Shown here: positions 1 to 53,473 of the stretch, piece after piece
Position numbering within the stretch: position 1 is the stretch's first letter
Layout: the number at the start of each line of letters is the position of its first letter
From: an uncultured Prevotellaceae bacterium
GTDB taxonomy: Bacteria > Bacteroidota > Bacteroidia > Bacteroidales > Bacteroidaceae
DNA: 53,473 bases
Reading direction: 5' to 3'
Assembly: GCA_900318815.1 (NCBI GenBank)
Contig: ONMA01000037.1
Location: forward strand, 1-53,473
Translations under genes and position numbers: made by a program
Notes under the pieces: generated by a model
The model's database searches: none
Told to the model about the DNA's origin: nothing
The model's input: the letters and a program-made list of their open reading frames with translations, nothing else

Positions 1-3
1 TTA

Positions 4-384
4 ATGAGTAATTTTGTGGCTGAATTTATGATAGTTTATGAAACTATGACACTCAGGGAACTATTACAGTCTGTTGATGCAGAAGCATACGCCAGCATTC
101 CTCTCTATGATGAACTGCTGAAGACGAAGCCTGAATACGGTTCAGACAATCGGATTGAGGTGAAAGTTCTGAATGGAGAGATTGCCGTTTCCAATGTACA
201 TATAGGTTCGTTGGGCGACATTGTGGCTTGTCCTGTCGATGTGGCTCCTGACCTGCAAGTGACGAAGATGCAACTGTTGGATGCGATTCTCAAAGAAATG
301 TCGCATGAGGGGTTCACCGAAACAGACGCTGATGACTTCTGGGATGACATGATGGACTTACGAAAAGCAAAGAATATAAGATGA
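4..384 (+). CDS. Unknown protein, 126 aa
   Basis: I do not recognise this protein with confidence; it may belong to a small DUF family. It is acidic, has no signal peptide or membrane segment, and ends in an acidic-then-basic tail (DDFWDDMMDLRKAKNIR). The first ATG lies at the window edge; in-frame ATGs at 28 and 46 could also start it, and the one at 46 (MTLRELLQSVD) begins the part that looks like a folded domain. Its stop overlaps the next start (ATGA, 381-384), so it is translationally coupled to the sigma region 4-like gene and heads a compact four-gene operon. Confidence 0.65.
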   Translation: MSNFVAEFMIVYETMTLRELLQSVDAEAYASIPLYDELLKTKPEYGSDNRIEVKVLNGEIAVSNVHIGSLGDIVACPVDVAPDLQVTKMQLLDAILKEMSHEGFTETDADDFWDDMMDLRKAKNIR

Positions 385-740
385 TGGAACTGTTTGACGA
401 AGAAAACGCCTATACTGCTCTCGCTGATCAGTGGGAGAATTACGGGACGCTCAACTACATAGAGGACGAGCGACGCGAAAGCCTTGCCGACTCCGAGGTT
501 GAGCGTAGTGAGTTGCTTCGCCAGATATTCACGATGATACGCAAGACACTTACAGAACGGGAAACTGACATTCTCTGTGCCTACTATGGCCTGCAGGCCA
601 AAAGGCTTTCCGTGAAGAAAATCACAGAAAAACATCTGCTTTCTGAAAGTCGTGTACTGAAGATTGTGCGCGAGTCTGAACGCAAACTTCAATTTAGCGA
701 TGATGCAATTGAAATCTGGAAATACTTATACAGGAGATAA
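381..740 (+). CDS. Sigma-70 region 4-like HTH protein
   Basis: A 119-aa protein whose residues about 55-105 resemble a sigma factor region 4 helix-turn-helix: LTERETDILCAYYG is the usual first helix of sigma region 4 and LuxR-type HTHs, followed by the recognition-helix part (LLSESRVLKIVRESERKL). There is no region 2, so it cannot act as a complete sigma factor. It is more likely a DNA-binding accessory or regulator. The acidic N-terminal 50 residues match nothing I know. It overlaps the upstream gene by 4 nt and lies 5 nt before the UmuD-like gene, so it may regulate its own operon. Confidence 0.65.
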   Translation: MMELFDEENAYTALADQWENYGTLNYIEDERRESLADSEVERSELLRQIFTMIRKTLTERETDILCAYYGLQAKRLSVKKITEKHLLSESRVLKIVRESERKLQFSDDAIEIWKYLYRR

Positions 741-745
741 AAGAC

Positions 746-1183
746 ATGGGTAATATAAAGATTATTGGCGGTTCATTTGACGCCAAACTGGAACTGGAAC
801 ATGCGGGCGTAGCAGCAGGATTTCCCAATCCGGCTGACGATTATAGGCATGAGACGCTGGACTTCAACCGTGACTATATCCGTCCCCCTGAAGCCTCGTT
901 CTATGGCGACGTGGAAGGTGACTCGATGAGGGATGCAGGAGTGCTGGACGGTGACCGTGTGATTATCGACAGGGCTGTGGAGCCACATGACGGTTCCATC
1001 GTCGTGGCATGGTGGGACGGTGGCTTCACGATGAAGTTCCCTGACCTGACGCATCGAAAAGACGGCTACATCGAACTGCGTCCTGCCAACCCTGATTACC
1101 CCGTGTTCAAGGTCAATAATCCTGAGAACTTCCAGATTTGGGGAACGGTGATTCGCCTGATTCGTACTTTTGAAAAGATATAG
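746..1183 (+). CDS. umuD: UmuD-like S24 self-cleaving protease
   Basis: A 145-aa LexA/UmuD-type serine protease without a DNA-binding domain. The catalytic Ser60 lies in GDSM and Lys97 in FTMKF, the same numbers as in E. coli UmuD, and the predicted self-cleavage bond is Ala24-Gly25 in VAAGFPNP. In the known family, RecA-stimulated cleavage gives UmuD', which joins UmuC to form translesion polymerase V. Here no umuC follows: the next gene, 5 nt away, is a flavoprotein. The protein may partner with a polymerase encoded elsewhere or serve another regulatory role. No SOS box was recognised upstream. Confidence 0.85.
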   Translation: MGNIKIIGGSFDAKLELEHAGVAAGFPNPADDYRHETLDFNRDYIRPPEASFYGDVEGDSMRDAGVLDGDRVIIDRAVEPHDGSIVVAWWDGGFTMKFPDLTHRKDGYIELRPANPDYPVFKVNNPENFQIWGTVIRLIRTFEKI

Positions 1184-1188
1184 CACTT

Positions 1189-1788
1189 ATGAAGGTATTA
1201 TTGATAAACGGAAGCCCAAGAGAGCATGGGAATACTTTCCTGACACTCAGCGAGGTGGCAAATACGCTGAACGCCGAGGGCATTGAGACTGAGATTGTCA
1301 GCATCGGCAAACAGGCCGTTCAAGGCTGCATCGCCTGCGGGTGGTGCGGCAGAACAGGCAAATGCACATACAACGATGACTTGTACTACAAGATATGGCG
1401 GGCAGTGAAGGACGGCATCGACGGACTTGTAGTTGGCTCACCCGTGTATTATGGCGGACCCAACGGCTCACTCTGCGCCTTGCTCGACCGCGTGTTCTAT
1501 TCCCTGGGGCAGCAGTTGCAGTACAAGCCTGCTGCCTGTGTGGTGGTATGCCGTCGTGGTGGAGCATCGGCGGCTTTTGACCGTCTGAACAAGTACTTCA
1601 CCATCATGAACATGCCAGTGGTCAGTTCGCAGTACTGGAACATGGCATATAGCCAGACGCCGGGGCAGGTAAAGCAGGACGAGGAAGGCATGCAGACGAT
1701 GCGGACACTGGGACGCAACATGGCTTGGATGATTATTTCTGGACTGGCTGGCAAAATTTTCGGGGCAGGAGATGTGTATAGAGAGTAG
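1189..1788 (+). CDS. Flavodoxin-fold iron-sulfur flavoprotein/NAD(P)H reductase
   Basis: A 199-aa flavodoxin-fold protein. The FMN phosphate loop is GSPREHGNT near residues 8-16, and SPVYYGGPNG (about 85-94) is the second flavin-binding loop. Cys47, Cys50, Cys53 and Cys59 form a C-x2-C-x2-C-x5-C pattern, the compact spacing known to hold a [4Fe-4S] cluster in Isf-type iron-sulfur flavoproteins. Related NADPH-dependent FMN reductases share part of it. It is probably a cytosolic electron-transfer flavoprotein of unknown substrate. It ends the operon 5 nt after the UmuD-like gene; a short GCGC hairpin follows. Confidence 0.8.
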   Translation: MKVLLINGSPREHGNTFLTLSEVANTLNAEGIETEIVSIGKQAVQGCIACGWCGRTGKCTYNDDLYYKIWRAVKDGIDGLVVGSPVYYGGPNGSLCALLDRVFYSLGQQLQYKPAACVVVCRRGGASAAFDRLNKYFTIMNMPVVSSQYWNMAYSQTPGQVKQDEEGMQTMRTLGRNMAWMIISGLAGKIFGAGDVYRE

Positions 1789-1842
1789 ACGATGATTACG
1801 ACAACTGATCTATCTGTTTTTTTGATTTAAGTAGCTTTTTAT

Positions 1843-1868
1843 GAGGCGCAAAGCGCATTTTCTTGCCA
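1843..1868 (+). terminator. Possible weak terminator
   Basis: The short dyad GCGC-AAA-GCGC (1846-1856) is followed by ATTTTCTT. It lies between the flavoprotein gene and the korA promoter. The stem is only 4 bp, so this is tentative. Confidence 0.35.
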
Positions 1869-1873
1869 AAAGT

Positions 1874-1904
1874 TTTGTCAATTCGCCAAAGATTCCGAAC
1901 TTTG
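1874..1904 (+). promoter_or_regulatory. Promoter of korA
   Basis: TTTG at 1874-1877 is followed after 19 nt by GAACTTTG at 1897-1904, a one-mismatch match to the Bacteroidota -7 box TAnnTTTG with the expected spacing. It predicts a 5' leader of about 35 nt before the korA ATG. Confidence 0.6.
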
Positions 1905-1944
1905 CACCCCGAATATATTCATTTTTATTATTAATTGACAAGCT

Positions 1945-3792
1945 ATGGCTGAAAAATTGGAAGTGAAAGAGCTCGACCAAGTAGTCGTGCGTTTTTCAGG
2001 AGACTCCGGCGACGGCATGCAATTGGCCGGAAACATTTTCTCGACTGTCAGTGCCACCGTCGGCAATGGCATTTCAACATTTCCCGACTATCCCGCCGAC
2101 ATCCGTGCCCCGCAAGGCTCGCTCACGGGTGTCAGCGGTTTCCAGGTACACATCGGCTCGGGCAAGGTCTACACGCCCGGCGACAAATGCGACGTGCTGG
2201 TGGCCATGAACGCCGCCGCGCTGAAGACGCAGTACCGCTACGCCAAGCCGGGAGCCACCATCATCATCGACACCGACTCCTTCGGCCCCAAGGACTTGGA
2301 GAAGGCGCAGTTCAAGAGCGACGACTATCTGGGCGAGATGGGCATTGACCCCGACCGCGTGATCCAGTGTCCGCTCACCACGATGGTGAAAGAGTGTCTG
2401 AAGGACACGGGCATGGACAACAAAGCCATGCTGAAGTGCCGCAACATGTTCGCCTTGGGCTTAGTGTGCTGGCTCTTCGACCGCGACCTGAACCTCGTGG
2501 CCAACTTCCTGCGCGATAAGTTCGCCAAGAAGCCCGCCATTGCCGAAGCCAACATCAAGGTGATTCAGGCTGGCTGGGACTACGGTCATAACACCCATTC
2601 ATCGACCGTCAACATCTATCGTGTGGAGTCGAAGGTGAAGGAGCCCGGACGCTACATGGACATCACCGGCAACAAGGCCACGGCCTACGGCTTCATTGCC
2701 GCTGCCGAGAAGGCCGGTCTGAAACTATACTTAGGTTCCTATCCCATCACTCCCGCCACCGACGTGCTGCACGAGCTGTCGAAGCACAAGTCGTGCGGAG
2801 TCATCACCGTGCAATGCGAGGATGAGATCAGCGGTGCCGCCTCGGCACTCGGAGCCTCCTTCGCCGGTGCTTTAGGCGTCACCTCTACCTCCGGCCCCGG
2901 TATCTGCCTCAAGAGCGAGGCCATGAACCTGGCCGTTATCATGGAGCTGCCCCTCGTAGTGCTCGACGTGCAGCGCGGTGGCCCTGCCACGGGTCTGCCT
3001 ACGAAGAGCGAACAGACCGACCTCCTGCAAGTACTCTTCGGCCGTAACGGCGAGAGTCCCATGCCCGTGATGGCCGCCATCAGTCCCACCGACTGCTTCG
3101 ATGCCGCCTATCAGGCCTGCAAGATTGCCCTGGAACACATGACCCCCGTGGTGCTGCTCACCGATGCCTTCATTGCCAACGGCAGCGGAGCCTTCCGCCT
3201 GCCCGACATTGCCAAGCTCGACGCCATCAACCCGCCCTACGTGCCTGAGGAGCTGAAGGGCAAGTGGACACCCTACATGCGTGCCGAGAACGGCACCCGC
3301 TACTGGGCCGTGCCGGGTCGCGAGGGCTTCACGCACATCCTCGGCGGATTAGAGAAGGACTCGCAGACGGGTGCCATCTCGACTAACCCCGAGAACCACG
3401 ACCTGATGACGCGCCTGCGCCAGCAGAAGATAGCCAACATCCAGGTGCCCGACCTCGAAGTGGAGGGCGACGCCGCTGATGCCGACCTGCTCATCGTGGG
3501 CTTCGGTTCTACCTACGGCCATCTGCATGCTGCTATGGACGAGCTGCGCGCCGCTGGCCACAAGGTGGCACAGGCACACTTCAAGTACCTGAACCCGCTG
3601 CCCAAGAACACCGCCGAGGTACTCATGAAGTACAAGAAGGTGGTGGTGGCCGAACAGAACATGGGTCAGCTGGCCGCCTACCTGCGCATGAAGGTCGACC
3701 ACTTCACGCCCGCACAGTTCAACCAGGTCAAGGGACAGCCCTTCGTGGTCGAGGAACTCGTCAAGGCATTCACCGAGATAATCAACAAATAA
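1945..3792 (+). CDS. korA: 2-oxoglutarate/2-oxoacid:ferredoxin oxidoreductase, fused gamma-alpha subunit
   Basis: A 615-aa subunit of a thiamine-diphosphate 2-oxoacid:ferredoxin oxidoreductase, which decarboxylates a 2-oxoacid to its acyl-CoA and reduces ferredoxin. Residues about 10-190 are the gamma domain (FSGDSGDGMQLAGNIFS). From about 235 is the alpha pyrimidine-binding domain (GSYPITPATDVLHELS, QCEDEISGAASALGASFAGA, TSTSGPGICLKSEA). The end is the alpha domain II Rossmann region (IVGFGSTYGHL, VVAEQNMGQLAAYLR). Length and fusion are usual for KorA in Bacteroidota; 2-oxoglutarate is the likeliest substrate but cannot be proved from sequence. The partner korB lies downstream beyond an inserted GxxExxY gene, a break in a normally adjacent pair. 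Confidence 0.93.
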   Translation: MAEKLEVKELDQVVVRFSGDSGDGMQLAGNIFSTVSATVGNGISTFPDYPADIRAPQGSLTGVSGFQVHIGSGKVYTPGDKCDVLVAMNAAALKTQYRYAKPGATIIIDTDSFGPKDLEKAQFKSDDYLGEMGIDPDRVIQCPLTTMVKECLKDTGMDNKAMLKCRNMFALGLVCWLFDRDLNLVANFLRDKFAKKPAIAEANIKVIQAGWDYGHNTHSSTVNIYRVESKVKEPGRYMDITGNKATAYGFIAAAEKAGLKLYLGSYPITPATDVLHELSKHKSCGVITVQCEDEISGAASALGASFAGALGVTSTSGPGICLKSEAMNLAVIMELPLVVLDVQRGGPATGLPTKSEQTDLLQVLFGRNGESPMPVMAAISPTDCFDAAYQACKIALEHMTPVVLLTDAFIANGSGAFRLPDIAKLDAINPPYVPEELKGKWTPYMRAENGTRYWAVPGREGFTHILGGLEKDSQTGAISTNPENHDLMTRLRQQKIANIQVPDLEVEGDAADADLLIVGFGSTYGHLHAAMDELRAAGHKVAQAHFKYLNPLPKNTAEVLMKYKKVVVAEQNMGQLAAYLRMKVDHFTPAQFNQVKGQPFVVEELVKAFTEIINK

Positions 3793-3801
3793 CTTTATTA
3801 A

Positions 3802-3837
3802 CGACCACTAATTTCACGAATTAAACTAATTTATTCT
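3802..3837 (+). repeat. Left inverted-repeat arm of the first GxxExxY cassette
   Basis: This stretch starts CGACCACTAATTTCACG and continues with two more AATT words. It pairs imperfectly (about 26 of 31 positions by eye) with the reverse complement of 4297-4327. It begins 10 nt after the korA stop and ends just before the GxxExxY start. Its word skeleton also aligns with the ACGGATT arms at 5414-5498 and 50479-50803. Confidence 0.75.
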
Positions 3838-3841
3838 TGCG

Positions 3842-4234
3842 ATGTATAGAGACGATTTACTGTATAAAGAAGAGGTGCATGAGATTATCGGTGCGGCTAT
3901 GGTTGTTCATCGTTATTTCGGGTGCGGCTTTACAGAAAAAGTCTATCAAGACGCCTTGGAAATAGAGTTGGCAAATCGAAACATTCCATCACTTAGGGAA
4001 GCTGAGTTGCACATTGTTTATAATGGAAAGGAACTCGCATCCACCTTCAAGCCCGACTTCATTTGCTACAATAGTATTATTGTTGAGTTAAAGGCAGTCA
4101 AGGCATTGGATGATACGCATCGCTCGCAAGCCATCAACTACGGGAAAGTTGCAGAATGCGACATGGCACTACTTATCAATTTTGGAGAGACATCCCTCAA
4201 ATTTGAGCGTTACGTCATAAAAAGAAAAAATTAG
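3842..4234 (+). CDS. GxxExxY protein (PD-(D/E)XK nuclease fold)
   Basis: A 130-aa member of the GxxExxY family (TIGR04256-like, PDDEXK_3). The signature is Gly29-Glu32-Tyr35 (GFTEKVY). The nuclease-fold core is Asp72 (FKPDF) with Glu82 and Lys84 (VELKA), so the D-ExK active site looks intact. No cellular role is established for the family. The gene sits between korA and korB, flanked by inverted repeat arms, and its stop codon (4232-4234) lies inside the first downstream repeat unit. It looks like cargo of an inserted element rather than part of the oxidoreductase. Confidence 0.9.
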   Translation: MYRDDLLYKEEVHEIIGAAMVVHRYFGCGFTEKVYQDALEIELANRNIPSLREAELHIVYNGKELASTFKPDFICYNSIIVELKAVKALDDTHRSQAINYGKVAECDMALLINFGETSLKFERYVIKRKN

Positions 4235-4327
4235 AGAAATTCGCTAATCCATAATAGGAAATAATTAGTGAAATTCGCGTAATTCGTGGTAGAAAATAAT
4301 TAGAGAAATTCGTGAAATTCGTGGTCG
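4227..4327 (+). repeat. Right repeat arm of the first GxxExxY cassette (three units)
   Basis: Three units of about 33-35 bp begin near 4227, 4261 and 4296. They share the skeleton AATTAGwGAAATTCGyGwA followed by ATTCGTGG. The last unit (4297-4327) is the inverted counterpart of 3802-3837. The first unit supplies the stop codon of the GxxExxY gene, and the array ends 36 nt before korB. Confidence 0.8.
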
Positions 4328-4363
4328 AAATAATATCAGTGGTATAAAAAAAATAAAAGTGTT

Positions 4364-5368
4364 ATGAGTTATACAGCACAAGATTTCAAGAAGGGTCAGC
4401 CGCGTTGGTGTCCGGGTTGTGGCGACCACTTCTTCTTAGCTTCTCTTCATAAGGCCATGGCCGAGATTGGCGTGGCTCCCGAGAACATCGCAGTCATCAG
4501 CGGCATCGGCTGTTCCAGCCGTCTGCCGCACTACATGGCCACCTACGGCATGAACACCATCCACGGACGTGCCGCAGCCATTGCCACCGGAGCCAAGGTG
4601 GCACGTCCCGACCTCACCGTCTGGCAGGTCAGCGGCGACGGCGACGGACTCGCCATCGGTGGCAACCACTTCATCCATGCCAACCGCCGCAACATCGACC
4701 TGAACATGATTCTGCTCAACAACCGCATCTACGGCCTCACCAAGGGCCAGTACTCGCCCACGTCGCCCCGTGGCTTCGTGTCGAAGTCGAGCCCCTACGG
4801 CACCGTCGAGGATCCGTTCCGTCCTGCCGAGCTGTGCTTCGGCGCCCGCGGACACTTCTTTGCCCGCTGCGTGGCCACCGATGCCAAGGGTAGCGTGGAG
4901 GTGCTGAAGGCTGCCTACGAGCACAAGGGTGCCAGTGTCACCGAGGTGTTGCAGAACTGCGTCATCTTCAACGACCACTGCCACGACCTCGTCTATAACA
5001 ACGAGGGGCGCAAGAAGAATGCCATCTACGTGCGCCACGGCGAGAAGCTCGTCTTCGGCGAGAACAACGAGTTCGGACTGGTGCAGCAGGGCTTCGGCCT
5101 GAAGGTGGTAGAGATGGGCAAGGACGGCTACACCATCGACGACGTACTGGTACACGACGCCCACTGCGAGGACAACACGCTGCAGCTGAAGCTGGCCATG
5201 ATGAGTCCCGAGGACGGGTTCCCCATCGCCCTGGGTGTCATCCGCGACGTGGAGGCTCCCACCTACAACGATGCCGTCTACGCCCAGCTCGAAGAGGTCT
5301 CTAAGCAGAAGAAGTACCACAACTTCACCGAACTGCTCGAGACCAACGACATCTGGGAAGTAAAGTAA
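4364..5368 (+). CDS. korB: 2-oxoglutarate/2-oxoacid:ferredoxin oxidoreductase, beta subunit
   Basis: A 334-aa thiamine-diphosphate-binding beta subunit, partner of KorA. It starts with the cluster- and cofactor-binding segment (PRWCPGCGDHFFLASLHKAM), then GIGCSSRLPHYM and the metal/ThDP motif GDGDGLAIGGNHFIHA ... NNRIYGLTKGQYSPTS. Length is normal for KorB. The ATG at 4364 follows AAGTGTT. No clear promoter lies between the repeat units and the gene, so it is probably still transcribed from the korA promoter through the inserted cassette. No ferredoxin subunit gene is adjacent. Confidence 0.93.
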   Translation: MSYTAQDFKKGQPRWCPGCGDHFFLASLHKAMAEIGVAPENIAVISGIGCSSRLPHYMATYGMNTIHGRAAAIATGAKVARPDLTVWQVSGDGDGLAIGGNHFIHANRRNIDLNMILLNNRIYGLTKGQYSPTSPRGFVSKSSPYGTVEDPFRPAELCFGARGHFFARCVATDAKGSVEVLKAAYEHKGASVTEVLQNCVIFNDHCHDLVYNNEGRKKNAIYVRHGEKLVFGENNEFGLVQQGFGLKVVEMGKDGYTIDDVLVHDAHCEDNTLQLKLAMMSPEDGFPIALGVIRDVEAPTYNDAVYAQLEEVSKQKKYHNFTELLETNDIWEVK

Positions 5369-5413
5369 AGTACGAAGAAAGATAGTGCATCAAAACACAA
5401 GATTAATTTAAGA

Positions 5414-5498
5414 ACAACGGATTCCACGGATTAAACGGATTTTTAAGTTACTGATTATCAGTTGAGCTTAAATCCGTATAATCCGTGAAATCCGTTGT
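5414..5498. repeat. Empty inverted-repeat element, ACGGATT family
   Basis: The left arm 5414-5447 (ACAACGGATTCCACGGATTA...) and right arm 5467-5498 are reverse complements apart from two mismatches and a 2-nt gap; the loop is 19 nt. Each arm is three words of 10-11 bp (ACGGATTnn). It lies between korB and the convergent sirtuin gene and ends 2 nt before the sirtuin stop. It could form a long hairpin and act as a bidirectional terminator. Confidence 0.85.
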
Positions 5499-5500
5499 AG

Positions 5501-6202
5501 TTAATGTGTCAGCTCGGCGAAGAGTTCCTTCATGCCCTCGGAGGCTCCCTTCTGAATCTGCTTCACGCGGCTACCGGCACTGACGGGGTTGGGGTCGATG
5601 AGGTAGACGGGCACGGAGGGGCGCACGTAGTGGATGAGTCCGGCAGCAGGATAGACGGCCAGAGACGTTCCGATGATAATGAAGATGTCGGCCTGCTGGG
5701 CCTCCTCGGCAGCAACCGTGATGTTGGGCACGGCCTCGCCGAAGAACACGATGTAGGGACGCAGAAGCGAGCCGTCGCCAGCCTTGGTGCCAGGGGCAAT
5801 CTCGCAGTCGTCGGGCGTAAGCTGACGGATGTAGCGCGGGTCGTCGACATCACGGCTGGAGCACACCTTCATCAGTTCGCCGTGCAAGTGGACAACGTGA
5901 GTGGAGCCAGCCACCTCATGCAGGTTGTCCACGTTCTGCGTCACCACCGTCACGTCGTAGTACTTCTCCAAATCGGCCACGAGGCGATGCCCCTCATTGG
6001 GCTTCACGTCCCGGCACTTGCGGCGCAGCATGTTATAGAACTCTGTGACCAGCTTCGGGTCGGCCTCCCAGCCCTCGTGCGTGGCCACCTTAGCCACGGG
6101 ATATTCTTCCCACAAACCATCGGCATCACGGAAGGTCTTCAGACCGCTCTCCACCGACATACCAGCTCCCGTAAGGATAACTATTTTCTTTTTCATACGC
6201 AT
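5501..6202 (-). CDS. Sirtuin-family NAD-dependent deacylase
   Basis: A 233-aa sirtuin. Visible motifs are the NAD loop GAGMSVESGLKTFR (12-25), TQNVDNLHE (88-96) and the catalytic His107 in HLHG. It removes acyl groups from protein lysines using NAD. Compared with CobB-type class III enzymes, Tyr56 of the FYN motif is present, but the Arg three residues later is Leu59, with Arg at 60. Only two cysteines (114 and 133) lie in the usual zinc-ribbon region, so a normal four-Cys zinc site is absent. An alternative start is the ATG at 6196. A TATTTTTG box on the minus strand (6228-6221) is a plausible promoter. Confidence 0.9.
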   Translation of the reverse strand: MRMKKKIVILTGAGMSVESGLKTFRDADGLWEEYPVAKVATHEGWEADPKLVTEFYNMLRRKCRDVKPNEGHRLVADLEKYYDVTVVTQNVDNLHEVAGSTHVVHLHGELMKVCSSRDVDDPRYIRQLTPDDCEIAPGTKAGDGSLLRPYIVFFGEAVPNITVAAEEAQQADIFIIIGTSLAVYPAAGLIHYVRPSVPVYLIDPNPVSAGSRVKQIQKGASEGMKELFAELTH

Positions 6203-6220
6203 AAACTATTAAAAAGTCTA

Positions 6221-6228
6221 CAAAAATA
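6221..6228 (-). promoter_or_regulatory. Possible -7 box for the sirtuin gene
   Basis: The minus strand reads TATTTTTG, matching TAnnTTTG, 18 nt before the start codon. No TTTG was found at the expected upstream spacing. Confidence 0.4.
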
Positions 6229-6271
6229 GTAATTTTTCTCGAAATAGCGTGTGGGAATCAGAGAAAATGCG

Positions 6272-6279
6272 TAACTTTG
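6272..6279 (+). promoter_or_regulatory. -7 box for the FKBP gene cluster
   Basis: TAACTTTG matches TAnnTTTG exactly and lies 42 nt before the ATG at 6322. The -33 element is not clear. This box argues against a TTG start at 6277, which would lie inside the promoter. Confidence 0.55.
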
Positions 6280-6321
6280 CACGATTTTTTTAGAGAACAT
6301 ATAATTATTGTAAGAGAAAGC

Positions 6322-6930
6322 ATGGATAAACTGAGCTATGCCCTAGGACTGGGCATCGGACAGCAGCTGGCCCAGATGGGTGCCGGTGCAGACTTAAATG
6401 TAGATGATTTCGCACAATCGATCAAGGACGTGCTCGCCGGGCGCGAGCTGAAGGTGTCGCATCGCGAGGCCCAGCAGATTGTGCAGCAATACTTCCAGCA
6501 GCAGGAAGAGCGTATGAACAAGGAGCGTGCCGAGAAGGGCAAGACAGCCCGCGAGGAAGGCGAGAAGTATCTTTCGGAGAACGCCAAGAAAGAGGGCGTG
6601 GTGACGCTGAAGAGCGGCCTGCAGTATCAGGTGCTGCGCGAGGGCAACGGCAAGAAGCCGAAGGCCACGGATCAGGTGAAGTGCCACTACGAGGGCTTCC
6701 TTATCGACGGCACCGTGTTCGACAGCAGCGTGCAGCGCGGCGAGCCCGCCGTCTTCGGCCTGCAGCAGGTCATTGCCGGATGGACCGAAGGCCTGCAGCT
6801 GATGCAGGAGGGTGCCAAGTACCGCTTCTTCATTCCCTACCGCTTGGCCTACGGCGAGGGCGGTGCCGGACAGATGATTCCGCCGTTTGCCACACTCATC
6901 TTCGACGTGGAGCTGATTGAGGTATGCTAA
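6322..6930 (+). CDS. FKBP-type peptidyl-prolyl isomerase (FklB-like)
   Basis: A 202-aa protein starting MDKLSYALGLGIGQQL. Residues about 1-95 are the alpha-helical FKBP N-terminal domain, which usually gives dimerisation. The FKBP domain occupies about 105-202 (KCHYEGFLIDGTVFDSS, VIAGWTEGLQLM, IPYRLAYGEGG, TLIFDVELIEV). It catalyses cis-trans isomerisation of prolyl bonds. No signal peptide is visible, so it is probably cytosolic, unlike the next two genes. I chose ATG 6322 because the longer TTG start at 6277 overlaps the promoter box. It heads a row of three FKBP paralogues. Confidence 0.9.
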   Translation: MDKLSYALGLGIGQQLAQMGAGADLNVDDFAQSIKDVLAGRELKVSHREAQQIVQQYFQQQEERMNKERAEKGKTAREEGEKYLSENAKKEGVVTLKSGLQYQVLREGNGKKPKATDQVKCHYEGFLIDGTVFDSSVQRGEPAVFGLQQVIAGWTEGLQLMQEGAKYRFFIPYRLAYGEGGAGQMIPPFATLIFDVELIEVC

Positions 6931-6982
6931 GCAAGCCATTACGAAAACAGAATTCCAAATAAAAGTATTAACAAATTCCAAA

Positions 6983-7852
6983 ATGAAAAAACTGACTTTT
7001 ATGGCCGCTATGGCCATTGCAGCCGCTACGATCAGTTCGTGCGGCAACGGTACTCCGAAGGCTGACCTGCGGAGCGATGTTGACTCCCTGAGCTACGCCA
7101 TCGGCATGGCCCAGACACAGGGTCTGAAGGATTATCTCGTTGACCGTCTCGGTGTCGATACCGCCTACATGGGCGAGTTCATCAGGGGCTTGAACGAGGG
7201 TGCCAACGCAGGCGACAACAAGAAGCAGGCCGCTTTCTATGCAGGCATACAGATTGGCCAGCAGATTTCGAACCAGATGGTGAAGGGCATCAACCACGAG
7301 CTGTTTGGCGAGGATTCAACTAAGACCATCTCGATGAAGAACTTCATGGCCGGCTTCGTCAGCGGAACCACTGGCAAGCAGGGTCTCATGACCGTCATGG
7401 AGTCGCAGGAGACAGCCCAGCGCCTGATGCAGGCCATCAAGGCCCGCGAGCTGGAGAAGACCTACGGCGATAACAAGCTGGAAGGCGAGAAGTTCCTGGC
7501 CGAGAACGCCAAGAAGGACGGCGTGAAGACCTTGGAGAGCGGTGTGCAGTACAAGGTAATCAAGGAGGGTACGGGCAAGATTCCCGCAGACACCTCAATG
7601 GTGAAAGTACACTACGAGGGCCGCACCATCGACGGCAACGTGTTCGATTCGAGCTACAAGCGCAACAGCCCCATCGACCTGCGTGCCAACCAGGTCATCA
7701 AGGGTTGGACCGACGCCCTGGTTCACATGCCCGCAGGCTCTGTCTGGGAGGTCTACATCCCGCAGGAGCTGGCCTACGGCGAGCGTGAGCAGGCCCAGAT
7801 CAAGCCTTTCTCGATGCTTATCTTCAAGATTGAACTGCTCGAAGTGAAGTAA
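6983..7852 (+). CDS. FKBP-type peptidyl-prolyl isomerase, lipoprotein
   Basis: A 289-aa protein starting MKKLTFMAAMAIAAATISSC, with a lipobox ending at Cys20, so it is probably anchored to the outer membrane facing the periplasm. After a helical N-terminal domain (LSYAIGMAQTQGLKDYL) comes a C-terminal FKBP domain (KVHYEGRTIDGNVFDSSY, VIKGWTDALVHMP, IPQELAYGER, MLIFKIELLEV). It likely helps fold exported proteins. ATG 6983 was chosen because it gives a proper signal sequence; upstream in-frame codons read into the preceding gene. The next FKBP gene starts 12 nt after its stop. Confidence 0.9.
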   Translation: MKKLTFMAAMAIAAATISSCGNGTPKADLRSDVDSLSYAIGMAQTQGLKDYLVDRLGVDTAYMGEFIRGLNEGANAGDNKKQAAFYAGIQIGQQISNQMVKGINHELFGEDSTKTISMKNFMAGFVSGTTGKQGLMTVMESQETAQRLMQAIKARELEKTYGDNKLEGEKFLAENAKKDGVKTLESGVQYKVIKEGTGKIPADTSMVKVHYEGRTIDGNVFDSSYKRNSPIDLRANQVIKGWTDALVHMPAGSVWEVYIPQELAYGEREQAQIKPFSMLIFKIELLEVK

Positions 7853-7864
7853 TTGCAACGACAC

Positions 7865-8869
7865 ATGAAGAAAGGTATTTTCATGATAGCACTCGTCTTA
7901 TTGGCGAGTGCTTCTTTTAGCACTGCAGATGCTAAGAAGAAAAAGGAGAAGAAGCAGCCACAGGCACCCGTGACGCTGCCCGTGGAGCTGAAGAACGGCA
8001 GCGACACGCTGAGCTATGTGGCCGGCATGTATATGACCGAGGGCCTCATCCCCTTCGTTCAGCAGCAGGGTGTCGACACAGCCTATATGGCTGACTTCGT
8101 GGACGGATTCCGCGAGGTCATCGGACTGAACGGCGACCCGAAGCAGAAGGCCCGCGTCATGGGCATGCAGATTGCCGAACAGCTGCGCAACGGCATGCTG
8201 CCCCGCATGAAGCAGGAGTTTACCGACACGCCCGACACCATCGTCAACGACCTGCTCTTCCGCGCCTTTACCGATGCCCTGCTCAAGGACAGCACGGTGA
8301 TGACGCAGCAGAAGGCCGTCGAGGCCTTCCGCGCCAAGCAGGCTTGGAACAAGCAGGAGAAGGAAGAGCGCCTCTATGGCCCCAACCGCGATGCCGGACG
8401 CAAGTTCCTGGCTGAGAACAAGGGGAAGGAAGATGTCATCGTGACGGAGAGCGGACTGCAGTACAAGGTGCTGGTGAAGGGCGAGGGCGACGTGCCCCAG
8501 CGCACCGACAAAGTATTAGTGAACTATGAGGGCCGTCTGGTCGACGGCACCGTGTTCGACGCATCGGCCAAGCATGGCGACCAGCCTGCCTCGTTCCGTG
8601 CCGACCAGGTCATCAAGGGATGGACCGAGGCACTCACCATGATGCCCGTAGGCTCCAAGTGGCAGCTCTACATTCCCTACGAGCTGGCCTACGGCGAGCG
8701 CAACATGGGCGACATCAAGCCGTTCTCGGCACTGATCTTTGACGTGGAACTGGTGGGTATAGACAAGCCGAAAGCCGACACACCTGATGCCGAGTCCAAG
8801 AAAGTGGCACCCCAAAAACAAGTCGTGAAGAAGCCTGTAGCCAGGAAAAAAGCCCGCAGGAGAAGATAA
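7865..8869 (+). CDS. FKBP-type peptidyl-prolyl isomerase, exported, basic tail
   Basis: A 334-aa exported FKBP paralogue. A signal peptide ([23 protein letters not shown]) is followed by a Lys-rich stretch, the helical N-terminal domain (about 45-160) and the FKBP domain (about 205-300: [40 protein letters not shown]). Unlike the preceding paralogue it has no lipobox, and it ends in a roughly 40-residue basic extension ([13 protein letters not shown]) not usual for the family. The tail may bind nucleic acid, cell wall or acidic surfaces; that is a guess. It ends the three-gene FKBP cluster. Confidence 0.9.
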
Positions 8870-8875
8870 TCACTG

Positions 8876-8958
8876 ACGAAAAAAGGAATACGGATTTTAT
8901 TGGTTGCAAAAAATCAGCAATTTGACACTTTTTGCACCAATGAAATCCGTTTTTTCGT
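8876..8958. terminator. Long imperfect inverted repeat, probable terminator
   Basis: ACGAAAAAA at the left pairs with TTTTTTCGT at the right. Inside, 8890-8913 (ACGGATTTTATTGGTTGCAA...) pairs with 8928-8950 with one mismatch and small bulges. It lies directly after the last FKBP gene and carries A and T tracts on opposite sides, as in a bidirectional terminator. The ACGGATTT word links it to the repeat family at 5414. Confidence 0.6.
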
Positions 8959-9009
8959 GTAATGTGTTAATTTTGCTGACAAAATGTTGCCCATTTCGAG
9001 ATTTTTGCT

Positions 9010-9017
9010 TACTTTTG
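9010..9017 (+). promoter_or_regulatory. -7 box for the Lrp-family gene
   Basis: TACTTTTG matches TAnnTTTG; GTTG at 8986-8989 is a partial -33 element with a 20-nt spacer. The start codon follows about 30 nt downstream. Confidence 0.6.
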
Positions 9018-9048
9018 CTACCAAAATAAGGTAATCTTACTTACATAT

Positions 9049-9525
9049 ATGGAAAAAATAGACAACCTTGACAAAAGAATCTTGAGCATTTTGTCAAAAA
9101 ACGCACGCATACCGTTCAAGGACGTGGCGGCTGAGTGCAATGTGTCGCGTGCTGCCATCCACCAGCGCGTGCAGCGGCTCATCGAGAGTGGCGTCATCGT
9201 GGGCAGTGGTTTCGACGTGAACCCCACGTCGTTGGGCTATCACACCTGCACCTACGTAGGCATCACGCTTGAGCGCGGCTCGATGTACAAGAATGTGGTA
9301 AAGCGGCTGGAGCACATCCCTGAGGTCGTTGAGTGCCACTTCACCACCGGTCCCTACACCATGCTGGTGAAGCTCTATGCCCGCGACAATGAGCAACTCA
9401 TGCACCTGCTCAACGGACAGCTGCAAGAAATACCCGGCGTCGTGGCCACCGAGACGCTCATCTCCTTGGAGCAGAACATCAAGCGCGAGATTCCTGTACG
9501 CTTTGAAGATATCGAGACCGAATGA
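9049..9525 (+). CDS. Lrp/AsnC-family transcriptional regulator
   Basis: A 158-aa Lrp/AsnC regulator. Residues about 5-50 are the winged HTH (LDKRILSILSKNARIPFKDV then VSRAAIHQRVQRLIESGVI). Residues about 65-140 are the RAM ligand-sensing and oligomerisation domain (TYVGITLERG, VVECHFTTGPYTMLVKLYA). Such proteins respond to amino acids or related metabolites. Its stop overlaps the start of the amidotransferase-dipeptidase gene (ATGA at 9522), so it probably regulates the amino-acid or peptide degradation genes it is coupled to. Confidence 0.92.
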   Translation: MEKIDNLDKRILSILSKNARIPFKDVAAECNVSRAAIHQRVQRLIESGVIVGSGFDVNPTSLGYHTCTYVGITLERGSMYKNVVKRLEHIPEVVECHFTTGPYTMLVKLYARDNEQLMHLLNGQLQEIPGVVATETLISLEQNIKREIPVRFEDIETE

Positions 9526-11408
9526 AACGTTTTTCCATCGAGCAACATATCGACAACTATTACGACAGTCAGCCGTCAGGCTACAGTCCGGTCATTGGCA
9601 TAACGGGCAATTATGCCGACCTTACTTGCAAGTTGGGTGAGGGCTACTACAAGCAAGTGCTGGCGGCTGGCGGCACGCCGCTCATTATCCCCCCACACGC
9701 CGACAAGGCGGCACTGCGTAGCATCCTTGACCGCATCGACGGCCTACTGCTCAGTGGCGGGGCCGACATCAACCCGCTCTACTGCGGCGAGGAACCGCAC
9801 CCACGCTTAGGCGGCATCAACGCCGAGCGCGACCTGCCCGAACTGCTCATCACCCGTCTGGCCTTCAACCGCCAGTTGCCCATCCTTGGCATCTGCCGAG
9901 GCATACAGACGCTGGCCGTGGCCTTAGACGGCAAGGTGGCACAGGATATTGAAGAGGAGAGAGGAGAGTGGAGAGAGGAGAGGGAAGAGAGGAGAGAGGA
10001 GAGAGAAGAGTGGAGAGAGGGAAGAGAGGAGAGAAGCATCAAGCACTCGCAGGAGGCCGACCGTTCCGTTCCCACCCACACCGTGGCCCTTTATCCCGCC
10101 TCCACCTTATATAATATATACGCCCCCCTATCCAGCACGCCTACTCCTTCGTCCGTGGGCGAGGGCTGTGCCGTCGCATCCCCCCTTGTCCTTCCCGTCA
10201 ATTCCTTCCATCACCAGGCCGTGAGCAGCCCCGGCCCCCACTTCCTTGTATCGGCCCAAGCCCCCGACGGCACCATCGAGGCCATTGAGAGCAGCGAGTA
10301 CAAGCCCGTCATCGGCGTGCAGTGGCACCCGGAGTGCATGGGCGAGGACGGCCTGCCCCTGTTCTACTGGCTGGTGAACGAGGCACGACAGTACCGCGAC
10401 GCACAAAGCCTGCACGACCGCATGCTCACCCTTGACACCCACTGCGACACACCCATGTTTTTCCCGCAGAACGTCGACTTCAGCCGCCGCGACCACCGCA
10501 TCCTCGTCGACCTGCATAAGATGACCGAAGGACGCCTCGATGCCACCATCATGGTGGCCTATCTGCCGCAGCCCAAGGAGGATGAGACCTTCACCTCGAA
10601 GGTAAGCTTCCCTGTGGCCGGGCCAAAGGAATATGCCGACCTCATCTTCGACAAGATACAGGACATCGTGACCGCCAACAGCCAGCGCATCGGCCTGGCC
10701 CGCACGCCCGCCGAACTCTACGAGAACAAACGACTGGGCCGCAAGAGCATTATGATAGGCATAGAGAACGGACTGGCCCTGAACGGACGGATAGAGAACG
10801 TAGAGCACTTCGCCCGTCGCGGCGTGGTCTACATCACGCTCTGCCACAACGGCGACAACGACCTCTGCGACTCCTGCCGGGGCAATCATACGCATGGCGG
10901 GGTGAGCCCCTTCGGCGAGCAGGTCATCAGCGAGATGAACCGCCTGGGGCTGATGGTCGACCTGAGTCATGCCGGCGACAAGAGCTTCTACGATGCCTTG
11001 GGAATGTCGCGCACACCCATCGTGTGCAGCCATTCATCCTGTCGCGCCCTTTGCGACCACCCGCGCAACCTCACCGACGACATGATGCGCGCACTGGCCC
11101 AAGCCGGTGGTGTGATGCAGATTACCCTCTACCACGGCTTCCTCCGCACCCCATCGACCACCACTGCCACCATCCTCGATGCCATGAACCACCTGGAACA
11201 TGCCATCCAGGTAATGGGTATCGACCACGTGGGGCTTGGCACCGACTTCGACGGCGACGGCGGCGTGCCCGGACTGGCCGATGCCTCCGAGCTTACGCTC
11301 TTCACCCGACAGTTGCTCGCCCGCCGCTATAGCGAGGCCGACATCCGCAAAATCTGGGGCGGCAACTTCCTGCGCGTCATGGAACAAGTACAACGAATGA
11401 AAGAATAA
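9522..11408 (+). CDS. Fusion of gamma-glutamyl hydrolase (C26) and M19 dipeptidase
   Basis: A 628-aa two-enzyme fusion. Residues about 22-290 are a class I glutamine-amidotransferase/peptidase C26 domain: nucleophile Cys125 (GICRG), His269 and Glu271 (VQWHPE), as in PuuD-type gamma-glutamyl-GABA hydrolases. Residues about 300-628 are an M19 (renal/membrane) dipeptidase: His307-x-Asp309 (DTHCD), DLSHAGDK, CSHSSCRAL and GTDFDGDG metal ligands. Together they could hydrolyse gamma-glutamyl conjugates and dipeptides. Two low-complexity insertions disturb the C26 domain: a purine-only GAGA tract giving an Arg/Glu stretch (about 145-172), and a Pro/Ser/Thr stretch (about 201-224). No signal peptide is visible. 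It is coupled to the Lrp regulator upstream, and the M28 gene starts 6 nt later. Confidence 0.88.
   Translation: MKRFSIEQHIDNYYDSQPSGYSPVIGITGNYADLTCKLGEGYYKQVLAAGGTPLIIPPHADKAALRSILDRIDGLLLSGGADINPLYCGEEPHPRLGGINAERDLPELLITRLAFNRQLPILGICRGIQTLAVALDGKVAQDIEEERGEWREEREERREEREEWREGREERSIKHSQEADRSVPTHTVALYPASTLYNIYAPLSSTPTPSSVGEGCAVASPLVLPVNSFHHQAVSSPGPHFLVSAQAPDGTIEAIESSEYKPVIGVQWHPECMGEDGLPLFYWLVNEARQYRDAQSLHDRMLTLDTHCDTPMFFPQNVDFSRRDHRILVDLHKMTEGRLDATIMVAYLPQPKEDETFTSKVSFPVAGPKEYADLIFDKIQDIVTANSQRIGLARTPAELYENKRLGRKSIMIGIENGLALNGRIENVEHFARRGVVYITLCHNGDNDLCDSCRGNHTHGGVSPFGEQVISEMNRLGLMVDLSHAGDKSFYDALGMSRTPIVCSHSSCRALCDHPRNLTDDMMRALAQAGGVMQITLYHGFLRTPSTTTATILDAMNHLEHAIQVMGIDHVGLGTDFDGDGGVPGLADASELTLFTRQLLARRYSEADIRKIWGGNFLRVMEQVQRMKE
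9954..10037 (+). repeat. In-frame GAGA-type purine tract inside a gene
   Basis: About 84 nt made almost only of GAGAG, GGAGAG and GTGGAGAG words, with no pyrimidines except a few T. It encodes an Arg/Glu/Trp-rich stretch between the Cys125 region and the HTVAL segment of the C26 domain. The tandem word structure and in-frame length suggest an insertion or expansion. Confidence 0.75.
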
Positions 11409-11414
11409 GTTACT

Positions 11415-12443
11415 ATGAAAAGATATACCACAGCCATCATTATGACAACCCTCCTGCTGACCTTGACAGCCTGCGGCGGTTCGAAGAATACACAGGACGG
11501 TACTGCGGGCATGACACCCGTGGGACCTGCCTTCATGGCCGACTCGGCCTATCGCTATTGTGAAGAGCAGTGCCAGTTCGGGCCGCGCACCATGAACAGC
11601 GAGGCCCATGAGCTTTGCGGACAGTGGATTGCCGGAAAGTTCCGCAGCTTTGGCCTACAGGTCACTGAGCAACGGGCCAACCTGAAAGGCTACGACGGCA
11701 CGATGCTCAAGAGTACGAACATCATTGCCAGCTACCGCCCGGAGCTGACCGACCGCGTGATGCTCTGCGCCCACTGGGACTCGCGTCCCTGGGCCGACAA
11801 CGACCCCGACGAGCAGAACTGGAAGAAGCCAGTGATGGCAGCCAACGACGGAGCCAGCGGCGTGGGTATCATGATAGAGATAGCCCGATTGCTGAACGAT
11901 GGGGAGCAGATGACAGGTGACAGCACAACCACACAACGCCCACTACCCAACATCGGCATTGACTTCATCTGTTTCGACGCCGAGGACTGGGGCGTGCCGC
12001 AATGGAGCGATGCGCCTGATGCCAGCGATTCATGGGCACTGGGAGCGCAACACTGGTCGGCCCAGCCTCATGCCGACGGCTACAAGCCCCGCTACGGCAT
12101 ACTGCTCGACATGGTGGGCGGTCAGGGAGCACGTTTCTACCGCGAACTTTACAGCAAGGATTATGCGCCCTCGGTGGTCAAGCGCGTGTGGCAGGCTGCC
12201 CAGGTCGTAGGCTTCGGCAGCTTCTTCCCACAGAAGGACGGTGGCAGGATTACCGACGACCACGTGCCCGTGAACCAAGTGGCGGGCATACCCTGCATCG
12301 ACATCATCCCCTACTATCCCGACTGCGAGGCCAGCTCGTTCGGCCCCACATGGCACACCCTCAACGACGACATGCAGCACCTCGACCGCACGACGCTGCA
12401 GGCCGTAGGACAGACGCTCGTTCAGGTTCTTTTCTCAGAATAA
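11415..12443 (+). CDS. M28-family peptidase lipoprotein (glutaminyl-cyclase-like)
   Basis: A 342-aa zinc peptidase-fold protein with a lipoprotein signal (LTLTAC, Cys20). Metal-ligand motifs of the M28/glutaminyl cyclase group are visible: HWDSRPWADND, AANDGASGVGIMIE, FDAEDWG and a late His in TDDHVPV. The FDAEDWG and WSDAPD context resembles glutaminyl-peptide cyclotransferases more than aminopeptidases, so N-terminal pyroglutamate formation or aminopeptidase activity in the periplasm is likely. It lies 6 nt after the amidotransferase-dipeptidase gene, and the three genes from 9049 look like one operon. Confidence 0.88.
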   Translation: MKRYTTAIIMTTLLLTLTACGGSKNTQDGTAGMTPVGPAFMADSAYRYCEEQCQFGPRTMNSEAHELCGQWIAGKFRSFGLQVTEQRANLKGYDGTMLKSTNIIASYRPELTDRVMLCAHWDSRPWADNDPDEQNWKKPVMAANDGASGVGIMIEIARLLNDGEQMTGDSTTTQRPLPNIGIDFICFDAEDWGVPQWSDAPDASDSWALGAQHWSAQPHADGYKPRYGILLDMVGGQGARFYRELYSKDYAPSVVKRVWQAAQVVGFGSFFPQKDGGRITDDHVPVNQVAGIPCIDIIPYYPDCEASSFGPTWHTLNDDMQHLDRTTLQAVGQTLVQVLFSE

Positions 12444-12510
12444 TGGCCGTATGTAGACAATATTAATATTTTTTATCTTTCAGGGGCATGGTTTTTCCAT
12501 AAATTTTGAT

Positions 12511-12518
12511 TACTTTTG
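12511..12518 (+). promoter_or_regulatory. -7 box for the sensor gene pair
   Basis: TACTTTTG matches TAnnTTTG. It lies only 9 nt before the ATG at 12528, so the transcript would be nearly leaderless. It rules out the in-frame TTG at 12516 as the start. Confidence 0.55.
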
Positions 12519-12527
12519 CTCGTTGAA

Positions 12528-14015
12528 ATGTTACGATTACCTAAAATCATAAACCGAACTCTGTCAGTACGCATCAGTTTGATGGCAGTGGTGTCTATGG
12601 CTATATTGCTCATAGTCTCATTGGTTGTGATGCTTCATTATTCGAGGAAGGCCCTGAAAGAAGAAGCCATTCAGAAGGCTGCCCATACTTTGGAAGCAAC
12701 CGTACAGCACATTGACAACATCCTGCTGAGCGTGGAGCAAGGCTCCGGCAACTTCTATTTCTCCATGATGCCCCATCTCAGCAATCCAGAGAAGATGTAC
12801 ACCATCTGCCGCAAGCTCGTAGAATCGAGCCCATACGTCACGGGCTGTGCCATTGCCTTCGACAAGGACTTCTACAAGGAACGCCAGTATTTCATGGCCT
12901 ACGTCCATCGCACCAACATCAACGGGCTGTCGACGATTGTCCAGGCAGACACTTTCGGCAATTGCCACTATTCAGAACAATTCTGGTTTACGGAGCCTAT
13001 GAAGACGGGCAGGGTCAAATGGGTGAACCCCCTGACAGGCATGAATGCCGATGTAGAGCCACTCATCACTTTCTGCCTGCCCATCTACGGCATCGACCGT
13101 AAGCCCGTGGGGGTCATGGGAGTCGATGTGTCGCTCAACCTGCTCTCGCAGATTATCGCGACCGCCAAGCCATCGCCCAATTCCTTCTGCGTACTGCTCG
13201 ACGAAGAAGGCGAATTCATCGTCTATCCCGACAAAGAACTGGTGTCGCCCGCCATGAAATCGAAGATGGGCGAACACCCCACGGTGAAGGAGGTGGTACA
13301 CGACATGGTTGCCGGGGAGTCCGGCTACAAGCCATTCAGCATTGGCAACTTGGACTTCTATGCGTTCTACAAGCCCTTCAAGCGTAGTATCGTACCGGGA
13401 CGCACCATGGAGTCGCATGCCTGGAGTGCCGCTATCATCTATCCCGATGCCGACATCTTCGGCGATTACAACCAGCTGTTCTACTACGTCATCTTCATTG
13501 CCATTGCAGGTCTGCTCCTCATGTTTGTCCTTTGCCGCTACATCCTCCACCGCCAGCTGACCCCCCTGTTGATGCTGACCGAGTCGGCCCAGCACATTGC
13601 CAAAGGCAACTACACTGAGTCCATCCCCAGAAGCCGACAGGAAGACGAGATTGGACAGCTGCAGGACAACTTCATCCGGATGCAACATTCGCTGGCCAAG
13701 CATATAGGCGAGCTGGAACAGCTGAAAACCTCCCTGCAAGAAAGCGGCAAGGAGCTACAGGCAGCTTATCGCCAGTCGCAAAAGGCCGACCGCATGAAGA
13801 CGGTATTCCTGCACAATATGACCAACCAGATGATCAAGCCTTCAGAGGCCATTTTCAAGGACGTGGAATGCCTGTGCGACTACGCCCACCAGGAAGTGCA
13901 GAAGACTCACGAGCTGGCCGAAAACATACAGAAGAACGGCAATGCCATCGCTGACTTGTTAGACAACCTGATTCACATATCCGACGAGGAGCCGGGGAAA
14001 GGAGGCACCCAATGA
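12528..14015 (+). CDS. Cache-HAMP sensor with degenerate histidine-kinase H-box
   Basis: A 495-aa membrane receptor. TM1 is at about 16-38, a periplasmic double-Cache-like domain follows (AFDKDFYKERQYFMAYVHR, PIYGIDRKPVGVMGVDVSL), TM2 is at about 318-342, then HAMP and a coiled coil. Around residue 430 it aligns with the H-box of the next gene's product, but the phospho-accepting His is Asn433 (HNMTNQMIKP versus QNVTHQIRTP), and the protein ends about 60 residues later without an ATPase domain. It therefore cannot be an active kinase. Its stop overlaps the start of the full kinase (14012-14015), so the two are probably made together and may form a heteromeric receptor. Confidence 0.85.
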   Translation: MLRLPKIINRTLSVRISLMAVVSMAILLIVSLVVMLHYSRKALKEEAIQKAAHTLEATVQHIDNILLSVEQGSGNFYFSMMPHLSNPEKMYTICRKLVESSPYVTGCAIAFDKDFYKERQYFMAYVHRTNINGLSTIVQADTFGNCHYSEQFWFTEPMKTGRVKWVNPLTGMNADVEPLITFCLPIYGIDRKPVGVMGVDVSLNLLSQIIATAKPSPNSFCVLLDEEGEFIVYPDKELVSPAMKSKMGEHPTVKEVVHDMVAGESGYKPFSIGNLDFYAFYKPFKRSIVPGRTMESHAWSAAIIYPDADIFGDYNQLFYYVIFIAIAGLLLMFVLCRYILHRQLTPLLMLTESAQHIAKGNYTESIPRSRQEDEIGQLQDNFIRMQHSLAKHIGELEQLKTSLQESGKELQAAYRQSQKADRMKTVFLHNMTNQMIKPSEAIFKDVECLCDYAHQEVQKTHELAENIQKNGNAIADLLDNLIHISDEEPGKGGTQ

Positions 14016-15961
14016 TGAACATCCGCAAGTCATTCTCGGCCAAGCTCAACCTTGCTGTCCTGCTGCTGGCCATACCCATCTTCACAGGCGCCTTAGGCGT
14101 ACTCTTCTATCAGTCGCGCCTCATGATCAAGAGAGAGGCCATGGGCCGAGCCAACAGTATGCTCGACGATGCCATGCAGCACCTGAGCCGCAACCTGATG
14201 GTGATAGAGACGGGCACCGATGCCAATTGCTGGCTTGTGGTGGACGACCTGAGACCCGAGGCACTCAAGAACCTGTCCCACTACATTGTGCGCATGAACG
14301 GCCATATCGACGGATGTTCCATTAGCCTCGAACCCGACATTTTCCCTGAATACGGCAGATTTTTCTCTGCCTATTCCATCAGGGAAGGCGACAGCATCAC
14401 TACGGTAATCGAGAAACCTTACGACTATTTCCAGAAAATATGGTATAAGAACGCACGCGAGTTGGGTAAGCCTTGCTGGGTGAGCTTCTACGACGAGGCA
14501 GACTCGTTGGACGTGACGCTGAACGGCATGATTGCCTCCTACTGCCGACCCATCTACGATGCCAGCCACCGCTTCATTGGCATTATCTCTACCGACCTGA
14601 CAATTGAGCATCTCTACCGCATCGTCCTGGAAGAGAAAGCCTACCCTAATTCCTATTTCATGCTAGTCGACAAGGAGGGCAACTATTTCGTCCATCCCGA
14701 CTCCACACGCATCACCCAGAGTGCATTCAGCTATGCCGACCCCATGGAGCAGGCCGACCTCATTGCCCTGGGACATGAGATGACTTCGGGCCGACAGGGC
14801 AACATGTCGGTAGTGGTCGACGGCGTGCCCAGCTACGTCTGCTACCGGCCAGTGCGCGGCACCACGTGGAGCCTTGCCATGGTGTGCCCCTACGATGAGG
14901 TGCTGCGCGGTTATTACCGGCTCACCTATATCGTCCTGCCCATCCTCGCTATCGGCCTGTTCATCATCCTCCTGCAATGCCACAGATCCGTAACCCACTC
15001 CATCCATCCGCTCAACCAGCTACTCGCCAAGGCCCAGACCATCGCCTCGGGCAACATGGAGGTACACATTCCGCACAGCGATCGCGAAGATGCCGTGGGT
15101 CGCCTGCAGAACAGCTTTGGCTCTATGCTGCGTGCACTCCAGTTCCACATGGGCAGCGTTCGCTATATCACCGACCAGGCCCGACGACGCAACGAGGAGC
15201 TGGAACACGCCACCCGATTGGCCAAGGAAGCCGAACACCAGAAGACGGTGTTCATACAGAACGTAACCCACCAGATACGCACGCCGCTTAACGTTATCAT
15301 GGGCTTTGCCCAGGTGCTGAGCGACATGGTTACTGCTTCGGGAACAACACTGGTTGAAAGCATGCCGAAGAGTGAGCTGAAGGACATTGCCGACACCATG
15401 AACCATCACACAAAAGTGCTCAGCCGCATGGTGCTCATGCTCTACGACAGCTCTGATACGGGGCGCAACGACGAACTCCATAGCCACAAGCACGACATGG
15501 TGCCGTGCAACGACGTGGTGCATGAGGCCATCGGCTATATCAATATGCACTACCCTGACCTCCCCATAAAGTTCCAGACCGACGTAGACGATGACTTCTG
15601 CATCGAGACCAACCGCCTCTACCTGATGCGCAGCCTCCGCGAACTTCTCTACAACGCAGGCAAGTACTCCGACGGCGAGCACGTGTCGATAAGCATTACA
15701 CACACGGATACGACTGTACGCTTCATCGTCGAGGATAGGGGCAAAGGCATTTCACAGGCCGACCACGACCTGATGTTCAAGTTCTTTGCCAAAGTAGACG
15801 ACCTCTCCGAGGGTCTTGGCCTTGGCCTTCCCTTAGCCAAGCGTCACGTTCAGACCCTCGGCGGCGACCTCATTCTCGACGAGACCTTCACCGACGGTTG
15901 CCGCTTCATCATAGAGCTTCCACTTACCGCCACGCCGGAAGACCCTTTGAACTGCGGTTGA
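14012..15961 (+). CDS. Cache-HAMP sensor histidine kinase
   Basis: A 649-aa hybrid-free histidine kinase. TM1 is near 12-32, then a double-Cache-like periplasmic domain (SLEPDIFPEYGRFFSAYSIR, PIYDASHRFIGIISTDLTIE), TM2 near 305-328, HAMP, and HisKA with phospho-acceptor His420 (NVTHQIRTPLN). The HATPase has the N-box (RELLYNAGKYSDG), G1 (VEDRGKGIS) and G2 (GLGLGLPLAKRHV). No response regulator gene is adjacent, so its target lies elsewhere. An ATG at 14015 is an alternative start. The last codons (PEDPLNCG-stop) run into a repeat element; a second PEDP-encoding segment lies beyond that element, so the natural C-terminus may have been replaced. Confidence 0.92.
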   Translation: MMNIRKSFSAKLNLAVLLLAIPIFTGALGVLFYQSRLMIKREAMGRANSMLDDAMQHLSRNLMVIETGTDANCWLVVDDLRPEALKNLSHYIVRMNGHIDGCSISLEPDIFPEYGRFFSAYSIREGDSITTVIEKPYDYFQKIWYKNARELGKPCWVSFYDEADSLDVTLNGMIASYCRPIYDASHRFIGIISTDLTIEHLYRIVLEEKAYPNSYFMLVDKEGNYFVHPDSTRITQSAFSYADPMEQADLIALGHEMTSGRQGNMSVVVDGVPSYVCYRPVRGTTWSLAMVCPYDEVLRGYYRLTYIVLPILAIGLFIILLQCHRSVTHSIHPLNQLLAKAQTIASGNMEVHIPHSDREDAVGRLQNSFGSMLRALQFHMGSVRYITDQARRRNEELEHATRLAKEAEHQKTVFIQNVTHQIRTPLNVIMGFAQVLSDMVTASGTTLVESMPKSELKDIADTMNHHTKVLSRMVLMLYDSSDTGRNDELHSHKHDMVPCNDVVHEAIGYINMHYPDLPIKFQTDVDDDFCIETNRLYLMRSLRELLYNAGKYSDGEHVSISITHTDTTVRFIVEDRGKGISQADHDLMFKFFAKVDDLSEGLGLGLPLAKRHVQTLGGDLILDETFTDGCRFIIELPLTATPEDPLNCG

Positions 15962-16164
15962 AAGACGCTGAAAGCGTCACCTCTCAATAGCCGTAGAGTC
16001 CGAAGGACCTACGGATAACGGAAATGGAGGGAAATGCACGCTGAAAGCGTGCCCCAACATATTTGAGAGGCGACCCCTTTGGGGTCGATGTACCTTCTCA
16101 CGTTCTATCCGCAGGTCGTACCGACCCACGGCTATTGAGAGATGACGCTTTCAGCGTCTTTCAA
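15958..16164. mobile_element. MITE-like element with 37-bp terminal inverted repeats
   Basis: The termini 15958-15994 and 16128-16164 are inverted repeats (TTGAAAGACGCTGAAAGCGT then CACCTCTCAATAGCCGT) with one mismatch. Inside are further small perfect hairpins of the same style: GTCCGAAGGAC, CACGCTGAAAGCGTG and GACCCCTTTGGGGTC. No gene is encoded. The left end contains the stop codon of the histidine kinase. A 13-bp direct repeat (CCGGAAGACCCTT) lies at 15935-15947 and 16196-16208. A related GGCTATTGAG plus hairpin motif occurs at 52441-52475. Confidence 0.75.
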
Positions 16165-16250
16165 TCGTACTGCACGAAAAAGTTTCAAACGCAGTCCGGA
16201 AGACCCTTCGGAAGAAGCAAGATTAACTCCTTCACCCTTGAATAAAACCG

Positions 16251-16286
16251 AAAGCAGTTAGGTGGTGTCCTAACTGCTTTGCTTTT
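16251..16286. terminator. Strong intrinsic terminator
   Basis: A perfect 12-bp stem AAAGCAGTTAGG / CCTAACTGCTTT with a 6-nt loop (TGGTGT) is followed by GCTTTT. It ends transcription of the sensor pair, and the A-rich left flank lets it also stop the opposing tRNA transcript. Confidence 0.88.
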
Positions 16287-16301
16287 AGAGGCTTGCGCCT
16301 G

Positions 16302-16375
16302 TGGGCCAAGTAGGGCTTGAACCTACGACCTCCAGATTATGAGTCTGTTGCTCTAACCAACTGAGCTATAAGCCC
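16302..16375 (-). tRNA. tRNA-Met (anticodon CAT)
   Basis: A 74-nt cloverleaf on the minus strand: acceptor GGGCTTA / TTGGCCC with one internal mismatch, D arm GCTC-AGTTGGTTA-GAGC, anticodon loop CTCATAA giving CAT, and T arm GTAGG-TTCAAGC-CCTAC. It looks like an elongator Met tRNA; a lysidine-modified Ile tRNA is possible, since CAT alone does not decide. The CCA end is not encoded. Confidence 0.92.
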
Positions 16376-16390
16376 GATTCTAACAGGATG

Positions 16391-16422
16391 CAAAGGTAAG
16401 CAGAAAAAACGAAACGGCCAAA
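16391..16422 (-). promoter_or_regulatory. Promoter of tRNA-Met
   Basis: On the minus strand TTTG (16422-16419) is followed after 20 nt by TACCTTTG (16398-16391), a full consensus match. Transcription would start about 10 nt before the tRNA. Confidence 0.8.
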
Positions 16423-16468
16423 CTTTTTTGACTAAAAACTTGCTTCAAGACCCAAAAACACCGTATTT

Positions 16469-17695
16469 TTACTCGTAAATGAGGGTTGTGAGGCGTTCTG
16501 GGGCAAAGATTTCGGCAGCTGTCTGCTGCAAGTCGTCGGCCGTCAGGCTGTTGATATGCTCCATGATGTCGTCCAGGTCACGCTCCGCTCCGTGGTGCAA
16601 GTAGTTCTTGGCGAAGTCAAGTGCAAACTGCTCGCGACTATCGGCAGCAATGGCCAGTTGCCCCTCTATCTGTCGCTTGGCGGCACGTAGCTGCGTGGCA
16701 GAGAGCGGCTGGCGCACCAACCGCTCCAGTTCCTTATGCACCAGCTTCAGGCAACGCTTCACGTCGGCCTGGTCGCAACCGAAGTAGACGCACCACATAC
16801 CCGTGTCGCTGTAGCTTATCACAGTACTCTCCACAGTATACACCAGTCCCCGGCGTTCGCGCAGGGCGAGGTTCAGCCGTGAGTTCATGCCCGGGCCTCC
16901 TAAGATATTGTTCAGCAGATAGAGTGGCCAGCGTTGCGGATGAATGGCGGAAAAGGCACGTGTGGCCACGATGACGTGGGCTTGATGAGTGCCACGCTGG
17001 CGGGTGATGACCTGTTCCGTCAGTTCCTTCCCTATCTCCACGGCAGGCAGGACAGGCAGGTTGATGTCGCTATGAGTGGCAGGTACTGCCAGTTTCTTCT
17101 TCAGAAACTCGAAGTCCACGTTGCCGCTGGCAAAGAACACGCAGTTGTCGGGGCGGTAATAGCGGGAGGTGAACCGCTTCGCATCCTCGCTGGTATAGCG
17201 GCGCAGCTGCTCGGCCTTGCCCAGGATATGATGGCCTAAGGGATGGCCTTCGAAAAGAATATTCTCGATTTCATCGAAGATAAGCTCGGCGGGCGAGTCC
17301 TCGTAGCTTTCAATCTCGTCGCATACCACCTCACATTCCCTTTCCACTTCCTGCTGCGGATAGGCACTGTTGAACACGATGTCGCAGAGCACGTCGACGG
17401 CACGACCCAGGTGCTGCTTCTTGATGGCACAGTAGAACACCGTGTCTTCCTTGTTGGTAAAAGCGTTCAGTTCGCCTCCTACGCCCTCGATGATATTGAT
17501 GATCTGCAGGGCCGAACGCCGGTGGGTGCCCTTGAAGGTCAGGTGCTCGCAGAAGTGAGCCAGCCCCTCTTCGCCAGGCATCTCATGGCGCGTACCAGCA
17601 CCTACGGCAAGTCCGCAGTAGACCACTGGCGAGTCCGATTGCAACACGATGACGCGCATCCCGTTGGGGAGTTTACATGTTTGATATTGTTTCAT
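16469..17695 (-). CDS. M16-family zinc peptidase (pitrilysin/insulinase type)
   Basis: A 408-aa M16 peptidase of the short bacterial type. The inverted zinc motif HxxEH is His47-Phe-Cys-Glu50-His51 (LAHFCEHLTFKG), with the distal Glu in the CEVVCDEIESYEDSP region. The second, inactive half contains the usual AFSAIHPQRWPLYLLNNILG and RERRGLVYTVES segments. No signal peptide is present, so a cytosolic role in degrading peptides is likely. The ATG at 17695 lies just after a TACCTTTG box on this strand, giving an almost leaderless mRNA. Confidence 0.92.
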   Translation of the reverse strand: MKQYQTCKLPNGMRVIVLQSDSPVVYCGLAVGAGTRHEMPGEEGLAHFCEHLTFKGTHRRSALQIINIIEGVGGELNAFTNKEDTVFYCAIKKQHLGRAVDVLCDIVFNSAYPQQEVERECEVVCDEIESYEDSPAELIFDEIENILFEGHPLGHHILGKAEQLRRYTSEDAKRFTSRYYRPDNCVFFASGNVDFEFLKKKLAVPATHSDINLPVLPAVEIGKELTEQVITRQRGTHQAHVIVATRAFSAIHPQRWPLYLLNNILGGPGMNSRLNLALRERRGLVYTVESTVISYSDTGMWCVYFGCDQADVKRCLKLVHKELERLVRQPLSATQLRAAKRQIEGQLAIAADSREQFALDFAKNYLHHGAERDLDDIMEHINSLTADDLQQTAAEIFAPERLTTLIYE

Positions 17696-17703
17696 TGCGG
17701 CTG

Positions 17704-17711
17704 CAAAGGTA
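17704..17711 (-). promoter_or_regulatory. -7 box of the M16 peptidase gene
   Basis: The minus strand reads TACCTTTG, matching TAnnTTTG, 8 nt before the ATG. The transcript would be nearly leaderless. Confidence 0.65.
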
Positions 17712-17806
17712 GCAGAAAAATGGAAGAATAGAAAAATAAAAGAATAAAAAAATAAAAAATGCTATGGCTGACACCCTTTTGTTACTATTCTTTTATTCTT
17801 TTTTAC

Positions 17807-17814
17807 TATCTTTG
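17807..17814 (+). promoter_or_regulatory. -7 box of the PfkB kinase gene
   Basis: TATCTTTG matches TAnnTTTG, 25 nt before the ATG at 17840. A TTTG at 17778-17781 is too far (25 nt) for an ideal -33 element. Confidence 0.55.
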
Positions 17815-17839
17815 CATGCAAATTCAACAATATCGTGGT

Positions 17840-18781
17840 ATGAGAAAAGTTATTGGCATAGGCGAAACCGTGCTCGACATCATCTTCCGGGGCGAGCAAC
17901 CCATCAGGGCAGTACCCGGCGGCTCAGTATTCAACAGCCTCATCTCCCTTGGCCGCTGCGGTGTAAACGCAGCCTTCATCAGCGAGACGGGCAACGACCG
18001 CGTGGGCAGGTACGTCATCAAGTTCTTGGAGGACAACGGCATCGACGCCTCCTGTATCAGCGTCTATCCCGACAGCAAGTCGCCTATCTCCCTGGCTTTC
18101 CTCAACGACAAGAACGATGCGGAGTACATCTTCTACAAGGACCACCCCAACGACCGCCTCGACTTCACCTATCCGCAGGTCAACCGCGACGACATCGTCA
18201 TGTTCGGTTCCTACTATGCCGTCAACCCCGTCATCCGCCCGCAGGTGCATGGATTTCTGGAGTATGCCCGCAACCGGGGAGCCATCCTCTACTACGACGT
18301 CAACTTCCGCTCGTCGCACAAGGACGAGGTAATGAGGCTGACCCCTAACATCTTGGAGAACCTGGAGCTGGCCGACATCGTCCGTGGCTCGAACGAGGAC
18401 TTCGAGGTGATGTTCCGCAAGACCGACCCCGACGTCATCTACCGCTCGCAGATTGCCTTCTACACCAAGAACTTTGTCTATACCCGTGGTGCCGACCCCG
18501 TGGAACTGCGTGCCGACGGCCAGCTGAAGAAGCAGTACCCCGTGCCACCCACCTCAACGGTGAGCACCATCGGTGCCGGCGACAACTTCAACGCAGGCTT
18601 CGTTTTCGGGCTGCTGAAGAGCGGTATCACGCGCGACGCCCTGGAGCGGAGCCTTACCGAACAGCAGTGGGACGACGTCATTGCCTGTGCGCAGCAGTTC
18701 TCGGCCAACGTCTGCCAGAGCCTCGAGAACTATGTCAGCCCCGACTTTGCCAGCCAGATGCGCCTAACCCCCCTAAGATAG
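17840..18781 (+). CDS. PfkB-family carbohydrate kinase
   Basis: A 313-aa ribokinase-fold kinase. The N-terminal sugar-binding motif is GGSVFNSLISLGRCGVNAAF, and the catalytic anion-hole motif is GAGDNFNAGFVFGLL near residue 247, whose Asp is the general base. It phosphorylates a sugar or related alcohol using ATP; fructokinase-like activity is plausible but the substrate is not evident. The start at 17840 follows a promoter box, and longer upstream readings overlap it. The stop codon TAG coincides with the first bases of a GATAGACTC repeat core, so the repeat may have set the C-terminus. Confidence 0.9.
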   Translation: MRKVIGIGETVLDIIFRGEQPIRAVPGGSVFNSLISLGRCGVNAAFISETGNDRVGRYVIKFLEDNGIDASCISVYPDSKSPISLAFLNDKNDAEYIFYKDHPNDRLDFTYPQVNRDDIVMFGSYYAVNPVIRPQVHGFLEYARNRGAILYYDVNFRSSHKDEVMRLTPNILENLELADIVRGSNEDFEVMFRKTDPDVIYRSQIAFYTKNFVYTRGADPVELRADGQLKKQYPVPPTSTVSTIGAGDNFNAGFVFGLLKSGITRDALERSLTEQQWDDVIACAQQFSANVCQSLENYVSPDFASQMRLTPLR

Positions 18782-18846
18782 ACTCTCCGCGGAGAATTGG
18801 GCGTGCAAACTATTCTCGCACCCCCGTACCCTCGCACCCTCGAATT
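18777..18846. repeat. GTACGAGG-type intergenic element, half copy
   Basis: It contains the core GATAGACTCTCCGCGGAGAA ... GCGTGCAAAC followed by an arm of CCCGTACC and CTCGCACC words. Only the right arm is present; fuller two-armed copies lie at 44953-45062 and 48676-48783. It begins inside the PfkB stop codon and ends 36 nt before the flavodiiron gene. Confidence 0.75.
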
Positions 18847-18882
18847 ATCCCAAATTATATTAACGATTACTATATAAAAACA

Positions 18883-20094
18883 ATGAAAGAGATTACACAG
18901 AAAATTTTCTACGTAGGCGTCAACGACCGTAACAAGACGCTCTTCGAGGGCCTTTGGCCCCTGCCCAACGGTGTCAGCTATAATGCTTATCTCATCGACG
19001 ATGAAAAGACCTGCCTCATCGACACCGTGGAGGTAGACTTCTTCATGCCTTTCCTTGAGAACCTTCGCGAAGTGCTGGGCACCCGCCAGCTCGACTACGT
19101 GGTGGTCAACCACATGGAGCCCGACCACAGCGGCTCGCTGGCACTCATTAAGCAGTTCTATCCCGGGGTGCAGATTATCGGCAACAAGAAGACGTTCGAC
19201 ATGATGCGCGGTTTCTACCAGCTCACCGACGGCCTGCTCGAAGTGAAGAACGGCGACAAGCTCGCCCTTGGCCAGCATCAGCTGCAGTTCGTACTCACGC
19301 CGATGGTCCACTGGCCCGAGACGATGATGACCCTCTGTGCCCCGTGCGCTGCAACGGAGTCTGAGCCTGCAGAACAGGTACTCTTCAGCGGCGATGCCTT
19401 CGGATGCTTCGGTGCCCTCAACGGAGCCTGGGTCGACGACCAGATGAACTGCGACGTGTTCTGGCAGGAGATGACCCGCTATTACTCGAACATCGTGGGC
19501 AAATACGGCACACCCGTACAGATGGCTCTGAAGAAGCTGGCCGGTGTCAAGGTCGACTACCTCTGCGCTACCCACGGCCCCGTATGGCATGAGTATGCCG
19601 AGCGTGTCATAGCTCTCTACGACCGTCTGTCGAAGTACGAGGCCGAGCCGGGCCTGGTCATCTGCTACGGCACTATGTATGGCAACACCGAGCGGGCCGC
19701 CGAGGTCATTGCCCGTGCTGCTGCCGATGCAGGCGTGAAGAACATCGTGATGTACAACGTTTCGAAGACCCACCACTCCTATATCATCCGCGACGTGTTC
19801 CGCTACAAGGGCCTCATCGTCGGTGCGCCCACCTATAACACGGGACTCTACCACGAGATGAACGTCCTGCTCGACGAGCTGTCGCAGAAGGACATCAAGG
19901 GACGCTACTTCGGATGGTTCGGCAGCTACGGCTGGGCCTCGAAGGCCGTGGCCGAGATTGCCAAGTGGAACGATGAGAAACTGCACTATGAGCAGGTGGG
20001 CCAGCCCGTGGAAATCCGCCAGTCGCTCACACCCGAGACCACAGCCCAGTGCGAGGCCCTGGCCCGTGACATGGCCGAAAAACTGAAAGCATGA
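18883..20094 (+). CDS. Flavodiiron protein (FprA-type A flavoprotein)
   Basis: A 403-aa flavodiiron protein that reduces O2 to water, or NO, protecting anaerobes. Residues 1-250 form the metallo-beta-lactamase-like diiron domain with HMEPDHSGS, the bridging Asp in SGDAFGCFG and the late His in ATHGPVWH. Residues about 255-400 form the flavodoxin domain (YGTMYGNTERAAE, VGAPTYNTG, GSYGWASKA). ATG 18883 was chosen because it gives the family N-terminus (ITQKIFYVGVND); longer readings run through repeat DNA and the PfkB gene. Its stop overlaps the thioesterase start. Confidence 0.93.
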   Translation: MKEITQKIFYVGVNDRNKTLFEGLWPLPNGVSYNAYLIDDEKTCLIDTVEVDFFMPFLENLREVLGTRQLDYVVVNHMEPDHSGSLALIKQFYPGVQIIGNKKTFDMMRGFYQLTDGLLEVKNGDKLALGQHQLQFVLTPMVHWPETMMTLCAPCAATESEPAEQVLFSGDAFGCFGALNGAWVDDQMNCDVFWQEMTRYYSNIVGKYGTPVQMALKKLAGVKVDYLCATHGPVWHEYAERVIALYDRLSKYEAEPGLVICYGTMYGNTERAAEVIARAAADAGVKNIVMYNVSKTHHSYIIRDVFRYKGLIVGAPTYNTGLYHEMNVLLDELSQKDIKGRYFGWFGSYGWASKAVAEIAKWNDEKLHYEQVGQPVEIRQSLTPETTAQCEALARDMAEKLKA

Positions 20095-20495
20095 CCTACC
20101 ATTTCGAAACTCGCATGGAAGTGCGCGACTATGAGTGCGACATCGAGGGCATAGTGAACAATGCCAACTACCTGCACTACATGGAACACACGCGCCACCT
20201 CTTCCTCAAGGAGTGCGGACTCAGCTTCGCCGAGATGCACCAGAAGGGAGTCGATGCCGTCGTGGCCCGCATGAGCCTGCAGTTCAAGACGCCCCTGCGC
20301 TGCGACGATGAGTTCATCTCGCGCCTCTGCCTGACGAAGGAAGGCATCAAGTACGTGTTCCATCAGGACATCTTCCGCGCAGCCGACGAGCAGCTTTGCT
20401 TCCGTGGCAAAGCCGAGCTGGTATGCTTAGTCAACGGACGGCTGGGCCGCAGCGAGGATTATGACCGGGCGTTTGCCAAATTCCTTGTCGGATGA
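20091..20495 (+). CDS. Hotdog-fold acyl-CoA thioesterase (YbgC-like)
   Basis: A 134-aa 4-hydroxybenzoyl-CoA-type thioesterase. The hotdog signature is DIEGIVNNANYLHYMEHTRH near residues 17-36, and the second strand region is ARMSLQFKTPLRCDDEF. It hydrolyses acyl-CoA thioesters; the substrate is unknown. It overlaps the flavodiiron gene upstream and dprA downstream by 4 nt each, so the three are translationally coupled. Confidence 0.88.
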   Translation: MTYHFETRMEVRDYECDIEGIVNNANYLHYMEHTRHLFLKECGLSFAEMHQKGVDAVVARMSLQFKTPLRCDDEFISRLCLTKEGIKYVFHQDIFRAADEQLCFRGKAELVCLVNGRLGRSEDYDRAFAKFLVG

Positions 20496-21619
20496 ACGAG
20501 CAGGAAGTACTCTACACCATGGCATTGACCCGCATGACGGGCTTCAACTTCCAGACCGCTCTCCAGCTCTATCGGGAGCTGGGGGGCGGTCGTGCAGTCT
20601 ATGAACACCGCCTCGACATCCGCGATGTCTGCCCGGATTGCTCCGAACGCCTGACCCGCTCGCTGCAGGACTGGGACCTGGCACTGGCCCGTGCCGAGGA
20701 GGAACTGGCGTTCATGGAGAAGCACCACATCCGCGCGCTCTGCTTGGGCGATGCCGACTACCCACAGCGACTGTCCGAGACACCCGACGCACCTATTATA
20801 TTATTCTTTATGGGCTCAGCCGACCTGAACGGGCGACGCATCATCAACATCGTGGGCACGCGCCATTGCACCACCTACGGCCAGGATCTCATCCGTCGTT
20901 TCGTGTCGCGCCTGCACGAGCTTTGCCCCGAGGTACTCATCGTCAGCGGACTGGCCTACGGTGTCGACATCTGTGCCCACCGGGCAGCACTCAGCATTGG
21001 CTACGACACGGTGGGCGTACTGGCCCACGGACTTGACGACCTCTATCCCTCGTGCCATCGCGACACGGCCAAGGAGATGTTACAGCAGGGCGGTCTGCTT
21101 ACCGAGTACATGACGCATACGCAGCCCGACAAGCGCAACTTCGTGAAGCGCAACCGCATCGTGGCGGGTATGACCGATGCCACGATTCTCGTTGAGTCGG
21201 CAGCCAAGGGCGGCGGTCTCATCACCTGTGGCATTGCGCAGAGCTACGACCGCGCCGTCTTTGCCTTCCCCGGTGCAGTGGGCAGCACCTATAGCGAGGG
21301 GTGCAACAACCTGATTCGCGACAATGGGGCCGGACTTATTGCCAACGCCGATGATTTCGTCACCGCTATGGGCTGGCAAACCGACATGGCTCGCATCAAG
21401 GCAGAGTCCGATGGAATCGAGCGAAATCTCTTCCCCGAGTTATCAGAAGAAGAGCAGAAAATCGTCAATTTGCTCGATGAAATGGGCGATTTACAGCAGA
21501 ACATCCTCTCCGTGCGTTCCGACATTCCCATTGGCCGCCTCATCGCCGTTCTCTTCGAACTGGAGATGAAGGGTGTCATCCGTCCATTAGCCGGCGGTGC
21601 TTATCATTTACTAAAATAA
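20492..21619 (+). CDS. dprA: DNA-processing protein DprA
   Basis: A 375-aa DprA/Smf protein, which loads RecA on incoming single-stranded DNA during natural transformation. The Rossmann-like core shows IVGTRHCTTYG, VSGLAYGVDICAHRAAL, AHGLDDLYP, RNRIVAGMTDATILVES and GGLITCGIAQSYDRAVFAFPG. An N-terminal helix-hairpin-like segment precedes it, and a C-terminal winged helix (about 315-375) follows. Its start overlaps the thioesterase stop. The stop codon abuts an AAAACCGT repeat array. Confidence 0.93.
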   Translation: MNEQEVLYTMALTRMTGFNFQTALQLYRELGGGRAVYEHRLDIRDVCPDCSERLTRSLQDWDLALARAEEELAFMEKHHIRALCLGDADYPQRLSETPDAPIILFFMGSADLNGRRIINIVGTRHCTTYGQDLIRRFVSRLHELCPEVLIVSGLAYGVDICAHRAALSIGYDTVGVLAHGLDDLYPSCHRDTAKEMLQQGGLLTEYMTHTQPDKRNFVKRNRIVAGMTDATILVESAAKGGGLITCGIAQSYDRAVFAFPGAVGSTYSEGCNNLIRDNGAGLIANADDFVTAMGWQTDMARIKAESDGIERNLFPELSEEEQKIVNLLDEMGDLQQNILSVRSDIPIGRLIAVLFELEMKGVIRPLAGGAYHLLK

Positions 21620-21697
21620 AAACCGTATAAAACCGTGTAAAACCGTGGCTGAAACCGTATAAAACCGTGTAAAACCGTGGCAAAATAAAAACCGTAT
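21612..21697 (+). repeat. AAAACCGTnn tandem array between dprA and dusB
   Basis: Seven to eight words of 10 bp (AAAACCGTAT, AAAACCGTGT, AAAACCGTGG) fill the whole gap. The 16-bp sequence AAAATAAAAACCGTAT occurs at both ends (21612 and 21682). The array overlaps the dprA stop and ends at the base before the dusB ATG. Confidence 0.85.
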
Positions 21698-22645
21698 ATG
21701 AGGATTGGAAACATTGACCTGGGCAATCGTCCCGTATTTCTTGCCCCGATGGAAGACGTCACCGACATTGGCTTCCGTCGGCTTTGCAAGCGTTTTGGTG
21801 CCTCGATGGTCTATACCGAGTTCGTGAGTGCCGAGGCATTGGTGCGCGACGTGAAGACCACGCTGCGCAAACTCAGCATCAGCGACGACGAGCGTCCCGT
21901 GGGCATTCAGATCTACGGGCGCGACATCGAGGCCATGGTCGAGGCCGCCCGTATGGTGGAGCAGGCTGGTCCCGACCTGATAGACCTGAACTTCGGCTGT
22001 CCGGTGAAGAAGGTAGCCGGCAAGGGAGCCGGTGCCGGCATGCTGCAGAACATCCCGAAGATGCTGGAGATAACGCAGCGGGTGGTGGAGGCTGTGAGCC
22101 TGCCCGTCACCGTAAAGACGCGCCTCGGCTGGAACCACGACCAGCTCATCATAACCGAGCTGGCCCCGCAGTTGCAGCAGTGCGGCATCAAGGCACTCAC
22201 CATTCATGGCCGCACACGTTCGCAGATGTACACGGGCGAGGCCGACTGGACGCTCATCGGTGAGGTGAAGCATAACCCCGCCATGACCATCCCCGTCATC
22301 GGCAACGGCGACATCCACTCTTTGGAAGAGGCCGACCAGGCTTTCGACCGCTATGGGGTCGACGGCGTGATGATAGGCCGGGCCACCTTCGGCTGTCCCT
22401 GGCTCTTCAGTCGCCAGCAGTTCTCCTTCAACGAGAAGCTCGACATCCTCGAAGAACTGCTTCGCATCAATGTCGAGATGATCGACGAGCCCCGTGGCAT
22501 CATACACACCCGTCGCCACCTGGCCGCCACTCCCATCTTCAAGGGCATCCCCAACTTCCGCCAAACCCGCATCGCCATGCTCCGTGCCGAGCGCATGGAC
22601 GACCTGCTGGCCATCCTCGAAGACACCCGCCAGTTGTTAGGCTGA
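21698..22645 (+). CDS. dusB: tRNA-dihydrouridine synthase, DusB type
   Basis: A 315-aa FMN-dependent tRNA dihydrouridine synthase. Motifs: LAPMEDVTDIGFRRL at the start of the TIM barrel, the catalytic Cys in DLNFGCPVKKVAGKGAGAG, KTRLGW, TIHGRTRSQMYTG and GNGDIHSLEEA. It reduces uridines in tRNA D-loops. The ATG follows directly on the AAAACCGT array, so its leader consists of repeat DNA. Confidence 0.92.
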   Translation: MRIGNIDLGNRPVFLAPMEDVTDIGFRRLCKRFGASMVYTEFVSAEALVRDVKTTLRKLSISDDERPVGIQIYGRDIEAMVEAARMVEQAGPDLIDLNFGCPVKKVAGKGAGAGMLQNIPKMLEITQRVVEAVSLPVTVKTRLGWNHDQLIITELAPQLQQCGIKALTIHGRTRSQMYTGEADWTLIGEVKHNPAMTIPVIGNGDIHSLEEADQAFDRYGVDGVMIGRATFGCPWLFSRQQFSFNEKLDILEELLRINVEMIDEPRGIIHTRRHLAATPIFKGIPNFRQTRIAMLRAERMDDLLAILEDTRQLLG

Positions 22646-22690
22646 CGAAGAATTTGATACCGAATTGCTTGTGAGTTAAGAAAAAAGTAT

Positions 22691-22698
22691 TATCTTTG
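22691..22698 (+). promoter_or_regulatory. -7 box of the Septu operon
   Basis: TATCTTTG matches TAnnTTTG; CTTG at 22668-22671 is a near -33 match with a 19-nt spacer. The ATG at 22723 lies about 20 nt after the predicted transcription start. Confidence 0.65.
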
Positions 22699-22722
22699 CA
22701 CACCAAAGAAATGTAATTGTCT

Positions 22723-23976
22723 ATGGATAGTAGTATTAAATTTCGCTCCATATCTCTTAAATCATTCAGAAGCTTTGATGATTTCGAGATTAATTGCGAG
22801 AAAGACAAGTCTTCCCTTTACCAATGGACTGTTTTGTTGGGCAACAACAATACGGGCAAAACCAGTATATTAAAAGCTATTGCTGATCTAAGACCTGTAA
22901 GAGTACAATTTCAGAATAATGATCTAAGACCTGTAAGAGTACAATTTCAGAATAAAAAGGAAGAAGTCGATTTTTACAGAATGCCAGCTTCTATCAAGAA
23001 CAAAGATAACATACAGGAAATGACTAAAGATTTTACAATCAGCAGTCAGTTGACTAATTATAGCGTTCAAAGATGGAGCTATAATAAAAACGCATGGTCT
23101 GTAGATGTAAAAGACAAATTGGCTTCATTCTATCTATTCGGATATGGCGTAAGTCGGTATCCCTCGAAGACAAGCCTTTCAGAGCAGTCCTGTGGCGATT
23201 GCGATACGCTCTTTTCCAATGACCAGCGCTTGGTAAACATTGAAGAATGGCTGATGCAGTTAGACTACGCTGCCAAAAACAATAACACTTTAGCAGCCAA
23301 GCGACTTGAGAAGGTTCGCGAGTTGATTTGTGGCAATGTGTTCCCGGAAATCGCTAATTTCAGGTTCGAGAGTTCTGACTCGATGAGCAACTACGTCCTG
23401 TTCCAGACAAAAGACGGTTGGTTCAGGTATACGCAACTGGGCTATGGCTATCAGTCCATGCTTTCGTGGGTGATAGACTTGTGCAAAAGGATGTTTGAGA
23501 AATACCCCGATTCCGCCAACCCATTGCAGGAAAGTGCCGTGGTGCTGATAGACGAAATTGACTTGCACTTGCATCCTAAATGGCAAAGGGACATCATCGC
23601 CATTATATCCAATGTATTCAAGAATGTGCAGTTTATTGTGACAACACACAGCCCATTAGTCATTCAGTCCATGAACGAGGTCAATCTGTATGTGTTGAGA
23701 CGTCAGGGAGAGAAACTCATTGCCGAACACTCGCCCATTACCAACTTCAGTGGTTGGACTGTGGAAGAAATCCTTCGGGAAACGATGAGAATGGATGATG
23801 ACGTTTATTCTGACATCTACCAAAATTATTTCAAACTGTTTGACGAAGGACTGGACCAGGGTGACAAGGAAAAAGCAGAAGCCGCCTATCAGGTCTTGAC
23901 GGAAATCCTGCATCCCAAGAACCCAGAAAGAAGATTATTGAAACTGCAATTAGCCCACCTGACGAACAATGATTAA
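22723..23976 (+). CDS. ptuA: Septu-type AAA ATPase PtuA
   Basis: A 417-aa SMC/OLD-like ATPase. Walker A is GNNNTGKTS (40-48), the signature region lies around FRYTQLGYGYQSMLSW, Walker B is VVLIDEIDLHLHP (about 270-283) and the H-loop is TTHSPLVIQSM. Together with the HNH gene that overlaps it by 8 nt, this is the layout of Septu (PtuAB) antiphage systems, in which the ATPase senses and the nuclease acts. A perfect 12-residue tandem duplication (DLRPVRVQFQN unit, residues 55-66 and 67-78) follows Walker A. The ATG at 22723 suits the promoter; a TTG at 22717 is less likely. Confidence 0.85.
   Translation: MDSSIKFRSISLKSFRSFDDFEINCEKDKSSLYQWTVLLGNNNTGKTSILKAIADLRPVRVQFQNNDLRPVRVQFQNKKEEVDFYRMPASIKNKDNIQEMTKDFTISSQLTNYSVQRWSYNKNAWSVDVKDKLASFYLFGYGVSRYPSKTSLSEQSCGDCDTLFSNDQRLVNIEEWLMQLDYAAKNNNTLAAKRLEKVRELICGNVFPEIANFRFESSDSMSNYVLFQTKDGWFRYTQLGYGYQSMLSWVIDLCKRMFEKYPDSANPLQESAVVLIDEIDLHLHPKWQRDIIAIISNVFKNVQFIVTTHSPLVIQSMNEVNLYVLRRQGEKLIAEHSPITNFSGWTVEEILRETMRMDDDVYSDIYQNYFKLFDEGLDQGDKEKAEAAYQVLTEILHPKNPERRLLKLQLAHLTNND
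22885..22956 (+). repeat. 36-bp tandem duplication within ptuA
   Basis: Units 22885-22920 and 22921-22956 both begin GATCTAAGACCTGTAAGAGT and match at 35 of 36 positions. The duplication is in frame and adds 12 residues directly after the P-loop helix. Confidence 0.95.
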
Positions 23977-24730
23977 ACTGTCTCTTATTGCTAAACCGAC
24001 GGAGCTGACCGATGAGGTCGAGGCACAATTGACAGAAGAGTTCAAACGCAGTGGGAAAGAGGTCTGGAAGAAGCCATACATAGCGCATGCCCTGCTGCAA
24101 ATGACCCACAACAAGTGTGCATATTCTGAACAATTGCTGAATCAGGAAAGTGCCTATATGGAAATAGACCATTTCCGATGCAAGGATCAATATCCCGACG
24201 AAGTTGTTCACTGGGGTAATCTGTTGCCTTCCTGCAAGAAATGTAATACGACTAAAGGCAATCACGACGTTGAAGTGGAACCTATCGTCAACCCATTGGT
24301 TGACAATCCAAAGGATTTTCTATATATCGAAGCTTTCAGATATTATAGCAGAAATCACAACGCAAAGGGGCAGTCTACCATCGGCGTGCTTGCATTAAAC
24401 GACCGTCTTCATTTCACCGAGCCCCGGTCAAGGATTGGCTTTCATGTTGTTGACGATATTGAAACTCTTTTCGAGAAGCTGAAAACGGATGATACGGACA
24501 GGAAGCGAAGGAATACCATCTCGAAAATCAAATCGACGCTGGAAGGTTGCGGTCCCGAATATGAATACTCGGCAGTCATCTCAACCTATATCCTGTACGA
24601 ATGCGACACCTATAAGGAGATGGAGAGTTATCTCGTCGAGCACCGTCTTTGGGATGATGAATTTCAGGCGATAAAGGACAAAATGTTGTCTGTTGCCATG
24701 CCTAAGAATACAGAGCCGTCTGGCAAGTGA
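23969..24730 (+). CDS. ptuB: Septu-type HNH nuclease PtuB
   Basis: A 253-aa HNH-type endonuclease, the effector partner of PtuA. The HNH core spans about 50-99: Cys50 (NKCAYSEQ), Asp67-His68 (EIDHFR), Asn84 (WGNLLPSC), Cys89 and Cys92 (CKKC), and His99 (KGNH). The first CxxC half is replaced by CAYSE, which is common in PtuB-like HNH proteins. It starts within the last codons of ptuA (8-nt overlap), so the two are co-translated. A long perfect hairpin follows. No phage or integrase genes are near. Confidence 0.85.
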   Translation: MIKLSLIAKPTELTDEVEAQLTEEFKRSGKEVWKKPYIAHALLQMTHNKCAYSEQLLNQESAYMEIDHFRCKDQYPDEVVHWGNLLPSCKKCNTTKGNHDVEVEPIVNPLVDNPKDFLYIEAFRYYSRNHNAKGQSTIGVLALNDRLHFTEPRSRIGFHVVDDIETLFEKLKTDDTDRKRRNTISKIKSTLEGCGPEYEYSAVISTYILYECDTYKEMESYLVEHRLWDDEFQAIKDKMLSVAMPKNTEPSGK

Positions 24731-24757
24731 CGCAAAAACATAGTACTTACGCAGCAT

Positions 24758-24814
24758 AAGTATGGTGTTTACGCCCTAAAAGTATTATACTTTTGAAGCG
24801 TAAACACCATACTT
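24758..24814. terminator. 57-nt near-perfect hairpin after ptuB
   Basis: AAGTATGGTGTTTACGC (24758-24774) pairs perfectly with 24798-24814. Inside, AAAAGTAT (24778-24785) pairs with ATACTTTT (24787-24794). The whole forms an extended cruciform-capable dyad between the defence genes and the surface-protein operon. It may be a terminator, a REP element or a recombination site. Confidence 0.75.
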
Positions 24815-24837
24815 TTCAAAGAAAACCATCGTCTTTC

Positions 24838-24869
24838 TTTGGCCAAATCGGAAATATTTGTTATCTTTG
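24838..24869 (+). promoter_or_regulatory. Promoter of the surface-protein operon
   Basis: TTTG at 24838-24841, a 20-nt spacer and TATCTTTG at 24862-24869 match the Bacteroidota consensus fully. Transcription would begin about 35 nt before the ATG at 24909 and could run through all genes to the terminator at 43188. Confidence 0.8.
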
Positions 24870-24908
24870 CCGCCGAACACGAATTGGAACTAATTAAAAT
24901 TAATAATA

Positions 24909-25808
24909 ATGATGAAGAAACGAATACTATTGCTCTTGGGGACAGTCATTGTTCTCAGTGCTCAGGTGGCTATGGGACAGGTAGCAAAAGTTACGCTGTC
25001 GCATTACGGACAATTAACGATGTATAATGCCGAGGAACTACAATCGGCAATTAATGCGTCAGTAGCAGGTGACACCATATTCTTGAACGAGGGAAGCTTT
25101 TCGGGTGGAATTACCATTCCAAAGGCAATTTCGTTGATAGGTGCGGGTGAGAATACTATTATTAATGGCAATGTCAACATTACTGCATCAGGTACTTTTA
25201 CAGCCCGTATGTTGGATGCGCTGAACATCCAAGGTTCCATCAGTGGAGGGTCGTCAACAGGACTTGTTATAAGAAAATGTAAATTTTATGGATTCTCATG
25301 TGGCTCTCTTGTTGATGCTGTAATTGACAGATGCTACTGTTATGGTTCTAATTCCTATATTAACTTAAATTTTAATATAAAAAATATGCAGGTGGTCAAT
25401 TCTGTAGTACGTCAGCTAAGATACTACGCTTCAAATGTTGGAGATGTAACATTTGTAAATTGCAATATTTTGTCTTTTAATACCTCTGACAATGTTAAAG
25501 CAACGTTCTTAAATTGCATTGTTCGTAACTACTATACACAACGTGACTCATACTTTTCCTATTGCAAATTATACCAAGACAATGGCACCAATACTATGCA
25601 AAACTGTCAGACAGGTTCTTTCAGTTGGAGCGATACATATAATTATAGCACAAGTATGTTGGGTACTGATGGAACTGTAATTGGTATCAAGGGCGGTACC
25701 ACACCCTTTACTCTCGTTCCTAACAATCCTAAGGTTATAAATTATAATCTAAATGTGGATGCAGCAAATAAGAAACTGACGGTAAATGTTTCGGTAACAG
25801 CAAATTAA
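24909..25808 (+). CDS. Secreted right-handed beta-helix protein
   Basis: A 299-aa exported protein with signal peptide MMKKRILLLLGTVIVLSA. From about residue 40 it has pectate-lyase-like parallel beta-helix rungs (AGDTIFLNEGSFSGGITIPK, SLIGAGENTIINGN, then repeated VDAVIDRCYCYG and DVTFVNCNIL turns). The DTIFLNEG and SLIGAG segments resemble the DGDILFVDR and VKIVGNS parts of the 1418-aa protein downstream. There is no clear type IX sorting tail; the C-terminus VNPS-like region ends VNVSVTAN. It is the first gene of the surface operon, ending 1 nt before the next start. An ATG at 24912 is also possible. Confidence 0.8.
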   Translation: MMKKRILLLLGTVIVLSAQVAMGQVAKVTLSHYGQLTMYNAEELQSAINASVAGDTIFLNEGSFSGGITIPKAISLIGAGENTIINGNVNITASGTFTARMLDALNIQGSISGGSSTGLVIRKCKFYGFSCGSLVDAVIDRCYCYGSNSYINLNFNIKNMQVVNSVVRQLRYYASNVGDVTFVNCNILSFNTSDNVKATFLNCIVRNYYTQRDSYFSYCKLYQDNGTNTMQNCQTGSFSWSDTYNYSTSMLGTDGTVIGIKGGTTPFTLVPNNPKVINYNLNVDAANKKLTVNVSVTAN

Positions 25809-25809
25809 T

Positions 25810-27837
25810 ATGACGGCTATGGCGTATCGGTATATATTGTTCACGATACTTCTACAGACCGTTACATTGTTACCAGCACAGACAATTACGCGTTATGAGT
25901 ATTGGTTTGGGAATGATGCTGGAAGTCGCGAATCGGTGATAGAAGGTAGTGAAAACATAAATCTAACAATATCTATTGGTGGTTTAAACCAAGGGTTGCA
26001 GACGCTGAATTTCCGCGTCCAAAACAGCGATGGAGTCTGGGGGCCTATACAGCGTATGTTGTTCTATGTACCCATGGAACCAGAGCCGTCAGCTACTGTA
26101 TTGGAATGGGAATGGTGGTTTGATGACGATGTCCAGAACCATAAGTCAGGCAGTGGTAGCCAGACAACTGTCAATATGGAAGAGAACATAGGCTCACTCG
26201 CAACAGGACTGCACTGCCTGAATTTCCGTGTAAGGAACAGTTTAGGTAACTGGAGTCCAGTCAGCCGTTTCCTGTTTGTTAAGCCTGTGAATCCAGAGCC
26301 TTCGACTCAACTTTCTGATGTAGAATATTGGATAGATGATGATTATGCCCATTGCATAAGAGAAAAATCGTCAACGACAACTTATATATTTACTAAGGAG
26401 ATTTCAACGCTTGAAGTGGGCTTACATGTGGCAAACCTTCGCGTTAGAAACAGTGGTGGCGACTGGAGTCCCGTTGCCCGTTACTTATTTTACGTGGCGG
26501 CAGGATCGGAGTCAACGTCCAGTCCCTACGTGGGTTACTATTACTCTTTTAACGGCAAGACCGCATATAATAGTATTGCAGAATCAACAGACTTTGTACT
26601 TCAAGATAAAATATTCACCATTCCTGATTTACAAGAGATAGGCAACCTTGAAACGGGAACCACCTTCGTAGTCGATGCGACAAAAGATGAGGTCAACCTG
26701 TCGCGTACACAGACAATCGACTTTTCTTTGCGTAGTATGCAGAAAGATGGCAGTTCAGACTTTTCTATTCGGAAATCATTCGACATGAGCGATGAACTGT
26801 GTCGCAAGGCAACGTCGATTACATTAGGCGACACATGGCTTGTCTGTCCAGAAGGATTTGGTGACTATCGGGTACTGGGATTCGACAACCTGTTGAGGCA
26901 GGATATAGCTTTTCGAAGTCAGAAGCCATGTCGCCTGCGTCTGTTTGACCAACAGGGGGACGTATTGACAGCAATTACCTTGAATAGCCAACAGACCATT
27001 AATTTGACCCCAGGCAGATACTATGCAGTAATAAGTCATCCTTTGGATAATAGTCAGAACAGTGATACCAGGTACGAAGTGAACATTTCGGCTGTTAATA
27101 GTTCCAATAATAGTGCTGACAATCTACAAGAATACCTCAACTCATTTGCTGACATGAATGATTTGCTGACTCAGACCACGTATACTCGTCAGTTCCAAAA
27201 TACGGAATGGCAGTCGCTCTTTGTGCCTTTTACACTGAACTATGAAGACTGGTGTGCCGACTTTGATATTGCCAGTATACAACAATTCAATAGCTACGAT
27301 GACAATAGAGACGGTACTGCCGACCGTCAGGAACTTGTGGCTGTAGTGATGACATCTGCTGACAGTAAAATTGTACCTAACCAGCCCTATCTGATACGTG
27401 CTAAAAAGAAAGGGGTATTTACGTTTAACGTCGGTGCTTCGAGGATGGTGGAAAAGGAAATCGTCACCACAACCGACAATGCTCAGGAAGCAGTGTTCCG
27501 TATCACTGGAAACTACGGTAACCTCAAGGGCATGAAGACTGCCCACCAATACCGTCTTGCCGGTGGTTCGCTATGGATTCCCAACAGCGACGAAGATGTA
27601 CTTCCACCTTTTAGGTGGTATGCCACGATAGTCAGCGAGGCATCAGCACGTCCCGTCACGCTGCGCTTCACTAACTGCACAACTGCCGTCACTTATCCCG
27701 CAACAGCAGTCAGCAACGGCGAACTCCAAGTCTACGACCTCTCTGGTCGCCGGTGGCGCGTCTGCAAGACAACCCACCTCTCGTCACTGCCCAAAGGAAT
27801 CTACCTGATTGATGGAAAGAAATATATTATAAAATAA
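25810..27837 (+). CDS. Modular surface protein with type IX sorting-like tail
   Basis: A 675-aa exported protein. After a signal peptide (start at residue 1 or Met4) come three copies of a module of about 65 residues with an EYWFGNDAG or EWWFDDD start and a LNFRVRNSxGxWSPVxRFLF end (about 25-95, 100-165, 170-235). This module is common in secreted Bacteroidota proteins. A long middle part follows. From about residue 435 begins a region shared with the two BspA proteins (LQEYLNSFADM, YTRQFQNTEWQSLFVPFTL), ending in a sorting-like tail (VYDLSGRRW, PKGIYLIDGKKYIIK). The binding target is unknown. The next gene starts 2 nt after the stop. Confidence 0.82.
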   Translation: MTAMAYRYILFTILLQTVTLLPAQTITRYEYWFGNDAGSRESVIEGSENINLTISIGGLNQGLQTLNFRVQNSDGVWGPIQRMLFYVPMEPEPSATVLEWEWWFDDDVQNHKSGSGSQTTVNMEENIGSLATGLHCLNFRVRNSLGNWSPVSRFLFVKPVNPEPSTQLSDVEYWIDDDYAHCIREKSSTTTYIFTKEISTLEVGLHVANLRVRNSGGDWSPVARYLFYVAAGSESTSSPYVGYYYSFNGKTAYNSIAESTDFVLQDKIFTIPDLQEIGNLETGTTFVVDATKDEVNLSRTQTIDFSLRSMQKDGSSDFSIRKSFDMSDELCRKATSITLGDTWLVCPEGFGDYRVLGFDNLLRQDIAFRSQKPCRLRLFDQQGDVLTAITLNSQQTINLTPGRYYAVISHPLDNSQNSDTRYEVNISAVNSSNNSADNLQEYLNSFADMNDLLTQTTYTRQFQNTEWQSLFVPFTLNYEDWCADFDIASIQQFNSYDDNRDGTADRQELVAVVMTSADSKIVPNQPYLIRAKKKGVFTFNVGASRMVEKEIVTTTDNAQEAVFRITGNYGNLKGMKTAHQYRLAGGSLWIPNSDEDVLPPFRWYATIVSEASARPVTLRFTNCTTAVTYPATAVSNGELQVYDLSGRRWRVCKTTHLSSLPKGIYLIDGKKYIIK

Positions 27838-27839
27838 CA

Positions 27840-28835
27840 ATGTACGCATATATGAAAAGGATACAAGTTTTAGCTTTGCTATTCGTTGCGGCTTTTTGCA
27901 TGGCTGTAACCCCTGTGACAGCGCACGACATTGAGGTAGAATATTCTGGCAAAACCATCTATTACACGTTTATCAATTATCATACTGAGTTGGAAGTGAG
28001 TTATCGGGGAACAAACTATTCTTCTTATTCCAATGAGTATACAGGCAATGTCATTATTCCTCAAGCAGTCAATTTCAATGGAACAAATTATCCTGTGACG
28101 AGCATAGGATATTGCGCTTTCGAAGATTGCAGTGGCTTGACCTCCATCACGATTCCCAACAGCGTGACGAGCATAAGAGAGTATGCTTTCTTTGATTGCA
28201 GCAGCCTGACCTCCGTCATAATTCCCAACAGCGTGACGAGAATAGGAAGCGATGCTTACCATGGTTGCAGCAGCCTGACCTCCGTCACGATTCCCAACAG
28301 CGTGACGAGTATAGAATGGGGGACTTTCCAAGGTTGCAGCGGTCTGACCTCCGTCACGATTCCCAACAGCGTGACGAGCATAGGAAGCTCTGCTTTCTAT
28401 GGCTGCAGCAGCCTGACCTCCGTCACGATTCCCAACAGCGTGACGAGTATAGAATGGGGGACTTTTCAAGGTTGCATCGGTCTTACCTCCGCCACGATTG
28501 GCAACAGCGTAACGAGCATAGGAGAGTATGCTTTCTCTAATTGCAGCGGTCTGGCCTCCATCACGATTCCCAACAGCGTGACGAGCATAAAAGAGTTTGC
28601 ATTCAAAGACTGCAACGGTCTGACCTCCGTCACGATTGGCAGCGGCGTGACGTATATAGAAAGGGGTGCTTTCTATGGTTGCAGCGGCCTGACCTCCATC
28701 TCAATAGACACCAACAATACTATTTATGACTCACGCAACAACTGTAATGCGATTATCAAGACAAATACGAACGAACTCATCATAGGATGTGCCAATACCA
28801 TCATTCCCAACAGCGTGACGAGCATATGGTTGTAG
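27840..28835 (+). CDS. BspA-type leucine-rich repeat protein A, N-terminal part
   Basis: A 331-aa open segment. A signal peptide (start at 27840 or Met at 27852; AFCMAVTPVTAHD) is followed by a beta-rich domain and about nine BspA/LRR_5 repeats of 23 residues (CSSLTSVTIPNSVTSIGxxAF). BspA-type proteins are surface adhesins that bind host proteins or other bacteria. Frame is lost at about 28824: after AGCATA about 14 nt of the next repeat unit are missing, giving TGG TTG TAG. The rest continues in the +1 frame from about 28829. It is the 5' part of a disrupted gene unless the frameshift is an assembly error. Confidence 0.85.
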   Translation: MYAYMKRIQVLALLFVAAFCMAVTPVTAHDIEVEYSGKTIYYTFINYHTELEVSYRGTNYSSYSNEYTGNVIIPQAVNFNGTNYPVTSIGYCAFEDCSGLTSITIPNSVTSIREYAFFDCSSLTSVIIPNSVTRIGSDAYHGCSSLTSVTIPNSVTSIEWGTFQGCSGLTSVTIPNSVTSIGSSAFYGCSSLTSVTIPNSVTSIEWGTFQGCIGLTSATIGNSVTSIGEYAFSNCSGLASITIPNSVTSIKEFAFKDCNGLTSVTIGSGVTYIERGAFYGCSGLTSISIDTNNTIYDSRNNCNAIIKTNTNELIIGCANTIIPNSVTSIWL

Positions 28836-28866
28836 CAGCCTGACCTCCGTCACGATTGGCAGCGGC

Positions 28867-29937
28867 GTGACGAGCATAGGATACTATGCTTTCTCTTATT
28901 GCAGCAGTCTGACCAGCATCTCAATAGATGCCAACAATACTATTTATGACTCACGCAACAACTGTAATGCGATTATCAAGACAATCACGAACGAACTCAT
29001 CACAGGATGTGCCAATACCATCATTCCCAACAGCGTGACGAGCATAGGATGGGGTGCTTTCTTGGGCTGTAGGAGCCTGACCTCCGTCACGATTCCCAAC
29101 AGCGTGACGAGCATAGGATACGGGGCTTTTTGGGGTTGCAGTGGCCTGGCCTCCATCACCATTCCCAATAGCGTGAAGAGCATAGGAGGCTCTGCTTTCT
29201 ATGGTTGTAGCGGCCTGACCTCCATCACGATTTCCAACAGCGTAACGAGCATAGGATGGAGTGCTTTCGCGTTTTGTAGTAACTTGACAGAAATGTATTG
29301 CTATGCAAAGCAGGTGCCTACAACGGGAAGCAGTGTTTTTAACGAAGTTGACCTTACAAATGCCACGCTACATGTGCCAGCGTCAGCTTTGAACGACTAC
29401 AAGACCACTGCGCCGTGGAGCGAGTTCGGGATTATCGTGCCGATTGACGATGAAGAGGTGGATGACTTGCAGGACTACCTCAATTCATTTGCCGACACCG
29501 AGGACGTGCTGACAGCTACGACGTACACCCGACAATTCAAAAACACACAGTGGCAGTCGCTGTATGTGCCATTCTCACTGAGCTATGACCAGTGGAGTTA
29601 TTATTTAGAGGTGGCACGGCTGACGGGTGCTTCCATCACAGACGACCACGCCCAAATAGAAGCCACGCTGCTAACAGCCGACGACGGCGACCTACTGGCG
29701 AACACGCCTTATTTAGTTCGTGCAAAGAAAACAGGAGAACACACGATTAGCTTTGGTGCGTCGCAGCTGTCTGAACAGAAGGAGAACACACAGGCGTTGG
29801 GTGAAATCTTAACCATCAAAGGTGTCAATAGCCAGCGTACAGGTCTGAAAAGCTCAGGATTTCGCTGCATGATCGGCGGTTCGCTGTGTTACCCCAGCAC
29901 TGACGACTACTCCATGACGGTACCACCACTGGCATAA
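28867..29937 (+). CDS. BspA-type leucine-rich repeat protein A, central/C-terminal part
   Basis: This is the continuation of protein A in the +1 frame. The nominal GTG at 28867 lies inside a repeat unit and is not a credible start; the frame is open from about 28829. It encodes about six more LRR_5 repeats, then NLTEMYCYAKQVPTTGSSVF and the module DLQDYLNSFADTEDVLTATT with FKNTQWQSLYVPFSLSYDQW that is shared with the upstream 675-aa protein. It ends prematurely (STDDYSMTVPPLA) because about 50 nt present in paralogue B at 32025-32074 are missing; the sorting tail is out of frame. Confidence 0.75.
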   Translation: MTSIGYYAFSYCSSLTSISIDANNTIYDSRNNCNAIIKTITNELITGCANTIIPNSVTSIGWGAFLGCRSLTSVTIPNSVTSIGYGAFWGCSGLASITIPNSVKSIGGSAFYGCSGLTSITISNSVTSIGWSAFAFCSNLTEMYCYAKQVPTTGSSVFNEVDLTNATLHVPASALNDYKTTAPWSEFGIIVPIDDEEVDDLQDYLNSFADTEDVLTATTYTRQFKNTQWQSLYVPFSLSYDQWSYYLEVARLTGASITDDHAQIEATLLTADDGDLLANTPYLVRAKKTGEHTISFGASQLSEQKENTQALGEILTIKGVNSQRTGLKSSGFRCMIGGSLCYPSTDDYSMTVPPLA

Positions 29938-30077
29938 CAGCAAAGGCAGATGCCGGTGATGAGGTTGATCGACACGCAATCTATGACCTGTCAGGACACC
30001 GTATGACATCGGGACACCCCTCGGAGCTGCCCAAGGGAATCTACCTGATTGACGGAAAGAAATATATTATAAAATAA
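29919..30077 (+). pseudogene. Out-of-frame sorting tail of BspA protein A
   Basis: This segment encodes TGITAKADAGDEVDRHAIYD, LSGHRM and PKGIYLIDGKKYIIK, the type IX sorting-like tail expected at the end of protein A. It is separated from the preceding frame by the roughly 50-nt deletion near 29911. Without it, protein A would not be sorted to the surface. Confidence 0.75.
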
Positions 30078-30079
30078 TA

Positions 30080-31027
30080 ATGTACGCATATATGAGAAGG
30101 ATACGAGTTTTAGCTTTGCTATTCGTTGCGGCTTTTTGCATGGCTGTAACCCCTGTGACAGCGCACGACATTGAGGTGGTATATTCTGGCAAAACCATCT
30201 ATTACACGTTTATCAATGATAATACTGAGTTGGAAGTGAGTTATCGGGGAATGTCCTATTATACTTATTCCAATGAGTATACAGGCAATGTCATTATTCC
30301 ACAAACAGTCAATTTCAATGGAACAAATTATCCTGTGACGAGCATAGGAGGGTATGCTTTCTATGATTGCAGCGGCCTGACCTCCGTCACGATTCCCAAC
30401 AGTGTGACGAGAATAGGAGGCTATGCTTTCTATAACTGCAGCAGCCTGACCTCCATCACAATTCCCAACAGTGTGACAAGCATAGGATGGGGTGCTTTCT
30501 CTGACTGCAGCAGCCTGACCTCCGTCACGATTCCCAACAGCGTGACGAGCATAGGAGAATTTGCTTTCTACAACTGCAGCAGCCTGACCTCCGTCACGAT
30601 TTCCAACAGCGTGACGAGCATAGGAATATGCGCTTTCGCAAGTTGCAGCAGCCTGACCTCAGTCACGATTCCCAACAACGTGACGAGAATAGAAGACTCA
30701 GCTTTCAATGGCTGTAGCAACCTGACTTCAGTCACGATTCCCAACAGCGTGACGAGCATAGGAGGCTCTGCTTTTTATGGTTGCAGCCGCCTGACCTCCG
30801 TCACGATTGGCAGTGGCGTGACGAGCATAGGAGGGTATGCTTTCGCAAGTTGCAGCAGCCTAACCAGCATCTCAATAGATGCCAACAATACTATTTTTGA
30901 CTCACGCAACAACTGTAATGCGATTATCAAGACAAATACGAACGAACTCATCATAGGATGTGCCAATACCATCATTCCCAACAGCGTGACGAGCATAACG
31001 GCGCTTTCTATGGTTGTAGCAGCCTGA
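30080..31027 (+). CDS. BspA-type leucine-rich repeat protein B, N-terminal part
   Basis: A tandem paralogue of protein A: the first roughly 120 nt of the two genes are nearly identical, and the gene begins 2 nt after the tail of A. A signal peptide and beta-rich domain precede about ten LRR_5 repeats. Frame is lost at about 30998, where one base of a repeat unit is missing (AGC ATA ACG GCG), giving the tail TALSMVVAA. The following sequence continues in the -1 frame. The break falls in the same repeat module as in protein A, but with a different size. Confidence 0.85.
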   Translation: MYAYMRRIRVLALLFVAAFCMAVTPVTAHDIEVVYSGKTIYYTFINDNTELEVSYRGMSYYTYSNEYTGNVIIPQTVNFNGTNYPVTSIGGYAFYDCSGLTSVTIPNSVTRIGGYAFYNCSSLTSITIPNSVTSIGWGAFSDCSSLTSVTIPNSVTSIGEFAFYNCSSLTSVTISNSVTSIGICAFASCSSLTSVTIPNNVTRIEDSAFNGCSNLTSVTIPNSVTSIGGSAFYGCSRLTSVTIGSGVTSIGGYAFASCSSLTSISIDANNTIFDSRNNCNAIIKTNTNELIIGCANTIIPNSVTSITALSMVVAA

Positions 31028-32055
31028 CCTCCATCACGATTGGCAGCGGCGTGACGAGCATAGGAGGGAATGCTTTCGATTATTGCAGCAGCCTGGCCAG
31101 CATCTCAATAGATGCCAACAATACTATTTATGACTCACGCAACAACTGTAATGCGATTATCAAGACAAGTACGAACGAACTCATCACAGGATGCGCCAAT
31201 ACCATCATACCCAACAGCGTGACAAGCATAGGAGAGCGTGCTTTCTATTATTGTAGCAGCCTAACCTCCATCACAATTCCCAACAGCGTGACGAGTATAG
31301 GACACTCTGCTTTCTATTATTGTAGCAGCCTGTCCTCCGTCACGATTCCCAACAGCGTGACGAGAATAGAAGAGTTTGCTTTCCGTAATTGTAGAAAGCT
31401 AAGAGATATGTATTGCTATGCAAAGCAGGTGCCAACAACGGAAGGCAATGTTTTTTATGAAGATAACCTTACAAATGACACGCTACATGTGCCCGCGTCA
31501 GCCTTGAACGACTACAAGACCACTGCGCCGTGGAGCGAGTTCGGGATTATCGTACCGATTGACGAGGAAGAGGTGGATGACTTGCAGGACTACCTCAATT
31601 CATTTGCCGACACCGAGGACGTGCTGACGGCTACGACGTACACCCGACAATTCAAAAACACGCAGTGGCAGTCGCTGTATGTGCCATTCTCGCTGAGCTA
31701 TGACCAGTGGAGTTCTTCTTTTGAGGTGGCACGGCTGACGGGTGCTTCCACCACAGACGACCACGCCCAAATAGAAGCCACGCTGCTGACAGCAGGCGAC
31801 GGCGACCTGCTGGCGAACACACCTTATTTAATTCGTGCGAAGAAAACAGGAAAACACACGATTAGCTTTCGTGCATCGCAGCTGTCTGAACAGAAGGAGA
31901 ACACACAGGCGTTGGGTGAACTCTTGACCATCAAAGGTGTCAATAGCCAGCGTACAGGTCTGAAAAGCTCAGGATTTCGCTGCATGATCGGCGGTTCGCT
32001 GTGTTACCCCAGCACTGACGACTACCTATTCCAATGGGCCGAGGATGGTCCTTAA
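30958..32055 (+). CDS. BspA-type leucine-rich repeat protein B, central/C-terminal part
   Basis: The continuation of protein B in another frame; the ATG at 30958 reads an unrelated frame through LRR DNA for about 15 codons, so it is not a real start. It holds about five LRR_5 repeats, the MYCYAKQVPTTEGNVF segment and the shared module DLQDYLNSFADTEDVLTATT with FKNTQWQSLYVPFSLSYDQW. It stops at EDGP (32053-32055), after which the expected tail lies in a shifted frame, consistent with two missing bases near 32048. Confidence 0.75.
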   Translation: MCQYHHSQQRDEHNGAFYGCSSLTSITIGSGVTSIGGNAFDYCSSLASISIDANNTIYDSRNNCNAIIKTSTNELITGCANTIIPNSVTSIGERAFYYCSSLTSITIPNSVTSIGHSAFYYCSSLSSVTIPNSVTRIEEFAFRNCRKLRDMYCYAKQVPTTEGNVFYEDNLTNDTLHVPASALNDYKTTAPWSEFGIIVPIDEEEVDDLQDYLNSFADTEDVLTATTYTRQFKNTQWQSLYVPFSLSYDQWSSSFEVARLTGASTTDDHAQIEATLLTAGDGDLLANTPYLIRAKKTGKHTISFRASQLSEQKENTQALGELLTIKGVNSQRTGLKSSGFRCMIGGSLCYPSTDDYLFQWAEDGP

Positions 32056-32242
32056 CAGTCCGGTACTGGTCGTTATCCATGACGGTACCACCACCGGCAT
32101 AACAGCAAAAGCAGATGCTGGTGATGAGAATGACCGACACGCAATCTATGACCTCTCGGGCCGCCGTTTGACAGCGGGACACCCCTCGGAGCTGCCGAAG
32201 GGCATTTATATTATTGATGGCAAAAAATATACAGTGAGATAA
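32045..32242 (+). pseudogene. Out-of-frame sorting tail of BspA protein B
   Basis: A 65-codon segment encodes VLVVIHDGTTTGITAKADAG, HAIYDLSGRRL and PKGIYIIDGKKYTVR. This is the normal end of this protein group, here out of frame with the preceding part of protein B by a small indel. The ATG at 32045 is unlikely to be a real start. Confidence 0.7.
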
Positions 32243-32262
32243 GAATATTATTTAAACGATCA

Positions 32263-35200
32263 ATGCTTATGATAAAAAAACACTTCAAAAGGCTGATGTC
32301 AGTGGCCGTGCTGCTGCTGACAAGCATGTCGGTGTCTGCCAATAGTCAGGTGAATGACGACCTGCAGGCATATCTCGACAATCTGGCGGCCAGCCGTCCG
32401 GCCAAGGTTACCAGCCAGGAATCACGTCAGAAAGCGAAACGTGTTCGGAAAGTGTCTATTCCAATTGACATTCCCGTGGTCGACCTGTCACTGTTCAGTT
32501 CGGCCACTGACCGCACGAAACCGCTCGAAGTAAAGACTGACGTCAAGTTTAGCAACGGTACTATCAGCAGTAGTGACTCATTTGAAGGCGACTGTCTACT
32601 GAGTGTCACGGGCAGAGCCACCGTAGTCGTCGACGCTTCGGCTTCTGTCAATGCAGTCAAACCATCAGGCACTGACTGTCTCACTGCTATCAGCATCAGT
32701 GGCAGCAGTAGTGTCACGCAGTATGGCGATATTCTTGCCCCCTCTGATGAATGCTGGGCCGTCTACCTCGACACGGAGGCTGATACCTATAAGTATGTCT
32801 CGGGAACCATCAGGGGTAAAGTCCGTCGCTTTGAACATCAGTCGGACTTTGAGGGTTACAATGGCCGTACTTGGATGATAGGACGCTATACCCCCATCCG
32901 CTACGATTTCGCCGACATCAATGAAGCCATGGCCAGCAACCAGGTGAAGGATGGCGACATTCTGTTTGTCGACCGTGCATGTATACTTGATGCACAAACG
33001 GTAGATAAATCCGTAAAAATAGTTGGTAATAGCTCTTACTGGATATCTGGAGCCGATTTTCCTGCAATCAATGGTAGTAACCTGTATATCGAGTCTGCAA
33101 ATGTCACGGTGGTGGGGTTACGTGTAACTGGCAATGTGTATGTTCGCGATGACTATGCTACCATAGAGCGCTGTGCCGTGTATGGTAAAATTATGGGTGA
33201 CGAGGACTATATTTGTGACTATGCAAAGATTAATGAATGCTTAGTCACCCAGGGAGTAGACGACAGTGCCGGCTACGACTGGACGATAAGCGCAATCACC
33301 AACGGTGTGACCATGCCACCCTATGTCAACTATGTCGATGATATGCCCTACTTTGAACCATTCACAATTGCCCAAGAGGTTGTCGCTGGCGAGGAACTAC
33401 CCGTAGTCTATGCCATCAACAATGTTCCAACAGTGAACCTTGTGGAATATTTCTGGGACGAAGATCCAGGGTGGGCCAAGGCCAAAAAGCTTGAAAATGC
33501 CAATAGCAGCTATGTTTTAGAAACTGGTACCGCTGGACTTCCTATATCGACCGAGGGTCTTGAGGCCGGAAGGCATCTGCTCGTAGTCCGCGCCCGAAGT
33601 TACAGCGGCTATTGGGTGACGCAGGTTGTCGGTATCACCGTCAAGGAACCATTGCCACCCATACCCCTATTTACGGATGTTATTATTCCCGATAAGGCCT
33701 ACAACGACAACCTGAGAATAGCATTCACGGCCAAAGCCGACGGAGGACTCATAGACTGGGTAGAATACTACTGGGACAACGACCCCGGCGAGAAAAAGGG
33801 ACACCTCATCACAGGACAAGGGCACGACAATGGGCAAGGTATCAGTCGCACTGACTACAAGTTGGAATGTGCTGACATGACGGGCGAACATACTCTATAT
33901 CTGCGTGCTTTCTGCGGCAGTGAGTCCGTGGTGTATGCCGCAAAAGTGAAACTCGATTACGATGACACTCCCTATGAGTTCAACGGCTACACTGGTCGAA
34001 TATGGACCATAGGTAACTGTTCGCCCATCCGCTACGACTTTGCCGACATCAATGCCGCTATGGCCAGCAACCAGGTGAAGGACGGCGATATCCTGCAGGT
34101 AGACCGCGTAGGCTATCCTCAGGCATCCAATGTGCAGAATGTGAGCAAGAAAGTGATGATTGTAGGCAATTTAGGCTACTCTTTCGACAACTTTATTACC
34201 GCCGACATTAACATTACCTCGGGCAACGTAACGATAAAAGGACTGTGGGTATTAGGCGACATCAATATCCAGGAAAACAGCGTGAGCATTGATCGCACTT
34301 GGGTGATGGGCAAGATAAGGAACAATACTAACCACATCATCCGGAATGTTACGATTAGCAACAGTTATGCTACCATTGACCAAAGCAACAGCTACAACTG
34401 GACTGTGAGCGGCACTGTGAATGGTCGACCTTCTTGGGTTGCCGACGTGCCGGTATTTACAGAGATGCACGTTCCTTCTGCGGCCGTGGCAGGCGAATCG
34501 CTGCCCGTGGAATACATAGTAGGCAATCTCAACAGTATCGGGCGAGTGGAGTATTTCTGGGACAGCGATCCAGGATGGGGTAAGGCAACGGCTCTGATGA
34601 CCTCTACAGGTTATGTTATAAGTACCGAGAAGGAAAACCCACTCAACGTTTCTACCACCAACCTCACCCCTGGCAACCACACTTTAGTAATAAGGCTGCA
34701 AAGTGGCGTGGGCTATTGGGTAACCTCTCTCCACACGGTCACCATCGCCGCGCCGGTCATCGTTGACCCCACGCCGGTGTTCACTCTTCTTACCGTACCC
34801 ACATCGAGTATGAATGATGACTTCAAAATCAGCTTTACAGTAATGGCCGACGGTGGTCTGATAGACCGTGTGGAGTATTACTGGGACACCGACCCCGGCT
34901 ACGGCCAAGGAAAGACCATCTCCGGAGAAGGTCAAGACGGTGGCAACGGCATCTCTCGCACAGACTACGCCATCAACTGTCTTACACTGACGGGTAGCCA
35001 CACGTTCTGTATCCGCGCCCGCTGCGGTACGAGTTGGACTGAACATCGGTTTGAAAATATCATCTTGTTGCCCCATCCCATCAATGCCGACGATCTGGCG
35101 GCACTCAAGTTGATTAGCGACCACTTAGGACTCAACGGATACTGGAACTTCGAGCGCGAGGGCGCATACGAGAGTGACTTCCCCGGCGTAACCTTCGTTG

Positions 35201-36519
35201 ACCACCGCGTGACGGAGATTGACCTGTCTAACCACGCCTACAGTGGAGAGCTGAGCACCGACTGGATGCCAGCGCTCTCGGAGATTACTTATCTCAACCT
35301 AAGTCGCAACAACATCACCGGTGACGTAGCACCTCTCGTTGCACGCATGCCTAAATTACGTTCTCTCGACTTGAGCCATAACCGTATCAGTCAAGTGTCG
35401 GGCACACTACCCAACACGCTGACAACGGTCAACCTGAAGAGTCAGTACCGTATATTCGGCAACAGTTCGTCGGGAGCCAGTGAGGGCTTTGTCGCAGATA
35501 TTACCTCTGTGGACGCCAGCACGCAGACCGCTTCTGTCGGTTCGAAAGTGACACTAACCTTGCCATCGCTCTTCTATTACGATGCCAAAGCCAATGACAA
35601 CAGTCTCATGGCTGATGTGCAAGTGGTAGACATCCACGAACCTACCACCATTTATGGTACCTACAGTTATAATGGCAAAGGACAGGGATGGAAGTTTACA
35701 CCTTGGCAGAGCGGCACCACCACTTTAGAAGACAAGACCCGTGTGGCCTTGGTAAGCAATGGCGAATGGCAACGTTGGTCAGCATGTCCAGCAATGTTCG
35801 ACGTCACGCTTGGAGATGCCAATATCGACGGAAGTGTCAACATCCTTGACGTCCAGCACACGCTCAACTATATCCTTGCCACGGCCCAGCCCTTCAACCT
35901 CTGGGCTGCCAACACCTATGTTGATCATATTATCAACGTGCAGGATATCGTATGTACCATCAACATTTTCTTGGGACTGCCCAACACTGCTCGCAGTATC
36001 AATTTTGCACGTAGTGCCAATGGCGATGACAATACAGGCAGTGAAACCGAGGAAACTAATACTGAGGCCAAAGCTCAATGCTGGCTCTACGAACAGGGTG
36101 AGGGCATTGCTCTTCATTCGACTGTCAGTGTGGCGGCCATCGATGTAGAGATTGACGGTGTGAAGACCGACGAGGTGAGTCTGCTGCTCAACCACCGCGA
36201 CTTCCAGATGGTAGGCTGCAACACCGACACTGGCTCACGCTATGTCATCTTCTCGCCAACGGGTGTCGTTATTCCCGCCAGCAAGACCACGGCCCTGCTC
36301 TCCATGGCTCATAGTGGTCAACCAGTGGCTATTAGATGTGCCGGTGCCGATGCCAGCGAAATAGCGTCGGCCATTGGCCAGCCGACAGCCATCAGACAGG
36401 TGCATGCCACCGCAGATGGAACTACCATCATAGAGACCCGCCTCGCCCCTGGCATCTATATCGTGCGCACAACCGATGCCAACGGCGAAAGCAAAACAGT
36501 GAAAATACTTAAGAAATAA
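32263..36519 (+). CDS. Dockerin-containing modular surface protein, type IX sorted
   Basis: A 1418-aa exported protein. After the signal peptide (start at 32263 or 32269) come two copies of a beta-helix-like segment (IRYDFADINEAMASNQVKDG, about 200-330 and 580-710). There are four VEYFWDxDPG modules like those of the 675-aa protein (about 370-460, 470-570, 745-830, 840-930). LRRs lie at about 990-1050 (LNLSRNNITGDV, LDLSHNRIS). A dockerin is at about 1183-1242: the first calcium loop DANIDGSVNILD is canonical, the second (NTYVDHIINVQD) degenerate. A half cohesin-like region follows, then a type IX sorting tail (PGIYIVRTTDANGESKTVKI). The dockerin suggests it docks onto a cohesin partner, and the next gene encodes a candidate. 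Confidence 0.85.
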   Translation: MLMIKKHFKRLMSVAVLLLTSMSVSANSQVNDDLQAYLDNLAASRPAKVTSQESRQKAKRVRKVSIPIDIPVVDLSLFSSATDRTKPLEVKTDVKFSNGTISSSDSFEGDCLLSVTGRATVVVDASASVNAVKPSGTDCLTAISISGSSSVTQYGDILAPSDECWAVYLDTEADTYKYVSGTIRGKVRRFEHQSDFEGYNGRTWMIGRYTPIRYDFADINEAMASNQVKDGDILFVDRACILDAQTVDKSVKIVGNSSYWISGADFPAINGSNLYIESANVTVVGLRVTGNVYVRDDYATIERCAVYGKIMGDEDYICDYAKINECLVTQGVDDSAGYDWTISAITNGVTMPPYVNYVDDMPYFEPFTIAQEVVAGEELPVVYAINNVPTVNLVEYFWDEDPGWAKAKKLENANSSYVLETGTAGLPISTEGLEAGRHLLVVRARSYSGYWVTQVVGITVKEPLPPIPLFTDVIIPDKAYNDNLRIAFTAKADGGLIDWVEYYWDNDPGEKKGHLITGQGHDNGQGISRTDYKLECADMTGEHTLYLRAFCGSESVVYAAKVKLDYDDTPYEFNGYTGRIWTIGNCSPIRYDFADINAAMASNQVKDGDILQVDRVGYPQASNVQNVSKKVMIVGNLGYSFDNFITADINITSGNVTIKGLWVLGDINIQENSVSIDRTWVMGKIRNNTNHIIRNVTISNSYATIDQSNSYNWTVSGTVNGRPSWVADVPVFTEMHVPSAAVAGESLPVEYIVGNLNSIGRVEYFWDSDPGWGKATALMTSTGYVISTEKENPLNVSTTNLTPGNHTLVIRLQSGVGYWVTSLHTVTIAAPVIVDPTPVFTLLTVPTSSMNDDFKISFTVMADGGLIDRVEYYWDTDPGYGQGKTISGEGQDGGNGISRTDYAINCLTLTGSHTFCIRARCGTSWTEHRFENIILLPHPINADDLAALKLISDHLGLNGYWNFEREGAYESDFPGVTFVDHRVTEIDLSNHAYSGELSTDWMPALSEITYLNLSRNNITGDVAPLVARMPKLRSLDLSHNRISQVSGTLPNTLTTVNLKSQYRIFGNSSSGASEGFVADITSVDASTQTASVGSKVTLTLPSLFYYDAKANDNSLMADVQVVDIHEPTTIYGTYSYNGKGQGWKFTPWQSGTTTLEDKTRVALVSNGEWQRWSACPAMFDVTLGDANIDGSVNILDVQHTLNYILATAQPFNLWAANTYVDHIINVQDIVCTINIFLGLPNTARSINFARSANGDDNTGSETEETNTEAKAQCWLYEQGEGIALHSTVSVAAIDVEIDGVKTDEVSLLLNHRDFQMVGCNTDTGSRYVIFSPTGVVIPASKTTALLSMAHSGQPVAIRCAGADASEIASAIGQPTAIRQVHATADGTTIIETRLAPGIYIVRTTDANGESKTVKILKK

Positions 36520-36542
36520 GCAAGGTAGGAGGCTTTAATAAT

Positions 36543-39500
36543 ATGATGAAAAAGATTCTTCAAGCATTGAACGCGCAGCGACTTTTCATGCTCGTGTTCG
36601 CCATGATAGCTGCCACGCTCACCGTCCAGGCTCAGGACCGTGAGAACGTGATAGTGATGAACGACTTCGAGGGTGGTGTCAACCGCACTGTCAACGTGCC
36701 CATCTCGATGAACAACAGTGATGAGGTATATGCAGTGCAATTCGACATCGACCTGCCATTCGCCATGCCGCAGAACGGCACACCTCGTCCTGCGCAACGC
36801 CTCATTCGCAATGGCCACTCTGTCAGCGTACACTCAGCGACAGCTGCTACCACCACCTATAGGGTTGTGGTCTACAGTAGCAACAACAACGTCATTGCTG
36901 GCAACAGCGGCATCCTGCTGAGGTTGCCCATGTCGGCTCAGGACAAAGGCAGACTAAACTATCCAGTGAAGGTTAGCAACGTGGTGTTAACCGATAAGAA
37001 AGGTAACAACATTGCCACCAGCCAAACGGCGGAGTGTACATACACCGTTTCGCGCGAAGACCTGCCTGACCTCGAAGCTGCCAATGTTACCATCAGCCCT
37101 GCAACGCTGTCCCCAAACGGAAAAGTGACCATTGGCTATGATGCTCGTAATATAGGCAACGGCCCCACTCGTGCCGGATGGACAGAGAAATACTATCTGG
37201 AGAGTGTGGTCACCGGCCAGCGCTGTCTCTTAGGAAATGTTGCCGTGACGACCACCCTTGCTGCTAACAGCAACATCAAACGCTCGCTGGAATTCACCGT
37301 GCCATCGGCTCCACATATCGACGGTGAGGTAAAGGCTTACGTTGAGATGATACCCAACCACGACACTGGCGAGCTGATGGTTGACGACTGGAACAATAGC
37401 TCCTACTCTGAAGCCACGGTGACACTGACAAAACTGCTGATGCTGACATGCGACAAGACCACTGTCAACGAAGGACACTACTACCGCAACGCCTATAATC
37501 AGTGGTGGACATACGACTACATAACCATGACACTCACGCGAACTGGCGACTGGTCTCACTCGGAAACATTTGAGGTGAACTGCAACGTGACAAATCTACT
37601 GCGCCTCGGCAATTACGCTTTGCCACAAACTGTCACCATACCCGCTGGTTCTGAGGGCGTGTCGTTTCGCATATACAGTGTTGACGACAATATTGTACGA
37701 GCCAATGAGTGCGACGTTACTATTCCTGCAGCCCACGGCTATAATGAGCAGCGGGTTCACCTGAGACGCATTGATGATGACAAAGATCCGCTGACGCTGA
37801 CAACCTCGGCATCCGAAATCCATGAGGGTGAACAAATTACGATTACAGCCACACGTGGTGGGGAACTTACCAGCAATCTTTCTTTCGAACTGTCATGTTC
37901 GGCGGCTCACCGATTCACCAAGCCACGCACGATAACAATTCCTGCCGGAAAGGCCAGCGGACAAGTGACGCTTACGGCTATCCACGACGGCACACCGCAA
38001 CTGGACGGCAGCGTACGTTTTTCTGGATCGCCGTCATACTATCAGTCGGCATCTGTATCATTTCTACTTCTTGATGACGACCGTCCCGCCATTAGTGCCG
38101 TGGTAACACCGTCGGTAGTAGCAGAGAATACAGGTCAGTCGGCATCGACACTTATCATTACCCGTGACCGCTGCATCGACAAAGCCATGAAGGTCAAGCT
38201 CACCTGTTCACGTTCTGACGTAGTGTTGAACTCGTCGACGGTGGTATTCCCCGCTGGATCGAAATCGATAGAGGTGCCCGTTAGCATTCTCGACAACACG
38301 ACTGTTGACGGTGAACGCTCAGCAGCCATCACTGCACAACTTTATGTGGAAGGCAGCAGTACCTATGCCCCCAGCGGCGACCGAGCCTATGCCACTACCA
38401 GCCTGCGCATTAGTGACGACGAGGCGCCCTACCTGACGCTGACATCACGTGTCAATTCGATTGCCGAAGGAGGTTCTGCCGTTATTACAGTACGCCGTTA
38501 CGTGGCTTCCACAGCCAATAGCCTCACCGTCGCCCTAACCAGTAGCGACAATGGAGTGACACTGCCTGCGTCGGTGACAATCCCATCGGGCAGCTATTCT
38601 GCAACTTTTACCGTGCGTGCTGCCAAGAACGAGAATGAAGGCGATGACCACATGGTGACGCTCACGGCCACTGCACAGGATATAGAGCCTGCAGCACTGA
38701 CTCTACGCGTAAGCGACCGCACCCTGCCTGATGCCGTTTGTCTGTCTGTTGACTATGACGGCGACCAATTTTATGCCGGCATTCCCGCCACGCTCTATAC
38801 TGAGGTGGGCAACGAAGGAACGGCTATCTTGCCTGCTGGTATGCGCATTGACTTCTACCTCGCTACTGCCAGTTCTTTGCGTCAGGGGGTCAAGAGTACA
38901 CACGTCACGACGGTATACACAGAACGTGAACTGAGTGTTGGCGACATAGAGAAATTTAAGTTTACGGCCGTCATTCCTGAACAGGTAGGCACTTACTGGC
39001 TTTACGCCCGTGTCAATAGCGACAACAAGATACCGGAATTCTCTACTTCCAATAACGTATCAAGAATCTTCAAACGTGTCTTCGTGGCTGCCCCATTCAG
39101 TGTTGAGAGTATTGCTACTGACCGCGAGTCCTATTTGCCTGGCGAACTTGTCACCGTAACAGGACGTGTGGCTGGTCGCCTCAATGGACAGACCATCCGT
39201 GTCACTCTGAAAGGAAGCGGCCAGCGCACCTACGGCGACACGCGGATGGGAGCCGACGGGACGTTCCGCACGCAGGTAGCCATCGACCGCTCAGCCGCAG
39301 GCATCATGAAAGTCATGGCTTTAGCTATAGGACAGACTGACTCACCGCTGTCGTGCAACATTAACGTTTGGAACATGCAGTTCACAGCCGACAGAACACG
39401 ATGGATAGAAAACGTGGACTACCAGCGGAGCGGCAAGCTTACGCTGAAGAACACATCGGGCAAAGCCATCGACGGCATTGTGCTGACTCATAACACCCTA

Positions 39501-42500
39501 CCCGACGGCTGCCAGCTGGAATTCAACAATATTCCCCAATCAATTGCAGCCGGCGAGACAGTCACCATAGGCTATACTGTCACACCCAAGAAGAGTATGA
39601 CGGGAGCCGCGATAAACTTTATGATTACGGCACAGTGCCGACAGGGTGTATCGGCCAGCCTGCAAATCAACTACTTCTGCCGCGCCACAATGGGCAATCT
39701 GGCACTCTCGCCACAGACTATATCTACCACACTGCTGGAGGAGACCAGCCGTCAGGTAAGCGTAAAGATGACCAATTACGGTATGCGTGCAACAGGGCAA
39801 ATAGCCCTAAGTATCCCTGCGGCTTCGACATGGCTGAAAAGCCTCAGCGGACGCACGATAAAGTCACTGGCTCCAGGCGAGTCAACCATTCTGTATTTAC
39901 AGTTGACCCACAACAGCCGCTTAGTGCCTAATCATAGCTATGCATCGTCGGTACTGCTGACACCGGAGAGCGGAACACCGAAGCTACTCAATGTCACTGT
40001 CAAAATTGTTGAAAAGAAAGATGATGGTGGTAATAACGGTGTTCCTGAGCCTAAGGTACCGTCACAGATTGTCGTACAGACACATGATGTTTATAGCAAG
40101 TCAGACAGAGGCTTCGATCATGTCAGTGGAGCTGCTATTAAAGTGACAGACATCTATGGTACACAAGTGGCCGGCGGCACGGCTGACACCAACGGCAAGT
40201 GGACTGCCACAGGGCTGGCCTCAGGTGTATATAACGTGGAAGCCTCTGCCGATCGCCATAAGACTGTGAGAACTCAGTTAGTAGTGGGACCAAGCGAGAC
40301 ACTGACCGTCAATCTTTATCTGCCTTACAAAGCTGTGCTTACTAACTATATAGCCAGCACAGACATGGAAACCGGCGAATACAAACTTTCGGGCAACCTT
40401 GATATCGATTATAATGCACCACAGGCTATCGTAGTGCCCCAGTTGCCTGAATACGATGTACTGGGCTGCAACGACACGATTTACGCTATGACCATCACCA
40501 ATGTCGGCTCACGTCCTGCCATCAACATGGACCTGACACTTCCTAAAGTGCCTGGTGTCAATTTAGAACAGTTGACGAATCTGCCCGCCATTCTCTACCC
40601 CAACGAGTCATGGGTGGTAGACCTATCCTATAGTTCTCCCGAGGAACGCCGCCAACGTAGCATCGCCGCGTTACTGATGAAGTATGGATTCGGCATTAAT
40701 GGCGATAACTTCTCAGAAGAAGATACCTATCAGGTGCTCATGGGCTGTGGAGACGGCACGATGAAGCCTGAGGTTATAGAGCCGACAAAGCCAGAGCCTC
40801 AGGACTCTGACTCTATCTACTATAAGCCGTTCGACTTCGAAAATGACACTATAGAAATCGAGGAAGAAGATCCCGACATTAACATCCCGTTGCCCACTTA
40901 TGATTCATATATGAAGTTGGCATTCAATGGAGACGTCAGCAAGATCTGCGTAGGGCAGACTGTGGAAGCCGTACTTGAAGTGAAGAACGGGCAGGAAGGT
41001 ATGCTCAATAATTTAAACTTCTATCCAGAGATTATAGGTTATTACACATACGAGGACTCAACCGATGTCTTTAGCGTCAGTGAGGGGGCATATACAGGTT
41101 TTACAAAGACAGCCGACGGATATACCTTGGCAGGCAATACCAAGGGAACGCTGCTACTGACGTTTACTCCTAAGGACGAGGCGGCAGTAGAAGGGATGAG
41201 AGACTATCTTGTTTCCGGTTATATCACCTATATTGACCAGCAGACCAAGATTAGCAATGCAGCATCACTATCGCTGACTAAGATTGTGGTGTCTCCTCGT
41301 GGTAAGATAAAAGTCATGTTCTTCATGCAACACAACTTCATGGCCGACGACCCGTCCACCAGTAGCATCGAATCGAAGGAACCTGCCGAGATGGCTGTAT
41401 TGGTGACCAATCCTGGTAAGGTTGACGTTACAACTGTAAAGGTATCGAGCACTGCACCAGTTGTTCTCTCCAACACCTCGGGTAATGAGATTGGATATGA
41501 GTTGCTCTACAGCCAGCAGGTGAACGATGGGCATCGGCAGTCACCCGCAGACGGGATGTTCACCGAGATATCAATCGACACTATCACTCCAGGAAGCAGC
41601 CGCCTGAACCGTTTCTTCTACGGCACAGATGAAATGGGACACCTTTCTGGCGAATGGGCATTCAACGTTGGCAGCACTGCAGTAGAAAAGACTGTCTTTA
41701 CGCCAAAGAACCTTGTGCGCGCAGTGAAGGACATGAGCAAGATTTCTGACGTCACCACGCTTGTTAATCCCGATGATGATGCCCTGCAACCAACAGATCT
41801 CGACTATAAGATTAATGCCTTAGCCGGAGCAGACATGTTCCTTGTAAGCGAGATAATGAATGCCAATGCCGCGCCCGATATGATATGGCCTGCCGACGGA
41901 TCACAAGAGCAGCCCGTAACTGATGTTAGCGGTAGCATCGATATCAATGGCACTGCACGCACCTACACGCTCAACGTTAATGCTACGGCTGAGGGATGGG
42001 TTTACGGACGTCTCCACGACCCCACGAACGGTAAAATGACATTGACAAAGGTGGTGCGACAGAGTGACGGCATGATCATGAGTGCGGCAAACTTCTGGCA
42101 AACAGACCGCTCGGTGCAGTTAGACTATTCCGTCATATATGAGAACAACTTGCACTTTGCCGACTCGCTGCGCCATACCACGGAAAACTACCAGCTGACC
42201 TTCGAAGAGATATCTGGACAGCAAGCACAAATCATGAACATTCGCCTGTTTACTGAGGACGGCACAGAGGTGTTTCCTGGCACAACTACCAAGCAACCTG
42301 TCGTCAAGGCACTGGTTTACTTTACACGCCCCATGGCATCGCTGAAGAAGAACCGTTACTCTATTATAGTCGGCGGCGATTCAATGACTGCCTTTGCCTA
42401 TGATACCAAATTGTGTACGGAAACGTATGCCGATGACGATAAAGCAACTTTTGTAATTGACATGTCAAAGATAGAGCCGAAACCTGGCCTGCACAGCATG

Positions 42501-43181
42501 AGGGTATGGTGCGACAGGTTGCGCGACCTCACTGGAGTGCAGGCTGACCCACAGAGTGAGCTTGAAGTATCTTGGACTGAAGACTTAGCTATAAAAGCCC
42601 ATCTGGAAATGGTGGTTGCCCCTCATATTGATGCGGGATCAATTGATAAGGGGACTGCCGACTACGACTACGGCCGCATTAACCTGACTGCCACACCTGC
42701 TGAGGGCTATCGCTTTACTGAATGGCAAATCGAAGGTATCACAGTGTCGCGCAATGCTACCCTTGAGTATGACGTCACTGGCGATGCCATATTGAGGGCG
42801 GTATTTACACCAATTGATTGTGAAGTCGTCATTGATTATGACAGCAGTCTTGGCACGATTACCGGCTTCGGATCTGGTTCTTATTCGTGGGGTGAGACAC
42901 TGTTGCTTTCGGCTGTACCCATTCAAGGTTACGTATTTGATTCATGGCTTTGCGATGGAAAGATAATTTCCAATGAGGCCTCTATACGAATCATTGTAGA
43001 TGGTAATCATACATATACACCAGTATTTGTAGAAGAAATGATTGACGGTATCAAAGATACATGTACAACAACAGTTGCTGACGGTTATTGGTATTCTTTG
43101 CAAGGGATTAGCTTAGGCAAGAAAAAGCCTACTATTCCTGGCATATATATCCACTGTGGAAAGAAGATTTTTGTCAAGTAA
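36543..43181 (+). CDS. Giant surface adhesin with N-terminal cohesin-like domain and Calx-beta repeats
   Basis: A 2212-aa exported protein. A signal peptide (MLVFAMIAATLTVQA) precedes a cohesin-like domain at about 30-180 (VNVPISMNNSDEVYAVQFDI, VVVYSSNNNVIAGNSGILLR, NVVLTDKKGNNI). Next are CARDB-like (about 178-295) and four Calx-beta-like domains (about 300-715; VNEGHYY, IHEGEQITITATR, VAENTGQS, IAEGGSAVITVRR). Further CARDB-like domains follow, a CNA-B/carboxypeptidase-regulatory-like domain (about 1175-1260), a long C-terminal region, InlB-type repeats (about 2040-2160; YRFTEWQIEG, YVFDSWLCDG) and a sorting-like tail (IPGIYIHCGKKIFVK). It is last in the operon, 23 nt after the dockerin gene. 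Start is ATG 36543 or 36546. Confidence 0.85.
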   Translation: MMKKILQALNAQRLFMLVFAMIAATLTVQAQDRENVIVMNDFEGGVNRTVNVPISMNNSDEVYAVQFDIDLPFAMPQNGTPRPAQRLIRNGHSVSVHSATAATTTYRVVVYSSNNNVIAGNSGILLRLPMSAQDKGRLNYPVKVSNVVLTDKKGNNIATSQTAECTYTVSREDLPDLEAANVTISPATLSPNGKVTIGYDARNIGNGPTRAGWTEKYYLESVVTGQRCLLGNVAVTTTLAANSNIKRSLEFTVPSAPHIDGEVKAYVEMIPNHDTGELMVDDWNNSSYSEATVTLTKLLMLTCDKTTVNEGHYYRNAYNQWWTYDYITMTLTRTGDWSHSETFEVNCNVTNLLRLGNYALPQTVTIPAGSEGVSFRIYSVDDNIVRANECDVTIPAAHGYNEQRVHLRRIDDDKDPLTLTTSASEIHEGEQITITATRGGELTSNLSFELSCSAAHRFTKPRTITIPAGKASGQVTLTAIHDGTPQLDGSVRFSGSPSYYQSASVSFLLLDDDRPAISAVVTPSVVAENTGQSASTLIITRDRCIDKAMKVKLTCSRSDVVLNSSTVVFPAGSKSIEVPVSILDNTTVDGERSAAITAQLYVEGSSTYAPSGDRAYATTSLRISDDEAPYLTLTSRVNSIAEGGSAVITVRRYVASTANSLTVALTSSDNGVTLPASVTIPSGSYSATFTVRAAKNENEGDDHMVTLTATAQDIEPAALTLRVSDRTLPDAVCLSVDYDGDQFYAGIPATLYTEVGNEGTAILPAGMRIDFYLATASSLRQGVKSTHVTTVYTERELSVGDIEKFKFTAVIPEQVGTYWLYARVNSDNKIPEFSTSNNVSRIFKRVFVAAPFSVESIATDRESYLPGELVTVTGRVAGRLNGQTIRVTLKGSGQRTYGDTRMGADGTFRTQVAIDRSAAGIMKVMALAIGQTDSPLSCNINVWNMQFTADRTRWIENVDYQRSGKLTLKNTSGKAIDGIVLTHNTLPDGCQLEFNNIPQSIAAGETVTIGYTVTPKKSMTGAAINFMITAQCRQGVSASLQINYFCRATMGNLALSPQTISTTLLEETSRQVSVKMTNYGMRATGQIALSIPAASTWLKSLSGRTIKSLAPGESTILYLQLTHNSRLVPNHSYASSVLLTPESGTPKLLNVTVKIVEKKDDGGNNGVPEPKVPSQIVVQTHDVYSKSDRGFDHVSGAAIKVTDIYGTQVAGGTADTNGKWTATGLASGVYNVEASADRHKTVRTQLVVGPSETLTVNLYLPYKAVLTNYIASTDMETGEYKLSGNLDIDYNAPQAIVVPQLPEYDVLGCNDTIYAMTITNVGSRPAINMDLTLPKVPGVNLEQLTNLPAILYPNESWVVDLSYSSPEERRQRSIAALLMKYGFGINGDNFSEEDTYQVLMGCGDGTMKPEVIEPTKPEPQDSDSIYYKPFDFENDTIEIEEEDPDINIPLPTYDSYMKLAFNGDVSKICVGQTVEAVLEVKNGQEGMLNNLNFYPEIIGYYTYEDSTDVFSVSEGAYTGFTKTADGYTLAGNTKGTLLLTFTPKDEAAVEGMRDYLVSGYITYIDQQTKISNAASLSLTKIVVSPRGKIKVMFFMQHNFMADDPSTSSIESKEPAEMAVLVTNPGKVDVTTVKVSSTAPVVLSNTSGNEIGYELLYSQQVNDGHRQSPADGMFTEISIDTITPGSSRLNRFFYGTDEMGHLSGEWAFNVGSTAVEKTVFTPKNLVRAVKDMSKISDVTTLVNPDDDALQPTDLDYKINALAGADMFLVSEIMNANAAPDMIWPADGSQEQPVTDVSGSIDINGTARTYTLNVNATAEGWVYGRLHDPTNGKMTLTKVVRQSDGMIMSAANFWQTDRSVQLDYSVIYENNLHFADSLRHTTENYQLTFEEISGQQAQIMNIRLFTEDGTEVFPGTTTKQPVVKALVYFTRPMASLKKNRYSIIVGGDSMTAFAYDTKLCTETYADDDKATFVIDMSKIEPKPGLHSMRVWCDRLRDLTGVQADPQSELEVSWTEDLAIKAHLEMVVAPHIDAGSIDKGTADYDYGRINLTATPAEGYRFTEWQIEGITVSRNATLEYDVTGDAILRAVFTPIDCEVVIDYDSSLGTITGFGSGSYSWGETLLLSAVPIQGYVFDSWLCDGKIISNEASIRIIVDGNHTYTPVFVEEMIDGIKDTCTTTVADGYWYSLQGISLGKKKPTIPGIYIHCGKKIFVK

Positions 43182-43187
43182 TTAATC

Positions 43188-43230
43188 GAAAAAGAGGTGA
43201 ACACAAATCAAAGGTGTTCACCTCTTTTTC
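43188..43230. terminator. Perfect intrinsic terminator, bidirectional
   Basis: A 17-bp perfect stem GAAAAAGAGGTGAACAC / GTGTTCACCTCTTTTTC with a 9-nt loop lies between the convergent adhesin and EnvC-like genes. Its A and T tracts allow termination in both directions. It closes the surface-protein operon. Confidence 0.92.
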
Positions 43231-43270
43231 TGTTCACCTGTCACTCAAATTGCTCCTAAAATCCGCGAAG

Positions 43271-44923
43271 CTATCGTCCTAACCACCGCATGGGGTTGAG
43301 GAGCTGTGTCCAGTTGCGGAGCTGGAACTGCATGAGTCCGTCGCTGCCGATGGTGCCGAGCGTCTGCTTTGTGGCGACGCGCTGGCCCTTGCTCACGCTG
43401 ACCGACGAAAGGTTACAGTAGACGGAGATATACTTGCCGTGGCGCACCATGACCACATACTTGCTGCCCTGAATGAAGACGGCACTCACCTCACCATCGA
43501 AGATGCTGCGTGCCGCAGTGCCGGGCCTCGTCTTGATGTGAATGCCCTTCGACTCCAGCTGCACATGTCGCAGCCCCTCGACGATGTTGCTGCCAAAGGT
43601 GCGCAAAATCTGGTAGGCACCTGCTACGGGCATGGGCAGACGTCCCCTGTTCTGCTCGAAGCCTCCCGTGAGCATACGGTCGGCGGCGGGAGCGCTATAG
43701 TCATCCACCGGTGCTGCCGAAACCTCGGCAATCTCCCTTTCGCGCGCCTTGTTGTCCCTCTGAGCCTGCAGTTCAGCCTGCTTGCGGGCCTGCTCGGCCT
43801 GCTGAGCCTTGCGCTGGGCGGCAGCTCGCTCCTGTGCGCTCTTCCTGATAGCTGCACGCGCCTCGGCCTTTGCCTGTTCCTCGGCCACCTTGGCCTGGGC
43901 AATGCGCCGCTCATTCTCCTTGCGGGCCGCCTCGGCGGCAGCACGCTTACGAGCCAGTTCGGCCTGTCGCTTCCTGGCGGCCTCGGCCTCTGCCTTCTTG
44001 CGGGCCTCGGCCTTCCTGCGAGCCTCTGCCTCGGCACGAGCCTTGGCACGGGCTATCTCCTCGGCAATCATCTTGTCGATGCGGGCATTCAGCTCGCGTT
44101 CCTGCCGCTGCTGCTGTTCGATGACGACGGCCAGCGCACGCTGCTCCTGCTGCAGGGCGTTCACCTGCTTCTGCTGCTCGTCCTGCTTGCCTTCCAGCTG
44201 TTGCTGCTCCTCGCGTCCGCGCTTCAGCAGGGAGTGCTTCTGGAGCTTGGCCTCGGCCAGCTCGGCGCGTTTCTTCGACAATTGCTTCTGCTTCTGTTTC
44301 ACGGCATCGCCCTGTGCCCGCTGGAACGTGGCATACTCACGGGTGAAGCGCATGCGGCGATACATCTGGTTGAAGTTGTCGGCACTGAACACGAACATCA
44401 TCTGGTTCTGTATGGAGCGGTTGCGGTGCAGGTAGCGCATGGACTTCATGTAGCGCTGCTTGCGGTCCTCGAGTTCGCTGCTCAGCGTGTCAATCTGCTG
44501 GTTGATGACCACCATCTCGTGTTCAAGAGCCATGATGTCCTTGCTGATGGTGTTAATCGTGCGGCGCTTCTCGTTAATCTCGCTGTTCAGCACGAGCAGA
44601 GTGTTCATGCCCTGCCGCACGTTCTGCTCCACCTGTGCCTTGCGCTTCTTCTTGGCCTCGGTGTCCTGCTGCAGCTTCTTGCGTTCGTTCTGCAAGGTGC
44701 TCACCGATGGCTGCTGCGTCTTCTTTCCCCTGCGTCCTTGCTGCCCCTGCGTCTGCCGGGTTGCGGTGCCGCGTCTCTGTTGTGTGGAAGTCGTCTTCTG
44801 GTTCGTGTTATTCCTTACGCTGGTCTTGGCCGCCGGCTTCCGTTGCGACGACCTTGCCTGCTGAGCCGAGGCAGGCATCAACAGGGCAATCAACAGACAC
44901 AGTATCCACCCTAATCTTATCAT
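43271..44923 (-). CDS. EnvC-like protein: coiled coil plus degenerate LytM (M23) domain
   Basis: A 550-aa exported protein starting MIRLGWILCLLIALLMPASA. Basic low-complexity sequence (about 20-80) leads into long coiled coils (about 80-400) that include an Ala/Arg/Lys/Glu-rich repeat stretch. The C-terminal LytM domain has lost the zinc ligands: HKGIDI is replaced by SKGIHI, the second HxH is YCN, and LHFE is MQFQ. This matches EnvC/NlpD-type activators, which do not cut peptidoglycan but switch on amidases at division. I chose 44923 because the longer reading to 45085 translates a GTACGAGG repeat. It ends an operon with the DUF4292 and TPR genes. Confidence 0.9.
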   Translation of the reverse strand: MIRLGWILCLLIALLMPASAQQARSSQRKPAAKTSVRNNTNQKTTSTQQRRGTATRQTQGQQGRRGKKTQQPSVSTLQNERKKLQQDTEAKKKRKAQVEQNVRQGMNTLLVLNSEINEKRRTINTISKDIMALEHEMVVINQQIDTLSSELEDRKQRYMKSMRYLHRNRSIQNQMMFVFSADNFNQMYRRMRFTREYATFQRAQGDAVKQKQKQLSKKRAELAEAKLQKHSLLKRGREEQQQLEGKQDEQQKQVNALQQEQRALAVVIEQQQRQERELNARIDKMIAEEIARAKARAEAEARRKAEARKKAEAEAARKRQAELARKRAAAEAARKENERRIAQAKVAEEQAKAEARAAIRKSAQERAAAQRKAQQAEQARKQAELQAQRDNKAREREIAEVSAAPVDDYSAPAADRMLTGGFEQNRGRLPMPVAGAYQILRTFGSNIVEGLRHVQLESKGIHIKTRPGTAARSIFDGEVSAVFIQGSKYVVMVRHGKYISVYCNLSSVSVSKGQRVATKQTLGTIGSDGLMQFQLRNWTQLLNPMRWLGR

Positions 44924-44952
44924 ATCCTTCACCTTAATAATCTTCGATAACT

Positions 44953-45062
44953 CGGAGGTGCGGGGGTACGGAGGTACGGGGGTACGAGAATAGTTTGCAC
45001 GCCCAGTTTTCCACGAGGAGTCTATCCTCGCACCTCCGAACCTTCGTACCCTCGTACCTCCG
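44953..45062. repeat. GTACGAGG-type element, complete copy
   Basis: Inverted arms of 8-bp words (left CGGAGGTGCGGGGGTACGGA..., right CCTCGCACCTCCGAAC...CTCCG) enclose a core that, reversed, reads GATAGACTCCTCGTGG ... GGGCGTGCAAACTATTCTCG. The same core occurs at 18777 and 48676. It lies between the DUF4292 gene and the EnvC-like gene of one operon. Confidence 0.85.
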
Positions 45063-45105
45063 AAATCGCACCATTCTTTTTGCATTTTGCTTATTTCTAA
45101 ATCAT

Positions 45106-45954
45106 TTATAACGCCATGAAGCGTCGCAGTATCTCGTCGACGTCCACCTCGCTGTATTTGCTCGACACCTGCGTGCGCGTCTCCCAGTCGCTATCCGTGT
45201 TCAGGTAGTTCAGTCGCACGCCGAGCTTCACCTCCTTGTCGGGCGTTGTCAGCGTGATGCTCATGTCATCGGGAAACGCCTTGCGTCCCAGCATGGCAAA
45301 GCTGCGATAGTCCCAGTTGAGCTGCGTGTTGCCGCCCTGTCGCGGGGTATAGAGAATGTTGGCCATCTTGATACGTCCCGTGGCGCTCTCGGTGAGCCAG
45401 CTGTAGGTCATCTTGTCCTTCTCGTAGCTCAGGATAGTGTTCTCGCTGTCGCCCTGCACCTTGATACTGTCGTACTGCGCCTCAGAGACGTGGTCAAATC
45501 CCGGGAGGAACAGCTCGTTCCAGAACATGGCCTGCAGGGTGTAGAAGTTGATGCCGCTGTTGCGCAGGAAGTCCACGTGATGATAGGGCACGCGCAGGAA
45601 CTGCTTGTTGATGCGGTCGATGATGAGCACATAGTCCTTGGTGAACTCTATGCGCCCGGCCTCGACGAAGCCGAAGGCCATGAGCTGCAGGCGAATGACA
45701 TCGTCGCGCTTCATCTTCAGGTTGCCCGTGAGCGACTGCGAGAGGGCCCCCATCTCCACGGTGAACCGTATCTTCGAGGTAACGAACTCGCCAGTCTGGT
45801 TGTTGCTGTTCACTTTCTCCAGCAGCGCCCTGTTCTCCAGGTTGACAGGCTCCGCGGGCTTGGTTTCGACGGTTTTCTTATGGCCGATACAGGATGCGAG
45901 CCAAAGTGGTGCTGCAAGCACCAGGACTTTCAGAATAAGAGACAGATGTTTCAT
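45106..45954 (-). CDS. DUF4292 lipoprotein
   Basis: A 282-aa protein with a lipobox at Cys22 (LWLASC), so an envelope lipoprotein. The body matches DUF4292 as known from Bacteroidota: ALLEKVNSNNQ, MGALSQSLTGNLKMKRDDVI, GFVEAGRIEFTKDYVLIIDR and LPGFDHVSEAQY. The fold resembles LolA/LppX-type lipid-binding proteins; the role is unproven. Its start overlaps the TPR gene by 4 nt (45951-45954). The neighbour order TPR, DUF4292, EnvC-like is familiar in this phylum and suggests envelope biogenesis. Confidence 0.88.
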   Translation of the reverse strand: MKHLSLILKVLVLAAPLWLASCIGHKKTVETKPAEPVNLENRALLEKVNSNNQTGEFVTSKIRFTVEMGALSQSLTGNLKMKRDDVIRLQLMAFGFVEAGRIEFTKDYVLIIDRINKQFLRVPYHHVDFLRNSGINFYTLQAMFWNELFLPGFDHVSEAQYDSIKVQGDSENTILSYEKDKMTYSWLTESATGRIKMANILYTPRQGGNTQLNWDYRSFAMLGRKAFPDDMSITLTTPDKEVKLGVRLNYLNTDSDWETRTQVSSKYSEVDVDEILRRFMAL

Positions 45955-47657
45955 TGCTTTATGTATTTTTTACGCTTTATTTTTCTGATGAGTACTTTAT
46001 TTCCCGGGTCTTGCTCCAGGGCGTTGTTCCAGTGAGCCAACGCGCCTTCCACGTCGCCGTTGAGCATGTAGATGTCGCCGCCGTGCTCAATGATGACATG
46101 ACTGTGCAGCGAGTCGTTCTGTATGGCCTGGTCGATGTAGATGCGTGCCTCGCTGTAGCGCTTCTGCATGAAGAGTACCCAGGCGTAGGTATCTAAGTAG
46201 GTGGAGTTATTCGGCTCGGCCTTGATGGTGCGATAGCTCATCTGCTCGGCCTGTTCCAGCCGCTCGCCCTCCACACTGAGATAGTAGGCGTAGTTGTTCA
46301 GACAGCCAATGTTGTCGGGCTTCCAGTGCAGGCAGGAGTCGTAGGCGGCGTAGGCCTCCTCCTTCAGTCCCTTCTGGTGGAGCAGGTCGCCCATCACCTC
46401 ATAGAAAGAGGAGGCGATGTCGGGCGAGCTCTCCTCGTCAATGACGCTGATGCCGTTGCGGAAGGCCTCTAAGGCGTTGTCGTTGTCCTGCAGGCTGTAG
46501 TAGGCCATGCCCTGGTAGTAGTAGAAGGCCATTTCGTCGGGGTTATACTGTCGGGCGGCCTTGCAGAGTTCGATGACGCGCTGCTCGTTGCCGTCCTCCC
46601 AGGCATACTGCACCAGCTGCAGGCGGGCCGAGGCATTGTCGGGGGCCAGGCCAAGCACGAACTCGAGCATGTTGCTCACGCTGTCGCGCGGCATCTTCTT
46701 CAGGTTCATGTAGGCAGCACAGAACTCGCCCAGCTCCGGGTCGGGGTCGGGCTGTGCCATCATCTCGTGGAAGAGGTTCAGGATATAGGTGCTGTCGCCG
46801 TCGGCATTCTCGCTGGCACTAATCTCCTGACGCAGCAAGTAGACCTTCTCTTCCTGCGAGGCCTCCTTGTTCAGCAGGATGCAGCGGGTGATGGAGTCGG
46901 CACGCTCGCCCTCCGACAGCATTAGGTAATAGGTGCGCATGGCCATCTGTGCCCGTGAGTTGAGGGGTTCCTGACGCAGCACGCCGTCCAGCACGTCGTA
47001 GGCCTCAGCCTCGCGATCGTTCATCATCAGCATGTTGGCCAGCAACGTCTGATACGTCAGGTCGTTGGGGTGCTGCGTGGCCAGCTGCTGCATCTCGTCG
47101 ATGGCGGCCTCCTTGTTGTCCATCTGCATGTAGAGCTGGCTCTTGCTCACCGACAGGCGCTCGCTCTTGCCGTCGATGGTCTCCATGCGCTCCAGCACGC
47201 TGACAGCATTCTCGTAGTCCTTCAGACGCACATAGAGACGGTAGACCATCTCCAACAGGTCCTGACGACTCTTGTCGGCCTCGTACATCCGCTCGAAAAC
47301 CTCGATGGATTCGGCGAAATTCTCCGATTCCATGTAGGCCTCAGCCAGTGTCTCCAAATATGTGCTGTTCTGGGGTTCCAGGTCGGCAGCCCGCTTGAAG
47401 TAGCTCATCGCCTTGTCCTTGTCGCTCAGATGACTATAGTATTGGGCCAGGAAGAAATAGGCCTCGCTGGCCTGCGGATTCAGCTCTAAACAGCGGGACA
47501 GCAAATCGAAGGCAGCGTCGGCATTGCCTTTCTGACGCTGCACCATCGCCTCCATGAACAACAGGTCGTATTCCCGCTGCACGTCTCGATGCACATCTTG
47601 CGCATGGCTAAAGGACGAATGAAAGACGAATAAAATGAATAACGCTATTATCCTCAT
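45951..47657 (-). CDS. Tetratricopeptide repeat protein, exported
   Basis: A 568-aa protein with a signal peptide (MRIIALFILFVFHSSFSHAQ) and about twelve TPR units throughout (for example NPQASEAYFFLAQYYSHLSD, DPGNKVL at the end). TPR arrays are protein-interaction scaffolds; in this operon it may work with the DUF4292 lipoprotein and the EnvC-like protein at the envelope. No enzymatic domain is seen. It is the first gene of the minus-strand operon, with a -7 box about 27 nt upstream. Confidence 0.88.
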   Translation of the reverse strand: MRIIALFILFVFHSSFSHAQDVHRDVQREYDLLFMEAMVQRQKGNADAAFDLLSRCLELNPQASEAYFFLAQYYSHLSDKDKAMSYFKRAADLEPQNSTYLETLAEAYMESENFAESIEVFERMYEADKSRQDLLEMVYRLYVRLKDYENAVSVLERMETIDGKSERLSVSKSQLYMQMDNKEAAIDEMQQLATQHPNDLTYQTLLANMLMMNDREAEAYDVLDGVLRQEPLNSRAQMAMRTYYLMLSEGERADSITRCILLNKEASQEEKVYLLRQEISASENADGDSTYILNLFHEMMAQPDPDPELGEFCAAYMNLKKMPRDSVSNMLEFVLGLAPDNASARLQLVQYAWEDGNEQRVIELCKAARQYNPDEMAFYYYQGMAYYSLQDNDNALEAFRNGISVIDEESSPDIASSFYEVMGDLLHQKGLKEEAYAAYDSCLHWKPDNIGCLNNYAYYLSVEGERLEQAEQMSYRTIKAEPNNSTYLDTYAWVLFMQKRYSEARIYIDQAIQNDSLHSHVIIEHGGDIYMLNGDVEGALAHWNNALEQDPGNKVLIRKIKRKKYIKQ

Positions 47658-47683
47658 GTAATATTTTTATGTATAAAGAGCTG

Positions 47684-47691
47684 CAAAATTA
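47684..47691 (-). promoter_or_regulatory. -7 box of the TPR-DUF4292-EnvC operon
   Basis: The minus strand reads TAATTTTG, matching TAnnTTTG, 27 nt before the ATG at 47657. No clear -33 element is visible. Confidence 0.55.
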
Positions 47692-47769
47692 GTGATTTCC
47701 ATCGAAAAAGCCATATTTTTAATGCTAAAATGTGTTTTTCTTGCAAAAAAGCAGTACTTTTGTACTCTT

Positions 47770-48186
47770 GACGGAGGAACGATTTTCTGTTTTGACGGAT
47801 AGACGGATGAACGAATCTTTTTTGACGGATAGACGGATGAACGATTTTCTGTTTTGACGGATAGACGGATGAACGAATCTTTCTTGACGGATAGACGGAT
47901 GGACGAATCTATTTTGACGGATAGACAGATGAACGATTTTCTGTTTGGACGGTTAGACGGATGAACGATTTCTTCTGACGGATAGACGGATGAACGATTA
48001 TCTGTTTGGACGGATAGACGGATGGACGATTTCTTCTGACGGATAGACGGATGAACGATTTTCTGTTTGGACGGATAGACGGATGAACGATTCTTTTTGA
48101 CGGTTTGACGGATGGACGAATCTATTTTGACGGATAGACGGAGGAACGAATCTTTCTTGACGGATAGACGGAGGAACGGATTTCTT
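47770..48186 (-). repeat. Array of about 14 GACGGATAGACGGATGAACGA units
   Basis: About fourteen units of 28-32 bp each contain GACGGATAGACGGATGAACG plus an alternating tail (AATCTTTCTT, ATTTTCTGTTT or ATTTCTTCT). Within a unit the ACGGAT word recurs about every 10 bp. The array lies upstream of the second GxxExxY gene and is inverted relative to the array at 48946-49086. It and the flanks fill the 600-nt gap before that gene; no other gene is seen here. Confidence 0.95.
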
Positions 48187-48263
48187 AAACATACAATACT
48201 ATAAAGTTTAATCATATAAAATTATCTATATAAAAGCGACAATAATAACTTAAAGAATGCAAT

Positions 48264-48644
48264 ATGAATACGAAAGAATTAATAGACGTGATAGTTGAAT
48301 GCGCCAAACTGGTGCGCAAACAACTGTCATACGGCTTTGAAGAGAAGGTGTATAAGAACGCCATGTTTATAGAACTGAAGAAGCATAATTTGTCCGTTGA
48401 GATTGAAGTACCCATCAAGGTCTATTACGACGGACAGGTTGTAGGCGACTTTAGGGCAGACATAATTGTTGACAAGAGAATCATCATTGAACTAAAGGCA
48501 ACTAACGCCCTGGCCATCGTCCATTCCGTCCAACTTGTCAACTATCTCACAGCCACGGGCATTGACGACGGCCTCCTTATCAACTTCGGTGCCGAACACC
48601 TCGAAATAAAACACAAAACCCGCCTCTACTACAAATGCCAATAA
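48264..48644 (+). CDS. GxxExxY protein (PD-(D/E)XK nuclease fold), second copy
   Basis: A 126-aa GxxExxY family protein, clearly diverged from the copy at 3842. The signature is Gly24-Glu27-Tyr30 (GFEEKVY). The active-site pattern is Asp66 (FRADI) with Glu76 and Lys78 (IELKA), intact as in the first copy. It lies between a left array of 14 units and a right inverted array of the same words, with a GTACGAGG element in between on the right. No promoter box is obvious. Function is unknown; the shared placement of both copies suggests a role tied to the surrounding repeats. Confidence 0.9.
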   Translation: MNTKELIDVIVECAKLVRKQLSYGFEEKVYKNAMFIELKKHNLSVEIEVPIKVYYDGQVVGDFRADIIVDKRIIIELKATNALAIVHSVQLVNYLTATGIDDGLLINFGAEHLEIKHKTRLYYKCQ

Positions 48645-48675
48645 GTAACATACAAAAAATAAAATGGTACAATTT

Positions 48676-48783
48676 CGGAGGTACGAAGGTACGAGGGCAC
48701 GGAGGTACGAGGATAGACTCTTCGCGGAAAATTGGACGTGCGAACAATTCTCGTACACCGTACCTCTGTACCGCCGCACCCCA
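48676..48783. repeat. GTACGAGG-type element, complete copy
   Basis: Left arm CGGAGGTACGAAGGTACGAG..., core GATAGACTCTTCGCGGAAAA ... GACGTGCGAACAATTCTCG, right arm of GTACC and GCACC words. Compared with 44953-45062 it is in the opposite orientation. Confidence 0.85.
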
Positions 48784-48945
48784 GAATTATACCATATAAA
48801 TTTTTAAAATAAAAGACTTTGATTATTTCTTATTAAACATGAATTATCACGAATTATCCATTAATGGCTGCGCATTGCAATTATATGAAAAATTATATGG
48901 CAATTATATGTTAAAGAAAATATTATTGACGTTTACTATAATAAT

Positions 48946-49086
48946 TCGTTCATCCGTCTAACCGTCAAAAAAGTCTATCCGTCAAAAGAAACCGTCCATC
49001 CGTCTAACCGTCAAAAAAGTCTATCCGTCAAAAGAAACCGTCCATCCGTCTAACCGTCAAAAGAAAAAAGTCTAACCGTCAAAAAA
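48946..49086 (+). repeat. Right array of CCGTC words abutting dgt
   Basis: TCGTTCATCCGTCTAACCGT is the reverse complement of the left array unit apart from one base. The array includes a 46-bp higher-order unit present about twice (TCTATCCGTCAAAAGAAACC...). The last repeat ends at the base before the dgt ATG, so the dgt leader is pure repeat. Confidence 0.92.
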
Positions 49087-50415
49087 ATGAACTGGAATCA
49101 ATTAATATCCAAACGTCGTCTGGGTCAGGAGCACACTCATCCTGAGCGTCACGACGACCGCACCGAGTTCAAGCGCGACTACGACCGTCTCATCTTCTCG
49201 GCTCCGTTCCGTCGTCTGCAGAACAAGACCCAGGTATTCCCTCTTCCGGGCAGTGTCTTTGTCCACAACCGTCTCACCCACTCGCTTGAGGTGGCCAGCG
49301 TCGGCATGTCTTTAGGCAATGACGTCTACCGCGAGCTATGCGTAAAAAATCCCGATTTCATCGGTTCTAAAGTCTCCGAGATAGGTCAGATCGTGTCCAC
49401 TGCCTGTCTTGCCCACGACATGGGCAACCCGCCTTTCGGTCACTCTGGCGAGAAGGCCATCCAGACCTTCTTCACCGAGGGCAAGGGTGCGTATCTGCGC
49501 GAGAAGGTGTCGCCGTCTTTCTGGGACGACATCACCCATTTCGAGGGCAATGCCAATGCGTTCCGTCTGCTCACCCATCAGTTCCACGGGCGTCGTCCCG
49601 GTGGCTTCGTCATGACCTACTCCACCCTGGCCAGCATCGTGAAGTATCCCTTCTCGTCGTCCATGGCGGGCGAGAAGGGCAAGTTCGGCTTCTTCGGCAG
49701 CGAGGCCGACACCTTCGCCCATATCGCCGATGAAATGGGCATTATTTGCAAGGTTCCCCGCGAGAAGTACGTCCGTCATCCGCTGGTCTATCTCGTCGAG
49801 GCCGCCGACGACATCTGCTATGAGATCATGGACTTGGAAGATGCCCACAAGCTGAAGATCCTGTCGTTCGAGGAGACCTGCCAGCTGATGCTCGCCTTCT
49901 TCGACGAGAAGACGCAGGCATCCATCAGGCAGCGCGTCGAGGACGAGCAGCTCACCGACCCCAACGAGCAGATACAGTATTTCCGTGCCTGCGTCATCGG
50001 TAAACTTGAGAACGAGTGCATGCGCACGTTCCTTGCGCATGAAGAGGAGATCCTGGCGGGCGAGTTCGAGGGCAGCCTCATCGGTCATATCTCGCCGTTG
50101 CAGCGCGACGCCTACCGCCATTGTGCCGAGGTCTCCAAGGAGCGTATCTACATGAGTCAGCCGGTGCTCGACGTGGAGCTGTCGGGTTATCGCATCATGG
50201 CCACCCTCATGGAACTGATGGTCGAGGCCATCGAGCATCCCGAACGCTACTACTCCCGTCAGCTCATCGGGCGCGTCTCCTCGCAGTACGACATTGAGAG
50301 CCCTCACCTCGAGACGCGGCTCATGGCGGTCATCGACTACATCTCGGGCATGACCGACGTCTACGCCCTCGATGTCTACCAGAAGATCTGCGGCATCTCC
50401 CTGCCAATAGTCTGA
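49087..50415 (+). CDS. dgt: dGTP triphosphohydrolase (HD domain)
   Basis: A 442-aa Dgt-type dNTPase, which splits dGTP into deoxyguanosine and triphosphate. The HD-domain metal motif is seen in FVHNRLTHSLEVASVG, CLAHDMGNPPFGHSGEKA and the later LVYLVEAADDICYEIMDLED. The N-terminal FRRLQNKTQVFP segment is typical. In some bacteria Dgt limits phage by lowering dGTP. Its start codon directly follows a CCGTC array, with no recognisable promoter in the 300 nt before it. Confidence 0.93.
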   Translation: MNWNQLISKRRLGQEHTHPERHDDRTEFKRDYDRLIFSAPFRRLQNKTQVFPLPGSVFVHNRLTHSLEVASVGMSLGNDVYRELCVKNPDFIGSKVSEIGQIVSTACLAHDMGNPPFGHSGEKAIQTFFTEGKGAYLREKVSPSFWDDITHFEGNANAFRLLTHQFHGRRPGGFVMTYSTLASIVKYPFSSSMAGEKGKFGFFGSEADTFAHIADEMGIICKVPREKYVRHPLVYLVEAADDICYEIMDLEDAHKLKILSFEETCQLMLAFFDEKTQASIRQRVEDEQLTDPNEQIQYFRACVIGKLENECMRTFLAHEEEILAGEFEGSLIGHISPLQRDAYRHCAEVSKERIYMSQPVLDVELSGYRIMATLMELMVEAIEHPERYYSRQLIGRVSSQYDIESPHLETRLMAVIDYISGMTDVYALDVYQKICGISLPIV

Positions 50416-50473
50416 TTGAATTGGAACAGAGATAAAGAGCATCGCATAAAAGACCCAACTCTCGATATATGAA

Positions 50474-50803
50474 TAACCACAACGGATTACACGGATTAAA
50501 CGGATTTTTTTGTATATCTGCGACTAAAGTCGCGATTAATACGGATTACACGGATGTCACACTGCAACCTCATCGCGGCTTTAGCCGCTGTAATCCGATT
50601 ACAATCTGTGATAACCACAACGGATTACACGGATTAAACGGATTTTTTTGTATATCTGCGACTAAAGGCGCGATTAATACGGATTACACGGATGTCACAC
50701 TACTAACTCATCGCGGCTTTAGCCGCTGTAATCCGATTACAATCTGTGAAATGACAATAACATCGCGTAGCCCCAAATCCGTTTAATCCGTGAAATCCGT
50801 TGT
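50474..50803. repeat. ACGGATT-family island with a 138-bp tandem duplication
   Basis: Arms 50479-50507 (ACAACGGATTACACGGATTA...) and 50775-50803 are inverted repeats with one mismatch in 29. Inside, a 138-bp unit is duplicated (50474-50611 and 50612-50749). Each unit carries mini-hairpins GCGACTAAAGTCGC and GCGGCTTTAGCCGC; in the second copy the first hairpin has one change. This fills the gap between dgt and the M20 gene; I see no real gene here. Confidence 0.88.
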
Positions 50804-50843
50804 TTTAAAAGAACTTACAAAACTTAAATAAAGTATCATTGAT

Positions 50844-51896
50844 ATGAACAAAAAGGAATATATAGACGAGGCGGTGAGGCTGTTGCAACGGTTGATTGCG
50901 ACCCCCTCAGTGAGCCGCGACGAGGCAGCAGCAGCCGATGTGCTGTGTGCCGCGATGGACGAATACGGACTGCACTGGCAGCGCGAAGGGAATAATATTT
51001 GGACGAAAAGCCCTGATTTCAACGACCTGCGGCCCACCGTTCTCCTCAATGCCCACATTGACACCGTGAAGCCCGTGGCCACCTGGACGCGCGACCCCTT
51101 CACGCCTTCGATAGAGGGCGACCGTCTCTACGGCCTGGGAGCCAACGACTGCGGCGGCGGTCTGGTGTCGCTGCTGCAGGTGTTCCGCCAGCTCATGGGC
51201 CAGCCCTCACCCTACAACTTTGTCTACCTCGCCTCGGCAGAGGAAGAGGTGTCGGGCAAGAACGGCCTGGAGTGCGTGCTGCCCTTGCTGCCCCGTATCG
51301 ACGTGGCCATCGTGGGCGAACCCACGGGCATGCAGCCGGCAACGGCTGAGAAGGGGCTGATGGTCATCGACGGCTACAGCTATGGCGTCAGCGGACATGC
51401 AGCACGCAACGAGGGCGTCAACGCCATCTATGAGGCTCTCGACGACCTGCTGTGGCTGCGCGACTATCGTTTCGAGAAGGTAAGCCCGCTGCTTGGCCCC
51501 ACGAAGATGCAGGTGACGGTGGTGGAGAGCGGCACACAGCACAACGTGGTGCCCGACAAGCTGCACTTCATCATCGACGTGCGCACCAACGAGCTTTACC
51601 GCAACGAGGATGTCTTCGTGTTCCTGCAGGAACACACGAAGAGCGAGCTGAAGGCGCGTTCCTTCCGTCTGCACTCCTCCTCCATCAGCGAGGCCCACTG
51701 GCTGGTGCGCCGCTGTCGCCAGTTAGGCATGCAGCCCTTCGGCTCGCCCACGCTCAGCGACCAGGCCCTGATGCCCTTCCCCTCGCTGAAGCTCGGCCCC
51801 GGCCAGAGCAGTCGCAGTCACTCAGCCGACGAGTTCATCTGCCTCTCGGAGATTGACCACGCCATCGACACCTATCTACGCCTGCTCCTGCCGTGA
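50844..51896 (+). CDS. M20-family deacetylase/peptidase (ArgE-like)
   Basis: A 350-aa M20 di-zinc hydrolase. Metal-ligand motifs: LNAHIDTVKP, GLGANDCGGGLVSLL, ASAEEEVSGKNG, AIVGEPTGMQ and the late His in SSRSHSADEF. Length and motifs fit the acetyl- or succinyl-ornithine deacetylases used by Bacteroidota in arginine synthesis, though other amido-hydrolase substrates are possible. The dimerisation domain lies at about 170-280. No arginine genes are adjacent. The leader contains the end of a repeat island. Confidence 0.85.
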   Translation: MNKKEYIDEAVRLLQRLIATPSVSRDEAAAADVLCAAMDEYGLHWQREGNNIWTKSPDFNDLRPTVLLNAHIDTVKPVATWTRDPFTPSIEGDRLYGLGANDCGGGLVSLLQVFRQLMGQPSPYNFVYLASAEEEVSGKNGLECVLPLLPRIDVAIVGEPTGMQPATAEKGLMVIDGYSYGVSGHAARNEGVNAIYEALDDLLWLRDYRFEKVSPLLGPTKMQVTVVESGTQHNVVPDKLHFIIDVRTNELYRNEDVFVFLQEHTKSELKARSFRLHSSSISEAHWLVRRCRQLGMQPFGSPTLSDQALMPFPSLKLGPGQSSRSHSADEFICLSEIDHAIDTYLRLLLP

Positions 51897-51907
51897 ACGA
51901 GCGGAAA

Positions 51908-51920
51908 GCCCCGAAGGGGC
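51908..51920. repeat. Mini-hairpin GCCCCGAAGGGGC
   Basis: A perfect small palindrome 12 nt after the M20 stop, in the same style as the GACCCCTTTGGGGTC hairpin of the element at 15958. It is not followed by a T-tract, so a terminator role is doubtful. The rest of 51921-52034 holds nothing I recognise. Confidence 0.5.
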
Positions 51921-52034
51921 GTTGCTGCGCTTCCATTTGCCGAAATGCATATAAAGAGTAGCCTGTTCATACGAACTTACTTACCCCAAAACGAAAAAAA
52001 TTAAGCGTTCATATACTATTTTTTAGCCCAAAAA

Positions 52035-52066
52035 TTTGGAGTTAAAAGATAGTTTATGTACCTTTG
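52035..52066 (+). promoter_or_regulatory. Promoter of the HipB-like gene
   Basis: TTTG (52035-52038), a 20-nt spacer and TACCTTTG (52059-52066) form a full consensus promoter. Transcription would start 2-5 nt before the ATG at 52074, so the mRNA is effectively leaderless. Confidence 0.8.
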
Positions 52067-52073
52067 CAATCGT

Positions 52074-52400
52074 ATGGAAGAAATAGCAGATGTAAGGTCA
52101 ATGCCTACCGTGCAAATCATACGGGCATTAGGCAAGCGGTTCAGGGAATATCGGATTGCAGCAAGAATGACACAAAAAGAAGTTGCTGAGCAATCTGGGG
52201 TAAGCCTTCTGACTATCCGTCGGTTTGAGCAGGGCTATTCATACGACATCAAGCTGGGCAATCTCATCGCACTGCTGAAGGCCATAGACTTTGCTGACGG
52301 CATAGCCGACATACTCCCCGAATTTCCTGTTTCACCGTATGCACTGGCAAGGCAAGATGCCAGCAAACCAAGAAGAGTAAGACATGGGCAACAACATTAA
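52074..52400 (+). CDS. HipB-like XRE-family antitoxin/regulator
   Basis: A 108-aa XRE-family DNA-binding protein. The HTH at about 27-80 reads RFREYRIAARMTQKEVAEQS then GVSLLTIRRFEQG. The C-terminal SPYALARQDASKPRRVRHG resembles HipB-type antitoxins that precede hipA in Bacteroidota. The start is ATG 52074, since the ATG at 52056 lies upstream of the -7 box. A second ATG at 52384 overlaps its end, as a toxin gene would, but that reading frame is short and broken. The protein may now be an orphan regulator. Confidence 0.8.
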   Translation: MEEIADVRSMPTVQIIRALGKRFREYRIAARMTQKEVAEQSGVSLLTIRRFEQGYSYDIKLGNLIALLKAIDFADGIADILPEFPVSPYALARQDASKPRRVRHGQQH

Positions 52401-52452
52401 AGTTACCTATACGCCCGTTTTCCGGAGGTGCTATGCACCACCCGGCTATTGA
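52384..52452 (+). pseudogene. Possible hipA remnant
   Basis: An ATG overlapping the HipB-like gene by 17 nt begins MGNNIKVTYTPVFRR, which resembles the N-terminus of a HipA-type toxin, but the frame closes after 22 codons where a GGCTATTGAG repeat begins. Nothing further of a HipA kinase is seen downstream. The identification is tentative because the segment is very short. Confidence 0.35.
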
Positions 52453-52476
52453 GCGGTGACCGCTTTGCGGTCATAC
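52441..52476. repeat. GGCTATTGAG plus GACCGCTTTGCGGTC hairpin
   Basis: CCGGCTATTGAGCGGTGACC resembles one terminus of the MITE-like element at 15958-16164 (CGGCTATTGAGAGATGACGC), followed by an equivalent hairpin with a different stem sequence. Only one end is present. Confidence 0.6.
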
Positions 52477-52534
52477 CATGAGTTATAGCTACTCGCAGAA
52501 TTATCACGGGTACCAAGATTTACCAAATAAATGT

Positions 52535-52595
52535 TAAACTTTTGTTTAATAAGAAAGAAAACGGCAGAAACAATTGTATATTAAACAAAAGTTTA
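52535..52595. promoter_or_regulatory. Pair of palindromic operator-like sites
   Basis: TAAACTTTTGTTTAATA (52535-52551) recurs inverted at 52579-52595, a perfect 17-bp match 44 bp apart, about four helical turns. Each site is itself a dyad (TTAAAC-N4-GTTTAA in the first, TAAAC-N4-GTTTA in the second). They lie immediately before a -7 box, so a dimeric regulator probably binds them, possibly the HipB-like protein upstream. Confidence 0.7.
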
Positions 52596-52596
52596 T

Positions 52597-52604
52597 TAGT
52601 TTTG
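52597..52604 (+). promoter_or_regulatory. -7 box for the small-gene pair
   Basis: TAGTTTTG matches TAnnTTTG, with a partial ATTG -33 element at 52573-52576 and a 20-nt spacer. The second operator-like site lies within the spacer. Confidence 0.65.
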
Positions 52605-52650
52605 CAGTGTCAAAAGAAATCGTTATCACGATGAACCAAAAACAAAGCAA

Positions 52651-52836
52651 ATGGAATTGAAAGAAGGACTTGCATTCTACAAGCGATGCTTAGCCGACTG
52701 CGACAGAGTTCTTGCCGACCTACTTGCAAGGGACGACCTTACCGAAAGTCGCAAAGAGGCACTCATCGACAAGCAGCTCGACGTGAGGAACAAACTGAAA
52801 AAGACCATCGAAGTGATTGAGCAACTTTTAATGTGA
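52651..52836 (+). CDS. Small hypothetical protein, 61 aa
   Basis: A 61-aa charged, helical protein (LAFYKRCLADCDRVLADLLA, LKKTIEVIEQLLM) likely to form a coiled coil. I do not recognise a family. It follows a promoter with two operator-like sites and precedes the DUF5053-like gene by 46 nt, with a GCCCTGCGGGGCG hairpin-like sequence between. A nine-codon reading frame from ATG 52631 overlaps its start and could act as an upstream ORF. Confidence 0.6.
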   Translation: MELKEGLAFYKRCLADCDRVLADLLARDDLTESRKEALIDKQLDVRNKLKKTIEVIEQLLM

Positions 52837-52882
52837 ACAAAGCCACCGCCCTGCGGGGCGGGATACTAAACAACAAATAATT

Positions 52883-53269
52883 ATGGAAAGACCAACAAGC
52901 AATATCAAGAACCCGAAGATAAGAGCCTACATGGAGGCCGTGACTGAGGGAAAGCCGACAGCAGACAAACTGACGGCAGACGAATATGAGGAAGGCGTGA
53001 GCCAGTTCATTGAGGGGCTGGATACGGCTCTTGCCCAGGCAGACGAGATGATTGCCCGTGCCAAGCTGGGTGACGTTCCCGAGGCCATATCGTTCAGCTA
53101 CATCGCCAAGAAGTACTTCGGCAAGTCGCGCGGATGGCTTATGCAGAAGGTGAACGGCAACATGGTGAACGGCAAGCAGGCCGCTTTCACCGAGGACGAA
53201 CGCAAGCAGTTCCGCGCTGCACTCCAGGATATCAGCAAGCAACTCTCGATTGCTGCGCTGGCGTTTTAG
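52883..53269 (+). CDS. DUF5053-like protein
   Basis: A 128-aa protein that resembles the DUF5053 family of Bacteroidota. The C-terminal part (FSYIAKKYFGKSRGWLMQKV, NGKQAAFTEDERKQFRAALQ) looks like an HTH-type DNA-binding fold. The N-terminal half is acidic and helical. Function is unknown; such genes often occur in accessory regions. It probably shares the promoter at 52597 with the 61-aa gene. Confidence 0.7.
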   Translation: MERPTSNIKNPKIRAYMEAVTEGKPTADKLTADEYEEGVSQFIEGLDTALAQADEMIARAKLGDVPEAISFSYIAKKYFGKSRGWLMQKVNGNMVNGKQAAFTEDERKQFRAALQDISKQLSIAALAF

Positions 53270-53441
53270 TTCAGCATCCCCTTTTGACTCTGAGAACCGA
53301 AATTCTCGTTTATAACCATGTTCATTGGTTAAAGACCTTCTTAGAAACGAATTTTACTAATTATTTTTTATTTGACTCACTCTAACTTTGCAGTGTCATT
53401 GAGATAGGTGAGCACTCGTTAAGAAGATCTCCCTGAAAAGC

Positions 53442-53472
53442 TTTGACAAACCGAGGAAAGTCTGTACCTTTG
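53442..53472 (+). promoter_or_regulatory. Outgoing promoter at the window edge
   Basis: TTTG (53442-53445), a 19-nt spacer and TACCTTTG (53465-53472) form a consensus promoter whose gene lies beyond the window. A second TAACTTTG box at 53383-53390 lacks a well-placed -33 element. No gene is seen in 53270-53473. Confidence 0.7.
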
Positions 53473-53473
53473 T

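Follow-up and report, generated by a model that had tools for sequence, protein, structure and literature searches.

According to the accessible parts of the papers on REPIN/RAYT systems (REP with TnpAREP, the "REPtron"; PMC3116915, PMC8266576, PMC3733652), a chromosomal enzyme gene is tied there to its own repeats, gene-less copies occur as intergenic inverted doublets and tandem repeats, and enzyme and repeat have co-evolved; the REP unit is a short palindrome tagged with GTAG or CGTC (PMC3733652). The locus studied here lies in a window of 53,473 nucleotides from an uncultured Prevotellaceae bacterium (contig C72; assembly size 4.12 Mb), and resembles these systems, as portrayed in those parts, in an enzyme gene situated beside its own repeats, in gene-less intergenic copies, and in the co-variation of enzyme and repeat. 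It differs from them in the enzyme, which is of the PD-(D/E)XK type by Pfam, NCBIfam and fold, whereas that of REPIN/RAYT is an HUH tyrosine (Y1) transposase; in the unit, composed of three non-palindromic words of 7–10 bp and not of the GTAG-tagged palindrome described in the same sources; and in the arms, which may exceed ten units. As neither the HUH enzyme nor the tagged palindrome is found here, we regard the locus as representing a different system that works similarly to REPIN/RAYT. Our main reading, to which we assign a probability of about 0.58, is that the window locus represents a single copy of a nuclease-plus-repeat element, REPIN/RAYT-like in outline and with an unrelated enzyme.

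MITEs accompanied by a transposase have in common with this locus the presence of both gene-bearing and gene-less copies and the inverted ends. Unlike in MITEs, the ends here are expandable arrays of words for which neither a clear boundary nor a target duplication was seen, and the window protein has no match to a transposase family in Pfam or NCBIfam; the signs of mobility are presence/absence and unit-number differences between genomes. Literature searches, with most subscription journals and preprints outside their coverage, yielded for GxxExxY and its accessions passing mentions without repeats in the accessible parts of the texts, and nothing on a GxxExxY–repeat pairing under the family names, repeat words and topics.

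The features considered below are the following (window coordinates, strand, description):

3802..3831, plus strand: left arm of the first locus, 30 nt
3842..4234, plus strand: GxxExxY gene of the first locus, with a word of the ACGAATT type
4245..4327, minus strand: right inverted arm of the first locus (4298–4327) with tandem copies
47640..47769, plus strand: dGTPase promoter region, aligning with the empty site of relative G023 as far as GTACTTTTG
47770..48178, plus strand: left arm, an array of about 13 units of about 30 bp
48264..48644, plus strand: GxxExxY gene, a 126-aa ORF between the arms with a PD-(D/E)XK nuclease fold; E27, D66, E76, K78 and Q90 present
48673..48790, no strand assigned: nested gene-less palindrome of another word, CGGAGGTACGAAGGTACG and its inverse, within the right flank
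48947..49086, minus strand: right arm, the same word as in the left arm inverted, 2.5 copies of a 46-bp unit (Tandem Repeats Finder) and short words
49087..50415, plus strand: host dGTPase gene (dGTP triphosphohydrolase), with the element inserted in its 5' untranslated region

The left-arm unit consists of three 8-bp words, GACGGATA GACGGATG AACG, followed by a T-rich spacer, and Tandem Repeats Finder reports periods of 30 and 61 in 47770–48178, with 13.4 copies of the 30-bp unit. Allowing up to three mismatches, GACGGATAGACGGATGAACG has 13 matches on the plus strand within 47794–48178 and three on the minus strand (48947–48966, 48993–49012, 49039–49058), compared to none in 100 dinucleotide shuffles of the window; about 14 copies of a word to the left of the GxxExxY gene and inverted words to the right of it, as claimed in the earlier note, are thus borne out. 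Shorter inverted words continue up to 49086, and the right arm directly adjoins the dGTPase start codon. In the region 47000–50000 there are 78 inverted pairs, the 25 longest listed being 30 to 58 nt long and 76–94% complementary.

The palindrome at 48673–48790, overlooked earlier, has a minimum free energy of –47.4 kcal/mol and a fold z-score of –4.59. Its word (CGGAGGTACG) recurs in the window at 44953–44986 and in genome G262, and among the fetched GxxExxY loci it is seen only at L071, as one copy on the inverted side. Other repeats of the window are a 138-bp tandem duplication with AACGGATTACACGGATT words and no GxxExxY gene (50473–50749), gene-less AAAACCGTGTAAAACCGTGGC words resembling those of another GxxExxY locus of this genome, L003 on contig C45 (21619–21681), and large 69-bp tandem repeats (CTGACCTCCATCACGATTCCCAACAGC) encoding a leucine-rich-looking region (28095–31394), which we take to be of the BspA-like pattern.

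The genome contains five GxxExxY genes, four of them with inverted word arms. The arms of the first locus of the window, 3802–3831 and 4298–4327, are 87% complementary over 30 nt, its word is different (ACTAATTTCACGAATT), and its protein is 34% identical to the one encoded at 48264–48644. The suggestion that both loci have the same architecture holds for the inverted arms around a gene with differing word and protein, but the arms of the first locus are single, short and weaker than those around 48264–48644. Loci L001 and L005 have similar words, both of the ACGAATT type, and the repeats of L002 are mainly direct. In two genomes, GxxExxY elements with different words (L065 and L001) occupy apparently the same place, presumably between genes for 2-oxoacid oxidoreductase-like subunits.

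The window protein is a member of the GxxExxY family, with 125.1 bits for TIGR04256 (cut-off 35) and 118.9 bits for PF13366 PDDEXK_3 (cut-off 22); neither the family name nor the model name gives GxxExxY a function. The active site is intact, as G24, E27, Y30, D66, E76, K78 and Q90 are invariant across 36 sequences. The fold is Cas4-like: DNA nucleases of the Cas4, lambda-exonuclease and restriction types predominate among the top fold matches, with tRNA-splicing endonucleases further down, whereas a search of PDB sequences gave nothing significant (best E 0.22). Compared to Cas4 (SSO0001, 4ic1) and the RecB/lambda-exonuclease group, the window protein is a stand-alone protein of 126 aa, and the neighbouring genes, encoding a TPR protein, the dGTPase and an M20 peptidase, are not CRISPR genes. 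Cas4 proteins have four cysteines for a [4Fe-4S] cluster, while the window protein has only two, C13 and C125. The units of the window arrays are near-identical and, unlike Cas4-associated arrays, have no variable spacers, their spacers being short T-rich variants and not unique sequences; a CRISPR-like array was rejected on this ground.

Weak similarity to Cas4 models of PADLOC, observed for two of four family members (E 0.001 and 0.0059), one of which also matches a CRISPR-associated PHROG (E 0.0006), could point to a defence or toxin–antitoxin gene, with the arrays acting as decoys or addiction sites. As the window protein itself gave no hit to PADLOC or PHROG models at E 0.01 or to phage records at E 1e-5, and the element contains no partner gene, this candidate was rejected, and we consider it extremely improbable.

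The element interrupts the leader of the dGTPase gene downstream of TANNTTTG, which we take to be the –7 box by the Bacteroidota consensus. The first word starts approximately 7 bases past GTACTTTTG, the right arm reaches the dGTPase ATG, and G023 has 30 bases at the same place instead of the element. The dGTPase gene is present in 38 of 40 genomes of the genus; in the loci of 29 relatives that were compared, 27 of them also with the TPR neighbour visible, neither a GxxExxY gene nor the window word was found in the dGTPase stretch compared. In one other genome, an element with a word of the same class, G (L131), occupies the same dGTPase site by flank homology. Inspection by eye, with only the left side aligned, revealed no clear target-site duplication here, and the array edges are ragged. 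In two further genomes, arrays of other words (GCATAATTCATAATGCACAATGCATAAT at L282 and GAGGAATGAGGAATGAG at L285) are located in the same dGTPase 5' region, as if this region attracted such arrays.

GxxExxY matches were identified in 40 of the 60 genomes of the genus, with none in the other 20 (some of these assemblies being incomplete), and in 101 of 198 sampled Bacteroidota genomes. For loci with full and distinct flanks (70 of 75 in the genus and 74 of 80 in the clade of the window protein), 300 bp of left flank were scored against the reverse complement of 300 bp of right flank, and a score of at least 36 was taken as an inverted match. Such matches are observed at 47 of 70 loci in the genus, compared to 20 of 1379 mismatched left/right pairs (1.5%), at 11 of 30 loci in the phylum (7 of 583 mismatched pairs), and at 63 of 74 loci in the clade, where the rate in mismatched pairs is higher (191 of 1463) because clade members have words in common. 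None of the control flanks of the 29 dGTPase genes reaches even a score of 32. The remaining 23 of the 70 genus loci score below the inverted-match threshold, and strong direct repeats across the gene are seen at 21 of 70. By eye, the arms comprise approximately three words of 7–10 bp each, e.g., CACGGATTACACGGATTACACGGATT (L067), CACAGATTTCACAGATTTACACAGATT (L018) and AAGACATAGTAACATAATAACAGATG (L079). Among eight clade loci from outside Bacteroidota (L183, L184, L190, L195, L197–L200), an inverted word was scored only at L190. The family of elements with the same plan, which the earlier note had suggested from two loci, is supported; it is large and includes both of them.

The clade of the window protein was defined as 92 loci at no less than 47% identity, with 86 distinct proteins, 81 of which could be assigned a word label. 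The words of the clade have a common GAC/AAC/TAC core repeated with period 8 (or 7), and the letters between the core copies vary, yielding the following classes:

Class G: GACGGAT, GACGAAT; includes the window locus
Class T: GACTATA; period 7
Class ATC: GACATCAA
Class AxG: GACAGGAG
Class A: GACATAGT, GACAGAA

In the protein tree, which is based on few alignment columns (tool warning) and has 37 of 83 inner branches open, classes G (8 rows), T (10), ATC (4) and AxG (3) each form one subclade (SH-aLRT 97, 95, 99 and 100, respectively); these counts include same-site pairs and related genomes and are non-independent. The first variable letter changes four times on the tree, compared to a minimum of 18 changes in 300 label shuffles, a test that retained noise-labelled rows from outside Bacteroidota (3 of 13 T and 1 of 4 AxG). 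When only pairs of loci with non-homologous neighbouring genes, that is, different sites, are considered, word similarity correlates with protein identity in all three sets (Mantel r = 0.286 for 72 genus loci, 0.336 for 102 genus and phylum loci, and 0.361 for 75 clade loci; p ≤ 0.001 in each), and word similarity in different-site pairs is 0.220 within a class versus 0.084 between classes. Class G alone is found at four distinct sites. Hence the GxxExxY protein clade and the repeat word co-vary strongly, which is the outcome that the earlier note had proposed to look for; within the clade of the window protein, word class and protein clade are confounded by descent. Residues tracking the word class are concentrated in helix 1 (positions 4, 8 and 11) and at positions 116, 117 and 119, close to the C-terminus, and should be treated as a lead only, because class equals clade.

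In its own genome the 21-base window word has 111 matches with up to three mismatches, compared to none for the reversed control, and the 100 of these matches that were listed fall into 19 sites, 18 of them without a GxxExxY gene. The earlier note would have abandoned the pairing if arrays were equally frequent away from the genes and showed no co-variation; the arrays are indeed mostly away from GxxExxY genes, but the lack of co-variation is contradicted, and this combination fits one gene-bearing copy with many gene-less copies. At one site, three related genomes have seven units (the first one short), two units and none.

The predominance of gene-less sites, together with the orphan arrays described below, would also be expected if the arrays were ordinary tandem repeats born by slippage and moved by another enzyme, with GxxExxY genes merely landing there. 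Slippage leaves unexplained both the inverted matched arms on the two sides of the gene and the co-variation of word and protein across different sites; chance or slippage acting alone was rejected on the same observations, and we find the landing of genes in ordinary repeats very improbable.

Genome-wide, the number of words goes with the class of the gene present. The tests were made on 34 genomes, with full GxxExxY content for G257, G262, G263, G265, G269, G275 and G285 and, for the remaining ones, content taken from the collected loci with possible misassignment (L125 was assigned to G258 and L144 to G268 by record prefix). For the AxG word, the three AxG genomes, which are close relatives with non-independent counts, give 89, 42 and 40 matches (171) versus one match in the other 31 (Fisher p = 0.0007). 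Its reversed control also matches in these three (59, 35 and 36, in total 130) and once in G267, the genome with the single outside match, because the pattern is almost its own mirror. The ATC word is present in 4 of 4 ATC genomes versus 3 of 30 others (p = 0.0008), with no matches of the reversed control. The T word is found in 8 of 10 T genomes, G265 and G269 having none, versus 4 of 24 others (p = 0.0009), and its reversed control matches 12 times in G271 and once or twice in six other genomes. For the genus, the A word was found in 6 of 8 genomes with an A-type clade gene versus 11 of 52 others (p = 0.005), and presence of any GxxExxY match likewise goes with the A word (15 of 40 genomes, versus 2 of 20 lacking a match; p = 0.02); the reversed A pattern matches only in G050, in a simple repeat. 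The G-class pattern was not used, as it matched all 34 genomes and its reversed control rang too.

Strict pairing of one gene with one word per genome was rejected, since some genomes carry many words and no matching gene. Such orphan arrays are formed by A words in G012 (38 words) and G018 (48), each with two GxxExxY genes, none of the clade; by ATC words in G263 (16), G262 (1) and G285 (3), which have no intact ATC gene; and by T words in G257 (13), G262 (4), G275 (26) and G285 (12), which have no T gene. Next to leftover words at L334 (G053), a clade gene persists as a 60-aa remnant, and G262 has a broken (split) clade gene, L235; therefore, the orphans could be explained by loss of the gene while its arrays survived. 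Two further arrangements were observed in relatives. At L298 (G275:C15:200098-200588), arrays are nested and inverted, with T-class words outside and ATC-class words inside, the inner arms being approximately 300 bp apart, too close to leave room for a GxxExxY gene. Positions 1551–1628 of L305 contain a separate 78-bp repeat with many copies in G277 and G278 (identity up to 96%).

Several features could be understood if GxxExxY were a nuclease or DNA-binding protein domesticated for a cellular function, with the arrays being its binding sites (for nucleoid or replication structure, or for gene regulation via 5' untranslated regions) and the co-evolution of word and protein following from the cell's need for a match. 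The protein is under strong purifying selection (median dN/dS 0.053, 17 pairs), one site is common to 25 loci by flank homology, and, of the 16 arrays of the own genome for which a downstream gene was located, nine read in pyrimidine sense into the gene start, 2–100 bp away. On the other hand, unit number at one site decreases to zero among close relatives, a third of the genus genomes yielded no GxxExxY match, and relatives do not conserve the element at the dGTPase gene. Such sites hardly look essential, and we consider domestication unlikely. With respect to the nuclease-plus-repeat element, the many loci shared between genomes, up to the 25 at one site, suggest that gene-bearing copies rarely move.

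The GxxExxY gene shares its strand with both neighbouring genes at 140 of 202 loci, or, counted by site group, in 65 of 95, and expression of GxxExxY via read-through from the host is therefore likely. Read-through transcripts would be compatible with an RNA-level system, in which the transcribed arms fold into one long hairpin that the protein would bind or process, e.g., for self-regulation. Gene-less copies can form hairpins too: inverted doublets of the kind described for REPIN/RAYT are observed in relatives for other word classes (L300, L302, L304 and L310; genomes G273, G275, G276 and G277), and the nested palindrome at 48673–48790 also folds. However, the 18 gene-less arrays of the window word in its own genome have a single orientation each, and such arrays are unable to form the hairpin; relative to the downstream gene, where one was located, their orientation is unbiased (9 versus 7). 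Moreover, the fold matches favor DNA nucleases, although tRNA-splicing endonucleases stand lower in the list. Action at the RNA level hence seems quite improbable to us.

A further point in favor of the nuclease-plus-repeat element is the way in which the two arms change. At shared sites, the similarity of the left and right arms inside a locus is constant at 0.21–0.26 across protein distances, whereas the similarity of the same arm between genomes falls from 0.585 for proteins at least 90% identical (13 pairs) to 0.175 for those with 50–60% identity (128 pairs). The within-locus similarity exceeds the between-genome one in none of the 13 pairs of the first group and in 92 of the 128 of the second; the pairs overlap and are non-independent. 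Therefore, the word changes with time, and does so in both arms alike. This looks like concerted evolution, with some process that would keep both arms matched.

We propose that each GxxExxY protein may read its own word in DNA and nick or cut there. Repair or copying at the cut arrays would then amplify, homogenise and occasionally move the word units, seeding new sites, and would alter the unit number and keep both arms alike. The gene-bearing copy would be the source and the gene-less arrays its dependent copies, with the gene probably expressed by read-through from host promoters. A wider claim, for which we see somewhat less than even odds, is that this is a new class of genomic repeat system, where a stand-alone Cas4-like PD-(D/E)XK nuclease would read a clade-specific three-word DNA code, cut or nick it, and amplify, homogenise and spread the arrays. 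From the initial interpretation of the locus, the family with a common plan and the co-variation of clade and word are retained, while the arrays turn out to be mostly away from the genes and the pairing is not strict.

The pairing of protein and word offers the GxxExxY family, present in 101 of 198 sampled Bacteroidota genomes, a testable role, and would account for one kind of short-word array found between genes in these genomes. The 81 word-labelled proteins out of 86 in the clade constitute a natural co-evolution data set on how a minimal nuclease reads DNA, and, if the proposed recognition is true, the many natural protein/word pairs would amount to an existing catalogue of DNA-recognition specificities. 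Should array growth be driven by the nuclease, a mode of existence like that of REPIN/RAYT would have arisen independently. Taken together, the data suggest a self-maintaining, perhaps mobile, repeat system based on a type of enzyme with no earlier role of this kind on record.
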